Shown one piece after another: positions 1-64,000 of a stretch of 64,000 bases of DNA. Positions within the stretch are counted from its first letter, which is position 1. Each line of letters begins with the position of its first letter. A program made the position numbers and the translations under genes. This DNA is from Propionivibrio dicarboxylicus (lineage in GTDB: Bacteria; Pseudomonadota; Gammaproteobacteria; Burkholderiales; Rhodocyclaceae), in contig NZ_FNCY01000007.1 of assembly GCF_900099695.1 (NCBI RefSeq), forward strand, positions 62,001 to 126,000, given 5' to 3'. The notes beneath the pieces were generated by a model. The model had not been told where the DNA came from and did not search any database. It worked only from the letters and a program-made list of their open reading frames with translations.

Positions 1-1
1 C

Positions 2-91
2 TTGCGTGACGAAGTCATGGCCCAGATGGAATATGCCAGGGCCTGGGGGGCGCGTTTTGTCACGGCCGTTCCGGAATTGCGGATCTCATAA
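2..91 (+). CDS. 3' end of an unidentified protein (partial)
   Basis: An open frame enters from the left edge and ends with TAA at 89-91. It encodes the last 29 residues of a protein, including EVMAQMEYARAWGARFV and a C-terminus ending ELRIS. The stop overlaps the ATG of the next gene by one base (TAATG), the kind of translational coupling seen throughout this polysaccharide locus. This is why I read it as a real coding end rather than chance. The fragment is too short to assign to a family. Given its neighbours it is probably another sugar-modifying enzyme, but that is inference from position only. Confidence 0.5.
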   Translation: MRDEVMAQMEYARAWGARFVTAVPELRIS

Positions 92-930
92 TGAAAATCG
101 CCGTTACCGGGGCCAACGGCTTCATTGGCCGCCACGTGCTGGCCGCGTTGGAGAAAAAGGGCATCGAGCTTGTCGTGGTCACGCGCTCCGAAGCTCAGCC
201 CGACGGGGTGTCGGCACGAAACTGCGTGTCATTGGATATTTATGGCGAGGAATCCGATGTCTTTGAACAACTCGGACGACCAGACGCACTGATACATCTG
301 GCTTGGGGCGGATTGCCCAACTACGGGTCTTTGCACCATTTCGAAACGGAACTGCCCCAACAATACCGTTTTCTCCAACGCCTGATTAAAAGCGGACTTC
401 AGAATCTGACCGTCACCGGAACCTGCTTTGAATACGGGATGATGTCCGGGAGCCTGATAGAGACAGTGACGCAGCCTCCCTCCAATCCCTATGGTTTTGC
501 CAAAGATGCGCTGCGTCGCCAGCTTGAATTTCTGCAGGAAAAAACGCCATTCAATCTGGTCTGGACCCGTCTGTTCTACCTGTACGGGCAAGGCCAAAGC
601 AAAACCTCGCTGCTTCCACAATTGAAACATGCTGTCGAACAGAATGAGGAGTATTTCAACATGTCGGGCGGCGAACAACTGCGCGATTACCTGCCAGTTG
701 AAGCGGTCGCCGACTACCTCGTCGACCTGACCTTGATGAAAGCAGACATCGGCGTCGTCAATGTCTGCTCCGGACAACCGACATCGGTTCGGAATCTGGT
801 CGAGGGATGGATCCGCGAACACGGCTGGAAAATCAAACTCAATCTTGGGCATTTCCCCTACCCAACTTACGAACCCATGGCTTTTTGGGGAAACATGAGC
901 AAACTGCAAAAATTGCTGGAGTCACAGTGA
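91..930 (+). CDS. NAD-dependent epimerase/dehydratase (nucleotide-sugar reductase/epimerase)
   Basis: 279 residues, extended short-chain dehydrogenase fold. The N-terminus has the Rossmann motif GANGFIG at residues 7-13. The catalytic YxxxK motif is visible as Tyr134 and Lys138 in NPYGFAKDA. The WTRLFYLYGQGQ segment and the later RDYLPV segment are typical of nucleotide-sugar members. Such enzymes reduce or epimerise NDP-4-keto-6-deoxysugars in the cytoplasm. Because a sugar C-methyltransferase follows directly, a role as 4-ketoreductase for a branched deoxysugar is plausible, but the substrate cannot be read from the sequence. The start overlaps the preceding stop (TAATG) and the stop overlaps the next GTG start, so the gene sits inside a tightly coupled operon. 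Confidence 0.85.
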   Translation: MKIAVTGANGFIGRHVLAALEKKGIELVVVTRSEAQPDGVSARNCVSLDIYGEESDVFEQLGRPDALIHLAWGGLPNYGSLHHFETELPQQYRFLQRLIKSGLQNLTVTGTCFEYGMMSGSLIETVTQPPSNPYGFAKDALRRQLEFLQEKTPFNLVWTRLFYLYGQGQSKTSLLPQLKHAVEQNEEYFNMSGGEQLRDYLPVEAVADYLVDLTLMKADIGVVNVCSGQPTSVRNLVEGWIREHGWKIKLNLGHFPYPTYEPMAFWGNMSKLQKLLESQ

Positions 931-2012
931 ATCGATACAGATTACTCTATAGCGCCGAACGGCTCCCGGTATTCCAGAATCGAATGTTCCCAACCGCAGA
1001 AACTGGAAGGACTTGCATCACAGGCGATATTCACCTCGTTCAGGACATGACAACCGGTTTGATATTCAACCGCTCATTCATGCCAGAGCTCCTTGAATAC
1101 GATCAAAATTATCAGAACGAGCAGGCTCTAAGCCCCATATTTCGTGATCACCTTGGCGAGGTACTCACGATTATCGACAGGCATATGGCCAATCATTCTC
1201 TGATCGAGGTTGGGTGCGGAAAAGGCGTCTTCCTCGAGATGCTCGCTGCACGTGGTTATAACGTTACGGGACTTGATCCGGCCTATGAGGGCATGAATCC
1301 GCGCATATTGAAAAAGTATTTTTCCACAGAAGTTGGCATCAACGCCGATGCCGTCATCCTGAGACATGTGCTGGAACATGTGCCAAACCCAATCGACTTC
1401 CTCAAGAACATAAAGAAAGCCAATTGCGATAAGGGCAAGATTTATATCGAGGTCCCCTGCTTCGACTGGATATGCAGCCACCGGGCTTGGTTCGACATAT
1501 TCTATGAGCACGTCAACTACTTCCGTCTGGAAGATCTTCTGCGCATGTTCGGCCGCGTTCACGGATACGGTCATCTATTTGGCGGTCAATACCTCTATAT
1601 CGTCGCGGACATTGACTCCCTGCAGACTCCGATCCTTAAAAACGAAAAAGGCTTCGATTTCCCGGACGACATGCTTGACGGGGTTAGCCAGATCGCATTT
1701 GCGCAAAAGGAAATGCGGAAGACCGATGCCGCGCCATTGATTGTTTGGGGCGGATCATCGAAAGGCGTCATTTTTTCACTTTTCATGCAGCGAGCCGGAT
1801 TAGAAGTAGACTATGTCGTCGATATAAACCCTGCCAAACAGGGGATGTACATACCAGCCACGGGCATTAAAGTGTCTTCCCCAAATGAGATAGTCTCAAA
1901 GGCAGCACCGGGAAGTACGATATTTGTCATGAACGGGAATTACCTTGCCGAAATCAAGGAAATGACTCACCACAATTTCACTTACATAGCGATCGACCAT
2001 GAGCGAATTTGA
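927..2012 (+). CDS. Class I SAM-dependent sugar C-methyltransferase
   Basis: 361 residues from a GTG start at 927, which overlaps the preceding stop (GTGA). The frame is open further upstream, but that stretch lies inside the previous gene. SAM-binding motif I is IEVGCGKG at about residues 93-100, with the acidic post-motif GLDP near 115-118. A second Rossmann-like half (PLIVWGGSSKGV, then DYVVDINPAKQGMYIPATGI) matches the C-terminal domain of TylC3-type sugar C-methyltransferases. The usual N-terminal CxxC zinc site is not evident; the equivalent region reads NRMFPTAETGRTC. The likely role is adding a methyl branch to a keto-deoxysugar nucleotide made by the neighbouring reductase. The exact sugar is unknown. 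Confidence 0.8.
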   Translation: MNRYRLLYSAERLPVFQNRMFPTAETGRTCITGDIHLVQDMTTGLIFNRSFMPELLEYDQNYQNEQALSPIFRDHLGEVLTIIDRHMANHSLIEVGCGKGVFLEMLAARGYNVTGLDPAYEGMNPRILKKYFSTEVGINADAVILRHVLEHVPNPIDFLKNIKKANCDKGKIYIEVPCFDWICSHRAWFDIFYEHVNYFRLEDLLRMFGRVHGYGHLFGGQYLYIVADIDSLQTPILKNEKGFDFPDDMLDGVSQIAFAQKEMRKTDAAPLIVWGGSSKGVIFSLFMQRAGLEVDYVVDINPAKQGMYIPATGIKVSSPNEIVSKAAPGSTIFVMNGNYLAEIKEMTHHNFTYIAIDHERI

Positions 2013-2769
2013 AAAAGAAGTTATGCAGCGGGTTCTCAGCAATCAGAAGAATGAGCGGCTGCGCACGTCAGCGGGGAATTTCCTGAATGAATCGATAGGC
2101 GCCCAGTATTCCTACAATTTTTCCTGGCTTGGCCGGCCGATCATTCAATATCCGCAGGATATTGTTGCGATGCAGGAATTGATCTGGGCGGTCAAGCCGG
2201 ATCTGATCATTGAAACCGGCATTGCACACGGCGGATCGCTAATTTTTAGCGCCTCCATGCTCGCACTGATCGACATGTGCGACGCGGTCGAACAGAACAG
2301 AGCTTTTGACCCATCAGTACCCGCCAGAAAAGTACTCGGTCTGGACATCGATATTCGCGCTCACAACAAAGCCGCGATCGAGGCTCATCCAATGGCCAAT
2401 CGCATTCAGATGATCCAGGGCTCCAGCATTGCCACCGACATCGTGAAGCAAGTGACCGAAATCGCTTCGGAGTACAACAATGTCATGGTGTGTCTCGATA
2501 GCAACCACACCCATGAGCACGTGCTGGAAGAGCTGAAAGCCTACGCACCTCTGGTCAGCAAAGGCAGCTATTGCGTTGTCTTCGATACCGTCGTGGAAGA
2601 CCTTCCCAAAGAAATGTACCCGGACCGGCCATGGGGCCCTGGTAACAACCCCAAGACAGCTGTATGGGAATATTTGAAAACCAGCAACAATTTTGAAATC
2701 GATTCGAACATCGAAAGCAAGATACAGATCACGGTTGCTCCTGATGGATTCCTGAAACGCGTCCGGTAA
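1999..2769 (+). CDS. CmcI/rhamnosyl O-methyltransferase family protein
   Basis: 256 residues. The central segment PDLIIETGIAHGGSLIFSAS is the characteristic SAM-binding stretch of the family named after cephalosporin hydroxylase CmcI and rhamnosyl O-methyltransferase. VLGLDIDIRAHNKAA and VMVCLDSNHTHEHVLEEL are the following conserved blocks. Members in polysaccharide clusters are usually thought to O-methylate sugars, although the family name comes from antibiotic biosynthesis. The ATG lies 14 bases inside the previous gene, so expression is probably coupled to the C-methyltransferase. Together the two genes suggest a doubly methylated sugar in the product. That biochemical conclusion is inference. 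Confidence 0.8.
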   Translation: MSEFEKEVMQRVLSNQKNERLRTSAGNFLNESIGAQYSYNFSWLGRPIIQYPQDIVAMQELIWAVKPDLIIETGIAHGGSLIFSASMLALIDMCDAVEQNRAFDPSVPARKVLGLDIDIRAHNKAAIEAHPMANRIQMIQGSSIATDIVKQVTEIASEYNNVMVCLDSNHTHEHVLEELKAYAPLVSKGSYCVVFDTVVEDLPKEMYPDRPWGPGNNPKTAVWEYLKTSNNFEIDSNIESKIQITVAPDGFLKRVR

Positions 2770-2770
2770 C

Positions 2771-3673
2771 ATGCAAGAAGTCAAAGAAGATGGATACTTC
2801 GCGCCACTGGTATCCATTGGAATGCCCATTTACAACGCCGCCGATCACTTGCAACGCGCCATTGATTCAGTGCTCGACCAATCGTTTGGCAACTTCGAGT
2901 TGATTATTTCCGACAACGCGTCTACCGATATTTCGGAAAATCTCTGTCGGGCCTACGCCCAGCGAGACCGACGAATTCGCTACATTCGGCAAGATACAAA
3001 TCTGGGCGCAGTAAAGAACTTCAACTTTGTTCTCAACCAGTCTCGCGGCAAGTACTTCATGTGGGCAGCTTCGGATGACATTCGTACACCGGATTTCTTG
3101 ATGGAGAATGTTCAATTCCTCGAAGAGAATCCCGGTTACGTCGCGTCAACGACCCCGAACTGTTTCGAGGGCAACGAAAACGATCCGACAAAAATCGTTA
3201 ATTTCTCCATCGAAGGCGATTTATCCTCACGATACATCGCGTTCTTGCACAGCTGCTGGCATTCGCATGGGATTTTCTATTCCCTGATGCGCACTGACAT
3301 CATCAAGAAGTGCGATATCCCTGGTCAGTCATTCACGGCTGCGGACTGGGCGATCGATATGTTTCTGGCAAGTCATGGAGCAATACACCGGACAAAAGCG
3401 GGCTTGGCAATTTTCGGGCGAAAAGGCATGAGCAGCAGGCCCGATGCATGGAAATCGTTCCGCACACATCCACTGGAATTCTTGCTGCCGCTTGTTCGCT
3501 TCTCCCGCCATGCTCTGCGCCTGATGAAGCCATTAGCTTTCCCCGCCTGGATCCGGGTATTTTGCATCTTGGCAAGACTCAACCTGAGCGCCAGCACAGA
3601 CCAGGCGCATGCCGCGCTGTATGCGTTTTACTGCCGCAATTTCAAACCGGTCAATAAGTCAGGAGCGCATTGA
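2771..3673 (+). CDS. Glycosyltransferase family 2
   Basis: 300 residues with a GT-A fold N-terminal half. VSIGMPIYNAADHL opens the nucleotide-binding region, IISDNASTD is the first acidic motif, and WAASDDIRTPDFL supplies the metal-binding DxD-like motif (SDD). The C-terminal half is less conserved and contains no long hydrophobic helix, so the enzyme is probably peripheral at the inner membrane face. It begins one base after the preceding stop and its own stop overlaps the start region of the next gene. The transferred sugar cannot be told from sequence. Confidence 0.88.
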   Translation: MQEVKEDGYFAPLVSIGMPIYNAADHLQRAIDSVLDQSFGNFELIISDNASTDISENLCRAYAQRDRRIRYIRQDTNLGAVKNFNFVLNQSRGKYFMWAASDDIRTPDFLMENVQFLEENPGYVASTTPNCFEGNENDPTKIVNFSIEGDLSSRYIAFLHSCWHSHGIFYSLMRTDIIKKCDIPGQSFTAADWAIDMFLASHGAIHRTKAGLAIFGRKGMSSRPDAWKSFRTHPLEFLLPLVRFSRHALRLMKPLAFPAWIRVFCILARLNLSASTDQAHAALYAFYCRNFKPVNKSGAH

Positions 3674-3675
3674 AC

Positions 3676-4650
3676 ATGGGAATCACCGGAGCAATGAAGG
3701 CACGTGCCATGCGTTGGCTGCAGAACGCAAACGCCCCACTACAACGCATGCAGGAACGCCAAACGGTAATGCAGGCGCAACTTCTTGCGAAGAACAACAG
3801 TGCCATCAAGCAATTGCGCGATCTGGGAGACGTCGAGTTCTCTGCATTCTCCCAATGGGGAGAAGACGGCATCATAGATTGGCTGGTTTCACGGCTACCG
3901 GACATTCCCAAAACATTCGTCGAATTCGGCGTCGAGGATTATCGCGAGTCGAACACGCGCTTTCTCTTGCAAACGCGCAATTGGCGAGGTCTGATCATGG
4001 ATGGATCGGAAGCCCACATCCGGGACATTCGCGGACAAGACATTTATTGGCGCCACAGTCTATCGGCCCGATGCGCGTTCATAGACCGCGACAATATCAA
4101 CCAACTGCTTCGTGAAGGCGGCATGAGCGGCGAGATCGGGCTGCTCAGCGTGGACATCGACGGTAATGATTACTGGGTATGGCAAGCGATTGGCGAGGTC
4201 TGCCCGGCAATCGTGGTCGCGGAATTCAACGCGGTGCTCGGCGACCTCCACGCGCTGACGGTGCCCTACCGCCCGGACTTCCAGCGAACGCAGGCGCACC
4301 ATTCCAACCTCTATTTCGGGGCCTCATTACCCGCACTCATCGAACTGGCAACCCAAAAAGGGTACTTCTTCGTCGGCACCACTTCAACCGGGTGCAACGC
4401 CTTTTTCATTCGCAAAGACCTGGCGTCGTCAGTCACGGAAGCCTTGTCGGGAATTTGGGCATATCCATCGAAGGTCCGGGAAGCCCGTGACGCCGAGCGG
4501 AATCTTCTATTCGTCGACGGGGATGCCCGCCCCGCCATGATCGCGACACTGCCCCTGATCGATCTGCGGCAACAGTCAGAAACAAGCCTATCAGCCTGCG
4601 GTACGATTTACTCCCCCGAATGGCAATCCGGAAATCGGAGAGGGTTTTGA
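3676..4650 (+). CDS. Uncharacterised polysaccharide-locus protein, possible FkbM-like methyltransferase
   Basis: 324 residues. A TTG at 3670 is also possible, but AGGAG at 3661-3665 is ten bases from ATG 3676 and only four from the TTG, so I chose the ATG. Residues 59-66 (SQWGEDGI) and the block KTFVEFGVEDYRESNTRFLL, with GLIMDGSEA after it, recur in proteins of surface-glycan clusters. FVEFGV resembles SAM motif I, and LLSVDIDGNDYWVW resembles the FkbM-family acidic block. No transmembrane helix is apparent. A sugar O-methyltransferase is my best guess; the protein could also be a scaffold or another enzyme class. Confidence 0.6.
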   Translation: MGITGAMKARAMRWLQNANAPLQRMQERQTVMQAQLLAKNNSAIKQLRDLGDVEFSAFSQWGEDGIIDWLVSRLPDIPKTFVEFGVEDYRESNTRFLLQTRNWRGLIMDGSEAHIRDIRGQDIYWRHSLSARCAFIDRDNINQLLREGGMSGEIGLLSVDIDGNDYWVWQAIGEVCPAIVVAEFNAVLGDLHALTVPYRPDFQRTQAHHSNLYFGASLPALIELATQKGYFFVGTTSTGCNAFFIRKDLASSVTEALSGIWAYPSKVREARDAERNLLFVDGDARPAMIATLPLIDLRQQSETSLSACGTIYSPEWQSGNRRGF

Positions 4651-5750
4651 AGCTTGCTTTCGATCAGCAAGTTTTCCTGCTTCAGGAGTACGGCGGTATT
4701 TCCCGTTACCTGTGCAGTCTCGTTCGCGAACTTTCCCATAAGCCTTCGGTAGAGCCACACATCTTCGCGCCGCTGCATTTCAATCGCAATCTGGAATCCA
4801 TCGACAGTGCACTCGTCTCCGGCATCCGGCTGCCGAAGCTGCCGACCAAGCTCTTCCGCCTCGCGATGCTGGCGAGCGAAGCGTTGGCTCATCGCGCCAT
4901 ATCGCGATTCAAGCCGGACATTCTCCATGAAACCTATTACTCGGTCGCCGATTTTTGCCCGAACAACACCCGCCGCGTGCTGACGGTATATGACCTCATC
5001 CACGAACGTTACCCGAACCTGTTCGTGAATAGCGAAGGCACGATCCGTCCGAAAAAGATCGCGGCAAACCGCGCTGATCATGTAATTTGCATTTCGGAAA
5101 GTACGCGACGCGACGTCATCGACTTCTGCGGCGTTCCCGAAGAGAAAACCTCCGTCGTTTACCTCGGCGTTGACGTCGACGCATTCCGTCCCGTTGAAGA
5201 AGAATGCCAATATCGTCCACGCCCCTTCTTGTTGTACGTTGGCGCCCGCGGCGGATACAAGAATTTCGATCGCCTGTTACGTGTTTATGCCAGATCACCC
5301 CGATTGCATCGGGAACTCGATCTTGTCTGCTTTGGCGGCGGCCCTCTCCTGGCCAACGAACATGAAATGATTGCAGCACTCGGGCTGAGCCCCGACCGGG
5401 TGGTACAGATTGGTGGCACCGACGCCATCCTGGCGACGCTCTATCGACAAGCCGAAGCCTTTGTTTATCCATCGTTGTACGAGGGCTTCGGCATTCCGCC
5501 GCTTGAAGCGATGGCAGCTCACTGCCCCGTCGTATGCAGCGACGGAAGCTCGCTGCCCGAGGTGGTTGGAAGAGCTGCGGAAACATTTGATCCGCTCGAT
5601 GACGACGCAATACAGGCCGCTATAGAACATGTCATCGAGTCGCCCGAGCGTCGCGAAGAGCTCATTGCTGCAGGTCAGTCCCGCCACACCTGCTTCTCTT
5701 GGTCAAAATGCGCCGAGGATACCGAAGCCATTTACCGCGCACTGCTGTGA
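4647..5750 (+). CDS. Glycosyltransferase family 4 (GT-B)
   Basis: 367 residues from TTG at 4647, giving an N-terminus KLAFDQQVFLLQEYGGISRY that matches the normal family start. GGAG at 4637-4640 lies six bases before this TTG, and TTGA overlaps the previous stop. An in-frame ATG at 4620 has no ribosome-binding site, so I rejected it. The C-terminal half has the nucleotide-sugar-binding block LLYVGARGGYKNFDRLL and the EX7E motif in EGFGIPPLEAMA. The enzyme is a retaining glycosyltransferase acting on a lipid-linked intermediate in the cytoplasm. The sugar donor is unknown; the family includes many mannosyl- and glucosyltransferases. Confidence 0.87.
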   Translation: MKLAFDQQVFLLQEYGGISRYLCSLVRELSHKPSVEPHIFAPLHFNRNLESIDSALVSGIRLPKLPTKLFRLAMLASEALAHRAISRFKPDILHETYYSVADFCPNNTRRVLTVYDLIHERYPNLFVNSEGTIRPKKIAANRADHVICISESTRRDVIDFCGVPEEKTSVVYLGVDVDAFRPVEEECQYRPRPFLLYVGARGGYKNFDRLLRVYARSPRLHRELDLVCFGGGPLLANEHEMIAALGLSPDRVVQIGGTDAILATLYRQAEAFVYPSLYEGFGIPPLEAMAAHCPVVCSDGSSLPEVVGRAAETFDPLDDDAIQAAIEHVIESPERREELIAAGQSRHTCFSWSKCAEDTEAIYRALL

Positions 5751-5863
5751 GTCGTCAGCCGAAGTGACCCTGTCAGCGCATTAGAGAGCGCACCATTACA
5801 ATCCAGAATCGCCCCGTCGGCTCAGCGTACGCTCAGCACGGCATCACCAAACGAACAGTATCC

Positions 5864-6601
5864 ATGACCGAAGAAATACTGCTGACAATCATCACGGTAA
5901 CAAAAAACTGCGTCGCCAGCATTGGACGCACACTGGACTCCGTACGCGCCGTCAAGCGTTCCGGTGTCGAATATGTCGTCGTCGATGGTGCCTCCAGTGA
6001 CGGCACAACCGAAGCAATCCGAGCCAGCGGTACGCTCGTGGATCGATTGATCAGCGAGAAAGATCATGGCATCTATAACGCCATGAACAAGGGCGTCGCA
6101 AATGCCAGAGGGCGCTACATTCTATTCATCAACGGTGATGACGAACTCCTACCCGGCGACTTCCCGATCGTCTTGGAAACGCTCGCCAATAGCAGCGCAA
6201 AAATCATTTGTACGACCACCCTGGTCGGCACGACGAGTTGCCCGACCGAAACCCTCGTGGCCAGACCATGGCATCTGCCTTTCTACAACTCAATCCCCCA
6301 TCCATCGACATTTGTCGCTCGGGACTTGCTACTGCGTTCACCGTTGCGTGAAGACTTGCGCATCGTGTCGGATTACGATTTCTTCCTTTTCGCCTATCTT
6401 TCCGGCCAGGCTTTTCTCGTGCTGCCAAAGGTCACGGCACTGCACCAGAGGGGCGGCGCATCAGGAAACGTCAACCTATCGCAACGAGAGTTGGAACGCG
6501 TGCGCAAGGAGCGCCTCGGTTGGCGCTACCCGATCTGCAATGGCTTAATGGCGCTCTACCGCCTGGCACGACGCCTTTCCGGGGGAGCGCTGCATGTCTG
6601 A
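5864..6601 (+). CDS. Glycosyltransferase family 2
   Basis: 245 residues, GT-A fold. LTIITVTKNCVASIGRTLDS begins the nucleotide-binding domain and YVVVDGASSDGT is the first acidic motif. SEKDHGIYNAMNKG followed by YILFINGDDEL gives the DxD-like NGDD. This arrangement is typical of short WcaA/WcaE-type transferases of capsule and colanic-acid loci. The gene follows a 113-base spacer that shows no clear promoter or terminator, and overlaps the fucosyltransferase gene by eight bases. Coupling to a GT11 enzyme suggests it may build the acceptor that is then fucosylated, but this is inferred from order only. Confidence 0.87.
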   Translation: MTEEILLTIITVTKNCVASIGRTLDSVRAVKRSGVEYVVVDGASSDGTTEAIRASGTLVDRLISEKDHGIYNAMNKGVANARGRYILFINGDDELLPGDFPIVLETLANSSAKIICTTTLVGTTSCPTETLVARPWHLPFYNSIPHPSTFVARDLLLRSPLREDLRIVSDYDFFLFAYLSGQAFLVLPKVTALHQRGGASGNVNLSQRELERVRKERLGWRYPICNGLMALYRLARRLSGGALHV

Positions 6602-7475
6602 AGCGCCGCGCTCCGTCGTCGTCGGACTCTCCGGCGGCCTCGGTAACCAGATGTTTCAATACGCCGCTGGTCGTGCTCTCGCCCACCGCCTGAACACCCG
6701 CTTGATCCTCGATTTGTCCTGGTTCTCGGGGCAAAGCGAACGTCATTACGCCCTCACCCCCTTTCGAATCGAAGCAAACCTGCAATCAGCCTGGCCGTCC
6801 TTGCCGACGAAAGCACAATCACTGATCTCTCGACTATCGCGTCGCTGGATGCCGCGCATCATGGGCGTACCGGTCTGGCGTGAACCGCATTTTCACTACG
6901 CGCAGGATTTCGCAGCGATTCAATCACCGGTCTTTCTCGAAGGATTCTGGCAGAGCGAGCGTTATTTCAAGGATGTTCGGCAACAGCTCCAGTCCGAATT
7001 CTCTCTTCGGGATCCCATGCCGCCGGCTTGCCAAGCCGTTCTCGATAAAATCCGCGCTTGCGATGCCCTCTGCATCCATGTGCGCCGAGGCGACTATCTG
7101 AGCAACCCGATCGCAGCGAAAGTCCACGGCACCTGCTCCACCGACTACTACCGGGATGGTGTCAGCGAACTCAGCCGAAAGCTGAAGACCCCGCATGCAT
7201 TCGTCTTTTCTGACGAACCCGACTGGGCGAGAGATTCACTCACGTTTGACTGCCCCATGACCGTCGTCGACATCAACACTCCCACCGATGCGCATCTCGA
7301 CCTGTTGCTGATGTCAGCATGCCGTCATTTCGTCATCGCCAACAGTTCGCTCAGTTGGTGGGCTGCCTGGATTGGTGAAGACGAGAACACGACCGTCATC
7401 GCGCCAACCCGCTGGTTTCTTACGGCCGACAAGGACACGTCCGACCTGCTTCCGGATCACTGGCTGAAGCGTTGA
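6594..7475 (+). CDS. Alpha-1,2-fucosyltransferase, family GT11
   Basis: 293 residues. GGLGNQMFQYAAGRAL at residues 14-29 is the N-terminal GT11 signature. The GDP-fucose-binding HxRRGDY motif is at His162 in CIHVRRGDYLS. C-terminal family blocks FVFSDEPDW and FVIANSSLSWWAAWIG are intact, and the length is normal. The enzyme would transfer L-fucose in alpha-1,2 linkage from GDP-fucose onto galactose or a similar residue of the repeat unit. The donor is supplied by manC, fcl and gmd at 14950-18520 on the opposite strand. The start overlaps the preceding glycosyltransferase gene. Confidence 0.92.
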   Translation: MSEAPRSVVVGLSGGLGNQMFQYAAGRALAHRLNTRLILDLSWFSGQSERHYALTPFRIEANLQSAWPSLPTKAQSLISRLSRRWMPRIMGVPVWREPHFHYAQDFAAIQSPVFLEGFWQSERYFKDVRQQLQSEFSLRDPMPPACQAVLDKIRACDALCIHVRRGDYLSNPIAAKVHGTCSTDYYRDGVSELSRKLKTPHAFVFSDEPDWARDSLTFDCPMTVVDINTPTDAHLDLLLMSACRHFVIANSSLSWWAAWIGEDENTTVIAPTRWFLTADKDTSDLLPDHWLKR

Positions 7476-7485
7476 ACCGCAACCC

Positions 7486-8646
7486 ATGCGCATACTACTG
7501 ACATCCCCCACCTACCCGCCCTTTAACAGCGGTCTCGGCAACGCCGTCTCGCAACAGGCCGCCTGCCTGACAAAGGCGGGTCACGAGGTCATCGTTGCCA
7601 CCGGGGGCGGTACACGCGCCACCGAGGTCGATATGTTGGGCATCCGCATCGAACGATTTGCAGTGTCGGGCGCGAACTCGTTGTTGCAACCGATCCGCGG
7701 CGACCGCAAGACTTACGTGGACTTCTTGCGCACGGTGAATTGCGATATCGTCGTGATGAACGCTTGGCAAAACTGGGCGAGCGACCTCGCTCTCTTGCAC
7801 ATCGACGAAATCGGCGGCAGGAAATTCATGTTCAGCCATTGCATATCGACGAACGTATTCTATTCGCATCAACCGGTCCGGTCGCTGGTTCGCTATCTCG
7901 CCTGGCGCCCCTATTGGTGGAGCATATCCAAGATCATGCGCAAGCTCGATGGCGTCATTTTTCTTGCTGATCGCGGCTCCGACAGCCGTTTCGACGACCT
8001 CACACTGGCGCGAAGAATTGAGGTCCCGGTCCACGTCGTCTCAAACAGTCTGTCAACTGCAGCCGCGATCGCATTGGACGCCCCGTGCCGGGGTTTGCAG
8101 GAGCGAGATCGACTGATCGCTATCGGCGCTTATCAGTGGCAGAAAGGATTCGATTTCGTCCTGAAAGCCTATGCCAAATCCAAAGCCTGCAACCGCATTC
8201 CCTTGCATCTATATGGCCAGCAACGCTCACGCTACAACGATCTGCTCGAATCGCTCGCAAACAGGCTATTACTGAAGCCTGAATTCGTGGTTTTCCATGA
8301 AGGTATCGCCGGCGAAGCGCTCATCGCCGAATACCAAAGCGCCCAAATGGTGCTATCCGGCTCGCATACCGAATGCCAGCCCTTGGTGCTGATCGATGCC
8401 AGCGCAACCGGCACGCCGTTCATCGCTCGTACGACGGGATGCATCGCCCATATGCAGGGCGGCTTGGCGGTATCAAGCTGGCAGGAAATGGCTGCTTCTA
8501 TCGATAAGATACTTGATGACACGGTTTGCTGGGAGCGCATGAGCAACGCCGCACGCCAGACAGCCGCCGCGCTTTACCACCCGGATGTCGTCAGCCGAAA
8601 ACTGCTTGACGTTCTTAACGGCGACATCGACAGGATCAGGCATTAA
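7486..8646 (+). CDS. Glycosyltransferase family 4
   Basis: 386 residues with the GT-B start MRILLTSPTYPPFNSGLGN, which includes the G-rich donor loop. The C-terminal domain has RLIAIGAYQWQKGFDFVLKA, then HTECQPLVLIDASATGTPFI, where the usual EX7E motif is replaced by a related E-x-x-x-L-x-x-x-D arrangement. It starts ten bases after the fucosyltransferase stop, so it belongs to the same transcript. The active-site deviation could mean a different donor mode; it remains recognisably a glycosyltransferase. Confidence 0.82.
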   Translation: MRILLTSPTYPPFNSGLGNAVSQQAACLTKAGHEVIVATGGGTRATEVDMLGIRIERFAVSGANSLLQPIRGDRKTYVDFLRTVNCDIVVMNAWQNWASDLALLHIDEIGGRKFMFSHCISTNVFYSHQPVRSLVRYLAWRPYWWSISKIMRKLDGVIFLADRGSDSRFDDLTLARRIEVPVHVVSNSLSTAAAIALDAPCRGLQERDRLIAIGAYQWQKGFDFVLKAYAKSKACNRIPLHLYGQQRSRYNDLLESLANRLLLKPEFVVFHEGIAGEALIAEYQSAQMVLSGSHTECQPLVLIDASATGTPFIARTTGCIAHMQGGLAVSSWQEMAASIDKILDDTVCWERMSNAARQTAAALYHPDVVSRKLLDVLNGDIDRIRH

Positions 8647-8650
8647 GACA

Positions 8651-9613
8651 ATGGCACCGTCCGCACAAACACCGCCACGAAATACCATGCAAGAACCCGC
8701 TGAAAACGCTCCGATTGTCACTGTTGCCCTCTCCGTGTTCAACGGTGGCGCACTGCTCGAATCGGCCGTACGCTCTGTCGTGGCACAGACATTTCAGGAC
8801 TGGGAGTTGCTAATTCTCGATGACGGCTCGACAGATGGCGCCATCGACCGCCTGCCTCAACTGGAGGATCGACGCATCGTCGTCGTACGTGACGGGCTGA
8901 ACAAAGGACTTCCGAGCCGTTTGAACCAGGCCATTGGCATGGCCCGGGGCCGGTATTTCGCTCGCATGGATCACGACGACTTATGTCATCCGCATCGTTT
9001 CTCGGAACAGGTTGCATTTCTCGACACGAATCCGCAGATCGACTTGTTGGCAACCGAATGCGTCACTATGGACGAAGAAGGCCGTATCAACGGAAGCCTG
9101 CCCGCTCGACATACGCATGAGGCACTCTGTGCCCGCCCGTGGCTTTCGATCCCGATGCCGCATCCAACCTGGATGGGGCGGATCGAGTGGTTCCGCAAAC
9201 ATCGCTATAGCGACCCGGTGCCCTATTGCTGCGACGATAACGAGTTGCTACTCAGAAGCTTTGCCGACAGCCGCTTCTATTGCCTGCCACAGCAATTACT
9301 CGCCTATCGTGTGAGATCTCACACCCCCTGGAAAAAGCTCTGGAGAACGCGGCTCGCCCAAGCGGGGGTTCAGATAGCGTATTTCCGCAAACGCGGCCGG
9401 TGGGGTGCGGCCTTGTTGTCGCTTCTCGCCGCCCTCTTGCGAATCGGAACTGACGGCTATCGCGAAATTCGCTTCCGCTGCATCGGTGCAGCTTCGACGC
9501 ATCAGAACGAATCGTTAAAGGAAAAACACGGTGAATGGATGCGTCTGATCGAGGAGCTCTCACACCCCATCGCCGCACACTCAGCCTGCGACAAAACACG
9601 CAATGAAGCCTAA
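8651..9613 (+). CDS. Glycosyltransferase family 2
   Basis: 320 residues if started at ATG 8651, five bases after the previous stop; ATG 8687 is an alternative and would remove twelve residues. The domain begins IVTVALSVFNGGALLESAV, continues with LLILDDGSTDG and carries the metal-binding motif FARMDHDD. A hydrophobic stretch near AALLSLLAALLRIG in the C-terminal quarter may be a membrane-associating helix. The last eleven bases overlap the next glycosyltransferase gene. Donor and acceptor are unknown. Confidence 0.86.
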   Translation: MAPSAQTPPRNTMQEPAENAPIVTVALSVFNGGALLESAVRSVVAQTFQDWELLILDDGSTDGAIDRLPQLEDRRIVVVRDGLNKGLPSRLNQAIGMARGRYFARMDHDDLCHPHRFSEQVAFLDTNPQIDLLATECVTMDEEGRINGSLPARHTHEALCARPWLSIPMPHPTWMGRIEWFRKHRYSDPVPYCCDDNELLLRSFADSRFYCLPQQLLAYRVRSHTPWKKLWRTRLAQAGVQIAYFRKRGRWGAALLSLLAALLRIGTDGYREIRFRCIGAASTHQNESLKEKHGEWMRLIEELSHPIAAHSACDKTRNEA

Positions 9614-10787
9614 TTCCGATCAATATCATATCGGCGAACAAGGCAAACGAAACATCATCTTCGTCGCCACCACCCCTTTCGCCGTCAACGCCTTCCTGCG
9701 TACGCATCTGATCGCGCTGGCCAGGACCTATAACGTCACCTTGTGCGTCAACACGCAGGTCTATCCGCTCGAAGAAGAGATCGCGCACGCGGTGCGCGTG
9801 CAACACATCGACATTGCCCGCAAGATATCGCCCCGACACGATCTGCGTGCGCTGCTGCAGCTATGGCGATACTTTCGCGCACACCATCCCGCCGCCGTGC
9901 ACAGCATGACGCCAAAAGCCGGATTACTTGCCATGCTGGCGGCAAAACTGGCGTGCGTGCCACGACGTTTCCACACTTTCACAGGGCAAGTATGGGCGAC
10001 CCGCAGGGGAATTGCCCGTACCCTTTTCAAAAGTATCGACTGGCTGATTGCCGCCTGCGCCAGCCAGGTATTTGCCGACAGCGTCTCGCAATGCCGCTTT
10101 CTTGAAAGCGAAAGCGTCGTGCCGACCGGCGGCGTCACCGTGCTCGGCGATGGCTCCGTGGCGGGCGTCGACCTCGACCGCTTCCGCCCCGACCCGACGG
10201 CCCGCGCCGCATTGCGCGCGCAGATGCAGATATCGGAGCATATTCCCGTCTTCCTCTTCCTCGGGCGTATGGTGCGTGACAAGGGCGTCTACGATCTGCT
10301 CGACGCGTTTGCGCGCATTAACGCCGAACACCCCGACTGGGCGCTGTGGATGGTCGGTCCCGACGAAGACGGCCTGCAAGCCGAGCTCGAACAGCGCAGC
10401 AAGACTTTGGGGCTCCGCGTTCATTGGTTCGGCAGGACATTCGAACCGGAACGCTATATGGCAGCCGCCGATGCTTTCGTGCTGCCGAGCTATCGCGAGG
10501 GATTCGGGTCCGTCGTCATCGAAGCCGCCGCATGCGGCCGCCCGGCAATCGCCTACCGGATTGACGGCGTCATCGATGCGATCGTTGACGCGCAGACCGG
10601 GCTGCTCGTCGAAAAAGGCAATATCGACGCACTGGCCGCGGCAATCGCCAAACTCGGCAACGACCGGGACGAAATGGCGCGGCTGGGCACTGCCGCCTAC
10701 ACCCGTGCTTTACGCGATTTTTCGAGTACTACCGTCAGCGCGGCCTGGCTCGCGTTTTATGCTACCGAACTCGATAGATACACATGA
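9603..10787 (+). CDS. Glycosyltransferase family 4, WbuB/PglA-like
   Basis: 394 residues. The N-terminal half contains VHSMTPKAGLLAMLAAKLA and RFHTFTGQVWATRRG, blocks typical of transferases encoded just before an initiating sugar-phosphate transferase. The C-terminal half has FLFLGRMVRDKGVYDLLDAF and the EX7E motif in YREGFGSVVIEAAACGRP. These enzymes commonly add the second sugar to undecaprenyl-PP-linked sugar. The position directly before the PglC-type gene supports this role. The start codon lies within the preceding gene. Confidence 0.88.
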   Translation: MKPNSDQYHIGEQGKRNIIFVATTPFAVNAFLRTHLIALARTYNVTLCVNTQVYPLEEEIAHAVRVQHIDIARKISPRHDLRALLQLWRYFRAHHPAAVHSMTPKAGLLAMLAAKLACVPRRFHTFTGQVWATRRGIARTLFKSIDWLIAACASQVFADSVSQCRFLESESVVPTGGVTVLGDGSVAGVDLDRFRPDPTARAALRAQMQISEHIPVFLFLGRMVRDKGVYDLLDAFARINAEHPDWALWMVGPDEDGLQAELEQRSKTLGLRVHWFGRTFEPERYMAAADAFVLPSYREGFGSVVIEAAACGRPAIAYRIDGVIDAIVDAQTGLLVEKGNIDALAAAIAKLGNDRDEMARLGTAAYTRALRDFSSTTVSAAWLAFYATELDRYT

Positions 10788-10854
10788 ACGGTGCAGAACT
10801 CCACGTGGATAAGCAGCCGCCACCGATAATACCGGCCATTCCGGAGCATGCAGT

Positions 10855-11415
10855 ATGAAACGTCTGTTCGACCTGTTTGTCGCCGTCAGCGTTGCCATCG
10901 CGCTCGCGATTCCCTTCCTGCTCATCGCGCTGGCCGTTCGCCTGACATCAAAGGGGCCGGCCCTCTACTGGAGCGATCGCGTCGGCAAAGACAATCGCAT
11001 CTTCAGGATGCCGAAATTCCGCAGTATGCGAATCGACACACCTGCCGTCGCCACACACCTGCTCGACAATCCCGATCGATGGCTGACACCGATTGGGTCT
11101 TTTTTGCGCAAGAGCAGCCTCGACGAACTACCCCAACTCTGGAGCATACTCAAAGGCGATATGAGCCTTGTCGGCCCCCGCCCCGCGCTCTACAACCAGG
11201 ACGACCTGATCGCCCTGCGTACCGAGGCTGGCGTCCACCAACTGGTGCCGGGACTCACCGGTTGGGCGCAGGTCAACGGGCGCGACGAACTGCCGATTCC
11301 GCAAAAGGTCGCGCTCGATATCGAATACAAACAGCGCCAATCCTTCTGCTTCGACCTCAACATCATCTGGCTTACCGCGCTCAAGGTGATCGCCAGAGAC
11401 GGCGTATCGCACTGA
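10855..11415 (+). CDS. Initiating sugar-phosphate transferase (PglC/WcaJ C-terminal type)
   Basis: 186 residues, the minimal catalytic form of the monotopic phosphoglycosyl transferases. A single N-terminal hydrophobic segment (FVAVSVAIALAIPFLLIALAV, broken by polar residues further on) would be the reentrant membrane helix. The catalytic Asp-Glu pair is in KSSLDELPQL, followed by the GDMSLVGPRPAL block. The protein transfers a sugar phosphate from a UDP-sugar to undecaprenyl phosphate at the cytoplasmic face of the inner membrane, starting the repeat unit. GGAG about eight bases before the ATG is a good ribosome-binding site. UDP-linked product of the adjacent 4,6-dehydratase pathway is the likely substrate. 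Confidence 0.92.
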   Translation: MKRLFDLFVAVSVAIALAIPFLLIALAVRLTSKGPALYWSDRVGKDNRIFRMPKFRSMRIDTPAVATHLLDNPDRWLTPIGSFLRKSSLDELPQLWSILKGDMSLVGPRPALYNQDDLIALRTEAGVHQLVPGLTGWAQVNGRDELPIPQKVALDIEYKQRQSFCFDLNIIWLTALKVIARDGVSH

Positions 11416-11454
11416 GCGCCGCGCCTGGCGCCACGCATCCACACAAGGACACTC

Positions 11455-13404
11455 ATGATCAATAAAATTCTGACGGAACTGGCCATGCCGGTACTGGCCC
11501 TGCCCCGGCCGGCCAAGCGCATCGTCGTCCTGGTTGTCGACATCAGCGCCTGCGTGTTGAGCCTGTGGCTCGCGTATTACCTGCGTCTCGGCGAGTTTGT
11601 CTCTTTATCAGGCAAAGCGCTCATCGCACTGACCGCATCGATCAGCCTGGCCGTACCGATATTCACGCTCTCCGGACTTTATCGCGCCATCTTTCGCTAT
11701 AGCGGCTGGCCGGCGCTCATGACGGTGGCTCGTGCCGTCGGCATCTACGGCCTGCTCTATGCGTCCATATTCACCGCCATCGGCTTCGTCGACATCCCGA
11801 GAACGGTTGGCATCATTCAGCCGATTCTGTTGCTCCTGTTCGTCGGCGCCTCGCGCACCTTCGCCGGCGTGTGGCTGGGTGACCGATACCAGGGCATTCT
11901 CAAAGAGGCCTCTCGCCCCAAGGTGTTGATCTACGGCGCCGGGCAATCCGGCCGACAGCTTGCCGCAGCGATGGCCAACAATCTCGAAATGCAAGTGACC
12001 GGTTTTCTCGACGATGACGACCGACTTCACGGCCACGTACTCAACGGCCTGCCGATCTATAACCCCGAGGACCTCGCCAGCCTGGCGGAAACGCTGAACA
12101 TCGGCGATGTGTTGCTGGCAATGCCCGGCATCAACCGCAAACGCCGCAATGAAATCCTGACCCAGATCCGCAACGCTCGCGTCTCGGTCAGAACCCTGCC
12201 GAGCGTTACTGAGCTCGCCCAGGGAAAAGTCAGCGTTGCGGATCTCCGTGAACTCGATATTGACGACCTGCTCGGACGTGAGCCCGTTACGCCGAACCAT
12301 ATCCTGCTGACCAGGAACATTCAGGACAAAGTCGTCCTCGTCACCGGCGCGGGCGGATCGATCGGCAGCGAACTGTGCCGCCAAATTCTCGCGCTGAACC
12401 CGACCAAACTGCTCCTGATCGAGCAAAGCGAGTTCGCGCTCTATGCCATTCACCAGGAACTGGAAAGCAAACTGGCCGACCGACCGACCGTTCTCGTACC
12501 CCTGCTCGCATCGGTTCAGGATGAGGCTCGGATGCGCGAAATCATGTCCACCTGGCACCCGGAAACCCTGTATCACGCGGCAGCTTACAAGCATGTGCCA
12601 TTGGTCGAACACAATCCTGCCGAAGGCATCAAGAACAATGTACTGGGCACCCTGCGCACCGCTCTGGCCGCGGCCGAGAACGGCGTCAATGACTTCGTGT
12701 TGATCAGCACCGACAAGGCCGTGCGCCCGACCAACATCATGGGCGCGAGCAAACGCTTGGCGGAGATGGTGTTGCAGGCGATAGCGGCAACGGGCACCCG
12801 CACGAATTTCACGATGGTGCGCTTCGGCAACGTGCTGGGATCGTCGGGATCGGTCGTGCCGAAGTTCCGCCAACAAATTCGCGACGGCGGCCCGATCACG
12901 CTGACACACCCCGAGATCACGCGCTATTTCATGACGATCCCCGAAGCGGCACAGCTCGTCATCCAGGCGGGCGCCATGGCCAAGGGCGGCGATGTCTTCG
13001 TGCTCGACATGGGCCAACCCGTCAAGATCATCGACCTTGCGCGACGCATGATCGAGCTCTCCGGCCTCACCGTGAAGGACGAAGAGAATCCGGATGGTGA
13101 CATCGACATCGAAATCACTGGCTTACGCCCCGGCGAGAAACTCTATGAGGAACTACTGATTGGCGACAACCCGAAGCCGACTTCACACTCCCGCATCATG
13201 AAGGCGCACGAGGATTTTATCGCCTGGGACGAACTTGAAAGCAAGCTCAATGCACTGGACATAGCACTTAATGTCAATGACGTTGGTGTGATACGCCTGA
13301 TGATTCAAAACCTGGTATCAGGCTACATGCCCTGTGACGAAATTGTTGACTGGGTATATCTGGCGCAAGAAGCAGATGCGTCTCTCGTTAATCAAGGCGC
13401 ATGA
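11455..13404 (+). CDS. Membrane-bound UDP-sugar 4,6-dehydratase (WbpM/CapD/PglF type)
   Basis: 649 residues. The first about 130 residues hold four hydrophobic helices, then a CoA-binding-like Rossmann segment (VLIYGAGQSGRQLAAAM), then the catalytic short-chain dehydrogenase domain with VTGAGGSIGSELC at about residue 297. The catalytic position in NIMGASKR carries Met rather than Tyr, which is normal for the long WbpM/PglF subgroup and not damage. The reaction is UDP-GlcNAc to UDP-4-keto-6-deoxy-GlcNAc, the entry to QuiNAc, bacillosamine or FucNAc. The neighbouring PglC-type transferase would use the final sugar. Its 3' end converges with the WecA-like gene, 23 bases apart. Confidence 0.92.
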   Translation: MINKILTELAMPVLALPRPAKRIVVLVVDISACVLSLWLAYYLRLGEFVSLSGKALIALTASISLAVPIFTLSGLYRAIFRYSGWPALMTVARAVGIYGLLYASIFTAIGFVDIPRTVGIIQPILLLLFVGASRTFAGVWLGDRYQGILKEASRPKVLIYGAGQSGRQLAAAMANNLEMQVTGFLDDDDRLHGHVLNGLPIYNPEDLASLAETLNIGDVLLAMPGINRKRRNEILTQIRNARVSVRTLPSVTELAQGKVSVADLRELDIDDLLGREPVTPNHILLTRNIQDKVVLVTGAGGSIGSELCRQILALNPTKLLLIEQSEFALYAIHQELESKLADRPTVLVPLLASVQDEARMREIMSTWHPETLYHAAAYKHVPLVEHNPAEGIKNNVLGTLRTALAAAENGVNDFVLISTDKAVRPTNIMGASKRLAEMVLQAIAATGTRTNFTMVRFGNVLGSSGSVVPKFRQQIRDGGPITLTHPEITRYFMTIPEAAQLVIQAGAMAKGGDVFVLDMGQPVKIIDLARRMIELSGLTVKDEENPDGDIDIEITGLRPGEKLYEELLIGDNPKPTSHSRIMKAHEDFIAWDELESKLNALDIALNVNDVGVIRLMIQNLVSGYMPCDEIVDWVYLAQEADASLVNQGA

Positions 13405-13427
13405 CGCTCGGAGAAAAGCGTTTCCGA

Positions 13428-14519
13428 TCAACTGCTGTATTGGGGAACAGAATTTTTTATCGAACGCCGCCCCCAATGGAAGCAGACGAGTCTTCGATAA
13501 CAGAGCCAATACACGAAAGCGCTGAAAACGAACGAAGCCATGAGACAGAGGGTCTGCTCACGGAAATACACGGCAAGCAAAGCAGGAAGTGACGCATAGA
13601 CCCAACAGATCGGCGAAACCGCAGCATTTCTGAAACACGCAGGCCATCCCTTGAAATGCCTGCGAATAATGCGCATTTTGACGAGGCTGTGCAAATGCAA
13701 GCGATCCGGATAACCCGGATTGAGCGAGCGCTTATAACGCCGCGCCATGCTGAAGAGCACCTCAAGCACCGGATACCCACACGCCAGCAGTGGCGCCCAC
13801 TCGGATACTGACGGATTCCTCGTCGGCAACATCACAGCGAGCCAAGCGACCAAAAACCCGAGCAAATACGCACCGCCATCACCAAGAAACAGCTTGCCAA
13901 GAGGGAAATTGACCGCCAGAAAGCCGGCCAGCACAGCAGCCAGCGATAGGCAGATTGACGCGATCACACCGTCGCCGACATCGACAGCGATGATGCCCAA
14001 CGCGGCCAGGCAGATAATGACGCTACCCGCGGCAAGTCCGTTGAATCCATCAATAATATTGACGGAATTCGCCACTCCGGCAACCGCCACCATCGTAAAC
14101 AACACCGATATCGGCACGAATTCCAGTAGTGCATCGAAACCCCAGACTTCGACCTCGGTCAGGCTGACACCGGTCAACAACCAGGCACAAAAACCGCTCG
14201 CCATCGTCGCCAGCAACCGCGCCCGCACACTCACGCGCTTGGTCACATCCTCGGCAAGACCGAAGACGAAGGCCGGCATGCCGGCCAGCAGCATGGCGCC
14301 AAGCACTTCTGCGACCGCACCGGAAGCACTGATCCAAACGGCGATCAGTCCGGCCAGAATGCCGACCCCCCCCACTCGCGGCGTCGCGCCGACGTGGAAT
14401 TTCTGCACACCCTGATCGCTGTCAAGCGTCAATCTGCCATGCCAACGTTGTGTCATGACAATGAACACGCATACGACAAGAGTAACTAGCATCCCAAAAA
14501 CAAAGGAATATTCTCGCAT
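13428..14519 (-). CDS. WecA/WbpL-type polyprenyl-phosphate sugar-1-phosphate transferase
   Basis: 363 residues from ATG 14519 (a GTG at 14528 is possible), with about ten hydrophobic segments. GVQKFHVGATPRVGGVGILAG, FGLAEDVTKRVSVRARL, NIIDGFNGLAAG and LFLGDGGAYLLGF are the conserved cytoplasmic loops of the WecA/MraY superfamily. HLHS near the end gives the HxH motif. The Asp-Asp pair of loop 2 reads Glu-Asp (AEDV). These polytopic enzymes attach GlcNAc-, FucNAc- or QuiNAc-phosphate to undecaprenyl phosphate. It lies downstream of gmd, separated by an AT-rich spacer of 430 bases, so it may have its own promoter. Having it beside a second, unrelated initiating transferase is unusual. Confidence 0.88.
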   Translation of the reverse strand: MREYSFVFGMLVTLVVCVFIVMTQRWHGRLTLDSDQGVQKFHVGATPRVGGVGILAGLIAVWISASGAVAEVLGAMLLAGMPAFVFGLAEDVTKRVSVRARLLATMASGFCAWLLTGVSLTEVEVWGFDALLEFVPISVLFTMVAVAGVANSVNIIDGFNGLAAGSVIICLAALGIIAVDVGDGVIASICLSLAAVLAGFLAVNFPLGKLFLGDGGAYLLGFLVAWLAVMLPTRNPSVSEWAPLLACGYPVLEVLFSMARRYKRSLNPGYPDRLHLHSLVKMRIIRRHFKGWPACFRNAAVSPICWVYASLPALLAVYFREQTLCLMASFVFSAFVYWLCYRRLVCFHWGRRSIKNSVPQYSS

Positions 14520-14949
14520 TTCATGCACGCGACGGAATCAAACCGCTCGCATATCCAATCTAGATAGATCATCAATACTTCAAACAGCAAGGTACCTTTC
14601 GCATGAAAACAACGCCCCTACGAAAACCATGCCAACCGATTCTTTCTTTGCCGCACCTGACACACGTCTTGCACAACCATCGACAGGCCGACGCTCCCTG
14701 CCAATTTCAGTGCCAGCACTTGCGTCATCCTCGCTGGCACGATCAATACCTGCCTATTCCGCAACGATAAAGAGTAGAACAATTCCCATACAACCATTGT
14801 CGGGAGAAGACAAACTCTAAAAAACCATATGGCATACTAGGTCTTCACATAACCAATGTCAACCCGAGCAAAAAAACAAGCAAGAAATCAATCACAAAGA
14901 CATCAACAAATTAAATTGTCATCAAAAGAATTACTTTTACCACCTTCGC
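14520..14949. other. AT-rich intergenic spacer upstream of the WecA-like gene
   Basis: 430 bases between gmd and the WecA-like gene, both on the minus strand. Base composition is clearly AT-richer than the surrounding genes, most strongly at 14820-14945 with many A runs. I find no convincing protein, tRNA or strong terminator. The 5' leader and promoter of the WecA-like gene should lie here, but no -35/-10 pair stands out enough to mark. Confidence 0.5.
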
Positions 14950-16056
14950 TTATTCATTGTAATTGAGGGTTTTGTATCCATGTTTCCGAGTCAATTCATC
15001 GCGCTCGGCTGAAATGTAATCTTCCCGCACCATTTCCGCCACCAACTCGTCGAATGTCGTTCTCGGCGACCATCCGAGTTTCGTCTTGGCTTTGGTCGGG
15101 TCACCCAGCAGGGTTTCCACCTCGGTCGGGCGGAAGTAGCGCGGGTCAACGGCGACGATGCAGCGCTCGCCGTCCGGCGTTTGCCAGTAACCCTTTTCTT
15201 CAACGCCCTGGCCTTGCCAACCGATTGCCATGCCAAGTTCCTTCGCAGCGGCATTGACGAAATCGCGTACGCTGTATTGCACACCAGTGGCGATCACGAA
15301 GTCCTCGGGCTTGTCCTGCTGCAACATTAGCCATTGCATTTCGACATAATCGCGGGCGTGGCCCCAGTCACGCTTGGCGTCCATGTTGCCGAGGAACAGG
15401 CAATCTTGCAGGCCCAGCTTGATCCGCGCCAGCGCACGGGTGATCTTGCGGGTCACGAAGGTCTCGCCGCGGTTCGGGCTTTCGTGGTTGAAGAGGATTC
15501 CGTTACAGGCGTAGATACCATAGGCTTCGCGGTAATTGATGGTGATCCAGTAGGCATAGAGCTTGGCCACCGCATACGGGCTGCGCGGATAGAACGGCGT
15601 CGTTTCCTTTTGCGGAATCTCCTGCACCAGGCCGTAGAGTTCAGAGGTACTGGCCTGGTAGAAGCGAGTCTTCTTCTCAAGGCCAAGAATGCGAATCGCT
15701 TCGAGGATGCGCAGCGCGCCGAGGGCGTCCGAGTTCGCCGTGTATTCGGGCTCTTCGAAACTCACCGCCACATGACTCTGCGCCGCAAGATTGTAGATCT
15801 CGTCCGGTTGCGTTTGCTGGATGATGCGGATCAGGCTGGAACTGTCGGTGAGATCGCCGTGGTGCAGGAAGAAGCGCACGTCTTTCTGATGCCGGTCCTG
15901 ATACAGGTGGTCGATTCGATCCGTATTGAACAGGCTGGTCCGGCGCTTGATACCGTGAACGACATAGCCTTTGTCGAGCAGGAATTCGGCAAGGTAGGCA
16001 CCGTCTTGCCCCGTAACCCCCGTAATCAGGGCAACTTTGCGATTTTGTTCGGTCAT
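14950..16056 (-). CDS. gmd: GDP-mannose 4,6-dehydratase
   Basis: 368 residues, full length. The NADP-binding motif is [18 protein letters not shown] near the N-terminus. [19 protein letters not shown], the catalytic [10 protein letters not shown] (YxxxK) and [16 protein letters not shown] are signature blocks of Gmd. It converts GDP-D-mannose to GDP-4-keto-6-deoxy-D-mannose in the cytoplasm, the step before Fcl. It lies 11 bases after fcl in a manC-fcl-gmd operon read on the minus strand. The ending KTLNYNE is typical of the family. Assignment is secure. Confidence 0.96.
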
Positions 16057-16067
16057 GGGTGTTCTTC

Positions 16068-17048
16068 CTATTGGTTTCGGGTCGAGGTGTTATTCAAGAA
16101 ATCGTCATAGGCGCGCCGCAAGCCTTCATCGAGCGGCATGCCCGCTTGCCAGCCGAGCGCGTTGAGGCGCGCACTGTCCATCAGTTTGCGCGGCGTGCCG
16201 TCGGGCTTGGTAACATCGAACGTTATTTCGCCGGCATAGCCGACCGCCCTGCCTACCGCTTCGGCGAGTTGGCGAATGGTGATATCGCTGCCATAGCCGA
16301 CGTTGATGTGGCTGAGCATCGGCTGCGTATGCTGCTGGTAAACCCCCTTGTCGAGATTCATCACGTGCACGCTTGCCGCCGCCATGTCGTCAACATAAAG
16401 AAACTCGCGCATCGGCGTGCCGGTTCCCCAAATCGTCACGCAAGGCGCTTTTGCGAGCTTGGCTTCATGAAACCGCCGGATCAGCGCCGGGATGACGTGC
16501 GAGTTCTCCGGGTGATAGTTGTCACCTGGCCCGTAGAGATTGGTCGGCATGACGCTGCGGTAGTCGACGCCGTGGCTGGCGCCGTACTGACGGTTGTAGC
16601 TCTCGCAGAGCTTGATGCCGGCAATCTTGGCGATGGCGTAGGGTTCGTTGGTCGGTTCCAGTGTGCCGGTCAGCAACGCGTCTTCGCGCATCGGCTGCGC
16701 GGCATGTTTCGGGTAGATGCAGCTCGACCCGAGGAACAGCAGTTTCCTGACACCATTGCGAAAGGCCGCATCAATGACGTTGGCCTCGACCATCAGGTTC
16801 TGGTAGATGAACTCGGCCGGGTAAGTGTCGTTGGCATGAATGCCGCCCACCTTGGCCGCCGCCAGATAGACCTGATCAGGCCGTTCGGCAGCGAAGAAGG
16901 CGCGCACGGCGGCCTGGTCGGTGAGGTCGAGTTCGGCACGCGTGCGCGTCACGATATTGCGCTGACCCTGTGCCTCCAGCGTCCGCACGATCGCCGATCC
17001 GACCATGCCGCGATGGCCGGCAACGAATATTTTGCTGGCATGGCTCAC
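16068..17048 (-). CDS. fcl: GDP-L-fucose synthase
   Basis: 326 residues. [20 protein letters not shown] is the N-terminal NADP-binding motif specific to Fcl (GHRGMVGSA). [23 protein letters not shown] with the catalytic Ser, and [16 protein letters not shown] with YxxxK complete the active site. It carries out the epimerisation and reduction of GDP-4-keto-6-deoxymannose to GDP-L-fucose. The ATG overlaps the manC stop by four bases (ATGA), so the two are translationally coupled. The product feeds the GT11 fucosyltransferase at 6594-7475. Confidence 0.96.
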
Positions 17049-18520
17049 GCCTTGCTTCTCCCGTAGCTGTCTTCAAAGCGCACAATATCGTCCTCGCCGA
17101 GGTAGCTACCTGATTGCACCTCGATGATTTCCAGCGGAATCGTGCCGGGGTTGGCCAGGCGATGCACTTCGCCCAACGGAATGTAGGTCGATTGGTTTTC
17201 GGTGATCAACATTGTCTTGTCGCCGTTGGTGATTTCGGCGGTGCCCTTGACGACGATCCAGTGTTCGGCGCGATGGTGATGCTTCTGCAAGCTCAGGCTG
17301 GCCTTGGGCTTGACCTGGATGCGCTTGACCTTGAAGCGCCCGCCTTCGTCGATGCTGTCGTACCAGCCCCAGGGCCGGTGCACCTTGCGATGCAGAGCGT
17401 ACTCTTCACGCCCTCGGGCGGCCAAATCGTTGACGATAGCCTTGACGTCCTGACTGCGCGCCCGATCGGCGACCAGCACCGCATCCGACGTCTCGATGAC
17501 AACGACATCCTTGACACCGACTAGCGCGACGAGTCGGCTGGCGGCATGCACCAGCGTGTTTTCGCACGCAGTCGTCATAACGTCGCCGACGCTGGCGTTG
17601 CCCGCATCATCCTTTGGCAGCACCTGCCAGACAGCGTCCCAGGCGCCGAGATCGCTCCAGCCTGCGTCTAGCGGCACCATGCGGATGTCAAACTCGCTGC
17701 CGGGACAGCGCTCCATGACAGCGTAATCGACAGACTCCGAAGGTATGGCGATGAAGGCATCCTTGTCGGGCCGAACGAAGGGTGTCATGGCGCCTATATC
17801 GGCACTGCGCTGGGTCCAGGCAGCGCGAGTGGAAACGGCAATATCGGGGCGGAAGCGCTCGAGCGCTTTCATCCATACCGAGGCCTTGAGCACGAACATG
17901 CCGGCGTTCCAGTAGTATCCGCCGGCATCGAGATAGCGCTGGGCAGTGGCGGCGTCGGGCTTCTCGACGAAACGTTGCACGGCACGCAATGCCGTTTGCT
18001 CATCCGCCGACGTACCAACTGCGCTATCGGTCTGGATGTAGCCGTAACCGGTTTCAGGCCGGTCGGGGGAAATACCGAGGATGACGATGCTGCCCGCAGC
18101 GGCGGCACGGATCGCCGCTTGCATCGACGCGGTAAAGGCAGCGCTATCGGCAACCGTCTGGTCGGCGGGGGTGACGACCAACACCGGATCCTTGCCGTCT
18201 TCGAGCGCGGCCAGCGCAGCCAGCGTCAGTGCCGGCGCCGTGTTGCGCCCTTTCGGTTCGAGGAGTGCGGCGCCGAGGGCGATACCCGCTTCGCGGAGTT
18301 GTTCGGTGACGAGGAAGCGGTGTTCCTCGCCGCTGACGATCAGCATCTTTTCTACCTGAACGTCATTACCACCGAGGCCCACAAGTCGTTGTGCCGCCTG
18401 TTGAAAGAGACTGTCTTCACCGGTCAGACAGAGGAATTGCTTGGGAAAACCCGAGCGCGAGAGCGGCCACAGGCGCGTGCCCGAACCGCCGCAGAGGATT
18501 ACAGGAGTGACTGAATACAT
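17045..18520 (-). CDS. manC: Bifunctional mannose-1-phosphate guanylyltransferase / mannose-6-phosphate isomerase
   Basis: 491 residues from ATG 18520, preceded by AAGAGG about ten bases upstream. The N-terminal pyrophosphorylase domain has [14 protein letters not shown] and the [11 protein letters not shown] block. The C-terminal cupin domain has [25 protein letters not shown] and [13 protein letters not shown], which carry the metal ligands of type II phosphomannose isomerase. Both halves look intact, so fructose-6-phosphate to mannose-6-phosphate and mannose-1-phosphate to GDP-mannose are both expected. The intervening phosphomannomutase is not in the window. First gene of the GDP-fucose operon. 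Confidence 0.95.
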
Positions 18521-18838
18521 GGCATGAACGCCTCTTGTCTTGTTATGGCCTTGGCAAATAGGCGACGCTCGCGGCTGGACCACCGCCTCTTAACCCCGTA
18601 TATTCTACCTACTTATACTGGTCCGGGCGCGAAAGCGCAGTGTTCTAACCCTCACAAATTCTTCCGACCTCGCACGTCCCATCTGGACAAGGCGCCTTGG
18701 CAATATCGCAATACCTTTACGATCAACACCATAAGCATAACGCCTGAATCCGTTCCTGCCCGTGGACTGCTCCACCAGGCAGACCCCACCTCCCCGGACT
18801 CAGCCCCCCCCGACTTCGTTCCCATTTTTCCGATCGAC
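18521..18838. other. Divergent intergenic region between manC and an exported-protein gene
   Basis: 318 bases. Next to manC it contains that gene's AAGAGG ribosome-binding site. At 18590-18619 there is a possible plus-strand promoter, described separately. The remainder up to 18838 has a C-rich stretch but no convincing open frame with a start signal and no clear hairpin. I see no RNA gene. Confidence 0.4.
18590..18619 (+). promoter_or_regulatory. Possible sigma-70 promoter
   Basis: TTAACC at 18590-18595 and TATACT at 18614-18619 are separated by 18 bases. They match the -35 consensus at four of six positions and the -10 at five of six. It would drive the small exported protein gene with a leader of about 210 bases. 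This is pattern matching only. Confidence 0.3.
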
Positions 18839-19267
18839 ATGATTCCGACCCTCCTGCGTTCCATCATTCTAACCGCCGGACCGTTCGCCGCGATGGCCGC
18901 CCTTGCCGCCGGCCCAACGCCGCAGCGCGTCACCGCCATCGAAGCCCTCGACAAAGCCACGCTCTATCGCAAGAGCAACGCCTACCTCGGCTTTTCCTGC
19001 CGCACAGCACCGGAAGGCGATATCGAGTGGCTGAAAAAGGCACGGCTCGGCGATTCGGTATTTCTCGGCAAACACTCGTTCAAGGCCGGCGTCATCGAGG
19101 CAATCACCTTCACCGAAGATCTGCGCACCAAAGACGGCCGGGTGCTCGCCGCCAAAGGCGACACGCAGTGCGTGCTGGCCGCCGACGAACGCGCGCTGCC
19201 GTATGACGAGAAGCGCTGCGACGGCATGTGGGTGTTCATTCCCAAGTGCCGCGTCGTCGAACGCTGA
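18839..19267 (+). CDS. Conserved exported protein of unknown function
   Basis: 142 residues from ATG 18839. The frame is open upstream but this ATG yields a clean signal peptide: MIPTLLRSIILTAGPFAAMA followed by ALAAGPTP, with probable cleavage near residue 24. The mature part has three cysteines (SCRT, TQCV, KRCD) plus PKCR near the end, so two disulfides in the periplasm are possible. No catalytic motif or known domain is apparent to me. It stands alone between the divergent manC operon and parE. No ribosome-binding site is evident, so the exact start is less certain than the reading frame. Confidence 0.6.
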   Translation: MIPTLLRSIILTAGPFAAMAALAAGPTPQRVTAIEALDKATLYRKSNAYLGFSCRTAPEGDIEWLKKARLGDSVFLGKHSFKAGVIEAITFTEDLRTKDGRVLAAKGDTQCVLAADERALPYDEKRCDGMWVFIPKCRVVER

Positions 19268-19320
19268 TTTTGGCGCCTCACGAGAAAAACCGGCCAGCCT
19301 CCTTGCCCGGGGGTTTTCAG

Positions 19321-19326
19321 TATAAT
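19321..19326 (+). promoter_or_regulatory. Likely -10 element upstream of parE
   Basis: A perfect TATAAT at 19321-19326 followed by TCGCGC lies 78 bases before the parE ATG. The best -35-like hexamer (TTGCCC at 19303) is only 12 bases upstream, too close, so the -35 box is weak or unrecognised. The position supports a promoter for the parE-parC unit. Confidence 0.45.
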
Positions 19327-19403
19327 TCGCGCTTCTTCCGCACAACGCCCGACCCGGCCCGGCAGTCCTTTCCGGCCCGTGTCCTCTCTCGCATCAGGCC
19401 GCA

Positions 19404-21353
<1,950 letters not shown>

Positions 21354-21413
21354 CCACCCACCGCCGCCGAAGCGCAGCCGGTCTCCCATGATATTTCCGT
21401 CTTTGGACTCTAA

Positions 21414-23879
21414 ATGACGCACAAACACGACGACACCGCCACACCGGACCTGTTCGCCGACCTGGCAACGCCGGCGCCGTTGCCGACGGCCCAGGCCCCG
21501 GTCGCCGATACGCCCGCCGCGCCGCTCGCGACGCCAGTACCGCCGAGCGCCGAGCGCCAGACAGAGGCCAGCGCGCTGCCGCCCGGCCCACCGCCCCCGC
21601 CGGCCGTCACGATCACCACCGAGGACGATGGCGACAGCATCCTGCTGCACGAGACCGCCGCCCGCGACTATCTCGAATACGCGGTCGCCGTCGTCAAGGG
21701 CCGCGCGCTGCCCGACGTCAAGGACGGACAGAAGCCGGTGCAGCGCCGCGTGCTCTTCGCCATGCACGAACTCGGCCTCGCCGCCGGCGCCAAGCCGGTC
21801 AAGTCGGCGCGCGTCGTCGGCGACGTCATCGGTAAATACCATCCGCACGGCGATTCGTCGGCCTACGACGCGATGGTGCGTGTCGCCCAGCCCTTCTCGC
21901 TGCGCTATCCGCTCGTCGATGGCCAGGGCAATTTCGGCTCACGCGACGGCGACAACGCAGCGGCGATGCGCTACACCGAAGCACGCTTGACACCAATCGC
22001 CGAACTCCTGCTCGGCGAACTCGACGAAGGTACCGTCGACTTCCAGCCGAACTACGACGGCGCCTTCGACGAACCGGCCTTCCTGCCGGCACGCCTGCCG
22101 TTCTCGCTGCTCAACGGCGCCTCCGGTATCGCCGTCGGCATGGCCACCGAAATCCCGTCGCACAACCTGCAGGAGATCGCCAACGCCGCGATCTGCCTGA
22201 TCCAGAACCCGCAGGCCGACCTCGCCGAGCTGATGACGCACGTCCCCGGCCCGGATTATCCCGGCGGCGGACAGATCATCTCGACCCCGGCCGAAATCGC
22301 CAATGCCTATGCCAGCGGACGCGGCAGCCTGCGTGTGCGCGCCCGCTACGACTTCGAGGAAATGGCGCGCGGCGCCTGGCAACTCGTCGTCCGCGAACTG
22401 CCGCCGGGCGTCTCGAGCGCCAAGGTGCTTTCCGAAATCGGCGCGCTGATGAATCCCCAGCCGAAGCCCGGCAAGAAGGCGATCGAGCAGTCGGCAGCGC
22501 AACTCAAGGCGCTGTTCGCCTCGCAACTCGAACGCGCCCGCGACGAATCCGGCAAGGACGACGACATCCGCCTCGTCTTCGAACCGGTCAGCTCGCGCCT
22601 CGACCGCGAGGAATTCGTCGCGCTGCTGCTCGCTCACACGAGCCTCGAAACGACGGCGCCGATCAACCTCGTCGCCGTCGGCCTCGACGGCCGGCCATGC
22701 CAGAAGACGCTCGCCGACCTGATCGGCGAATGGTGCCGTTTCCGCCTGACGACGGTGCGCCGGCGCAGCGAATTCCGCCTCGCCAAGGCCAACGACCGCA
22801 TCCACATCCTCGAAGGCCGGCACATCGTCTTCCTCAACATCGACGAAGTCATCCGCCTGATCCGCGAATCGGACGAACCGAAGCCGGCGCTGATCGCGCG
22901 CTTCAAGCTCTCCGAGCGCCAGGCCGACGACATTCTCGAAATCCGCCTGCGTCAGCTGGCCCGGCTCGAAGGCATCAAGATCGAGCAGGAGCTGGAGAAA
23001 CTGCGCGCCGAGAAGGAAGACCTCGAAAAGCTGCTGGCCAGCGACACCCTGATGCGCCGGCTGGTGATCAGGGAAATCAAGGCCGACGCGACCAAGCACG
23101 GCGACGGGCGCCGCACGCTGATCGAAGCGGCGACGATGGCCTCGCGCTCCGAAGTCGCCGCCGTCGCCGACGAACCGGTAACGTTGATCGTCTCGGCAAA
23201 GGGCTGGGCGCGCGTACGCCAGGGGCATAACCTCGACCTCTCCGGCGTCGCCTACAAGGATGGCGACGGTCCCGGCGTCGCACTCGAATGCCGCTCGGTC
23301 GATTCGCTCGTCATTCTCTCGAACGAGGGCCGCGCCTTCACCGTGGCGGTCGCCGCGCTACCCGACGGACGCGGCATGGGCGCGCCGCTGCCATCCTTCG
23401 TCGACATGGGCAACAGCCGCATCGCGCATGTGCTCGTCGCCAAGCCCGAAGAAGAGTTCCTCGTCGCCAAGACCTCCGGCTACGGTTTCATCTGCAGCTA
23501 CGGCGACCTGCTCTCGCGCCAGAAGGCGGGCAAGGCCTTCCTCACGCTCGAGGACGATGCCGCCATCCTACCGCCGGCACGCGTCGCCGGTGCCGACCAT
23601 CTGGCCGCGCTCGCCGACGACGGCCGCCTGCTCGTCTTCCCGCTCGACCAGATGAAGAAGCTGTCGAGCGGCAAGGGCGTGCAGATCATCGGTCTCAAGG
23701 GCAAGGAAGCGCTGAAGGCGGCGATCGCCATCAAGGGCCCGGTCGTCGCCATCAAGGGCGTTTTCCGCAACAAGCCGAAGGAACTCCTGTCGGACGAGAA
23801 ACATCTCGGCCAGCGCGCCCGCCGCGGCGCCGCCGTCGGCCTCGTCAACACGCCGACGATCGAGGCGCTGCCGACATGA
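21414..23879 (+). CDS. parC: DNA topoisomerase IV subunit A
   Basis: 821 residues. The first about 65 residues are a Pro/Ala-rich, probably disordered extension before the conserved [20 protein letters not shown]. The quinolone-resistance-determining region is intact: [16 protein letters not shown] keeps the serine equivalent to E. coli Ser80 and has Asp at the position of Glu84. The active-site tyrosine is in [10 protein letters not shown]. The coiled-coil stretch [18 protein letters not shown] and a degenerate C-terminal beta-pinwheel follow. Its stop overlaps the next ATG (ATGA), so a hydrolase is translationally coupled to an essential topoisomerase gene, which is odd functionally. Confidence 0.95.
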
Positions 23880-24658
23880 TTCCGGGCGTCCGGCGGGCAC
23901 TGTTGGGGCTCGCCGGCGCCATGGCGCTAGCCACCACCGCACTGACCGCAAACGCGGCGTGGGACGCCGAACAGCTTGGCGCCGCCACCCGGATTTACCT
24001 GCCGGAAAGCGGCGGCACGCCGCCGCTGATGATCATCGTTCAGGGCACCGCGACTGTCGGCGAACGCGAGCGTGACTGGGCGCGCTGGTTTGCCGAACGC
24101 TCGATCGCCGCCGTCATCATCGACAGCGCCCGGCTGCGCGGGCGGCGCAATTTCGACGGCGTCAGCGCCAGCCAGGATTACTCGCATGACATCGTCGAGG
24201 TGCTCGGCTGGCTGGCCGCCGAGCGCGGCATCGACACCACGCGATTCGGCATCATCGGCTTCTCGCGCGGCGGCACCACGGTGCTTAACGCCGGAAAACA
24301 CTTCAGCCCGCCGACAGCGGCACCGGATCTGGTTTTTTCCTTTTATCCGGGATGGGCGTTCAGCTGCCCGAATACCCATGCCAATCCGGCCACGGCCATC
24401 CACGTATTCTATGGCGATGCCGACGAATACGGCCTCGACCAGGACTTGCAACAGGCCTGCAAGACGATGACGGAAAAATCGGCCAACGCGCATTTCCACG
24501 CCATCACCGGTGCGCATCACGGTTTCGACCAGCCCGGCGAGGGCTATTTCTCGTCAGGCCGCAAGTCGTTCCGCCGGAAATTTGACGCAACTGCGCGCGA
24601 CGACGCCCGCCGCATCGTTGCCGAGATCATCGACACGCAATGGCCGGCGCGACCCTAG
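23876..24658 (+). CDS. Secreted dienelactone-hydrolase-like alpha/beta hydrolase
   Basis: 260 residues from ATG 23876, overlapping the parC stop. The N-terminus ([20 protein letters not shown] then AWDAE) is a signal peptide, so the enzyme is likely periplasmic. The nucleophile elbow is GFSRGG, the acid is probably the Asp in [11 protein letters not shown], and the base is His in GAHHGFDQ. This catalytic order fits the dienelactone hydrolase family. Two cysteines (FSCPN, QQACKT) may form a disulfide. The natural substrate is unknown; ester or lactone hydrolysis is inferred from the family. Confidence 0.8.
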
Positions 24659-24710
24659 GGGGTCATTCCCCACCCGCATCAAACCGCGATGACGCGCTCA
24701 GGCGGCACGG

Positions 24711-25361
24711 CTAGAAACGCCCCATCCCACCGCCCATCCCGCCCCCCATGCCGCCGCGGCCACCCTGACCGCCGCGACCGCCCTGTCCCGCTCCGCCGCT
24801 TGCGCCGGCACGGTCGCCGCCGCTCTGGATCACCAGCCCGGAATAGAGCGCCGGGACGGTCGCCGCGAGGCGCTGGTCGGCGATCGTCTTCTGCCCCTCG
24901 TCGAGCGATTGATAGAGCGTCGTCGCACATTCGGCGATCTCTTCCATCGCCGTCAGGCGATTACGCACAACGTCGACCTTGCCGTTGATGAGTTGCAGCG
25001 CGGTGCGCGGGGTCGTCGCATAGAGTTCCTGCTTGACCTGATCGGCCATCAGCGCGCCAACACTGGCCTGATAGGCGTCCCACAGCACCGCCTGCTTCGG
25101 CGTCAACTTGAGCGCCATCGCCGTGTCGACGAGTTGCTCCTGGATCTGCTCGATCGGCGACTTGAAGGCAGCCCCCTGGCTCATGCCCCGCTCGCTGCCG
25201 GGACCACCCATTCCACCGTCCATCCCGCCCCCGGGGCCACCCATCCCGCCTTGGCCGCCGCCGGGTCCACCCGGACCGCCACCGCCGTAGGGGGTGGCGC
25301 AGGCGGTCAGAACGAGGATCCCGGCAAGGGCGGCCGAGCGGGCGAAAATTCGGGCGGTCAT
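24711..25361 (-). CDS. Spy/CpxP-like (LTxxQ) lipoprotein with glycine-rich termini
   Basis: 216 residues from ATG 25361, with GGAG seven bases upstream. AALAGILVLTACATP is a lipoprotein signal with lipobox LTAC. After it comes a Gly/Pro/Met-rich stretch of about 35 residues, then a helical core with ALKLTPKQAVLWDAYQASV, which carries the LTxxQ signature of Spy/CpxP periplasmic chaperones. A second, serine-free Gly/Arg/Met-rich tail made of GGRGG, GGMGG and similar units ends the protein. A membrane-tethered role in envelope or metal stress is plausible. Convergent with the hydrolase gene and divergent from the acid phosphatase gene. Confidence 0.72.
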   Translation of the reverse strand: MTARIFARSAALAGILVLTACATPYGGGGPGGPGGGQGGMGGPGGGMDGGMGGPGSERGMSQGAAFKSPIEQIQEQLVDTAMALKLTPKQAVLWDAYQASVGALMADQVKQELYATTPRTALQLINGKVDVVRNRLTAMEEIAECATTLYQSLDEGQKTIADQRLAATVPALYSGLVIQSGGDRAGASGGAGQGGRGGQGGRGGMGGGMGGGMGRF

Positions 25362-25501
25362 GGTCTGTCTCCGTTGATTCGATACCGCAGCGATTGTGCC
25401 GCGAAGCGCCCCGACGCTGACGCCAACAATGGCAAAAGACGGTAAAGAATGGTTGGCAAGCTGGGTACAATGGCGCATCGAATTCGCCCCTCAAGCCCCT
25501 C

Positions 25502-26314
25502 ATGAAGACCTCCACGCTGCGCTGGCTGACGATCGCCACGCTCCTCTTCGCCGGCTGCGCCGAACTGCCGCCCTCGACGACGCCGAAAAGCCTGCCGGGC
25601 GGCCGTCCCGACCACGTCATCGGTTACCTCCAGCCCGACCGCATTCCCGACAGCCGGACCTTCCTGCCGGCGCCGCCGACGCAAGACAGCGCCGCCTTCG
25701 CCGCCGACGAAGCGGCCTACCGGCGTACACGCACACTGCGCGACACGCCGCGCTGGACCCTGGCGCAGGCCGACGCCGAACTTCGTTTCCCGCAGGCCGC
25801 CGGCGCGTTTTCCTGCGCCCTCGGCCAGACGATCTCGGTGCAGGAAACGCCGCACCTCGCCGCCCTGCTCAGCCGACTGCGCGCTGACGTGGCGCTCACC
25901 GGCGCCGGCGCCAAGAAGCATTTCCAGCGCCAGCGCCCCTATCTCGCGCACGGCGACACGAGTTGCACGCCCGAGGAAAAGCACAAGGCCGATTCCTTCC
26001 CGTCGAGCCACGCCGCCATCGGCTGGGCCTGGGCGCTGATGCTCGCCGAACTCGCACCGGAACGCCGCGACGTTCTCCTCAAGCGCGGCCTCGCCTTCGG
26101 CGACAGCCGTGTCATCTGCGGCGTGCACTGGCAAAGCGATGTCGACGCCGGCCGCCTCGTCGGCGCCGCCGCCTTCAGCCTGCTGCATGCCGAAGCGGAG
26201 TTCGTCCGGCAGATGCGCTTCGCCGCCAGGGAAATCCGTCCGCCGCAAGCCGGCCAGGCGCCGACGGCCGAATGCGCCACTGAACTCGGGACGCTGGACA
26301 TCACGCCCCGATAG
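25502..26314 (+). CDS. Class A non-specific acid phosphatase (PAP2 superfamily), lipoprotein
   Basis: 270 residues. TIATLLFAGCAELPP gives a lipobox (FAGC), so the protein is probably lipid-anchored. The three PAP2 motifs are in order: KKHFQRQRP (Kx6RP), PSSHA and SRVICGVHWQSD (SRx5Hx3D). The GVHW form is typical of PhoN-type class A enzymes. It hydrolyses phosphomonoesters in the periplasm through a phosphohistidine intermediate. It is transcribed away from the Spy-like gene across a 140-base spacer. The next gene on this strand is a cytochrome, with no obvious functional link. Confidence 0.9.
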   Translation: MKTSTLRWLTIATLLFAGCAELPPSTTPKSLPGGRPDHVIGYLQPDRIPDSRTFLPAPPTQDSAAFAADEAAYRRTRTLRDTPRWTLAQADAELRFPQAAGAFSCALGQTISVQETPHLAALLSRLRADVALTGAGAKKHFQRQRPYLAHGDTSCTPEEKHKADSFPSSHAAIGWAWALMLAELAPERRDVLLKRGLAFGDSRVICGVHWQSDVDAGRLVGAAAFSLLHAEAEFVRQMRFAAREIRPPQAGQAPTAECATELGTLDITPR

Positions 26315-26357
26315 GCCGATTCCCAACTCCGTTTATTGAGAACTTTTCGCATTTCAG

Positions 26358-26420
26358 CCGGTCTGTGAGGCAGTGGCGGCACGCGGCCGCCTTTAGCCAG
26401 AATCCATCTCAGACCGGGGA
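26358..26420 (+). promoter_or_regulatory. Nested inverted repeats covering the ribosome-binding site of the cytochrome gene
   Basis: An outer pair, CCGGTCTG (26358-26365) and CAGACCGG (26410-26417), encloses an inner hairpin GGCGGC/GCCGCC (26375-26380 and 26386-26391, loop of five). The right outer arm overlaps GGGGA at 26416-26420, the likely ribosome-binding site six bases before ATG 26427. The inner hairpin is followed by TTTAG and could also be a weak terminator for the phosphatase gene. Regulatory use is inference. Confidence 0.35.
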
Positions 26421-26426
26421 ATTTGC

Positions 26427-26900
26427 ATGCATAAGACCAAGGGAATCCTCCTGCTCGCCGCGGCGCTCGCCAGCGGTGCGGCGGGAGCCAGCGAAGTCAC
26501 CTACCGCAACGATGTCGCGCCGCTCATCCAGCGCCAGTGCTTTGAATGCCACGACGGCAACTCGCCGTCGATCGTCCAGTTCAAAACCGACGAGGACGGC
26601 TACAAGAAGAAAAAGCTCGGTCCGCGACTCGACACCTACGCCGACCTCAGCGCACTGATCGTCTGGCCCGACACCGGCGCGCTGATGCGCCGACTCGACG
26701 ACGGCAGCGGTACGCCCGACAAGAAGCCCGGCAACATGTACAAGCACCTCGGCGAAACCGAAGCGGAACGCCAGGCCAACCTCGCCACGCTCAAGGCCTG
26801 GATCGGCGAAGGCGGCTGGAATCTCAACCGCTGGAAGAAGCGCGGCGACGTGCCGGCCATCACCAAGGAACAACTCGACACGCTCAAGCTGAACTACTAG
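26427..26900 (+). CDS. Exported mono-haem cytochrome c
   Basis: 157 residues. KGILLLAAALASGAAGA is a signal peptide, so the protein is periplasmic. One haem-binding motif, CFECH, is at residues 38-42 after YRNDVAPLIQRQ, a context typical of planctomycete-type and related small cytochromes. A distal axial methionine could be in GNMYKHLG. Basic stretches such as KKKKLG and RWKKRG may dock a redox partner. The function within the respiratory chain cannot be told. Ribosome-binding site GGGGA is six bases before the ATG. Confidence 0.82.
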   Translation: MHKTKGILLLAAALASGAAGASEVTYRNDVAPLIQRQCFECHDGNSPSIVQFKTDEDGYKKKKLGPRLDTYADLSALIVWPDTGALMRRLDDGSGTPDKKPGNMYKHLGETEAERQANLATLKAWIGEGGWNLNRWKKRGDVPAITKEQLDTLKLNY

Positions 26901-27217
26901 GCGCCTGTTGCGGCAGGGTTCGCCGGCCGGACCGTCCCGGGACGCGTCCGGCCGATCGTCTGTTTAATACATCGACAAAATCTTCAACTAACGACAAAAG
27001 AGTCGACTATTTAGAATCATCGCTAGCCGGTAGAATGGCGACATGAATCGTCATCAACCGGCCTCGTCGCCGCGTCCCTCCGCCCATTCGCCGCCCTCCG
27101 GCGACCTGTGTCTGCGCCCTCGGTAACGCCTCGTCGCTCTTCGCTTCGGCGTTCCATATCGAATTTTTACCGACGCACGATGTCTGTCCCGCTATCGGGA
27201 ACACATCGGGGAAGCCT
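26901..27217. other. Intergenic region between cytochrome c and metal-efflux genes
   Basis: 317 bases. The left part (26902-26954) contains a copy of the dispersed palindromic repeat and a strong hairpin. A less GC-rich part at 26965-27035 has two TAGAAT-like hexamers and probably holds the promoter of the efflux operon. A 28-codon open frame at 27043-27126 exists but lacks support. No metal-regulator binding site could be named. Confidence 0.4.
26924..26954 (+). terminator. Possible hairpin terminator after cytochrome c
   Basis: CGGCCGGAC (26924-26932) pairs perfectly with GTCCGGCCG (26946-26954), and the interior CGTCCCGGGACG is itself palindromic. The tail ATCGTCTGTTTAAT is only moderately T-rich, so termination may be weak or the hairpin may serve as part of a repeat element. 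Confidence 0.45.
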
Positions 27218-28495
27218 ATGTTTTTCTCAAAACGCCTCTTTTTTTCCGTACTTGCCCTCCCGGCCTGTCTGGCCATGGCGGCAGCGCCCGCCGCCGAGCC
27301 GCCGGCCGGCGCATCCTACTCGCTCGACCAGCTGATCACGCTGACGCTCGAACACAACCGCGGGTTGCGTGCCGCCGGCGATCTCGTCGACGCGGCGCGG
27401 GCCGGCATCGATAGCGCCCAGGCCTTTCCGAACCCGGAAGTCGAAACGGTGCACGGCAGCGTCCGCATGCGCCAACCGGGCGTCACCGAGGGCGACAGCC
27501 GCGCCATCTGGGTGTCGCAGCGCATCGACTATCCCTGGCTGCGCAGCGCCCGTATCGGCGCCGCCGACGCCGGTTTCGACGCCGCCCGGGCCGAGGCCCG
27601 GCACACCCGCAACGAACTCCTGGCGCGACTGCGCTATCGCTTCTACGAACTGCTGCGCTACGAAGCCGAACTGAAAGCGGCGCACGACGACGAAACGACG
27701 ATCGAGCAGATCGCCCATCGCATCCAGATCAAGGTCGATACCGGCGAATCGCCGCGTTTCGAGGCGATCAAGGCCGAAACGGAATTGCTCAGCGCCCGCA
27801 AGATGGTGCAAAGCGCGGAACTTCGCCTGCACCAGGCCCGCGCGACGCTGCGCCAGCTTGTCGGTACGTCGCTGCCGCACAATTTCCGCGTCGCCGGAAC
27901 GCTCGACGACAAGGTCGCCGTACCGCCGCTCGAAACGCTGCTGGCCGAAGTGCAGGAACGCAATCCGGATCTCGCCCGCCAGCGCGCGCTGACGCGCCAG
28001 GCCGAGAACCTGCGCGACCACGAGCGCCGGCTGCGCTGGCCGGCGCTGACTGTGCGCGGCGGCTATGACCAGACCCCCGACACCCGCGACAACCGCATCG
28101 GCGTCGTCCTGACGCTGCCGCTCTGGGATCGCCGTAGCGGACCGGTGGCCGAAGCCGAGGCGCGCCTGTCGCGGGCGCGCAACGAGGAGGCGCAGCAGGA
28201 ATTCACGCTGCAGCAAAACCTCGAAGTCGCCTGGCAGCAATGGCAGATTGCCGCCTCGCAGGTGCAGGCGCTGCAATCGGGCATCCTGCGCCAGGCCGAA
28301 GCGGCGCTGCGCATCGCCGAAGCCGCCTACCGCTACGGCGAGCGCGGCATTCTCGACTATCTCGATGCCCAGCGCGTCTATCGCGCCGCCCGTAACGAAC
28401 TCATCGCCGCCCGCTTCGACCAGCAAGTCGCCAGCCTCGAAATCGACCGCCTGCGCGCCACGCTGGCCCAATCCTCGCCGACCGCCGAACCATGA
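27218..28495 (+). CDS. czcC: TolC-family outer-membrane factor of a metal efflux system
   Basis: 425 residues. KRLFFSVLALPACLAMAAAP is a signal peptide. Two long helical OEP repeats follow; the first begins YSLDQLITLTLEHNRGLRAAG and contains AQAFPNPEVET, the second has ERNPDLARQRALTRQAENL and RIGVVLTLPLWDRRSGP. RYGERGILDYLDAQRVY near the end is the conserved second-repeat block. It forms the trimeric outer-membrane channel for the RND pump encoded next. Its stop overlaps the ATG of the adaptor gene by four bases. The ordering outer membrane-adaptor-pump matches CzcCBA. Confidence 0.9.
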   Translation: MFFSKRLFFSVLALPACLAMAAAPAAEPPAGASYSLDQLITLTLEHNRGLRAAGDLVDAARAGIDSAQAFPNPEVETVHGSVRMRQPGVTEGDSRAIWVSQRIDYPWLRSARIGAADAGFDAARAEARHTRNELLARLRYRFYELLRYEAELKAAHDDETTIEQIAHRIQIKVDTGESPRFEAIKAETELLSARKMVQSAELRLHQARATLRQLVGTSLPHNFRVAGTLDDKVAVPPLETLLAEVQERNPDLARQRALTRQAENLRDHERRLRWPALTVRGGYDQTPDTRDNRIGVVLTLPLWDRRSGPVAEAEARLSRARNEEAQQEFTLQQNLEVAWQQWQIAASQVQALQSGILRQAEAALRIAEAAYRYGERGILDYLDAQRVYRAARNELIAARFDQQVASLEIDRLRATLAQSSPTAEP

Positions 28496-29670
28496 AAACG
28501 ACCCGATTCGCTCCGACCGTCCACGCCCTCGCCTACGTCTTCATCGCGCTCACGTTCGCCCTTATCCTCGCCGGCTGCGGCAAGCAGAAGCCCGGCGAAA
28601 CCGGCAACACGCCGCCGCCCGATCCCAACGTCGTCACTGCACCGGAAACGCTGAACGGCGTGCTCAAGGTGGCCGAGGTCGGCACTGCGCCGATCAGCGA
28701 CACACTGCGCGTCGCCGGCCGCGTCGATTTCGACGAACAACATGTCGCCCGCATCGGCGCGCCGATCACCGGTCGCGTCGTCGAACTGCTGGCGGAGACA
28801 GGACAGGCCGTCACGCAGGGCCAGCCGCTCGCACGTCTGCACAGCGTCGAACTCGGCAACGCCCAGCTCGCTTACGTCAAGTCGTCGGCGCAGGCCAAAT
28901 TGCAGGCGCAAAGTGCCGCCCGCGCACGCCTGCTCTTCGATTCCGATGTCATCGGCGCGGCCGAGCTGCAGCGGCGCGAATCGGAATATGCGATCGCCAG
29001 GGCCGAACAGCAGGCCGCCGCCGACCAGTTGCGCGTGCTCGGCGTCGGCGCGCGCGAACTCGACACCATCGCCGCCAGCGGCGGCATCAATTCGGTCGCC
29101 CCGGTCATCGCCACGCTCTCCGGCGTCGTCGTCGAACGCAAGGTCGTCAAGGGACTCGTCGTGCAGCCGGCCGACGCACTATTCACCGTCGCCGACCTCT
29201 CGCGCGTCTGGGTGATCGCCCAGGTGCCCGAGGCCGAAAGCGGCGCCGTCCACACCGGCCAGACCGTCGAGGTCGAGGTGCCGGCGCTCGGCAACGTCAA
29301 GCGCCGGGCCAAGCTCATCTTCGTCAGCGACATTGTCCATCCGGAAACGCGGACGATCACGGTGCGCACCGAGATGGACAATCCCGACCGCGAACTCAAG
29401 CCGGCGATGCTGGCGACGATGCTGATCCAGTCGCGGCCGCAGGAACGGCTGGTGGTGCCGACCCAGGCCATCGTGCGCGAGGAAAACGTCGATTACGTCT
29501 TCGTCGACGAGGGCGAGCGGCGCTATCGACTGACGCGCGTGCGCCTGCGCGGCGACCACCAGGGCGTGCAGATCGTCGAACAGGGGCTGCGACCGGGTGA
29601 CCGCGTCGTCGTCGAGGGCGCCTTCCACCTCAACAACGAGCGCAAACGCGCCGAACTCGAAGGGTCCTGA
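28492..29670 (+). CDS. czcB: RND periplasmic adaptor (membrane fusion protein), CzcB-like
   Basis: 392 residues. The N-terminus has a hydrophobic helix ending in a lipobox (FALILAGCGKQK), so the adaptor is probably lipid-anchored. GRVDFDEQHVARIGAPITGRV and the barrel-sandwich/lipoyl stretch AETGQAVTQGQPLARLHSVEL are typical of CusB/CzcB members. A helical hairpin rich in Ala, Gln and Arg follows, then the beta-barrel with TVEVEVPALGN. No His- or Met-rich metal-binding tail is present. Starts by ATGA overlap with the outer-membrane gene, ends two bases before the pump gene. Confidence 0.9.
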   Translation: MKTTRFAPTVHALAYVFIALTFALILAGCGKQKPGETGNTPPPDPNVVTAPETLNGVLKVAEVGTAPISDTLRVAGRVDFDEQHVARIGAPITGRVVELLAETGQAVTQGQPLARLHSVELGNAQLAYVKSSAQAKLQAQSAARARLLFDSDVIGAAELQRRESEYAIARAEQQAAADQLRVLGVGARELDTIAASGGINSVAPVIATLSGVVVERKVVKGLVVQPADALFTVADLSRVWVIAQVPEAESGAVHTGQTVEVEVPALGNVKRRAKLIFVSDIVHPETRTITVRTEMDNPDRELKPAMLATMLIQSRPQERLVVPTQAIVREENVDYVFVDEGERRYRLTRVRLRGDHQGVQIVEQGLRPGDRVVVEGAFHLNNERKRAELEGS

Positions 29671-29672
29671 GC

Positions 29673-32600
29673 ATGGAATCGCTGATCAAGACCGCGCTGC
29701 AGCAGCGTCTCGTCGTCGTCGTGCTGGCCGCCGTGCTGCTTGTCTTCGGTATCAACGCGGCGCGCAGGCTGTCGGTCGATGCTTTTCCCGACGTCACCAA
29801 CGTCCAGGTCCAGATCGCCACCGAGGCGACCGGCCGCTCGCCCGAGGAGGTCGAACGTTTCGTCACCGTCCCGCTCGAGATCGGCATGACCGGCCTGCCC
29901 GGCCTCACCGAGATGCGTTCGCTGAACAAACCCGGCCTGTCGCTGATCACGCTGGTGTTCACTGACAAGACCGACGTCTACTTCGCCCGCCAGCTCGTCA
30001 TGGAACGCCTGATGGAAGCCGGCAGCAAACTGCCGACCGGCGTCACCCCCGTGCTCGGCCCGGTGTCGACCGGCCTCGGCGAGGTCTATCAATACACGCT
30101 CGACCGCCCCGACGACGGCAAGCGCGAACTCAGCGAACAGGAACTGAGCGAGCGCCGCATCGTCCAGGACTGGGTCGTCCGCCCGCTGCTGCGATCGATC
30201 CCCGGTGTCGCCGAGATCAACTCGCAAGGCGGCTTCGAAAAGCAATATCAGGTGCTCGTCAGTCCCGACCGCCTGCGCCACCACCAGCTGACGATCCAGC
30301 AGGTCTACCAGGCGCTGGCGCGCAACAACGCCAACTCGGGCGGCGGCGTCCTGCCGCACTACGCCGAACAGTACCTGATCCGCGGCGTCGGCCTCATCCG
30401 CAGCCTCGACGACATCGGCGCCATCGTGCTCAAGGAGGTCGGCGGCACGCCGGTCTATGTGCGCGACGTCGCCGAGGTGCGCATCGGCAGCGGCGTCCGC
30501 GCCGGCGCCGTCGTCAAGGACGGCGCCACCGAATCGGTCGGCGGCGTCGTCATGATGATCCGCGGCGGCAACGCCAAGGAGATCGTCACCCGCATCAAGC
30601 AGCGCGTCGCCGAGATCAATGCCAAGGGCATGCTGCCGGACAAGCTCCGCATCGTCCCCTACTACGACCGTTCGGAACTCGTCGACGCGGCCATCGAGAC
30701 CGTCGTCAAGGTGCTGCTCGAAGGTGTCGCCTTCGTCGTCGCCATTCTCTTCGTCTTCCTCGGCGACCTGCGTTCCTCGCTCGTCGTCGTCGCCACGCTG
30801 GTATTGACGCCGCTCTTGACCTTCATGGCGATGAACCACTACGGCATCTCGGCCAACCTGATGTCGCTCGGTGGTCTCGCCATCGCCATCGGCCTGATGG
30901 TCGACGGCTCGGTCGTCGTCGTCGAGAACGCCTTCGCCCACCTGGGTCGCAATGCCCACGGCGAATCGCGCCTGCGCGTCGTCTTCAACGCCGTCAAGGA
31001 GGTCGCGACGCCGGTTGTCTTCGGCGTCGGCATCATCATCCTCGTCTTCCTCCCGCTGATGACGCTCAAGGGCATGGAAGGCAAGATGTTTGCCCCGCTC
31101 GCCTATACCATTGCCATCGCGCTGTTCGTCTCGCTGGTGCTCTCGCTGACGCTGACACCGGTGCTCTCCTCCTATCTGCTCAAGGTCGAGATCGGCAAGG
31201 GCGAACACGAGACGCGCGCCATCGCCGCGCTCAAGCGCCCCTACCTGCGCCTGCTCCACTGGGCGCTCGCCCACGAGCGCAAGACGCTGGCCTCGGCCGC
31301 CGCCCTGCTGGTGTTCACGCTGGCGCTCTTCCCCTTCCTCGGCACCGCCTTCATCCCCGAGATGAAGGAAGGCTCGCTGGTGCCCGGCATCAACCGCGTG
31401 CCGAACATCTCGCTCGAAGAGTCGATCAAGATGGAAATGGAGGCGATGCGCCTGGTCATGCAGGTGCCGGGCGTCAAGTCGGCGGTCTCCGGCGTCGGCC
31501 GCGGCGAATCGCCGGCCGATCCGCAGGGGCAGAACGAATCGACCCCGATCGTCAGCCTCAAGCCGCGCAGCGAATGGCCGCGCGGCTGGACCCAGGACGA
31601 CATCGCCGAAGCCATGCGCGACAAGCTGAAGGCGCTGCCCGGCGTGCAGATCGTCATGGCCCAGCCGATTTCCGACCGCGTCGACGAGATGGTCACCGGT
31701 GTGCGCTCCGACGTCGCCATCAAGGTCTTCGGCGACGACCTCGACCTGCTGCGCAAGAAGGCCGAGGAAATCGCGCGGCTGGCGCAGACCATCCTCGGCG
31801 CCGAGGATCTGCGCGTCGAACGCATCAGCGGCCAGCAGTACCTGACGATCGACATCGACCGGCAGGCCATCGCCCGCTACGGACTCAATGCCAGCGACAT
31901 CCACGACGTGATCGAAATCGCCATCGGCGGCAAGGAAGCGGTGCAGATCTTCGAGGGCGAACGACGCTTCTCGGGCATCGTCCGCCTGCCCGAGCGCTTC
32001 CGCAACGACGTCGAATCGATCCGCAACCTGATCATCTCGGCGCCCAACGGCGCCCAGGTCAACCTGCAAAGCATCGCCCGCATCGGCGTCGGCGACGGCC
32101 CGGCGCAGATCAGCCGGGAAATGGCCAAACGGCGCATCGTCGTCGGCGTTAACGTCAAGGGCCGCGACCTCGGCGGCTTCGTCGCCGAACTGCGCGGCAA
32201 GGTCGAACAGCGCGTCAGCCTGCCCGAAGGCTACAGCCTCGAATGGGGCGGCCAGTTCCAGAACATGGAACGCGCGCTCGGGCACCTGGCGATCATCGTC
32301 CCGGCAACGATCGCCGCCATCTTCTTCCTGCTCTTCCTGCTCTTCGGCTCGGTGCGTATGGCCAGCCTGATCATCCTCGTGCTGCCCTTCGCCTCGCTCG
32401 GCGGCGTCATCGCCCTCTTCCTCACCGGCGAATATCTGTCGGTGCCGGCCTCGGTCGGCTTCATCGCGCTGTGGGGGATCGCCGTGCTCAACGGCGTCGT
32501 CCTCGTCAGTTACATCCGGGGCCTGCGCCACGACGGCATGCCGCTGGCCGAGGCGATCGTCCAGGGCGCGACGCAGCGCTTCCGCCCAGTGATGATGACG

Positions 32601-32777
32601 GCGACCGTCGCGCTGCTCGGCCTGATCCCCTTCCTGTTCTCGACCGGACCGGGCTCGGAAGTGCAACGGCCACTGGCGATCGTCGTCATCGGCGGGCTGA
32701 TCACCTCGACGCTGCTCACGCTTGTCATGTTACCGACGCTCTATCGCCGCTTCGACGAGCCGCCGGTCGAAACCTGA
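29673..32777 (+). CDS. czcA: Heavy-metal efflux RND pump, CzcA/CusA family
   Basis: 1034 residues, twelve transmembrane helices in two repeats with large periplasmic loops. The N-terminus (LSVDAFPDVTNVQVQIATEA) and the GRGESPADPQGQNES periplasmic segment are hallmarks of the heavy-metal efflux RND family. The helix 4 proton-relay motif reads AIGLMVDGSVVVVEN at about residues 404-418. It keeps the second Asp and the Glu but lacks the first Asp of the DFG form seen in zinc/cobalt pumps, and lacks the VDAA form of copper/silver pumps. The exported cation is therefore uncertain. The protein exports metal from periplasm or cytoplasm through the TolC-like partner using proton motive force. Confidence 0.93.
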   Translation: MESLIKTALQQRLVVVVLAAVLLVFGINAARRLSVDAFPDVTNVQVQIATEATGRSPEEVERFVTVPLEIGMTGLPGLTEMRSLNKPGLSLITLVFTDKTDVYFARQLVMERLMEAGSKLPTGVTPVLGPVSTGLGEVYQYTLDRPDDGKRELSEQELSERRIVQDWVVRPLLRSIPGVAEINSQGGFEKQYQVLVSPDRLRHHQLTIQQVYQALARNNANSGGGVLPHYAEQYLIRGVGLIRSLDDIGAIVLKEVGGTPVYVRDVAEVRIGSGVRAGAVVKDGATESVGGVVMMIRGGNAKEIVTRIKQRVAEINAKGMLPDKLRIVPYYDRSELVDAAIETVVKVLLEGVAFVVAILFVFLGDLRSSLVVVATLVLTPLLTFMAMNHYGISANLMSLGGLAIAIGLMVDGSVVVVENAFAHLGRNAHGESRLRVVFNAVKEVATPVVFGVGIIILVFLPLMTLKGMEGKMFAPLAYTIAIALFVSLVLSLTLTPVLSSYLLKVEIGKGEHETRAIAALKRPYLRLLHWALAHERKTLASAAALLVFTLALFPFLGTAFIPEMKEGSLVPGINRVPNISLEESIKMEMEAMRLVMQVPGVKSAVSGVGRGESPADPQGQNESTPIVSLKPRSEWPRGWTQDDIAEAMRDKLKALPGVQIVMAQPISDRVDEMVTGVRSDVAIKVFGDDLDLLRKKAEEIARLAQTILGAEDLRVERISGQQYLTIDIDRQAIARYGLNASDIHDVIEIAIGGKEAVQIFEGERRFSGIVRLPERFRNDVESIRNLIISAPNGAQVNLQSIARIGVGDGPAQISREMAKRRIVVGVNVKGRDLGGFVAELRGKVEQRVSLPEGYSLEWGGQFQNMERALGHLAIIVPATIAAIFFLLFLLFGSVRMASLIILVLPFASLGGVIALFLTGEYLSVPASVGFIALWGIAVLNGVVLVSYIRGLRHDGMPLAEAIVQGATQRFRPVMMTATVALLGLIPFLFSTGPGSEVQRPLAIVVIGGLITSTLLTLVMLPTLYRRFDEPPVET

Positions 32778-32819
32778 ACGTCATCGATTGATCCCAACGC
32801 CATTTCCGGAGCGATCACC

Positions 32820-33167
32820 ATGAAAGAAATCAAGGCCATCATCCGCCCCTCCAAGCTCGCGGCGCTGCGTGAAGCGCTGCGGGATTTTCCCGGATTTCCC
32901 GGCATGACGGTGAGCAAGGTCGAAGGACTCTCGGCACCGTCACGCATCGGCGCGCCCCGCCACAACCTGCGCGAGGAACTCGTCGATTTCACGCCGAAAC
33001 TCCGCATCGAGATCGTCGGCCCCGACGACGTGGCCAACGGCCTCGTCGACCTGATCGTGCGCATCTGCAGCACCGGCCAGATCGGCGACGGCCTCGTCTG
33101 GGTCACCCCGGTCGACCGCGCCATCTTCGTGCACAAGACTGTCGGCAGCACACCGGACAGCCACTGA
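32820..33167 (+). CDS. PII-family protein associated with metal efflux (PII-NG type)
   Basis: 115 residues with the PII ferredoxin-like fold: MKEIKAIIRPSKLAALREAL, then DFTPKLRIEIVGPDD and the well-kept B-loop STGQIGDGLVWV at 84-95. The T-loop (about 37-55) is rewritten as GLSAPSRIGAPRHNLREEL and has no uridylylation tyrosine; in fact the whole protein contains no tyrosine. An extra FPGFPG follows the first helix. A PII group of this kind, linked to heavy-metal RND operons, has been described as PII-NG. The gene is 42 bases after the pump gene and probably cotranscribed. A role as metal or nucleotide sensor controlling the pump is inference. Confidence 0.85.
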   Translation: MKEIKAIIRPSKLAALREALRDFPGFPGMTVSKVEGLSAPSRIGAPRHNLREELVDFTPKLRIEIVGPDDVANGLVDLIVRICSTGQIGDGLVWVTPVDRAIFVHKTVGSTPDSH

Positions 33168-33556
33168 CCGGCAAACAAACGGGCAAAAAAAATCCCGCGT
33201 CAGTCCGAGGCGGGATAAAAATCTCATCATTGCGATGAGTCAGGGAGGGTCAAACGTTGCCAGCAGGGGATTGCTGAAGCAACGATTGCCACTCTACGCG
33301 CCCCCGAACAAGCCGTCTGTTGGTCTTTTTTGGCGCTTGTGTGACGGTTCGTAATCAACGTGCATAACACCCCGGCATTGTGCGGAAATCGACGGTCAAA
33401 ACAGGGCTACCGCCCCCGGAAAAGACGAGTAGAATGTGCCCGGATTTTTCGGCGGCGGCGATTCATGGAGTCTCCCGGCGCCACAATAAAAACAAAGATT
33501 CCGGACAACTCCCCGTCAAAGACGATTGCACCAAACTTGCCACCAAGGATGGATTC
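33168..33556. other. Intergenic region with minus-strand terminator and possible small RNA
   Basis: 389 bases between the PII-like gene and the chemoreceptor gene. It holds, from left, a strong minus-strand intrinsic terminator (33185-33216), a hairpin CTCATC/GATGAG (33223-33239), and repeated TTGC/GCAA pairings up to about 33290. The right part contains TAGAAT at 33431-33436, a possible -10 for the chemoreceptor gene. An open frame runs into the receptor from 33380 but has no start signal. Confidence 0.4.
33185..33216 (-). terminator. Intrinsic terminator on the minus strand
   Basis: Read on the minus strand, ATCCCGC and GCGGGAT (outer limits 33216 and 33192) form a seven-pair stem with an 11-base loop, directly followed by eight T residues (complement of the A run 33185-33192). 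No minus-strand gene ends here; the nearest minus-strand gene to the right is the MFS gene ending at 35565. On the plus strand the tail after the stem is A-rich, so it would not work in that direction. Confidence 0.65.
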
Positions 33557-34870
33557 ATGACTCAATTCAAGATAGGTACCCGGCTCTTGCTGGGATTCGC
33601 TTCCGTCGTCATGCTGATCATCGGCTTCGCGATTTTCGCTGCGGTCGAACTGCGCACCATCGAAGTCGAAACCGTCACGCTGGCCAAGACCAACACGGCG
33701 GCGTTCGAAGCGATCGCCGGCGGCGCCCGGGAAATTCCGGCGCAACTCAAGCAGCAGGCGGAAGCCAGCCATGCCAAGGCCCTGGCCTCCTACGAATCGG
33801 CACTCTACGGGCTGGCCATCGGCTGCGGCCTGGCGCTCGTCATCGCCATCGGCTTTGCCGTCGCCATCAGCCGCAGCATCGTCCAACCGCTTGGCAAGAT
33901 GATTGCGGTCATGCGTGATATCGCCGAGGGTGAAGGCGACCTGACCAAGAACATTTACCTCAAGAACCGCGACGAACTCGGCGAGTTGTCGAAGTGGTTC
34001 GACATGTTCATGGACAACATCCAGGACGACATCACCCAGATCGGCCAGAGTACGCACCAGATCGCCGCCGCCTCGACACAACTGCACTCGACGGCCGAGC
34101 AGATCGCCGCCGGCGCCGACGAAGTCGCCAACCAGTCCGAACGCGTCGCCGCCGCCGGCGAACAGATGTCGGCTTCGGCCGGCGAAATCGCCCAGAGCTG
34201 CGCGACGGCGGCCGAAGGCTCGCGTCACGCCAGCGACGCCGCGATTGCCGGCGCCCGCGTCGTCGAAGAGACGATCACGGTGATGAACAACATCGCCGGC
34301 CGCGTCAAGGAATCGGCGAAATCGGTCGAAACCCTGGGCAACCGCACCGAGCAGATCGGCATCATCGCCGGCACCATCCAGGAAATCGCCGACCAGACCA
34401 ACCTGCTCGCGCTCAACGCCGCGATTGAAGCCGCCCGCGCCGGCGAACAGGGACGCGGCTTCGCCGTCGTTGCCGACGAGGTGCGCAAACTGGCCGAACG
34501 CACGCGCAAGGCGACGACGGAGATCAGCGCGATGATCGGCTCGATCCAGGACGAAACGCGCGAAGCCGTCACGGCGATGGAAACCGGCGTCGAGGAAGTC
34601 GCCCGCGGCAGCCAGAAGGCCGAGGAATCCGGCACCGCACTGTCCCGCATCCTCGACCAGATCAATACCGTCACGACGCAGATCAACCAGGTCGCCAAGG
34701 CGGCGCAGGAGCAGACTCAGGTGACGCAGGACATCAGCCAGAACATGCACCAGATCACCGACATCGTCGCGCGCACGGCGACGGGCGCCCAGGAAACGAC
34801 GCGCGCCGCCGACAAACTATCGGCGCTTGCCGGCGAACTCAACGGCATCGTCGGCCAGTTCAAGGTCTAG
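33557..34870 (+). CDS. Methyl-accepting chemotaxis protein with a very short sensor region
   Basis: 437 residues from ATG 33557, with AAGGA seven bases upstream. Transmembrane helix 1 is about residues 10-30 and helix 2 about 86-107. Only about 55 residues lie between them, mostly helical and rich in Ala, Lys and Glu, so there is no room for a Cache or four-helix sensor domain. A HAMP domain follows ([24 protein letters not shown]). The signalling hairpin tip ([20 protein letters not shown]) is perfect. No CheR/CheB-tethering pentapeptide is at the C-terminus, which ends GQFKV. It may sense energy state, membrane conditions or act through partners. Confidence 0.9.
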
Positions 34871-34890
34871 GCGGCGCCTCCGCCGACCTC

Positions 34891-34920
34891 GCGCCGCCGG
34901 TTTCGGCGGCGCTTTCGTTT
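34891..34920 (+). terminator. Intrinsic terminator of the chemoreceptor gene
   Basis: GCGCCGCCG (34891-34899) and CGGCGGCGC (34904-34912) form a perfect nine-pair stem with a GTTT loop, followed by TTTCGTTT. It starts 20 bases after the receptor stop. Confidence 0.75.
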
Positions 34921-34925
34921 ATACT
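34920..34925 (+). promoter_or_regulatory. Possible -10 element for the asparaginase-like gene
   Basis: TATACT at 34920-34925, followed by CCCGCG, overlaps the end of the terminator tail and lies 26 bases before ATG 34952. No clear -35 hexamer is present because that position falls in the terminator stem. Confidence 0.3.
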
Positions 34926-34951
34926 CCCGCGAAACCACTCGATTTCAGCCC

Positions 34952-35464
34952 ATGACCCTGCGCATCATCATTACCGGCGGCACCTTCGACAAACGCTACG
35001 ACGCGATCCGCGGCCAACTGACCTTCAAGGACACGCACCTGCCCGACATCATCGAGCAGGTCCGCACCAACATCCCGATCACCTTCGAACTCAACCAGCT
35101 CGTCGACAGCCTCGACATGCAGGACGAGAACCGCCAGCTCGTGCTCGGCGCCTGCCGGCAGGCGGCCGAAGCGAACATCGTCATCACGCACGGCACCGAC
35201 ACCATGACCGAGACGGCGCGGGTGATCGGCGAAGCCGTGGCGGCGAGCGACGCGGCGCTCGCCGGCAAGAAGATCGTGCTCACCGGCGCAATGGTGCCCT
35301 ACTCGGTCAGCGGCAGCGACGCGCTCTTCAATCTCGGCAGCGCCGTCATGGCCGCCCAACTGCTGGCACCCGGCGTCTACATCGCCATGAACGGCCGCTG
35401 CTTCCCCTGGCATTCGGTGCAGAAGAACCGCAGCCTCGGTGTCTTCGAGGGCGACGCGCTCTGA
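34952..35464 (+). CDS. Single-domain asparaginase-like protein
   Basis: 170 residues, equal to only the N-terminal domain of type I/II L-asparaginases, which are usually above 320 residues. The catalytic pieces of that domain are present: TGGTFDK with the nucleophile threonine, THGTDTM with the Thr-Asp pair, and the lysine in GKKIVLTGAM. The C-terminal domain is absent, and the stop is followed by non-coding repeat sequence, so this is not a recent frameshift. Short proteins of this type occur in other proteobacteria and may be stand-alone amidohydrolases, but activity on asparagine is not assured. Confidence 0.78.
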   Translation: MTLRIIITGGTFDKRYDAIRGQLTFKDTHLPDIIEQVRTNIPITFELNQLVDSLDMQDENRQLVLGACRQAAEANIVITHGTDTMTETARVIGEAVAASDAALAGKKIVLTGAMVPYSVSGSDALFNLGSAVMAAQLLAPGVYIAMNGRCFPWHSVQKNRSLGVFEGDAL

Positions 35465-35470
35465 GCGTCG

Positions 35471-35549
35471 ATTTTGGCAGGGCTCGTCGGCCGCGCCGGC
35501 GGCCCTCCAGGTTGTCGTCGACAACACGGCTCGCCAGCCCTACCGAAAT
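35471..35549. repeat. Dispersed palindromic repeat, copy with two inner hairpins
   Basis: Outer arms at 35471-35484 and 35536-35549 pair at 12 of 14 positions. Inside are GGCCGCGCCGGCGGCC and a perfect hairpin GTTGTC/GACAAC (35511-35525). The core from 35479 (AGGGCTCG, GGCCGCGCCG, CGGCCC) is nearly identical to the copy at 49609. It lies between the convergent asparaginase-like and MFS genes and may act as a bidirectional terminator. Confidence 0.6.
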
Positions 35550-35564
35550 GGACTCTGAGTTTTT

Positions 35565-36725
35565 CTAGGTCTCCGGCGGGCGCCGCGGCCGCATGCCCCA
35601 GGCCAGCCGCGCCCCCATGCCGACGGTCGAACCGACCGCCCAGAACACCGCCTTGACGCCAACCACCGCGCCGGCGCTGCCGAACAGCAGCGGCATCAGC
35701 ACGCTCGACGCGTTGATCGACATCATGCGCAGGCCAAGCGCCTCGCCGTGGCGATGCTCGGGCGTGATCTGGTGCAAGGTGCTCATCACCATCGGCTGGA
35801 CGACGCCGAGCGAAAAACCGAGCAGCACCGAACAGGTCCCCATCGTCAGCGCCGAGAGCAGGGTCGGATAGACGAACAGCAAGGTCGCCGTCATCAGCAT
35901 CGCCCCGAAGATCACGGCCCATTCCTCGACCCGTTCGGCGACCAGCGGCAGCACGCCGCGGATCGCCGTCGCCGCCACGGCGAAGGCACCGAGGATCAGC
36001 CCGATCACCGACGCGCTGAGGCCGCGCTCATGCCCGATCAGCGGCACGACAAAGGTGTGGACGTCCCAGCAGGAGGCCAGGATCCAATTGATCAGCAGCA
36101 GGCGGCGCAGCTTTGGCTCGGCGAGCAGGTCCCAGGAACGGCGCCGGCCGTTGTCGTCCGGCGGCTCCGGCTGCGCCTGTTCGGGCGCGCCGCGCACCAG
36201 CCACCAGGAAATCAGCGGGAACGCCGCCATCAACGCAAACGCGGCGCGGAAACCGGCAGTATCGATGACGATGCCGGCCGCGAACGGCCCGATGAAATTC
36301 GAGATCGACGGCCCGATCGCCAGCCAGCTGAAGACCTGCCGGCGCTCGGTCTGATTCGTCGCCATGCGGCCGACATGGCGCTGCAGAGCGATCAAGGCAC
36401 TGCCGGCAGACCCGCCGGCCAGCAGCGCCGAAACGCAAAGCACCGGGAACACCGGCCAGAAGACCGCCAGCGACGTTCCCGACGCCGCGCAGAGAATGGC
36501 GATGCCGACGGGGCGTCGCAAGGTATTGCGATCGGCGAAGCGCCCGGCCGGCAACGACAGGAAGACCAGCGTCAGCGCGAACAGCGACATCAGGACACCG
36601 ACCGCCGCCGCGCTGTGCCCCTGGCGCAAGGCTAACAAGGGCGCCGCCATGCGCATGCCGGTCATGCAGGCATGGATGAAGACCTGCACCAGGATCAAGC
36701 GGATCAGCAGCCAGTTCGGCTTCAT
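35565..36725 (-). CDS. MFS transporter
   Basis: 386 residues from ATG 36725, which overlaps the dipeptidase stop (ATGA); the frame is open further upstream but only inside that gene. Twelve hydrophobic helices are predicted by eye. Helix 2-3 loop GRFADRNTLRRPVG resembles the MFS GxxxDRxxRR signature. The central loop APEQAQPEPPDDNGRRR separates the two halves. Residues PMVMSTLHQITPEHRHGEALGLR lie near the tenth helix and recur in DHA1-like exporters. The substrate is unknown; coupling with a dipeptidase hints at peptide or amino acid movement but this is weak. Confidence 0.85.
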   Translation of the reverse strand: MKPNWLLIRLILVQVFIHACMTGMRMAAPLLALRQGHSAAAVGVLMSLFALTLVFLSLPAGRFADRNTLRRPVGIAILCAASGTSLAVFWPVFPVLCVSALLAGGSAGSALIALQRHVGRMATNQTERRQVFSWLAIGPSISNFIGPFAAGIVIDTAGFRAAFALMAAFPLISWWLVRGAPEQAQPEPPDDNGRRRSWDLLAEPKLRRLLLINWILASCWDVHTFVVPLIGHERGLSASVIGLILGAFAVAATAIRGVLPLVAERVEEWAVIFGAMLMTATLLFVYPTLLSALTMGTCSVLLGFSLGVVQPMVMSTLHQITPEHRHGEALGLRMMSINASSVLMPLLFGSAGAVVGVKAVFWAVGSTVGMGARLAWGMRPRRPPET

Positions 36726-38203
36726 GCGTCGGCCGCCCCCTCCGCCAGATCGGCCAGGATCGCCGTCAGCAGTTGCCAGCAGCGCGCCACCGACGCCACT
36801 TCGACCGATTCGCCGGGCGCGTGCGCGCCGCGGATCGTCGGGCCGAACGAGACCATGTCGAGTGCCGGATAGGTGCCGCCGATCAGCCCGCATTCGAGGC
36901 CGGCGTGGATCACTTGCACCGACGAGGCCTCGCCGAAGGTCGCCGCGAAACGCGCCTGGCAGCGCGCCAGCAAGGGCGAGGCCGGATTCGGCCGCCAGCC
37001 CGGATAGGCGCCGGAACATTCCGCCGTCAGGCCGGCCAAGGCCGCCAGACTGACGATCTCTTCGGCAAGATCGGCGGTGGCGCTATCAACGAGCGAACGC
37101 AGCATGAAATTCGCCTGCCCGCCGGTCGGCGTCAGGGCGACGACACCGAGGTTGCCCGAGGTCTCGACGACGCCCGGCACACCGACGCTCATGCGGCGGA
37201 GTCCCTGCGGCGCAGCGTGCAGCCCGCCCAGCCAGGCGTCCTGGTCGGCGCGCCGCATCACTGATGCCAGCGCGACCGGCGTCCACGCGAGCGTGACGCC
37301 GTCGTCGACGCCGGCCAGTTCGGCCCGGAAGGTCGCCTGCCAGGCGGCCAGGAAAGCGTCGATCTCGCCCCAGGCGGCAGCCGGCAGGGCGATGTCGGCG
37401 AAGGCTTCGCGCGGCAGTGCGTTGCGCGCCGTGCCGCCGCTCAGTGCCGACAGGCGCAGCGGCCAGCGGCGTTCGAGCTGGCGCACGAGGCGGATCAACG
37501 ACTTGATCGCATGGCCGCGGCCTTCGTGGATGTCGACGCCCGAATGCCCGCCGCGCAGACCGCGCACGACGATGCGGCCGCCGACATGGCCCTCGGGCAA
37601 CGGCTCGGCCAGTCCGACGCGGCGCAGGCTCACGTCGATGCCGCCGGCACAGCCGACGTAAAACTGGCCCCAGTCCTCGGTATCGAGATTGAGCAGCAAG
37701 GTCCCGCGCAACCAGCCCGGCGCCAGACCGCGCGCCCCGCCCATGCCCGATTCCTCGTCGACCGTCAGCAAGGCTTCGAGCGGCCCATGGACGAGCGACG
37801 CATCCTCGAGCGCCGCCAGGATCAGTGCGACGCCGATGCCGTTGTCGGCGCCCAGCGTCGTCCGCTCGGCGACCAGCCAGCCGTCGCGCAGCACCGGCAC
37901 GATCGGATCGACATTGAAGTCATGGACGACATCGGCGTTGCACTGGCAGACCATATCGAGGTGCGCCTGCAGGACCACGCCCGGCGCCTGGGCGCAGCCG
38001 GGCGAAGCCGGCTTGCGGATCAGCAGGTTGCCGACGGCATCGGTCTCGGCCACCAGGCCACGCGCGGCGGCCCAGGTCAGTAAATGCTCACGCACGCGGG
38101 CCTCGCCTTTCGACGGGCGGGGCAAGGCGCAGAGCGCGGCAAAGTGGCGCCAGACCGCGGGCGGCGAGAGCGTCGCGGCGGTCGCAAGCGAAAATTCGGT
38201 CAT
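36722..38203 (-). CDS. pepD: Aminoacyl-histidine dipeptidase (M20 family)
   Basis: 493 residues from ATG 38203. Metal-site blocks are in order: VVLQAHLDMVCQ (His and Asp), TLGADNGIGVA (bridging Asp), TVDEESGMGG (catalytic and metal Glu), LLLNLDTEDWG (Asp) and VIHAGLECGLIG (His). GLRGGHSGVDIHEGRG is the PepD signature in the lid domain. The enzyme hydrolyses Xaa-His and other dipeptides in the cytoplasm with two zinc ions. It is downstream of alanine dehydrogenase on the same strand, 141 bases away, and overlaps the MFS gene. Confidence 0.93.
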   Translation of the reverse strand: MTEFSLATAATLSPPAVWRHFAALCALPRPSKGEARVREHLLTWAAARGLVAETDAVGNLLIRKPASPGCAQAPGVVLQAHLDMVCQCNADVVHDFNVDPIVPVLRDGWLVAERTTLGADNGIGVALILAALEDASLVHGPLEALLTVDEESGMGGARGLAPGWLRGTLLLNLDTEDWGQFYVGCAGGIDVSLRRVGLAEPLPEGHVGGRIVVRGLRGGHSGVDIHEGRGHAIKSLIRLVRQLERRWPLRLSALSGGTARNALPREAFADIALPAAAWGEIDAFLAAWQATFRAELAGVDDGVTLAWTPVALASVMRRADQDAWLGGLHAAPQGLRRMSVGVPGVVETSGNLGVVALTPTGGQANFMLRSLVDSATADLAEEIVSLAALAGLTAECSGAYPGWRPNPASPLLARCQARFAATFGEASSVQVIHAGLECGLIGGTYPALDMVSFGPTIRGAHAPGESVEVASVARCWQLLTAILADLAEGAADA

Positions 38204-38344
38204 CGGGCGAAATTCGGAGAAAGGCGAACCGCCGTCACGGGAAGCGTCCCGGTCGCGGCGGAACAAAACTTGTATGTTACCCTTCCTGCTCGCCGCCCGG
38301 GCCGTCCCGACTGTGAATTTCGCGTGTTTTCCGGCGGCGTCGGA

Positions 38345-39460
38345 TCAGTCGAGCACGGTCTCCGGCGCGGCGAACGGCAAGGCCAGCGCCTGCGCGACGG
38401 CCGCATGCGTCACCTGGCCCAGCGCCACATTGAGGCCGTGGCGCAGATGTACCGAGGCACGCAAGGCGCCGCGCCAACCGACGTCGGCCAGATCGACGGC
38501 ATGGCCGATGGTGGCGTGACTGAGCGCGAAGGTCGAGGTGCGGGCGACGGCGCCCGGCATGTTGGCGACGCAATAATGCACGACGCCATCGACGACGAAG
38601 GTCGGATCGGCGTGCGTCGTCGGATGCGAGGTCTCGAAACAGCCGCCCTGGTCGATGGCGACATCGACAACGACCGCCCCCCGCTTCATGCGCGCGACCA
38701 TCCCGGCGCTGACCAGCTTGGGCGCGGCGGCACCGGGGACGAGCACACCGCCGATGACGAGATCGGCATCGAGCACCGCTTCCTCGATCGCCTGGGCATT
38801 CGAAAACAGCGTCGTCACCCGGTTGCCGAAAATCAGGTCGAGATGACGCAGCCGATCGACATCCTTATCGATCACTGTCACCCGCGCCCCCATGCCGACG
38901 GCGATTTGCAGCGCGTTGCTGCCGACCGTGCCGGCACCGAGAATGACGACATGCGCCGCCGGCACGCCGGGCACGCCACCGAGCAGCACGCCGCGCCCGC
39001 CGCGCGATTTTTCCAGATGCGCCGCGCCGGCCTGCACGGCCATGCGCCCCGCCACCTCGCTCATCGGCGCCAGCAGCGGCAGTCCGCCGCCCGGGCCGGT
39101 CACCGTCTCGTAGGCGATGCAGACCGCGCCGGACGCCATCAGCGCCGCCGTCAGCGACGGATTCGGCGCCAGGTGGAGGTAGGCGTACAGGATCTGTCCG
39201 CGCCGCAGCCAGGCGTATTCGCTCGGTTGCGGTTCCTTGACCTTGACGATCATCTCCGCCTCGGCGAAGACCGTCGCCGCGTCGTCCACCAGCGTCGCGC
39301 CGGCAGCGCGATAGGCCACATCGTCGAGGTCGATCGCCGCGCCGGCGCCGCGCTCGACCAGCACCGCATGACCGCGCCGGGTCAGTTCGCGCACGCTGGC
39401 CGGGGTCAGCCCGACGCGATATTCGTGGTTCTTGATTTCCCGCGGGATGCCGATTTTCAT
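38345..39460 (-). CDS. ald: Alanine dehydrogenase
   Basis: 371 residues from ATG 39460 with AGGAG seven bases upstream. The N-terminal MKIGIPREIKNHEYRVGLTP is diagnostic. Lys in IVKVKEPQPSEY and His in YAYLHLAPNP are the pyruvate-binding and catalytic residues. The NAD domain has VVILGAGTVGSNALQIAVGMGA, and DVAIDQGGCFETSHPTTH is the second signature. It interconverts L-alanine and pyruvate plus ammonia using NAD. It is divergently transcribed from the PACE transporter gene. Confidence 0.96.
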   Translation of the reverse strand: MKIGIPREIKNHEYRVGLTPASVRELTRRGHAVLVERGAGAAIDLDDVAYRAAGATLVDDAATVFAEAEMIVKVKEPQPSEYAWLRRGQILYAYLHLAPNPSLTAALMASGAVCIAYETVTGPGGGLPLLAPMSEVAGRMAVQAGAAHLEKSRGGRGVLLGGVPGVPAAHVVILGAGTVGSNALQIAVGMGARVTVIDKDVDRLRHLDLIFGNRVTTLFSNAQAIEEAVLDADLVIGGVLVPGAAAPKLVSAGMVARMKRGAVVVDVAIDQGGCFETSHPTTHADPTFVVDGVVHYCVANMPGAVARTSTFALSHATIGHAVDLADVGWRGALRASVHLRHGLNVALGQVTHAAVAQALALPFAAPETVLD

Positions 39461-39592
39461 GACGGTTCTCCTGTTCGTTGGACGCCGGACCGACGGAAAG
39501 TTCCCGCGTGCGCCGGTCGCGCAACGCCCCTCGCCAGCGAAAAGCGCCCCGATCTGGCAAAATGACGGTTGTTTGCTCACGAGCCGTATCGC

Positions 39593-40048
39593 ATGTCCGC
39601 CTCACCGAAACTTCGCTCTCCACTCGACCGCGCCCGTCAGGTTCTGCTTTTTGAACTCGGCGGCATGGTCCTGATCACGCCGCCCTTTGCCTGGGCCAGC
39701 GGCGTGCCGGTGCGCGATTCGCTGGTCCTGCTGGCGATCATCGCCGTCATCGCCAGCGTCTGGAACGCCGTCTACAACACCAGCTTCGACTGGATCGAAG
39801 GTCGGCTGACCGGACGCACGGCGGACCGCCGCCCCTTCCTGCTGCGCATCGCGCACGCGCTCGGCTTCGAAAGCAGCCTGGTGCTGATGACGCTGCCGCT
39901 GGTGATGCACTCGACCGGCATGGGCTGGCTCGACGCCCTGCTCGCCGACATCGCCGTCGCCATCGCCTACGCTTCCTACGCCTTTGTCTTCAACCTCGGC
40001 TACGACCGCGTCTTCCCGATCGCGGCGCAGCCGGCCGACGCGCGCTGA
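39593..40048 (+). CDS. PACE-family efflux transporter (paired bacterial transmembrane domains)
   Basis: 151 residues, four transmembrane helices in two tandem units. Unit 1 has RARQVLLFELGG with the essential glutamate, then WNAVYNTSFDW. Unit 2 has RIAHALGFESSL and YAFVFNLGYDRVFP. These four motifs define proteobacterial antimicrobial compound efflux proteins such as AceI. In unit 1 the usual histidine is glutamine. Family members export biocides such as chlorhexidine or short diamines in the inner membrane. The start at ATG 39593 fits the family length. Transcribed divergently from ald across 132 bases. Confidence 0.88.
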   Translation: MSASPKLRSPLDRARQVLLFELGGMVLITPPFAWASGVPVRDSLVLLAIIAVIASVWNAVYNTSFDWIEGRLTGRTADRRPFLLRIAHALGFESSLVLMTLPLVMHSTGMGWLDALLADIAVAIAYASYAFVFNLGYDRVFPIAAQPADAR

Positions 40049-40076
40049 CCCGGCGCGTTCCCGCCTATTCGCTCCC

Positions 40077-41267
40077 ATGGCAGAACTCATTCTCAAGCCC
40101 GGCAAGGAACGTTCGCTCTTCCGCCGCCATCCCTGGATCTTCGAAGGCTCGGTCGCCCGCCTCAACGGTCGCGCCCGGCCCGGCGACACCGTCGAGGTCA
40201 TCGACGACAACGGCCGCGCCCTGGCGCGCGCCGCCTGGAGCCCGCATTCGCAGATCCGCGCCCGTGTCTGGACCTTCGACACGGCGGCGATCATCGACGA
40301 CGCCTTCTTCAAGCGCCGCGTCGCCGACGCCGTCGCCCGCCGCACGGCAATGCCGCAGCTCGCCGGCCAGGACGGCCAGCGCCTGATCCACGGCGAATCG
40401 GACGGGCTGCCCGGCGTCATCGCCGACCGCTACGGCGACACGATCTGCCTGCAGCTGACCGCCGCCGGCCCGGACAAATGGCGCAAGGCGATCGTTGGCG
40501 CACTCGTCAAGGCGACCGGCGTCGCGCGCATCTACGAACGCTCCGACTCCGACGTGCGCGGCCTCGAAGGACTCGAACCCGTCACCGGCTGGGTGCACGG
40601 CGAAGCCCCCGAGCAGCCGCTGTCGATCGACGAGAATGGCGTGCGGCTCGGCGTCGACGTCATCGGCGGCCACAAGACCGGTTTCTATCTCGACCAGCGC
40701 GATAACCGCCTGCTGACGCGCGATCTCGCCGCCGGCAAGTCGGTACTCAACTGTTTCTGCTACACCGGCGGTTTCTCGCTGCAGGCGCTGGCCGGCGGTG
40801 CCAGCTCGGTGCTCTCGATCGACTCGTCCGGCCCGGCGCTGGCCGGCGCGCGCGCCAACCTGGCGCTCAACCCGCAACTCGATGCCAGCCGCGCCGAATG
40901 GCAGGAAGCCGACGTCTTCGAGGCGCTGCGCGTCTTCCGCAAGGAAGAACGGCGCTTCGACCTGATCGTCCTCGACCCGCCCAAGTTCGCGCCCTCGGCC
41001 GCCCATGCCGAACGCGCCGCCCGCGCCTACAAGGACATCAACCTGCTCGGTTTCCGGCTGCTCAATCCCGGCGGCTACCTGATGACGTATTCATGCTCGG
41101 GCGGCATCGGGCATGAACTCTTCCAGAAAATCGTCGCCGGCGCCGCCGTCGATGCCGGTCGCGACGCGCGCATCCTGCGCCGCTTGGCTGCCGGCCCCGA
41201 CCACCCGATCGCACTGCATTTCCCCGAAGGCGAATACCTCAAGGGCCTGCTGGTCCAGGCCGACTGA
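40077..41267 (+). CDS. rlmI: 23S rRNA m5C1962 methyltransferase RlmI
   Basis: 396 residues from ATG 40077. A PUA domain comes first (LILKPGKERSLFRRHPWIFEGSV). It is followed by the EEHEE-type linker and a Rossmann methyltransferase domain: VLNCFCYTGGFSLQALAGGA is the SAM-binding stretch, DLIVLDPPKFAPSAAH the catalytic DPPKF block, and LMTYSCSGGI contains the catalytic cysteine. GVDVIGGHKTGFYLDQRDNR is specific for the RlmI/YccW group. It modifies the large-subunit rRNA in the cytoplasm. It lies 28 bases after the PACE gene and may be cotranscribed. Confidence 0.94.
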   Translation: MAELILKPGKERSLFRRHPWIFEGSVARLNGRARPGDTVEVIDDNGRALARAAWSPHSQIRARVWTFDTAAIIDDAFFKRRVADAVARRTAMPQLAGQDGQRLIHGESDGLPGVIADRYGDTICLQLTAAGPDKWRKAIVGALVKATGVARIYERSDSDVRGLEGLEPVTGWVHGEAPEQPLSIDENGVRLGVDVIGGHKTGFYLDQRDNRLLTRDLAAGKSVLNCFCYTGGFSLQALAGGASSVLSIDSSGPALAGARANLALNPQLDASRAEWQEADVFEALRVFRKEERRFDLIVLDPPKFAPSAAHAERAARAYKDINLLGFRLLNPGGYLMTYSCSGGIGHELFQKIVAGAAVDAGRDARILRRLAAGPDHPIALHFPEGEYLKGLLVQAD

Positions 41268-41276
41268 GATCGCAAA

Positions 41277-41294
41277 CCGGCGCCGCAGCGCCGG
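41277..41294. terminator. GC hairpin between convergent genes
   Basis: CCGGCGC (41277-41283) and GCGCCGG (41288-41294) form a perfect seven-pair stem with a CGCA loop between the rlmI stop and the end of the epimerase gene. There is no T-tract on either side, so intrinsic termination is doubtful. Confidence 0.3.
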
Positions 41295-41303
41295 CATCGC
41301 CGC

Positions 41304-42557
41304 TCACTCGACGGCGAACAGGCGCCGCAGGTGACGGTCGTAGAGATTGCCGGTGACGCAGCGGGCGATCACGTCCCGATGCCGTTCGAGTGCGGCGAGA
41401 TAGCGCGGCCCCATCTCGGCGGCAACCTTGTAGCCGACGTGGATCAACTGGCGCGCACCGGGATTGAACAGCGGGTTGCCCGGCTCATGCTGCAGCGCCG
41501 CCGCGAATGCCTCGCCCGACCAGTCGGCGACGACATCCGGCGTCGGAAGCGCGGCATGATCGATATCGATGACCGCAGCATAAGGCGCGCACAATTCGTC
41601 CTGGCGGGCATAGGCTTCGGCATAGACTTCGCGGGCCAGCGCCAGGCCGTCGTCACCGGCCAGCGCGAGGCCGATGATTTCCTCGATCCACGACGTACCG
41701 GCCGTCTTGACGTGCAAGCCCTTGTTGTACTTTCGGATCAGCCGCCCCATGACCGGATAGATCGAGAACTTGTCGCTGCCCGAATGCACGCTGAGTTTGA
41801 GCGCCGGCGGCAAACCGAAGTGATCGACGGCGTAATCGATGACGAGGAGATCGGCCTCGAACTCGCGCGCGAAGCGGGCGACGTCGCCGACATAATCGAC
41901 GCCCTTGTTGAAACGCCCGGTGAATTTCGGCGCAATCGTCTGCACCGGCACGCGCAGATCGGCGAGCGACTTGAGGATGAACAGGAGGTCGAGCGGCGTC
42001 TGCGCCTCATCGACCTCGTCCATCGACACCTCGGTGATGAAGTTGCCGGCGCCTTTCTTCTCGGCGATATGACGGAAGATGCGGGCAGCCTCCTGCGTCG
42101 CCAGCAGGAACTTCCGGGCAACCGAGCGCAGGTAGGCTTCATCGACGACGAAGGGATCTTCGATACCGGGAATGGCGATCGTGCCGATCATGGCGCGATG
42201 CGCAGCGACAAAAGCCTCGATATCGGCGTCCGGCGCCGGCTTGCCGATGAAATCGGCGACGTCGAGCGTAAAGAAATCAGACGGTTCGATGAAGCGATCG
42301 ACCGTGCCGAGATTGATGTGATCGGCATCGACGAAGTAGAGGCCGTTATATGCCAAGGACTTAACAGCGGCATCGGCGGCGCGACGTGCATCGGCGGGTT
42401 CGGAGTGAACGATGTTGTGCTCGCGGTTGGACTTGTTCCAGACCGGCGTGATCGCCACGCCAAGTTCCTGCCGCGCTTTCAGAATCGCCGACAGCTGGGC
42501 GACACCCTGATGCGCGAAGCGATCACCGGTACCGAGCGAGTATTTCCCGAGTTGCAT
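41304..42557 (-). CDS. Tagaturonate epimerase-like protein (UxaE family)
   Basis: 417 residues. The N-terminus GKYSLGTGDRFAHQGVAQLSA and the blocks YFVDADHINLGTVDRFI, KLSVHSGSDKFSIYPVM and HVKTAGTSWIEEI match the UxaE family, whose characterised members epimerise D-tagaturonate and D-fructuronate at C3. The His and Asp residues in these blocks (DADH, HSGSDK) are likely metal ligands. No other uronate gene is nearby, so the physiological substrate is uncertain. It follows the alkaline phosphatase gene on the minus strand after 67 bases. The length is shorter than some homologues but no motif seems cut. Confidence 0.78.
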   Translation of the reverse strand: MQLGKYSLGTGDRFAHQGVAQLSAILKARQELGVAITPVWNKSNREHNIVHSEPADARRAADAAVKSLAYNGLYFVDADHINLGTVDRFIEPSDFFTLDVADFIGKPAPDADIEAFVAAHRAMIGTIAIPGIEDPFVVDEAYLRSVARKFLLATQEAARIFRHIAEKKGAGNFITEVSMDEVDEAQTPLDLLFILKSLADLRVPVQTIAPKFTGRFNKGVDYVGDVARFAREFEADLLVIDYAVDHFGLPPALKLSVHSGSDKFSIYPVMGRLIRKYNKGLHVKTAGTSWIEEIIGLALAGDDGLALAREVYAEAYARQDELCAPYAAVIDIDHAALPTPDVVADWSGEAFAAALQHEPGNPLFNPGARQLIHVGYKVAAEMGPRYLAALERHRDVIARCVTGNLYDRHLRRLFAVE

Positions 42558-42624
42558 AGTATTCCCCTTGCAAAAATGCGACCCCGAACACGCCCGGCGC
42601 CGCCTGATTCATCCTAGCCCAGCC

Positions 42625-44019
42625 CTACTGTGAACTCAAACCTCGCTTGCCTGACGGCCGCCGCTGCGGCGTCATCGCATCGCGAATCAGACCGAAAATC
42701 TCGGTGTTGTGCATGAGTCCGCCGACGCGTTCCGATCCCGGCCCGGCACCGAACAGCGCCAGCGGCGCCGCCGTGTGCGTCTGCGTGACGAAGGCGACGC
42801 GCAGGTACGGGCGCAGCACGAAAGCGAGCGAATGCAGCAGGTCGTAGTTGTAGTTGGCGGGGTCGAGCGACTTCACGGTATCGCGCGCGACGGTATCGAG
42901 CTCGGCATCGGTCAGGTCGATCGCGAAATACTGCTTCACCACCTCCCGGATGCGCTCGGGCGCCGGCTTGGTGCCGAGTTCCTTGAGCACGACCTCGAAC
43001 GAGGCGCCGATCCCCGCGATCGCCTTGAAATCGGCGCCGACATACTCCTTGCTCGTCTTACTGTTGCCGATGACCGCCATGCCGCCGGTCTCGTGGTCGG
43101 CGGTGACGAGCACCAGCGTGCCGCGATGCGATTTGGCGAAGTCGATGGCGATGCCGACGGCCTCGTCGAAGGCCAGCGTATCGCGGATCGTCGCCGCCGC
43201 GTCGTTGCGGTGCGCGGCATGATCGATGCGACCGCCTTCGATCATGGCGAAGAAACCCTTCTTGCCAGCCGAAAGGAGTTGCAGGGTTTTGACGGTCATC
43301 TCGGCGAGACTCGGCTCCTGGGTGCGACCACGGTCGAGTTCGAAACTCATGTTGCCCGTATTGAAGAGACCGAGCAGCGGCGTCTGGCCGACCGCCTGCA
43401 TTTCCGCCGCCGTGCTCGCATAGGCGTAGCCAGCGGTACGCGCCTCGGCGATCAGGTCGCGTCCGTCCTTGCGCTTGCCGCCGACGCTCTCGGGCAGGAA
43501 GAACTGCCGGCGTCCGCCCATCAGCACATCGACCCGATGCTGCAACTCCTGCTCGGCCGCCGAGACCTCGTCGGAACGCTTGGCAAGATGCGCGGCGAAG
43601 GCCGCCGGCGTCGCATCGGTGATACCCGAGGTCGTCACCAGGCCGACCGCCTTGCCTTTATCCTGGGCGATTTCAAGCAGCGTCCGCAGCGGCGTCTTGC
43701 CGTCTTCCGCCATGCTGATGGCACCGGCCAGCATGCGCTTGCCGGTGGCGATCTGCCCGGCGGCGGCGGCCGACTCGGTGACCATCGCATCGGCCGTATC
43801 GTTGAGGACGATGGCCGTGTGTCCGGGCGTCATCAGTTCGACCATGCGCAGATCGCGTCCGAGCATCGTGCGACTGTAGAGCAGCGTCGTACCGATCTGC
43901 CCCATCCCCATGCCGTCGCCGATCAGCAGGATGACGTTCTTCGCCTCGCCCGCCAGAACCCCGAAAGACAGCAGCACCGCCCACATCAGTGCCAACGCAC
44001 GCACGACCCAGCCGTTCAT
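42625..44019 (-). CDS. Alkaline phosphatase, PhoA superfamily
   Basis: 464 residues from ATG 44019 with a GGGAG-type ribosome-binding site. VRALALMWAVLLSFGVLAG is a signal peptide. Metal and active-site blocks are present: NVILLIGDGMGMGQI, VTESAAAAGQIATGKR (nucleophile serine, in a TES rather than DS context), EGGRIDHAAHRNDA and LVTADHETGGM, with the last His in TQTHTAAPLALFG. The enzyme releases phosphate from monoesters in the periplasm. No clear Pho box was recognised upstream. A GNAT gene precedes it by 52 bases on the same strand. Confidence 0.92.
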   Translation of the reverse strand: MNGWVVRALALMWAVLLSFGVLAGEAKNVILLIGDGMGMGQIGTTLLYSRTMLGRDLRMVELMTPGHTAIVLNDTADAMVTESAAAAGQIATGKRMLAGAISMAEDGKTPLRTLLEIAQDKGKAVGLVTTSGITDATPAAFAAHLAKRSDEVSAAEQELQHRVDVLMGGRRQFFLPESVGGKRKDGRDLIAEARTAGYAYASTAAEMQAVGQTPLLGLFNTGNMSFELDRGRTQEPSLAEMTVKTLQLLSAGKKGFFAMIEGGRIDHAAHRNDAAATIRDTLAFDEAVGIAIDFAKSHRGTLVLVTADHETGGMAVIGNSKTSKEYVGADFKAIAGIGASFEVVLKELGTKPAPERIREVVKQYFAIDLTDAELDTVARDTVKSLDPANYNYDLLHSLAFVLRPYLRVAFVTQTHTAAPLALFGAGPGSERVGGLMHNTEIFGLIRDAMTPQRRPSGKRGLSSQ

Positions 44020-44071
44020 GACTTCTCCCTGTTTTTCTCGCCCCGCGGGAGGAAGCCGCGGCGCCATGGTT

Positions 44072-44518
44072 TCAGGCGTTGCTTCCTCCGCCGCAAATCA
44101 TCGAAAACCGATGCACATCGTCGCGCCGCGTCCAACCGGCGGCGGCCCAGAAAGCATTGCCGTCGGCATTATTGCGAAATACATCGACATGGGTCTTGTG
44201 GATGCCGAGCCCTTCGAGCGCGGCCAGGCAGCGCGCCACCAGGGCGCTGGCGATGCCCCGGCGCCGGCAATCGGCAGCGACGGCCAGATGGTAGAGCGCG
44301 CCGCGCCGGCCATCGTGGCCAGCCATCAGACAGCCGACGAGGCGCTCGTCCTGTTCGGCGACGAAACTCAGATTGGGATTGCGTTCGAGAAAGCGCGCGA
44401 TCGCCGCCTCGCTGTCGGCGTCGCGCACCGAAACGCCGGGCGTCCGGCGCATCAGGCCGAGCACCGCCTCGTAGTCGGAAAGCATCATCTCGCGCAGCTG
44501 GAAGGTTTCTGGCTTCAT
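44072..44518 (-). CDS. GNAT-family N-acetyltransferase
   Basis: 148 residues. The beginning FQLREMMLSDYEAVLGLMRR is typical of GNAT beta-1/alpha-1. LYHLAVAADCRRRGIASALVARC gives motif A with the pyrophosphate-binding RRRGIA. VFRNNADGNAFWAAAGWTRR is motif B, where the tyrosine often used as general acid is tryptophan (GWTRR). It acetylates an unknown amine or protein N-terminus. It would be first gene of a unit with alkaline phosphatase. A palindrome near 44604 may control it. Confidence 0.85.
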   Translation of the reverse strand: MKPETFQLREMMLSDYEAVLGLMRRTPGVSVRDADSEAAIARFLERNPNLSFVAEQDERLVGCLMAGHDGRRGALYHLAVAADCRRRGIASALVARCLAALEGLGIHKTHVDVFRNNADGNAFWAAAGWTRRDDVHRFSMICGGGSNA

Positions 44519-44590
44519 GGCACCGGCGTCGATAAAGCCGGACGGCCGGCAATGACGCCGTCAATCGCCCGGAAAGCTATTCAGCATCAC

Positions 44591-44611
44591 ACTATACGCC
44601 GATCATCGGCG
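44591..44611 (-). promoter_or_regulatory. Possible -10 box with adjoining operator-like dyad
   Basis: CGCCGAT and ATCGGCG (44597-44603 and 44605-44611) form a perfect 7-1-7 palindrome. Read on the minus strand, TATAGT (complement of 44591-44596) abuts it and lies about 70 bases upstream of the GNAT gene. A repressor site at the promoter of that gene is a reasonable guess; the regulator is unknown. Confidence 0.35.
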
Positions 44612-44658
44612 CAGCGACCGCCGGCATCACCCAATCAGTTGAAACACAAGGCCTTCCC

Positions 44659-44687
44659 TTGACCCGAGAACCGTTTTCAACTAACCT
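44659..44687 (+). promoter_or_regulatory. Probable promoter of the branched-chain amino acid ABC operon
   Basis: TTGACC at 44659-44664 and TAACCT at 44682-44687 are separated by exactly 17 bases. The -35 hexamer matches at five of six positions, the -10 at three or four. The ATG of the binding-protein gene is 54 bases further on. Confidence 0.5.
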
Positions 44688-44740
44688 TTTCCGGTTTTTT
44701 TCCCCCACCCTGCTTTCGTCCGTCCGACGAGGAGATGACA

Positions 44741-45856
44741 ATGCATTCACTGAACCGGTTATCGCTGGCCATGTTGCTGGCAAGCGCACTGGCCGCACCC
44801 GCTTTCGCCGCCGACACCCTGAAGATCGGCATCGCCGGGGCCCATACCGGCGACCTCGCCGCCTACGGCCTGCCGACGCGCGATGCCGCCGAGATGGTCG
44901 CCGCCGACATCAACGCCAAGGGCGGGATCAACGGCAAGAAGGTCGAACTCCTGATGGGCGACGACCAGTGCAAACCGGAAATCGCCACCAACGTCGCCAC
45001 CAAGCTCGTTTCGGAAGGCGTGAACATCGTCATCGGCCACATCTGCTCGGGCGCCACCAAGGCCGCCCTCGGCATCTACAAGAGCGCCAAGGTCACGGTC
45101 ATCAGCCCGTCGGCGACCAACCCGCCGCTGACCAAGAGTGGCGAATACCCGAACTTCTACCGCACCATCGCCGCCGATGACGACCAAGGCGTCGCCGCCG
45201 CGCAGTTCATCGTCGACAAGCTCAACGCCCGCAAGATCGCCGTCATCCATGACAAGGGCGATTACGGCAAAGGCTTCGCCGATTTCTCGAAAGCCGCGAT
45301 CGAAAAGGACGGCAAGGCCAAGGTCGTCATGTACGAAGGCATCCAGACCGGCGCCATGGACTACTCGGCCGTCATCCAGAAGCTGCGCAAGGAAGGCGCC
45401 GATGCCATCATCTTCGGCGGCTACCACCCCGAGGCCTCGAAGCTGATCTCGCAGATGCTCAAGAAGAAGATCAGCATTCCCTTCCTCGGCCCGGACGGCA
45501 TCAAGGGCGACGGCTTCCTGAAGATCGCCGGCAAGGATGCTGAAGGCATCTACGCGACCGGTCCGAAGGACGTTTCGAAGTACCCGGTCAACGCCAAGGC
45601 CCGTAACGACTACAAGGCCAAGTACGGCAAGGAGCCGGGCACCTTCTTCGACCAGGCCTATGCCGCCACGCAGGCCGCGCTCAACGCCGCCAAGGTCGCC
45701 GGCAGCACCGATCCGGAAGCGCTGGCCAAGGCCCTCAAGAGCAGCCCCATCGACACGCCGATCGGCACCATCAAGTTCGACAAGAAGGGTGACGCCGAAG
45801 GCGCCGGCTTCTCGGTGTATCAGGTGAAGAACGGCGCTTTCGCCGAAGTGAAGTAA
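44741..45856 (+). CDS. livK: Branched-chain amino acid ABC transporter, substrate-binding protein
   Basis: 371 residues. ATG 44741 is chosen because GAGGAG at 44729-44734 is six bases upstream; the ATG at 44735 directly touches that site. A signal peptide (SLAMLLASALAAPAFA) precedes the mature protein starting ADTLKIGIAG. HTGDLAAYGLPTRDAAEMVA, GDDQCKPEIATNVA and the paired CKPE/GHICSG cysteines match LivJ/LivK-type proteins with their disulfide. It binds leucine, isoleucine, valine or related ligands in the periplasm. A strong terminator follows, setting it apart from the permease genes. Confidence 0.94.
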   Translation: MHSLNRLSLAMLLASALAAPAFAADTLKIGIAGAHTGDLAAYGLPTRDAAEMVAADINAKGGINGKKVELLMGDDQCKPEIATNVATKLVSEGVNIVIGHICSGATKAALGIYKSAKVTVISPSATNPPLTKSGEYPNFYRTIAADDDQGVAAAQFIVDKLNARKIAVIHDKGDYGKGFADFSKAAIEKDGKAKVVMYEGIQTGAMDYSAVIQKLRKEGADAIIFGGYHPEASKLISQMLKKKISIPFLGPDGIKGDGFLKIAGKDAEGIYATGPKDVSKYPVNAKARNDYKAKYGKEPGTFFDQAYAATQAALNAAKVAGSTDPEALAKALKSSPIDTPIGTIKFDKKGDAEGAGFSVYQVKNGAFAEVK

Positions 45857-45881
45857 GCGCGACACTGATTCGAAACGCATC

Positions 45882-45911
45882 CGGGAGGGGAAACCCCCTC
45901 CCGATTTTTTT
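45882..45911 (+). terminator. Intercistronic intrinsic terminator after livK
   Basis: CGGGAGGGG (45882-45890) pairs perfectly with CCCCTCCCG (45895-45903) across an AAAC loop, followed by A and seven T residues. It lies between the binding-protein gene and the permease gene, so partial read-through would keep the binding protein in excess over the membrane complex. Confidence 0.85.
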
Positions 45912-45941
45912 GACTCTCCCATTTCTCCGACCGCCCACGCC

Positions 45942-46850
45942 ATGGATTACCAGTACCTGCTCGAGCTGTTTTGCGGCGGCGTCGTCAAGGGCAGCCTTTA
46001 TGCCCTGATCGCGCTCGGCTACACGATGGTGTACGGCATCATCCAGCTGATCAATTTCGCCCACGGCGAGATCTACATGATCGGCGCCTTCGTCGCCTTC
46101 ATCGTTGCCGGCATCCTCACCTTCAGCGGCTACAGCGGCCTCTCGGTGCTGCTGCTCGCTGCCATCGTCTCCGTCCTCTACGTCGCCGCCTACGGCTTCA
46201 CGCTCGAGAAGATCGCCTACCGGCCGCTGCGCCACGCGCCGCGCCTGTCGCCGCTGATCAGCGCCATCGGCGCCTCGATCTTCCTGACCAACTACGTACA
46301 GCTCGTGCAGACGCCCGATTTCCTGCCTTTCCCCGAGCTGATCCCCGAATTCGAGTTCATGGCCGACATCTCGAGCCTGCTGAGCTCCGCCGACCTCGTC
46401 ATCCTGGTCGTCACCGCCCTGACCATGATCGCCCTCACCGTGCTGATCAAGTTCACCCGCATCGGCAAGGCGATGCGCGCCACGCAACAGGACATGATCA
46501 TGGCGCGGCTGGTCGGCATCAACGTCGATCGCGTCATTTCCTGGACCTTCATCATCGGCTCGATACTGGCTGCCATCGCCGGCGTGCTGATCGGTTCGCG
46601 CAGCGGCCAGATCAACGCCGCCATCGGCTTCATGGCCGGCATCAAGGCCTTTACCGCCGCCGTGCTGGGCGGCATCGGCAACATCCCCGGCGCCGTGCTC
46701 GGCGGCCTGCTCCTCGGCATCGCCGAGACCTTCGGCGCCGGCTACATCTCGAGCGCCTACGAGGACGTCTTCGCCTTCGCCCTGCTCGTCATCGTCCTCA
46801 CACTGCGCCCTGCCGGCCTGCTCGGCAAAGCGACCAAACAGAAGGTATAA
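45942..46850 (+). CDS. livH: Branched-chain amino acid ABC transporter permease LivH
   Basis: 302 residues, about eight transmembrane helices. GGVVKGSLYALIALGYTMVYG and QLINFAHGEIYMIGAF at the N-terminus are LivH signatures. AMRATQQDMIMARLVGINVDR is the coupling loop that contacts the ATPases, and GGIGNIPGAVLGGLLLGIAE is the last conserved block. It forms the inner-membrane channel with LivM. Read from the transcript that passes the terminator upstream. Confidence 0.95.
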   Translation: MDYQYLLELFCGGVVKGSLYALIALGYTMVYGIIQLINFAHGEIYMIGAFVAFIVAGILTFSGYSGLSVLLLAAIVSVLYVAAYGFTLEKIAYRPLRHAPRLSPLISAIGASIFLTNYVQLVQTPDFLPFPELIPEFEFMADISSLLSSADLVILVVTALTMIALTVLIKFTRIGKAMRATQQDMIMARLVGINVDRVISWTFIIGSILAAIAGVLIGSRSGQINAAIGFMAGIKAFTAAVLGGIGNIPGAVLGGLLLGIAETFGAGYISSAYEDVFAFALLVIVLTLRPAGLLGKATKQKV

Positions 46851-46854
46851 GGCC

Positions 46855-48105
46855 ATGACGCACTTCAAGAAATCGCTTGGCATCGGCCTCTGGTTCATGT
46901 TCCTGACGTTCCCGCTGATGGTGGTGCGCGTCAACACCATCGACAACGTCATCGAGTGGCGCTGGAGCAACGTGGTCTGGGTCGGCGCCTGCGCCGCCGC
47001 CATCGCTTGGCTCTGGCAGTTCTCCATTGAACGACGCGCGGCCCGCCATGCCGCCGCGCTCGCCGATCCGCACCCGCAAGCCAAACGGCATACGCTGGCG
47101 CAACGCCTCTCCGACGACCCGGCGCTGACCCGCCGTGCGCTCATCGTTGCCGGCCTGCTCGCCGTGGTCTTCCCGTGGGTGACCTCGACGACACAGAACT
47201 TCTACCATATCAACGTCATGGTCAGCGCGCTGATCTTCGTCGTCCTCGGTCTCGGCCTCAACATCACCGTCGGCCTCGCCGGCCTGCTCGACCTCGGTTA
47301 CATCGCCTTCTTCGCCGTCGGCGCCTACACCTACGCGCTGCTCGGCCAGCACCTCGCGCTCGGCTTCTGGATCTGCCTGCCGCTCGGCGGCCTGGTGAGC
47401 ATGCTCTTCGGCCTCGTCCTCGGCTTTCCGATCCTGCGGCTGCGCGGCGACTACCTCGCCATCGTCACCCTCGGTTTCGGCTCGATCACCAAGATCATCC
47501 TCGAGAACTGGGACACGGCCTTCGGCGGCGCCGCCGGCATCGCCGGCATCGCCCGCCCCGAGTTCTTCGGCATGACGCTCGAAGGACGCATGCAATCGGT
47601 CTACACCTATTACATCGTGCTGGCACTCGTGGCGGCGACGATCTTCATCGTCACCCGCCTGAAGAACTCGCGCATCGGCCGCGCCTGGATGGCGCTGCGC
47701 GAGGACGAAATCGCCTGCGAGGCAATGGGCGTGGACATGGCGCGCACCAAGCTCTCCGCCTATGCGCTCGGCGCCTTCTGGGCGGGGCTTGTCGGCGTCG
47801 TCTTCGCCGCGCACAACACCTTCATCAACCCCGACAGCTTCACCTTCATGGACTCGGCGATGGTCCTGGCCATGGTCGTGCTCGGCGGCATGGGCTCGAT
47901 CCTCGGCGTCATCATCGCCGCGCTGACGCTCAAGCTGCTGCCCGAATACCTGCGCGCCTTCGCCGAGTACCGCATGCTCGTCTTCGGCGCCGTCATGGTG
48001 CTGATGATGATCTTCCGCCCGCAGGGCCTGATCAATGACATGCGCCGTAAATACGAACTCGACACCGCCGACGACGCGGACGGAGGCGACGACAATGGCA
48101 AATGA
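46855..48105 (+). CDS. livM: Branched-chain amino acid ABC transporter permease LivM
   Basis: 416 residues. A hydrophobic N-terminal extension with three helices and a His/Arg-rich loop (ERRAARHAAALADPHPQAKR) precedes the permease core, as in longer LivM forms. The core has LGLNITVGLAGLLDLGYIAF, FPILRLRGDYLAIVTLGFG and the coupling loop ALREDEIACEAMGVDM. It starts four bases after livH and its end overlaps livG by 11 bases. Confidence 0.94.
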   Translation: MTHFKKSLGIGLWFMFLTFPLMVVRVNTIDNVIEWRWSNVVWVGACAAAIAWLWQFSIERRAARHAAALADPHPQAKRHTLAQRLSDDPALTRRALIVAGLLAVVFPWVTSTTQNFYHINVMVSALIFVVLGLGLNITVGLAGLLDLGYIAFFAVGAYTYALLGQHLALGFWICLPLGGLVSMLFGLVLGFPILRLRGDYLAIVTLGFGSITKIILENWDTAFGGAAGIAGIARPEFFGMTLEGRMQSVYTYYIVLALVAATIFIVTRLKNSRIGRAWMALREDEIACEAMGVDMARTKLSAYALGAFWAGLVGVVFAAHNTFINPDSFTFMDSAMVLAMVVLGGMGSILGVIIAALTLKLLPEYLRAFAEYRMLVFGAVMVLMMIFRPQGLINDMRRKYELDTADDADGGDDNGK

Positions 48106-48895
48106 GCGCCGCAAACTGCTGGAAGTATCCGGCCTGACCATGGATTTCGGCGGGCTGCGCGCGATCGACTCGGTCGGCCTCGACATCCATGCCGGCGAAA
48201 TCGTCGCGCTGATCGGCCCGAACGGCGCCGGCAAGACGACCTTCTTCAACTGTGTCACCGGCATCTACACACCGACCGCCGGCGACATCGTCATTGCGCC
48301 GCCGGACGGCAGCAGCCGCCGCATCAACGGGCTCAAGCCGAACGCCATCACCTCGCTCGGCATGGCGCGCACCTTCCAGAACATCCGGCTGTTCCCGGCC
48401 ATGACGGTCCTTGAAAACGTCATGATCGGCCGCCACTGCCGCACGCGCAGCTCGATTCTCGACGTCATCGTCGGCGGCGCGCGCACCCGGCGGGAAGAGC
48501 GCGAAACCGTGGCGACGAGCTACCGCCTGCTGGAAAAGGTCGGCCTCGCCGACCTCGCCGGCGAATATGCGCGCAACCTCTCCTACGGCGCCCAGCGCCG
48601 GCTCGAGATCGCCCGCGCGCTGGCGACCGAACCCTTCCTGCTGCTGCTCGACGAGCCGGCGGCCGGCATGAACCCGCAGGAAACGCTGGAACTCGAGGCG
48701 CTGATCGCCCGTATCCGCACCGACAACGAACTGGCCATCCTGCTCATCGAACACGACATGAAGCTGGTGATGAACATTTCCGACCGCATCACCGTAATGG
48801 AATACGGCAAGAAGATCGCCGAGGGTACCCCGCGCGAAATCAAGGAAAACCCGAAGGTCATCGAGGCCTATCTTGGCGAGGAAGCCCATGCTTGA
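48095..48895 (+). CDS. livG: Branched-chain amino acid ABC transporter ATPase LivG
   Basis: 266 residues from ATG 48095, with GGAGG at 48082-48086 eight bases upstream. Walker A is GPNGAGKTTFFN, the LivG signature is MARTFQNIRLFPAMTVLENV, the ABC signature is reduced to LSYGAQRRLEIARAL, and Walker B is LLLLDEPAAGMNP. The H-loop is LLIEHDMKLVM. It overlaps livM at its start and livF at its end. It powers import with LivF at the cytoplasmic face. Confidence 0.95.
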   Translation: MANERRKLLEVSGLTMDFGGLRAIDSVGLDIHAGEIVALIGPNGAGKTTFFNCVTGIYTPTAGDIVIAPPDGSSRRINGLKPNAITSLGMARTFQNIRLFPAMTVLENVMIGRHCRTRSSILDVIVGGARTRREERETVATSYRLLEKVGLADLAGEYARNLSYGAQRRLEIARALATEPFLLLLDEPAAGMNPQETLELEALIARIRTDNELAILLIEHDMKLVMNISDRITVMEYGKKIAEGTPREIKENPKVIEAYLGEEAHA

Positions 48896-49595
48896 ACTGC
48901 GCGATATCCAGACGTATTACGGCGCGATCCAGGCGCTCAAGAACGTCTCGCTGAAAATCGGCGAAGGCGAGATCGTCACGCTGATCGGCGCCAACGGCGC
49001 CGGCAAGAGCACGACGCTGATGTCGATCTGCGGCGTGACGCCGCCGCGGCGCGGCGATATCCTCTTCCGCGGCGAACCGATCCATCGGCGCAGCGCCGAA
49101 GACATCGTCCGGCTCGGCATCTGCCAGGTGCCGGAAGGACGTCACATCTTCCCGCAGATGAGCGTGCTCGAGAACCTCGAGATGGGCGCCTACCTGCGCC
49201 GTGATGCCGACGGCATCAAACGCGATATCGCTGAAGCCTTCGAGCGTTTCCCGATCCTCGGACGTCGGCGCAACCAGGCGGGCGGCACGCTCTCCGGCGG
49301 CGAACAGCAGATGCTGGCGATCTCGCGCGCGCTGCTCTCGCGGCCGTCGCTGCTGCTGCTCGACGAACCGTCGCTCGGCCTCGCACCGCTGATCATCAAG
49401 CAGATCTTCGAGATCATCAAGCAGATCAACGTCGAGAACGGCACCACCGTCTTCCTCGTCGAACAGAACGCCAACCAGGCGCTCAAGATCGCGCACCGCG
49501 GCTATGTCATGGAAAACGGCGCGATCACGCTCGAAGACCGCGCCGACGCGCTGCTCAGCAACGAAGACGTCAAGCGCGCCTATCTCGGCATTTAG
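48888..49595 (+). CDS. livF: Branched-chain amino acid ABC transporter ATPase LivF
   Basis: 235 residues from ATG 48888; GAGGA is five bases upstream and the resulting start MLELRDIQTYYGAIQAL is that of normal LivF. Walker A is GANGAGKSTTLM, the ABC signature is LSGGEQQMLAISRAL and Walker B is LLLLDEPSLGLAP. VPEGRHIFPQMSVLENLEMG is the LivF-specific block. Overlaps livG by eight bases. Last gene of the operon; a palindromic repeat begins at its stop codon. Confidence 0.95.
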   Translation: MLELRDIQTYYGAIQALKNVSLKIGEGEIVTLIGANGAGKSTTLMSICGVTPPRRGDILFRGEPIHRRSAEDIVRLGICQVPEGRHIFPQMSVLENLEMGAYLRRDADGIKRDIAEAFERFPILGRRRNQAGGTLSGGEQQMLAISRALLSRPSLLLLDEPSLGLAPLIIKQIFEIIKQINVENGTTVFLVEQNANQALKIAHRGYVMENGAITLEDRADALLSNEDVKRAYLGI

Positions 49596-49659
49596 AGCCT
49601 ATTTCGGTAGGGCTCGCGGGCCGCGCCGACGGCCCACGACCCCTGCCGAAACAGGCTCT
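49594..49659. repeat. Dispersed palindromic repeat at the end of the liv operon
   Basis: Arms at 49594-49612 and 49641-49659 pair at 17 of 19 positions plus one G-T pair, enclosing an inner hairpin GGGCCG/CGGCCC. The core AGGGCTCG, GGCCGCGCCG, CGGCCC is almost the same as at 35479-35505, and the left arm GCCT-TT-CGG-AGGG recurs at 26904. The left arm overlaps the livF stop codon. It may end transcription of the operon. Confidence 0.65.
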
Positions 49660-49702
49660 TAATTGAGGCTCCGGCCGGCGGCGTCCGCCGGCCGTTTCAC
49701 AC

Positions 49703-51157
49703 TCACACCGGCCGCGTCTGCCCGGCGGCAAGCGCCTTGACGAGAATCTCGCGCCAGCCGGCCATCGGCGCCTGCGCCCATCCGCCCGGCGCCGACGCCG
49801 GCGCCGTGCCGAAATCACCGTAGAGCATGCCAAGCAGCTTGCCACCGCTCATCAGCGGCAACATGACGAAGGCACGGGCACCGACCAGTTGCGCGTACCA
49901 CTCCGGAAGCAGCTTGGCATAGGCCGGCGTCGTCACATCGGCGATGTAGGTGTCAGTCCGGCGCGCCATGATGGCGCGGAACAGGTCGGGCTTGGCGCCG
50001 AAACAGCGGAAGCGCGCGGTCACCTGGTTGGCATTGTTGCCGACACCGGCGATCGCCACGAGCCCGGAAGAACTGTCCGGCAGACACAGCAGGGTACGAT
50101 CGAAATTGCAGTGATCGTGAATCAGGCGCAGGACATGCTGGATGATTTCAACCGGCGATTTCCCGTCGATGGCGTTGTCCATCTTGGTCAGGCTGTCGCC
50201 GGCCGAGAGCATTTCCATGACGCGCTCGGAGGCCTTGCGCAGAAGCTTGCGCGCCTGATCGACGTTGCACGGGAAGGACATCTCGGCCAGCACTTGGTCG
50301 GTATCCTCGAGGCAGCGGCCGACCAGTTCGCGCACCTCGCTCTCCTTGAGTTGCAGCGCCAGACGGAAATACTCGATTTCCTTCGAGAGTTCGATCTTCT
50401 CGCGGTTTTCCGGCAGCCGGAAGACGATGTCGGTGACCCGGCGGCAGAAGGCCGCACACAGTTGCTGCCACACGAGTGCCGTCGAGACGACACGCGGCGG
50501 CGCCTTGCCGAGATCGGCCGCGAGGCTGTTCTGCAGGACGTCGGGCAGACTCCATTGCCGTGCGATGGCGACGCTGATCTGTTCAAAGCTGGTGCCCAGG
50601 GTCTGCCGGATCGCTTCGTCCTCGGTGAGGTTCTGCTCGGCCTGCAAGGCTCGCGCGCGCTCGACGTCGTCATACAGGTAGTACAAGGCCATCATGCGGC
50701 CGATGTTCTGCAACAAGCCGCAGACATGGGCCTCCTGCGCACTGTAGCGCGGCGCGTTCATGCGCGTGATTTCGCCGGCCAGACAGCCGCAGAAATACGA
50801 GGTGACGATTTCGGCATGCAACTGGTTCGACTGCGGCTTGTGCGAGAGCGAACCGAGCAGGGCGAGCGAGAGCGCCACGGATTTCACCGTGTTGACACCG
50901 AGCAGCATCAGCGCCTGGTCGATCGTCGACACGTTGCGCCCGCCGCGCGCGTTGCGACTCGAATTGGAAATGCGCAGCAGCTTGGAGGTCAGCGCCGCGT
51001 CGCGCAGGATCGCTTCGGTGATCGCGCGCGTGCCGCCATCGAGATCCTCGCCCAAGCGAGTGATCGTCTGGATCGAGCCCCCCAGCCCGGCAAACCCGGG
51101 ACTCTTGTCCATCAGCGCCAGTAGTCTGGCGACGGTATCTTGTTTTTCGTTTTCCAT
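49703..51157 (-). CDS. HDOD-GAF domain protein
   Basis: 484 residues from ATG 51157; a GTG one codon earlier is possible. The N-terminal two-thirds is an HDOD domain: AITEAILRDAALTSKLLRIS, STIDQALMLLGVNTVKSVAL and EAHVCGLLQNIGRMMALYYL, without the catalytic HD pair of true phosphohydrolases. The C-terminal third from about residue 330 (SPVEIIQHVLRLIHDHCNFDRTLL, cut here in two blocks) is a GAF-like domain ending GGKLLGMLYGDFG. HDOD proteins are regulatory, often tied to c-di-GMP or cell-cycle signalling. It lies downstream of a GGDEF-EAL gene on the same strand, which supports that link. Confidence 0.85.
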   Translation of the reverse strand: MENEKQDTVARLLALMDKSPGFAGLGGSIQTITRLGEDLDGGTRAITEAILRDAALTSKLLRISNSSRNARGGRNVSTIDQALMLLGVNTVKSVALSLALLGSLSHKPQSNQLHAEIVTSYFCGCLAGEITRMNAPRYSAQEAHVCGLLQNIGRMMALYYLYDDVERARALQAEQNLTEDEAIRQTLGTSFEQISVAIARQWSLPDVLQNSLAADLGKAPPRVVSTALVWQQLCAAFCRRVTDIVFRLPENREKIELSKEIEYFRLALQLKESEVRELVGRCLEDTDQVLAEMSFPCNVDQARKLLRKASERVMEMLSAGDSLTKMDNAIDGKSPVEIIQHVLRLIHDHCNFDRTLLCLPDSSSGLVAIAGVGNNANQVTARFRCFGAKPDLFRAIMARRTDTYIADVTTPAYAKLLPEWYAQLVGARAFVMLPLMSGGKLLGMLYGDFGTAPASAPGGWAQAPMAGWREILVKALAAGQTRPV

Positions 51158-51280
51158 CACTGACGACGTTCTCCGTGCGTGGCGTCGCGCTATCGCGCTG
51201 CCGATTCTGTCAGCATTCCCCGACAGGCCGCCATCATACGCTGTTCATCGCGCTTATGCTGATGGTTTTGCTGCCCGGAC

Positions 51281-51320
51281 GCCTGTTCGGACGGGGATCG
51301 CAGACACCGCCGAAACAGGC
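51281..51320. repeat. Short hairpin resembling the dispersed repeat termini
   Basis: GCCTGTTCGG (51281-51290) pairs with CCGAAACAGGC (51310-51320) apart from one extra A. The arms share the GCCTGTTTCGG-like end with the repeats at 26904, 35471 and 49594, but the central GC core is missing. It lies just beyond the 3' end of the GGDEF-EAL gene. Confidence 0.35.
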
Positions 51321-51322
51321 AT

Positions 51323-54300
51323 TTAATCAATCACCTGCATCAAGGCATTAAATCCCTCGAAGAGCCGATCGGCCAGCGACTTCAGTTCGCCCAGATGTGC
51401 CTCGACGTCGCCGCCGCGGCCGTCGCGGTACGCGTCGAGCATCGCCGCGGCGCGCTCATTGGCCGCCTGATGACAGGATTCAAGCTCGGCCAGACGCCCG
51501 TCCAAAGCCGGATGCGCAGCCTGTGTCGCGCTCAGCCACTGCGATAGTCGGCATTTGCCATGATCATGGACCGGCACATCGCCCTGGCCGCCCACATGGG
51601 CTGCCAACGCCGCCACCCAGGCCCGGTGCTCGACGATGGCGAACAGCGGCGGCAGATGTTCGCGCCGCAACGCCCGGACGCCGAGCCACTGCGGATCGGG
51701 ACGCCAGGTCGCGATCCAGCCGGGGATGTCGGCGGCCGGCATCGGCACGGCGATGCCGTAGCCTTGCGCCAGATCGCAGCCGAGCTGCTGCAGGAGGCGC
51801 CCGTGTGCGACCGTCTCGACGCCTTCGGCGATGACCTGTTTGCGGAACGCGCCGGCCATGCTGATCATGCCTTCGAGGATGGTCAGATCGTCGGGGTCCT
51901 CGAGCATGTCGCGGACAAAGCTCTGGTCGATCTTGAGCTGATTGACCGACAGGCGCTTGAGATAGCTCAGCGAGGAATAGCCGGTGCCGAAATCGTCGAG
52001 CGAGAAATTCACCCCGAATTCCTGGCACTCGGCGATGATCCGGCACACGCCGGCCATGTCCTCGAGCGCGCTGGTCTCGAGGATCTCGATCTCGAGTCGC
52101 TCGGGAACGACATCGGGATACTCGGCGAGAATGGCGCGCAGGCACTGCGCGAAGTCGCGCTGCTGTAACTGGCGCGCACCGACGTTCACGCTGGCCGCCA
52201 GTTCGACGCCCCCGGCCTGCCATGCCTGCAGTTGCGCGAGCGCCGAGCGGATCACCCACTCACCCAGTTCGATCGCCAGCGGCTGGTTCTCGATCACCGG
52301 CAGAAACTGGCCCGGCGGCACGAGACCGCGCGACGGATGCCGCCAGCGGATCAGCGCCTCGACACCGACGACGGCGCCGCTGCTCATGCTGACTTTCGGC
52401 TGGTAATAGAGCACGAAATCGCCGGCGGCGAGGCCCCGGCGCACTTCCTCGATGCTTTCGTGGATATCGCGGACGCTGCGGTGCAGGTCCTGGTCGAAGA
52501 TGTGATAGCGGTTCTTGCCCAGCAGTTTCGACTGGTACATGGCCTGGTCGGCCTGCCGCATCAACTGATCGGCATTGACCTCCTCGGCCTGCGGGTAGAA
52601 GGTGACGCCGAGACTGGCGGTCACTTGCAGGACGATGCCATCGACAGTGTGCGCCTGGGCGGCGGCATCGAGCAGCCGGTTGAGCAAGGGCACGCAATCA
52701 GCATTGTCACCAAGGTCCGAGATGACCGCGACAAACTCGTCGCCGCCGATGCGGGCAAGCGTATCGACATCGCGCAGGGTCTGGCGCATGCGGCTCGACA
52801 AGGCGACGAGCAGGTCGTCGCCGACCTTGTGGCCGTAGGTGTCATTGACCGCCTTGAAGCCGTCCAGATCGAGACAGACGACGGCGACGCGCCGCTTGTG
52901 CCGGTTCGCCTGCGACAGCGCCTGCTGCAGGCGGTCGGCGAGCAGCGCCCGGTTCGGCAGCGTCGTCAGCAGATCGTAATGCGCCATCTGCCGCAGCTGT
53001 TCCTCGTGCTCCTTCATCGGCGTGATGTCGGTGAACATCGCAACGTAATGCAGCGTCTTGCCACTGTCATCGCGCACGGCGCTGATCGTCAGGAGTTCCG
53101 GATACAACTCGCCGTTCTTGCGCCGATTCCAGATTTCGCCGGACCAGAACCCCGCCTCGATGAGATCGCGCCACATCGCCGCATAGAATTCGGGCGGATG
53201 ATGTTCGGATTTTATGATGCGCGGATTCTTCCCGAGCGCTTCCTCGCGGCGGTAACCGGTGATGCGCGTGAAGGCCTCGTTGACGTCGATGATCGTGCCG
53301 TCGGCGGCGGTGATCGTGATGCCCTCGCGGGCGTGCGAGAAGACGCTGGCGGCGAGCTGCAACTGCTGCTCGCTCTGCTTGCGCGCATCGATATCGGCGA
53401 TAACGCCGACCAGCCCCTGGCGTACGTTGTTGGCATCGACCAGGCTGCGGCCGTTGAGATGCCCCCAGAATTGCGATCCGTCCTGGCGCCAGTAGAGGCG
53501 ATCGGTATCGACCGCGGTGATCTCGCTGGCCAGCAGCTTGAGCATGCGCATGCGTCCGACCTCTCGCTCGCTCGGATGGATGAGATCGACATATTGGCAC
53601 CCGACCAGCTCCTCGTCGGGATAGCCGAACATCTCGTGCATGCGCCGGTTGGCGAGGGTGATGCAGCCGTCGAGATCGACGAGAAAAATCCCCACGCTCG
53701 AGGTGTCGAGAATCTGGCGCAGCAGCGTCTTGCGCTGGCCGAGACTCTGCAGCAACGTGTTGAAGCCGGTCACCAGCTGGCCGATTTCGTCGTCGCGCAC
53801 CACCGGCAGCGGCTGCTCCTCGCCCGCCGCCGGCGAGAAGCTCTGCAAGGCCTCGGTCGCCTCGATCAGCGGCGCCACCTGGCGTTTGAGGAAGATCCAG
53901 ATGAGCGAGCCGGCCAGCAGCGTCAGGAACATCGTCGCCATGACGATCCGCCGTTCCATCTCGCGGATCGGCGAGAAGGCCTCGTCGGTCGGCAGCAGGG
54001 CGGCCACATACCAGCCGGCAGCGGGAATCCGCTTCGCCGACGCCAGCATTTCGCGACCATGCTGATTGACGGTGACGCCAAAGCCTTCGTAGCCTTCGAT
54101 AAAGCGGTCGATCAGGGCGATGTGTCCCGGCGGCGGCAACGCCTCCATGACGCGGCTCTTGTCGGTCGCCGTCGCGACCAGGCGCAGGCGCGGCACGACC
54201 AGCAGATAGCCTCCGGTGCGACCGTATTGCGCCGTCGTGATCTGGTCGATGAAATTGTCTTTTTCCATGTTGACCACGCCGGCCAGCATGCCGGTAATCT

Positions 54301-54847
54301 TGCCGTCCGGGTCATGGATCGGCACGGCGACGACGATCACCGGCACCTTGAGCGTCCGGCCGACGATCGGGTCGCCGATCACCGGACGTCCTTCGCGCAA
54401 GGCGATGCGCGTGTATTCGCGATCGCTGTAATCGACGCCGACCCGCTCGGGTGCGCGCGGCACCGCGGCGATGGCAACGCCGTCGACACCGGTCGCGAAG
54501 GTGCCGCCGTTGAATTTGGTCTCGATATCCTTCCAGCGGTCGAGATGCGCCTGCATCGCCGCCGGCCCGTCGTGCATCGCGGCCGAGGCCTGGTGCGCCA
54601 CTTCCTCCAGCGCTGTCACCCGGTCCTCGAATTCGTGATTGACCCGGTCGGCCACCAGCGTCACCGTCGAAAACTGCTGTTCGCCGAGCAGACGCACCAT
54701 GTCGCCGCGCAGATAGTGGCTGGCATAGAAGGTGAGCGACCAGATCCCGGCAACGAAGATCGCCAGCGTCACGACGATCGTCTTGGTACGCAGCGAACGC
54801 CACGACCGCCTCAACACGTCAAGCACACGGGATACGCCGGAAGACAT
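51323..54847 (-). CDS. Cache-HAMP-PAS-PAS-GGDEF-EAL-CZB c-di-GMP signalling protein
   Basis: 1174 residues from ATG 54847, with AGAGG eight bases upstream. Order: transmembrane helix, double-Cache sensor (YSDREYTRIALREGRPVIGDP), second helix near 310, HAMP, two PAS domains (SVGIFLVDLDGCITLANRRM and EGITITAADGTIIDVNEAFT), GGDEF at about 698-702 (ARIGGDEFVAVI), EAL at about 830 (VGVEALIRWRHPSRG) with DDFGTGYSSLSYLKRL, and a C-terminal zinc-binding CZB-like domain (EHRAW, DHGKCRLSQWL). Both catalytic motifs are intact, so synthesis and breakdown of c-di-GMP are both possible. One of the usual CZB histidines seems absent. Confidence 0.92.
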   Translation of the reverse strand: MSSGVSRVLDVLRRSWRSLRTKTIVVTLAIFVAGIWSLTFYASHYLRGDMVRLLGEQQFSTVTLVADRVNHEFEDRVTALEEVAHQASAAMHDGPAAMQAHLDRWKDIETKFNGGTFATGVDGVAIAAVPRAPERVGVDYSDREYTRIALREGRPVIGDPIVGRTLKVPVIVVAVPIHDPDGKITGMLAGVVNMEKDNFIDQITTAQYGRTGGYLLVVPRLRLVATATDKSRVMEALPPPGHIALIDRFIEGYEGFGVTVNQHGREMLASAKRIPAAGWYVAALLPTDEAFSPIREMERRIVMATMFLTLLAGSLIWIFLKRQVAPLIEATEALQSFSPAAGEEQPLPVVRDDEIGQLVTGFNTLLQSLGQRKTLLRQILDTSSVGIFLVDLDGCITLANRRMHEMFGYPDEELVGCQYVDLIHPSEREVGRMRMLKLLASEITAVDTDRLYWRQDGSQFWGHLNGRSLVDANNVRQGLVGVIADIDARKQSEQQLQLAASVFSHAREGITITAADGTIIDVNEAFTRITGYRREEALGKNPRIIKSEHHPPEFYAAMWRDLIEAGFWSGEIWNRRKNGELYPELLTISAVRDDSGKTLHYVAMFTDITPMKEHEEQLRQMAHYDLLTTLPNRALLADRLQQALSQANRHKRRVAVVCLDLDGFKAVNDTYGHKVGDDLLVALSSRMRQTLRDVDTLARIGGDEFVAVISDLGDNADCVPLLNRLLDAAAQAHTVDGIVLQVTASLGVTFYPQAEEVNADQLMRQADQAMYQSKLLGKNRYHIFDQDLHRSVRDIHESIEEVRRGLAAGDFVLYYQPKVSMSSGAVVGVEALIRWRHPSRGLVPPGQFLPVIENQPLAIELGEWVIRSALAQLQAWQAGGVELAASVNVGARQLQQRDFAQCLRAILAEYPDVVPERLEIEILETSALEDMAGVCRIIAECQEFGVNFSLDDFGTGYSSLSYLKRLSVNQLKIDQSFVRDMLEDPDDLTILEGMISMAGAFRKQVIAEGVETVAHGRLLQQLGCDLAQGYGIAVPMPAADIPGWIATWRPDPQWLGVRALRREHLPPLFAIVEHRAWVAALAAHVGGQGDVPVHDHGKCRLSQWLSATQAAHPALDGRLAELESCHQAANERAAAMLDAYRDGRGGDVEAHLGELKSLADRLFEGFNALMQVID

Positions 54848-54973
54848 CGCCACGCCTCTCACTCATTTGCCCTCGATAGATCGCGCCTGCCGCTCGCAGG
54901 CAGTCGATCGCCATAGGCGCATTGTCGCACTCCCCCCCACCTCCCGCGCAAGCCATCGCGGCGGCAAGCAGCG

Positions 54974-55004
54974 AAAAAAAGGGGCATCGCCCGGCGATGC
55001 CCCT
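54974..55004 (-). terminator. Intrinsic terminator of eno
   Basis: Read on the minus strand, AGGGGCATCGC and GCGATGCCCCT (outer limits 55004 and 54980, loop of three) form a perfect eleven-pair stem followed by seven T residues (complement of 54974-54980). It lies 40 bases after the eno stop. Confidence 0.9.
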
Positions 55005-55043
55005 CGTGTATTCCCCGATTCGGGGGAAATGACTGCGTCTTGC

Positions 55044-56612
55044 TTAGAAACCAGCGCCCTTGATCGACTTCAGGCCCTTGTAGATGGCCTTGGCACCGAG
55101 TTGCTCCTCGATGCGGATCAGCTGGTTGTACTTGCAGATACGATCGGTGCGCGACAGCGAGCCGGTCTTGATCTGGCCGGCGCCGGTACCGACGGCGAGG
55201 TCGGCAATGAACGAGTCCTCGGTTTCGCCCGAACGGTGCGACGAGATCACGCCGTAACCGGCCTTCTGCGCCAGCTTGATGGCATCCAGCGTCTCGGTCA
55301 CGGTGCCGATCTGGTTGACCTTGATCAGGATCGAATTGGCGGCGCCCATGTCGATACCCTTCTTCAGGCGGCCCGGGTTGGTGACGAAGAAGTCGTCGCC
55401 GACGATCTGCACCTTCTTGCCGAGCGCCTGCGTGAACTTGACGTAGCCTTCCCAGTCGTTCTGGTCGAGGCCGTCCTCGATCGAGACGATCGGGTACTTC
55501 TGGCACCACTCTTCGTACTTGGCGATCATTTCGTCGGCCGTGAACAGCTTCTCGGGGTTCGACTTCCAGAACTTGTAGCCCTGGCGGCCGCCCTCGTCGA
55601 ACAGCTCCGACGACGCGCAGTCGAGCGCGATGGCGATCTGCTTGCCCGCCTTGTAGCCGGCGGCGTCGATCGCCTTCATGATGACTTCGAGCGCCTCGTC
55701 GTTCGAGAGGTTCGGCGCGAAGCCGCCTTCGTCACCGACGGCGGTCACGTGGCCGCCCTTCTTGAGGATGCTCTTGAGCGCGTGGAAGATTTCGGTGATC
55801 CACTGCAGACCCTGCGAGAAGGTCTTGGCGCCCACCGGCATGATCATGAATTCCTGGAAGTCGATCAGGTTGTCGGCATGCTTGCCACCGTTGATGATGT
55901 TGGCCATCGGCGTCGGCAGCACGAATTCCTTGTTCTTGTGCAGCTTGGCGATGTACTTCCACAGCGGCATGCCACTGACATTGGCGGCAGCGACGGTGAT
56001 CGCCATCGACGCGCCGAGCAGCGCGTTGGCGCCGAGCTTCGCCTTGTTCGAGGTGCCGTCGAGCGCGATCATCGCGTCGTCGAGTTCACGCTGGTTGAGC
56101 GGATTCTTGCCCTTGAGCAGCTTGGCGATCGGGCCATTGACGGCCTCGACGGCCTTGAGCACGCCCTTGCCGAGGTAGACTTTCTTGTTGCCGTCGCGCA
56201 GTTCGCAAGCTTCGAATTCGCCGGTCGAGGCACCCGACGGCACCGCGGCACGCGCGAGGAAACCGTTGCTCAGCACGATATCGACTTCGACGGTCGGATT
56301 GCCGCGCGAGTCGAGGATCTGACGACCGACCACCTTGCTGATCTTGACGAACGCCGGCACGACTTTCTTGGCGGCAACAACCTTCTTGGCAACGGCCTTC
56401 TTGGCGACAACTTTCTTGGCGGCAACAACCTTCTTCGCAACGGCGGCCTTCTTCGGCGCGGCCACCTTCTTCACGGCAGCGGTCTTCTTCGCCGGCGCGG
56501 CCTTCTTGGCGGCGGCGACGGTCTTCACGGCTGCGGCCTTCTTGGCAGCAGCGGCGGGTTTTTTGGCAGGAGCGACTTTCTTAGCGGGTGCTGCTTTAAC
56601 GACCTTGGCCAT
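55044..56612 (-). CDS. eno: Enolase with histone-H1-like lysine-rich N-terminal extension
   Basis: 522 residues against about 430 in ordinary enolases. Residues 1-86 consist almost only of Ala, Lys, Val and Pro, with 27 lysines, no acidic residue and no arginine. Twelve KK pairs occur at near six-residue spacing. The core starts with [20 protein letters not shown]. Its active site is complete: [77 protein letters not shown] and the lysine of IKTGSLSR. It converts 2-phosphoglycerate to phosphoenolpyruvate. A GTG inside the tail end of the extension could give a core-only form but has no ribosome-binding site. It is downstream of crcB and DUF190. Confidence 0.95.
56355..56612 (-). repeat. KK-dyad repeat region encoding the enolase extension
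   Basis: About 86 codons built from variants of an Ala/Val-Ala-Lys-Lys unit with a period of roughly 18 bases. Within it a 26-base stretch is repeated exactly at 56362-56387 and 56410-56435, a 48-base period, so at least part grew by tandem duplication. The remaining units differ at third positions and by Val/Ala/Pro exchange, which indicates older, selected repeats. Confidence 0.8.
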
Positions 56613-56668
56613 TTTTCATCCCATGAACAGTAGTTGAACAAAAGTTTCTGCTGACTTACAAAAGTACA

Positions 56669-56674
56669 AGTATA
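56669..56674 (-). promoter_or_regulatory. Possible -10 element of eno
   Basis: On the minus strand the AT-rich 82-base spacer between DUF190 and eno contains TATACT (complement of 56669-56674), about 57 bases before the eno ATG. No good -35 hexamer is at the right distance. eno may thus have its own promoter in addition to read-through from crcB. Confidence 0.35.
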
Positions 56675-56693
56675 TAACAAAACACTTTGAAAT

Positions 56694-57053
56694 CTAATGC
56701 TTGCCCGATTCCTTCGACGTGCCATCGTCCTTTTCATCGGCATTTATGACACCGAACTCGACCGGGACGCGCACATAGAAAACGCGGATGCCGGCGTCAC
56801 GCACCAGCGCCATCATCGCTTCGGCCTCCTTCGCATCGACGATGAACTCGACCTCGATCGCCGTCGACCCGGCCAACTCGAAGAACTGGCTTTCGTGCAG
56901 CACATGATGCCGGCCGAAGCCGCCAATGGCGCGAAACGCGGAACCGCCGCCGATACCGATGGCATTGGCCTGCTCGAGCAGCCATTCCCAGAGAAGCACG
57001 CCGTGATGACGCCGTTTTTCATCGAGATAAAGCCTGAGATATTCACCTGTCAT
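56694..57053 (-). CDS. DUF190 protein (PII-like fold)
   Basis: 119 residues from ATG 57053, with GGGAG six bases upstream. TGEYLRLYLDEKRRHHGVLLWEW and AIGIGGGSAFRAIGGFGRHH, with the later VEFIVDAKEAEAMMALV, are the conserved blocks of DUF190, whose solved members have a PII/CutA-like trimeric fold. The gene regularly accompanies crcB. It starts 20 bases after the crcB stop. A role in regulating or assisting fluoride export is assumed from association only. The last residues (ADEKDDGTSKESGKH) form a charged tail. Confidence 0.88.
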   Translation of the reverse strand: MTGEYLRLYLDEKRRHHGVLLWEWLLEQANAIGIGGGSAFRAIGGFGRHHVLHESQFFELAGSTAIEVEFIVDAKEAEAMMALVRDAGIRVFYVRVPVEFGVINADEKDDGTSKESGKH

Positions 57054-57072
57054 CACACGCTCCCGTTCCGGA

Positions 57073-57459
57073 TCATAGGTTCTTGAATAGCGACACCGTG
57101 CCGATGCCGGCGAAGGTCATGGCGATCGAGCCGACGACGTGCACGGCGATGGCGCCGAAGGCCCAGACCATCCGACCTTGCTGCAGCAACAGGGTCACCT
57201 CGGCCGAGAAGGTCGAGAAGGTCGTCAATCCGCCGCAAAAACCGGTAATCAGCAGCAGGCGCCATTCCGGCGAAATCGCGGCAAAGGTCGCGAAGAAGGC
57301 GATGGCGACGCCGATGACATAGGCACCGATCAGGTTGGCCGCCAGCGTCCCTGGCGGCACCGACGGGAACATGCTGTTGAGCTTGTTGCCCAGGTACCAG
57401 CGCAGGAGCGCGCCGAGCGCCGATCCGACGGCAATCGCCGCCACCGATTTCCACATCAT
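57073..57459 (-). CDS. crcB: Fluoride ion exporter CrcB/Fluc
   Basis: 128 residues, four transmembrane helices, as expected for the dual-topology Fluc channels. [33 protein letters not shown] with the conserved Asn, and [15 protein letters not shown] with the Phe-box and sodium-site residues are all present. Two adjacent ATGs (57459 and 57456) are possible starts; GAGG lies four and seven bases away, so the second is perhaps better spaced. It passively exports fluoride through the inner membrane. I looked upstream for a fluoride riboswitch pattern and saw none. Confidence 0.94.
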
Positions 57460-57487
57460 CTGACCTCATCCATCATGTCGACGCTTT

Positions 57488-57516
57488 CCCACAGAATCTG
57501 TGCATAAGTCTGTGGG
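57488..57516. promoter_or_regulatory. Palindrome with DnaA-box-like centre
   Basis: CCCACAGA (57488-57495) and TCTGTGGG (57509-57516) form a perfect inverted repeat. Between them TGTGCATAA (57499-57507) is, on the minus strand, TTATGCACA, one base from the DnaA consensus TTATCCACA. It is 28 bases upstream of crcB. It may bind DnaA or another regulator; a single box does not make an origin. Confidence 0.3.
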
Positions 57517-57597
57517 CGGCATGTGCCCGGTCGAAAAATCCGGAATGCCGCCAGACACTTGGCATCGTTGCCGAAAAAAGAGGCAGGCCACCCCATT

Positions 57598-59280
57598 TCA
57601 CAGCGCTTCTTTCGTCGCGGCGGCGCCATCGCGCAATTCGCGGCGCAGGATCTTGCCCACGTTCGTCTTCGGCAACTCGGTGCGAAACTCGATCTGGCTC
57701 GGCACCTTGTAACCGGTGAGGAATTCGCGGCAATGACGCAGCAATTCCTTCGGCGTCAGGCTTGCGTCGCGCCGCACGACGAAAATCTTCACCGTCTCGC
57801 CGGTACGTTCGTCAGGCACGCCGATCGCCGCCGCCTCGACGACGCCGTCGTGCATGGCGAGGACATCCTCGATCTCGTTGGGATAGACGTTGAATCCCGA
57901 CACCAGGATCATGTCCTTCTTGCGATCGACGATGCGGATGAAGCCGCGCTCGTCCATGACGGCGATATCGCCGGTGCGCAGGAAGCCGTCCGGCGTCATG
58001 ACATTGGCCGTTTCCTCGGGCTGGCGGTAATAGCCCTTCATCACCTGCGGCCCGCGCAGGCACAATTCGCCTCGCTCGCCGAGCGCCACGTCATTGCCGC
58101 TGTCATCGCGGATGGCGACTTCGGTCGACGGTACCGGCAAGCCGATCGCCCCGGTGTACTCGGTGCCATGAAAGGGGTTGATCGCCGCCACCGGCGACGC
58201 CTCGGTCAGGCCGTAGCCCTCCATCAGCGTCAGGCCGGTCAGCTTCTTCCAGCGTTCGGCGACGCCGCGCTGCACCGCCGCGCCGCCGCCGAGCGTCACC
58301 TTGACGCGCGAGAAATCGAGTTCGGCGAACTTCGGGTGATTGAGCAGCGCATTGAACAGCGTGTTGACGCCGGTCATGATGGTGAAGGGCGTTCTCGCCA
58401 GCTCCTTGATGAAACCGGGAATGTCGCGCGGATTGGTGATCAGCAGGTTGGTGCCGCCCAGGCGGATGAAGAGGAAGCAGTTCGCCGTCATGGCGAAGAT
58501 GTGATACAGCGGCAGCGCCGTCACCACCAGTTCCTCGCCGTCGGTCACATGCTGTCTCACCCAGGCATGCACTTGAATGACATTGGCAAGCATGTTGCCG
58601 TGCGTGAGCATCGCGCCTTTGGAAACGCCGGTGGTGCCGCCGGTATATTGCAGAAAGGCGATGTCGTCGCGCCCGACCTCGACCGGCGCGAAGGACGCGG
58701 CACGACCGCGCGCCATCGCCTGGCGGAAAGGCTCGACGTTCCTAAGCCGCCAGCTCGGCACGACGCGCTTGACATACTTGACGACGAAATTGACGACTGG
58801 CCCCTTGGCGCCAAGCATGTCGCCTAGCCGCGCCATGACGATATGCTCGACCGGGTAACGGCGCACGACCTTCATCAGGGTGCGCGCGAAATTCTCGAGA
58901 ATGACGATCGTCGTGGCACCGCAGTCGCGCAGCTGGTATTCGAGTTCGCGCGCCTTGTAAAGCGGATTGCAGTTGACCACGACGCAGCCGGCGCGCAAGG
59001 CACCGAGCATGCAAACAGGATACTGGAGGACGTTCGGCAGCATGATCGCGACGCGCTCGCCGCGCTCCAGCTTGAGCACCGACTGAAGATACGCGGCGAA
59101 ATCGCGCGAGAGGCGGTCAAGCTCGCCGTAGCTGATGCGCGCCCCCATGCAGATGAAGGCGGTGCGGTCGCGATAGCGCGCGACGCTTTGCTCGAAGAGA
59201 TCGATCAGCGACGCATACGCGGCCGGATCGATTTCCGCCGGAACCCCCGGTTCATAGCTCTGCAGCCAAATCTTATCCAC
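57598..59280 (-). CDS. fadD: Long-chain fatty acid-CoA ligase
   Basis: 560 residues if started at GTG 59280, which gives [19 protein letters not shown], the normal FadD start, just after a G-run. A TTG at 59307 has no ribosome-binding site. The AMP-binding signature is [14 protein letters not shown], followed by [25 protein letters not shown] and the hinge [16 protein letters not shown]. The C-terminal lysine is in [13 protein letters not shown]. It activates fatty acids to acyl-CoA at the inner membrane through an acyl-AMP intermediate. No other beta-oxidation gene is near. Confidence 0.93.
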
Positions 59281-59394
59281 CTGCCCCCCAGAGGACTCGT
59301 TATCCAATTGTCGTCGCGGTTTTCACCAAAGCTGAAATGGTAGTCGATTCGACCGATGAATCAAAGCCGGCGCTTGCGCTTTTCCGGCTGACGG

Positions 59395-62300
59395 CTAGTC
59401 GTTGGCCACGTCGAGAAAGTCCGCATCGCCGAAGATCAGCAGGCCGCGTACTGGTCGACCGGGAAAGGCGGCGGCGACGATGCGGCAATAGCCGCGCACC
59501 TGTTCCTCGTAGACCGCCAGTCGCCCGGTCGCACGCCCCGAACTCTTGTAGTCGAGCACCCACAACACGCCGTCCACCTCGACCAACCGGTCGATGCGTT
59601 GCAACTGGCCATCGCCGCCGGTCACGTCGACTTCGTTCCAGGCGCTGACAAAACAGGCCGGATCGAAAAAACGGCGCAAGGCCGGCTCGGCAAGAATGCG
59701 CTGCGCGACCGCATCGACACGCCGGAAATCGCTCTCGACGAAACCCAGCGCCCGCCACCAGCCGGGCGTCTCGATGCCGGCCGTACGCCGTTCGAGTAGC
59801 GCGTGCAGCAGCACGCCGAAGCGCTCGGCCGCATCCATCGCCTCGCGCCGTTCGCCGATAGCGGGCAAGGCCGGCACCGGCACGTCGGCAGGCGGCGCCG
59901 GCGGCGTCACGACAGCAGCTCCGCGCGGCAGCGAATCGCCATGAACGAGCGCGCCGCCCAGCCGTCCGATCGCCGCCTCGATCAACCGATATGGCGTGGT
60001 GTCGCCAGCCCGCGCATTGTCGATGCCGCTGGCAATGAAGACCTGGCGCGCCCGCGTGATCGCGACGTAGAGCAGGTTCAGTTCCTCGCGCGCCGCAGCC
60101 CCCGCCTCGGCGTCGAAGATCGGCTGGCGCGCGACGCCGCGATCCTCCTTGCGTCCGAAGAAGGAAAAATGACGCGGCGCCATCTCTTCCGGTGCCCAAT
60201 CGACAATCACATCCCAGGGATCGGGCGGCCGCGGCGCGGCATGCGCTCCCAGCAACCAGACGATCGGCGCCTCCAGCCCCTTGGCGCCGTGGATCGTCAG
60301 GATGCGCACACGGCCCGTCGCGGCGCCGTCGGCGGCAATGACGCCTTCATCAGGCGCGTCGCCGCTGTCGGCATCGCGCCATTCGCGCAGCGCGTCGATG
60401 AAACGCGGCAGGCTCGGGTAGCGACCGCCATCGAGATCGAGCGCGAGCAGCAACAGTTCGCGCAGGTTGGCTTCGACCCCCGCCGCCATCGCCGCCGGCA
60501 CGGCCTGCCGGTAGCGGGCGATGACCTCGCCCTGATGAAAAATGCGATCGAGCAAGTCATGCACCGGCAACACCCCGGCCGCCGCCTGCCAGGCCAGCAG
60601 AAACCGCGAGGCGCGCGCCAGTTGCGGCGGCACTGTATCGCCGACCTCGGCATGCAGACGCACCCACCAACCCGTCTCCGTACGCGCCGCCAGTCGCATG
60701 AGCATGTCATCGTCGCAGGCGAACAGCGGCGAGCGCAGCACCTGCGCCAGGTGCAGGTCGTCGGACGGCGTCACCAGCACGGCCAGCAAGGCCATGATGT
60801 CGGCGACTTCAAGCGCTTCGAGCAGCCCGCCGCGCGAGGCCGCGTCAAACGGAATTCCGGCGGCGCTGAGCGCACGTTCGTACAACGCCAGGCCGGTGCG
60901 GGTGCGCACCAGGATCAGGATATCGTCATAGCGCGCCGGACGCGTTGCGGCAGGCGCGCCGGGTGCGCCGGCAACCTGAATCTGCCAGGCCTCGCCGTCG
61001 CGGCCGACGATTTCCAGGATGCGCGCGGCCAGCGCATCGGCTTCCAGCGCGCGACGCCGATCCTCGGCGATCACGGCCGGTTCGGTCAGCGGATCGCGCA
61101 GTCGAATGTCCTGCTCGCCGTCCTCGGCATCGCTTGTTTCCGTCTCGTCATGACCGAACAGCGGCAGCAACTCGACCTGCCCCGGCACCGGGCCGGCCAG
61201 CGAGGCCTGACGCCGGAAGGGCTGGAAGACGGGGTCGTCGAGAAAGAGCGCGTTGACGACGTCGATCACCGCCGGCGCGTTGCGTCGCGTCACATCCTGT
61301 TCGCAGCGAACGGCGCCGAACTCGCGCACGAGAAACTCGCTGGCAACGGCGAACAGGCGCGGTTCGGCGCGCCGGAAACGATAGATCGACTGCTTCGGAT
61401 CGCCGACCAGGAAGAGGCCGGGACGCGCGCCGTCGCTGTAGGCGTCGAGCCAGGCCCGCAGGATCTGCCACTGCAGCGGATTGGTGTCCTGGAACTCGTC
61501 GAGCAGGACATGGCGATAACGCGCATCGAGCCGCGCCTGCAGGAACGCCGCTGTCATATCGTCGCGCAGGAGTTGCAGCACGGCCCATTCGGCATCGACG
61601 AAATCGATCTGCCGGCGCGCCTGCTTGAAGGCATCGACATGCGCCAGGAATGCGGCGAAGACGGCGCAGGCGTCGCGGTTGAAGGCGAGGATGCGCTCGG
61701 CCGTGCGGCGCTCGGCGCAGTCGATCAGCCACGCACCGAGACGCGCATGCAGCGTGACGAGCCGCTCGGCGCCGGCCGGCGTGAAGCGCTTCTCGGCCGC
61801 CTTGTTGAGTTCGCGCTTGCGCAGCGTACCGGCACTCGTCAGCACGGCGGAACAGAGCAGGTCGAAACGCTCTGCCGCATCGCCGCTGTCGAGCGCCGCG
61901 CGCAGGGCCGCCGCGCAACGCGCGTCGGTCGCCGTTTCGCTCATTTCGAGCAAGCCGAGACAGGCCTGCACCTCGCCCTGCCAATCGCCGGCGAAACAGG
62001 CTGCCAGCGCTTCGCCAGGGTCACCGGCACCAAGCAGCGCCTGCAACGCGTCCACCACCCGGCCTTCGATCCGGGCGGGATCGTCGGCGAGCACGCGCCA
62101 TTCGCTGCGACGGTTGAAGGCGCGGCGCAACAGTCGGCGCGTCGCGTCGAGGCCGGCGGTATCGAGCAAGGCAATGAAACGCTGCGTGAGTTCGCCCTGC
62201 ACGTCCTTCTGCAATGAGGCGGCAAAAGACTGCCAGAGTTCGTCGAAAAAACGCGAATCGGCGTCGACGAGCGTCGCGCCCGACAGATTGGCCGACAGCG

Positions 62301-62694
62301 GCGCCGCGTCGACGAGTTGCAGGAACCAGCCGTGGAAAGTGCTGACCGCCAGGCGCGGCTGCGCCGTCAGGACAAGCTCATAGAGGCCGCGCGCCGTGCG
62401 GCGCGTCGCGGTATCGGGATCGACACCGCGCTCGGCAAGAAAGGCATCGACGAAGGCGCTTTCGCCGGTCGCCAGCTGCCGCAACCAGCCGACGACGCGC
62501 TCCTCGATTTCGCGCGCCGCCTTGCGCGTGAAGGTGATCGCCAGGATATCGCCGGGGGCGACGCCGGCGAGCAGCAGGCGGACGATGCGCGAGGCCAGCA
62601 GCCAGGTCTTGCCGCTGCCGGCGCAGGCCTCGACGACGACGCTGTGCGTCGGATCGAGGGCGCGCCGCACGAGCGGATCGACGGCCCCGGCCAT
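59395..62694 (-). CDS. addA: AddA/RecB-type UvrD-like helicase-nuclease
   Basis: 1099 residues. Helicase motifs: Walker A EACAGSGKTWLL at 23-34, Ia AITFTRKAAREIEERV, II LLDEFQDTNPLQW near 399, III GDPKQSIYRFR, V ILTIHGAKGLEAPIVWLL and VI NLLYVAITRAR. The C-terminal nuclease domain has RIDRLVEVDG and WVLDYKSSG near residue 1047, the PD-(D/E)xK site. This architecture is AddA-like, an enzyme that resects double-strand breaks for RecA loading. The AddB partner is not in the window. The gene starts 13 bases after the purL stop, so it is probably cotranscribed with purL. Confidence 0.85.
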   Translation of the reverse strand: MAGAVDPLVRRALDPTHSVVVEACAGSGKTWLLASRIVRLLLAGVAPGDILAITFTRKAAREIEERVVGWLRQLATGESAFVDAFLAERGVDPDTATRRTARGLYELVLTAQPRLAVSTFHGWFLQLVDAAPLSANLSGATLVDADSRFFDELWQSFAASLQKDVQGELTQRFIALLDTAGLDATRRLLRRAFNRRSEWRVLADDPARIEGRVVDALQALLGAGDPGEALAACFAGDWQGEVQACLGLLEMSETATDARCAAALRAALDSGDAAERFDLLCSAVLTSAGTLRKRELNKAAEKRFTPAGAERLVTLHARLGAWLIDCAERRTAERILAFNRDACAVFAAFLAHVDAFKQARRQIDFVDAEWAVLQLLRDDMTAAFLQARLDARYRHVLLDEFQDTNPLQWQILRAWLDAYSDGARPGLFLVGDPKQSIYRFRRAEPRLFAVASEFLVREFGAVRCEQDVTRRNAPAVIDVVNALFLDDPVFQPFRRQASLAGPVPGQVELLPLFGHDETETSDAEDGEQDIRLRDPLTEPAVIAEDRRRALEADALAARILEIVGRDGEAWQIQVAGAPGAPAATRPARYDDILILVRTRTGLALYERALSAAGIPFDAASRGGLLEALEVADIMALLAVLVTPSDDLHLAQVLRSPLFACDDDMLMRLAARTETGWWVRLHAEVGDTVPPQLARASRFLLAWQAAAGVLPVHDLLDRIFHQGEVIARYRQAVPAAMAAGVEANLRELLLLALDLDGGRYPSLPRFIDALREWRDADSGDAPDEGVIAADGAATGRVRILTIHGAKGLEAPIVWLLGAHAAPRPPDPWDVIVDWAPEEMAPRHFSFFGRKEDRGVARQPIFDAEAGAAAREELNLLYVAITRARQVFIASGIDNARAGDTTPYRLIEAAIGRLGGALVHGDSLPRGAAVVTPPAPPADVPVPALPAIGERREAMDAAERFGVLLHALLERRTAGIETPGWWRALGFVESDFRRVDAVAQRILAEPALRRFFDPACFVSAWNEVDVTGGDGQLQRIDRLVEVDGVLWVLDYKSSGRATGRLAVYEEQVRGYCRIVAAAFPGRPVRGLLIFGDADFLDVAND

Positions 62695-62707
62695 GGCGCG
62701 CAGCGGG

Positions 62708-64000
62708 TCAGCCGACCCAGCGACGCGCGTTACGGAACATGCGCATCCACGGCGAATCCTCGCCGAGGCTTTCCGGATGCCAGGACATCTGGACGGTACG
62801 GAAGACGCGCTCCGGGTGCGGCATCATGATCGTGAAGCGGCCGTCGGCCGTCGTCACGCCGGTGATACCGGCCGGCGAACCGTTCGGGTTGTAGGGATAG
62901 ACCTCGGTCACCCGACCGGCATTATCGAGATAGCGCATCGCCACCAGCGCGCCGGCCTGCTGCGCCACCGAATCGAACTCGGCGCGACCTTCGCCGTGCG
63001 AAACGACGATCGGCATGCGGCTGCCGGCCATGCCGGCGAAGAACAGCGAGGGCGAATCGGGAATCTCGACCATGGTGAAGCGCGCCTCGAACTGCTCGAC
63101 GCGGTTACGCTCGAAGCGCGGCCAGGCGTCGGCGCCGGGGATCAGGTCCTTCAATGCGCTCATCATCTGGCAGCCGTTGCAGACGCCGAGGGCGAAGGTA
63201 TCGCCGCGGCCGAAAAAGGACGAGAACTCGTCGCGCGCACGCGGGTTGAAGAGGATCGTCCGCGCCCAGCCCTTGCCGGCGCCGAGCACGTCACCGTAGG
63301 AGAAGCCGCCGCAGGCGACCGCGCCCTTGAAGCCGGCCAACGAAACGCGGCCCGAGAGAATGTCGCTCATGTGCACATCGACAGCGTCGAAGCCGGCGCG
63401 GTCGAAGGCCGCTGCCATTTCGATCTGGCTGTTGACGCCCTGCTCGCGCAGGATCGCCATGCGCGGCCGGGCACCGGTCGCGATGAACGGCGCGGCGACA
63501 TCCTCGGCCGGCGCATACGACAGGTTCACCGTCAGTCCCATGTCGTCGGCATCGAGCAGGCGATCGTATTCCTGCTGCGCGCACTCGGGATTGTCACGCA
63601 GGGACTGCATGCGGAAACTCGTTTCCGACCAGGCGCGATGCAGGTCGACGCGTTGCTCGGCGAACAGCGCCGCACCGCGGCAGTTGATGCGCACCATGCC
63701 GCTGCGATCGGGCGCGCCGAGCAGCGTCGCGGCGATGCCGGCGGTCTGGAAGGCGGCCTGGACGATGTTGCGCTGGGCGCGGCGGATCTGCACGACGGCG
63801 CCGAGTTCTTCAGCGAAGAGCGCGCGCACCGGGCTGTCGGGCGAACCGTCGCAGAGATCGCCGATATCGACGGCGATACCGCAACGCGACGCGAACGCCA
63901 TCTCGGCAAGCGTGACGAAAAGGCCGCCGTCGGAACGGTCGTGATACGCGAGCAGCATGTCGTCGGCGGCGAGCCGTTGGACGATGCTGAAGAAGGCCGC
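62708..64000 (-). CDS. purL: Phosphoribosylformylglycinamidine synthase, C-terminal part
   Basis: At least 431 residues; the frame continues past the right edge, so this is the 3' third of a large PurL of about 1300 residues. An internal ATG at 63958 is not the start, because in-frame codons upstream read [12 protein letters not shown]. The FGAM synthase block [20 protein letters not shown] is followed by the class I glutaminase domain with nucleophile cysteine in [10 protein letters not shown] and His/Glu in [10 protein letters not shown]. It makes formylglycinamidine ribonucleotide in purine synthesis, with ammonia channelled from glutamine. Confidence 0.95.

Follow-up and report, generated by a model that had tools for sequence, protein, structure and literature searches.

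The window, a 64,000-nucleotide stretch, carries on its minus strand at 55044..56612 a 522 amino acid open reading frame that begins with ATG, runs stop-free in a single frame and joins a lysine-rich N-terminal tail to an enolase core. The core (residues 90-522; 55044..56345, minus strand) contains both enolase domains (Pfam: PF03952, Enolase_N; PF00113, Enolase_C), and the protein scores 639.5 bits against the equivalog model TIGR01060 (cut-off 300), which predicts enolase activity. The catalytic Glu and Lys and the metal ligands are all found in an alignment to PDB 6bfy examined by eye, with the roles of these positions being those that we take to hold in E. coli enolase. Among solved structures, enolase 1iyx is the best match by sequence. 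An earlier note, made from the letters of this DNA, had described a single frame joining a lysine-rich tail of about 86 residues to a complete enolase with all catalytic residues, and the frame, the residue counts, the KK pairs and the complete core are all reproduced here.

The tail has a length of 86-89 residues (residues 1-89 at the most; 56346..56612, minus strand). Residues 1-86 consist exclusively of K, A, V, P and T plus the starting Met, with 27 lysines, no Asp, Glu or Arg, and 12 KK pairs whose spacings are, in order, 6, 7, 12, 6, 6, 6, 6, 6, 5, 5 and 6. Shuffles of the same residues give a mean of 8.0 KK pairs (P = 0.038), a modest excess, and the striking part of the tail is its composition and spacing rather than the number of pairs. 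The tail is predicted to be disordered: in an AlphaFold2 model built on a 19-sequence alignment, pLDDT is mostly above 70 in the core and below 50 (about 30) in residues 1-85. When the tail alone (86 residues) was compared with Pfam at E-values up to 1, no family was matched, low-complexity sequence of this kind scoring poorly. Any kinship to H1, AlgP or PhaF is therefore one of resemblance only; the H1- and AlgP-like character suggested in the earlier note holds for the make-up of the tail and not for family membership.

Upstream of the enolase and on the same strand are genes for a DUF190 protein (56694..57056; Pfam: PF02641), a CrcB/Fluc fluoride exporter (57073..57459), an acyl-CoA ligase and a UvrD-like helicase. 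A −10-like hexamer, TATACT (56669..56674, minus strand), lies 56 bases upstream of the enolase ATG. Downstream, also on the minus strand, is a 1179 amino acid dCache/PAS/GGDEF/EAL protein (51323-54862), with a weak, sub-cut-off match to a CZB-like zinc-binding domain at its C-terminus.

The tailed enolase is present in 20 of the 28 genomes of the genus (84-100% identity over the match; the copy in G025 is split across two contigs) and in 13 of the 17 with at least 90% completeness and at most 5% contamination. It was not found in the other eight (G002, G007, G016, G017, G018, G019, G022, G023), among which G007, G018, G019 and G023 are less than 90% complete. The assignment of this set to Accumulibacter rests on two named relatives, L034 and L035 (Accumulibacter sp.; 87% identical in the best segment), the core of L035 being identical to that of G021. 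The 21 distinct loci compared are those of the 20 genus genomes, with G021 represented by its twin L035, together with L034. All 21 have an in-frame N-terminal extension of 26-105 amino acids, and the net tail charge is +3 to +33 in 20 of them. Since independent genomes of the genus carry in-frame tails of like kind, an assembly error joining two frames, which the earlier note had considered, is unlikely. The exception in charge, L034 (5965-7350, plus strand; Accumulibacter SCELSE-3), has a 28 amino acid extension with six acidic residues and a net charge of −1, and no adjacent crcB; it offers a natural test case of tail loss. Another locus (L125:649-2700), holding the tailed enolase of G010, lies near phage-like ORFs (terminase small subunit, HNH; by eye).

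Several candidates were rejected as tailed enolases. The long frames in G018 and G022 (574 and 578 amino acids) reflect an upstream reading frame with no KK tail, that in G023 contains a stop and its enolase starts at an ordinary Met, and the early-starting matches in G549 and G029 have no KK tail. Beyond the genus, the best other core match among those listed has 60% identity in 300 order-level genomes (this one included; 298 with a match at the cut-off used) and 62% in 200 phylum-level genomes (this one included, with some overlap; 192 with a match). In this survey of enolases with lysine-rich N-termini, of the kind that the earlier note proposed, there is no KK tail and no closer core among the matches listed for the order- and phylum-level sets. 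The order-level set includes eight further members of this family, and none of the matches listed for them is closer.

The comparison adds features that go beyond the earlier note: the tailed enolase is an extra copy obtained by horizontal transfer, strongly biased in its codon usage and neighboured by crcB and DUF190, and there is a second, ordinary enolase. Besides these two full enolases, the host genome contains a short fragment with a stop in it. The native enolase is 55% identical to the tailed core. By eye, its gene follows those for CTP synthase and KDO-8P synthase and is itself followed by a short FtsB-like ORF, an arrangement that we take to be the usual housekeeping place of enolase. 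A native-type enolase accompanies the tailed one in 18 of the 20 genomes and was not found in G001 (96% complete) and G021 (92% complete). The tailed core is 81% identical to L036 (Candidatus Fibrimonadaceae) and 77% to L037 (labelled Fibrobacter succinogenes). In a quick, midpoint-rooted tree of 68 rows, the 20 Accumulibacter tailed rows form one group (SH-aLRT 99) nested with L036 and L037 in a group of 22 rows (SH-aLRT 100), with Spirochaetota rows adjoining, while five native Accumulibacter enolases cluster with rows of their own order. Judged by this identity and tree placement, the tailed core is foreign to Accumulibacter. Fibrobacterota was rejected as a settled donor, only L036 and L037 being close; seven other Fibrobacterota rows are placed elsewhere in the tree, and of the other Fibrobacterota enolases found, most have 52-65% identity or are much further removed. 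The other long ORFs on the L037 contig look un-Fibrobacter-like by eye, and the contig is possibly misbinned, a further reason not to settle on that phylum as the donor. L036 has no tail, its protein beginning MAKIKN, so that Accumulibacter, or its immediate forerunner, is where the tail probably arose.

Which of the two copies is the major one? The tailed core has a lower effective number of codons (ENC) and a higher codon adaptation index (CAI) than the native enolase in all 17 genomes compared, the tailed genomes outside this set being G025 (split copy) and G001 and G021 (native enolase not found). In this genome, ENC is 27.7 for the tailed and 44.0 for the native copy, and CAI is 0.90 and 0.70, respectively. 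The tailed enolase is thereby level with a fragment of EF-Tu (ENC 30.2, CAI 0.88) and more biased than six of its window neighbours (ENC 34.6-41.8). For all 17 genomes CAI was computed against a single reference, the mechanically called ORFs of this genome's ribosomal cluster, in which EF-Tu and the ribosomal genes were recognized by eye; ENC is reference-free. In each of the 17 genomes the tailed copy also exceeds the native one in GC3 (here 0.89 against 0.71), which alone lowers ENC; CrcB, with a GC3 of 0.867, still has an ENC of 34.6. Such codon usage suggests that it is the tailed enolase that is abundant and highly expressed. In the parts available to us, that of PMC12604563 among them, published Accumulibacter omics refer to "enolase" without telling the copies apart.

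We propose that an ancestor of most present Accumulibacter gained its second enolase from a distantly related bacterium, and that this copy became the highly expressed one, as its codon usage would imply, with the native gene kept in most genomes. Comparison shows a tail that drifts in length through gain and loss of repeats and retains its positive charge in almost every lineage. Its most likely role is that of a multivalent electrostatic tether: with enolases being dimers or octamers, each oligomer would carry several flexible, lysine-rich tails, which could bind a polyanion with avidity. Accumulibacter, a key organism in wastewater biological phosphorus removal, is the model polyphosphate-accumulating organism and stores polyphosphate, PHA and glycogen; with polyphosphate and PHA stored in the host genus, tethering is plausible. 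The storage polymers are covered in part in PMC12604563. The earlier note had suggested that the tail anchors the enzyme; comparison supports a tail that is translated and kept, while the anchoring itself we infer, and we judge the chances that the tail is a polyanion tether of some kind to be evenly balanced.

The polyphosphate granule is the leading candidate partner, where the PEP-forming step would sit beside a store that is degraded and rebuilt in each feast-famine cycle. AlgP, whose tail is made of KPAA repeats, associates with polyphosphate granules and requires its tail for granule spacing (PMC9239181, in the part available), and in YihI and Rnr polyphosphate is bound through disordered regions rich in lysine (PMC12345225, likewise in part). 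These precedents, together with Accumulibacter storage, make polyphosphate the most interesting candidate, though as the particular partner we regard it as possible rather than probable. Several points count against it. Acidic residues played a part in binding by YihI as well (PMC12345225, same part), and the window tail has none; the tail of L035 has just three lysines in 26 amino acids, and such lysine-poor tails weigh against a tether, as do the eight of 28 genus genomes that have no detected tailed gene. The sensitivity of enolase to fluoride is phosphate-dependent. A fuller and still more tentative proposal is that the foreign enolase with its H1-like tail is the major enolase and an enzyme of the polyphosphate granule, or of the granule-nucleoid interface, linking PEP formation, polyphosphate turnover and possibly this fluoride sensitivity.

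The nearest alternative to polyphosphate, itself a form of polyanion tether, is that DNA or RNA is what the tail binds, in the manner of H1-like, AlgP and PhaF tails, polyphosphate being irrelevant. The host genome encodes a 264 amino acid, Lys/Ala-rich H1-like protein (L211:1919-2713, minus strand; G000:C23, about 79.4-80.2 kb; PF07382, HC2; NF038053, hist_H1_lk_Burk) with similar KKAVAKK repeats, which makes a DNA role nearly as likely as polyphosphate. PF07382 matches occur in 13 of the 28 genus genomes (E-values up to 0.001), five of them above the cut-off. The tails of AlgP and PhaF are also reported to bind DNA (PMC9239181, in the part available). Against a nucleoid or RNA partner stands only that the tail alone matches no H1 family, and we consider it unlikely but close at hand. 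We rejected the H1-like gene as a source from which tail and leader were captured: the leaders are unlike by eye, and common Lys/Ala/Val repeats would by themselves yield the short stretches of DNA similarity (e.g., 30 bp at 90%).

The main rival to a tether is that crcB, DUF190 and eno form a unit for the fluoride-exposed cell, with a spare enolase whose tail is incidental or stabilizes the enzyme. The three genes are intact on one strand in 12 of the 20 tailed genomes (G000, G001, G003, G004, G005, G006, G009, G011, G013, G014, G026, G027), probably split by contig ends in G012, and reduced in G025 to a crcB near eno with no DUF190 detected. No crcB was found beside eno in G008, G010, G015, G021 and G024 (in G024 the eno contig is just 3.1 kb and crcB lies well inside another contig), and none was found in G020, where the contig is 4 kb. 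Enolase is a fluoride target, and the Enterobacter cloacae FRM fluoride operon contains an extra enolase (PMC5533749, in part). The likeness to that operon is an extra enolase near crcB, here on the same strand; it differs from the window, going by the same part of that source, in that DUF190 and the tail are found here and that the seven window proteins scanned include no pyrophosphatase or phosphoglycerate mutase. A search for fluoride riboswitches gave none in 12001 bases of the window (E-values up to 1) or in 11 related loci (gathering cut-off). The linkage is also loose, with crcB in 17 of the 20 genomes with a tailed enolase and in five of the eight without. In three of the latter (G016, G017, G022) crcB directly adjoins UvrD, so that uvrD-crcB may be the older arrangement, which enolase and DUF190 joined afterwards. 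The four loci outside the main 16-row Accumulibacter group (L015, L016, L017, L035) were not seen beside crcB, and the fluoride linkage may therefore be secondary. A TATA[ACG]T hexamer lies at a similar position in 18 of 21 loci (by eye), including loci without an adjacent crcB, which points to a promoter of eno's own, and strong codon bias ill suits a spare enzyme. Overall we think this explanation unlikely.

Less likely again is a neutral or nearly neutral tail, a slippage-prone N-terminal segment that is tolerated and has no specific partner. Tail length changes fast (L020 and L022 have near-identical cores and tails of 49 and 38 amino acids), the tail DNA consists of imperfect tandem repeats, and L034 has lost the charge. 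Differences involving lysine account for 18 of the 79 between paired tails (23%), near the 28% expected from random single mutations, so that lysine itself does not look clearly protected. Yet acidic changes fall short of expectation (4 of 79, or 5%, against 13%), and the charge is positive in 20 of 21 loci; excluding L034, the other 20 hold 280 K, 1 R and 8 D/E in 1116 tail residues. It is thus a positive, acid-free composition that appears to be kept rather than each lysine. For seven tail pairs pN/pS is 0.11, 0.17, 0.26, 0.34, 0.36, 0.30 and 0.32 (pooled 0.29), values from codons paired through the protein alignment, which lowers pN and favours K-K matches; the L006 extension (111 amino acids from an upstream ATG) was cut to 72 for this set. 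Absence of the tail from the mature protein through an internal start at the core, also raised in the earlier note, is very improbable: this genome has a GTG five codons upstream of the joint, but 12 of the 21 loci have no ATG, GTG or TTG from −15 to +13 codons of it, the leader before the tail ATG and that ATG itself are conserved across loci, and tail pN/pS is low.

If the principal enolase is anchored to polyphosphate granules or the nucleoid, carbon metabolism and the polyphosphate store would be spatially linked by the enzyme itself, and the tail would be a genetically encoded cationic tag for testing recruitment of proteins to polyphosphate. Even with a DNA or RNA tether, or none, metabolic models and omics of Accumulibacter should separate the two enolases. 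The earlier note knew of no described enolase of this architecture, and in agreement with it we found no description, among open-licence PMC papers, of a kept polycationic-tailed enolase as an extra, foreign and probably major copy; the available parts of PMC5533749, PMC9239181, PMC12345225, PMC12604563, PMC12766714 and PMC7986553 describe none.

Finally, we compare the protein with the known systems that it resembles. With HC2 (PF07382) and hist_H1_lk_Burk (NF038053) the tail shares a Lys/Ala/Val/Pro make-up and KK repeats, but it sits on an enzyme and alone matches no family (no PF07382 match at E-values up to 1). With AlgP and PhaF of Pseudomonas it shares disordered, Lys/Ala/Pro-rich repeats on a folded part (PMC9239181, in the part available); here, however, the tail is N-terminal, has KK pairs instead of regular KPAA repeats and is carried by a glycolytic enzyme, and the whole protein matches enolase-superfamily Pfam models only. 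With the bacterial enolases of TIGR01060 the protein shares a complete core, a score above the equivalog cut-off and the catalytic positions, and it differs from them in its cationic, predicted disordered N-terminal tail and in being an extra, foreign copy in Accumulibacter.
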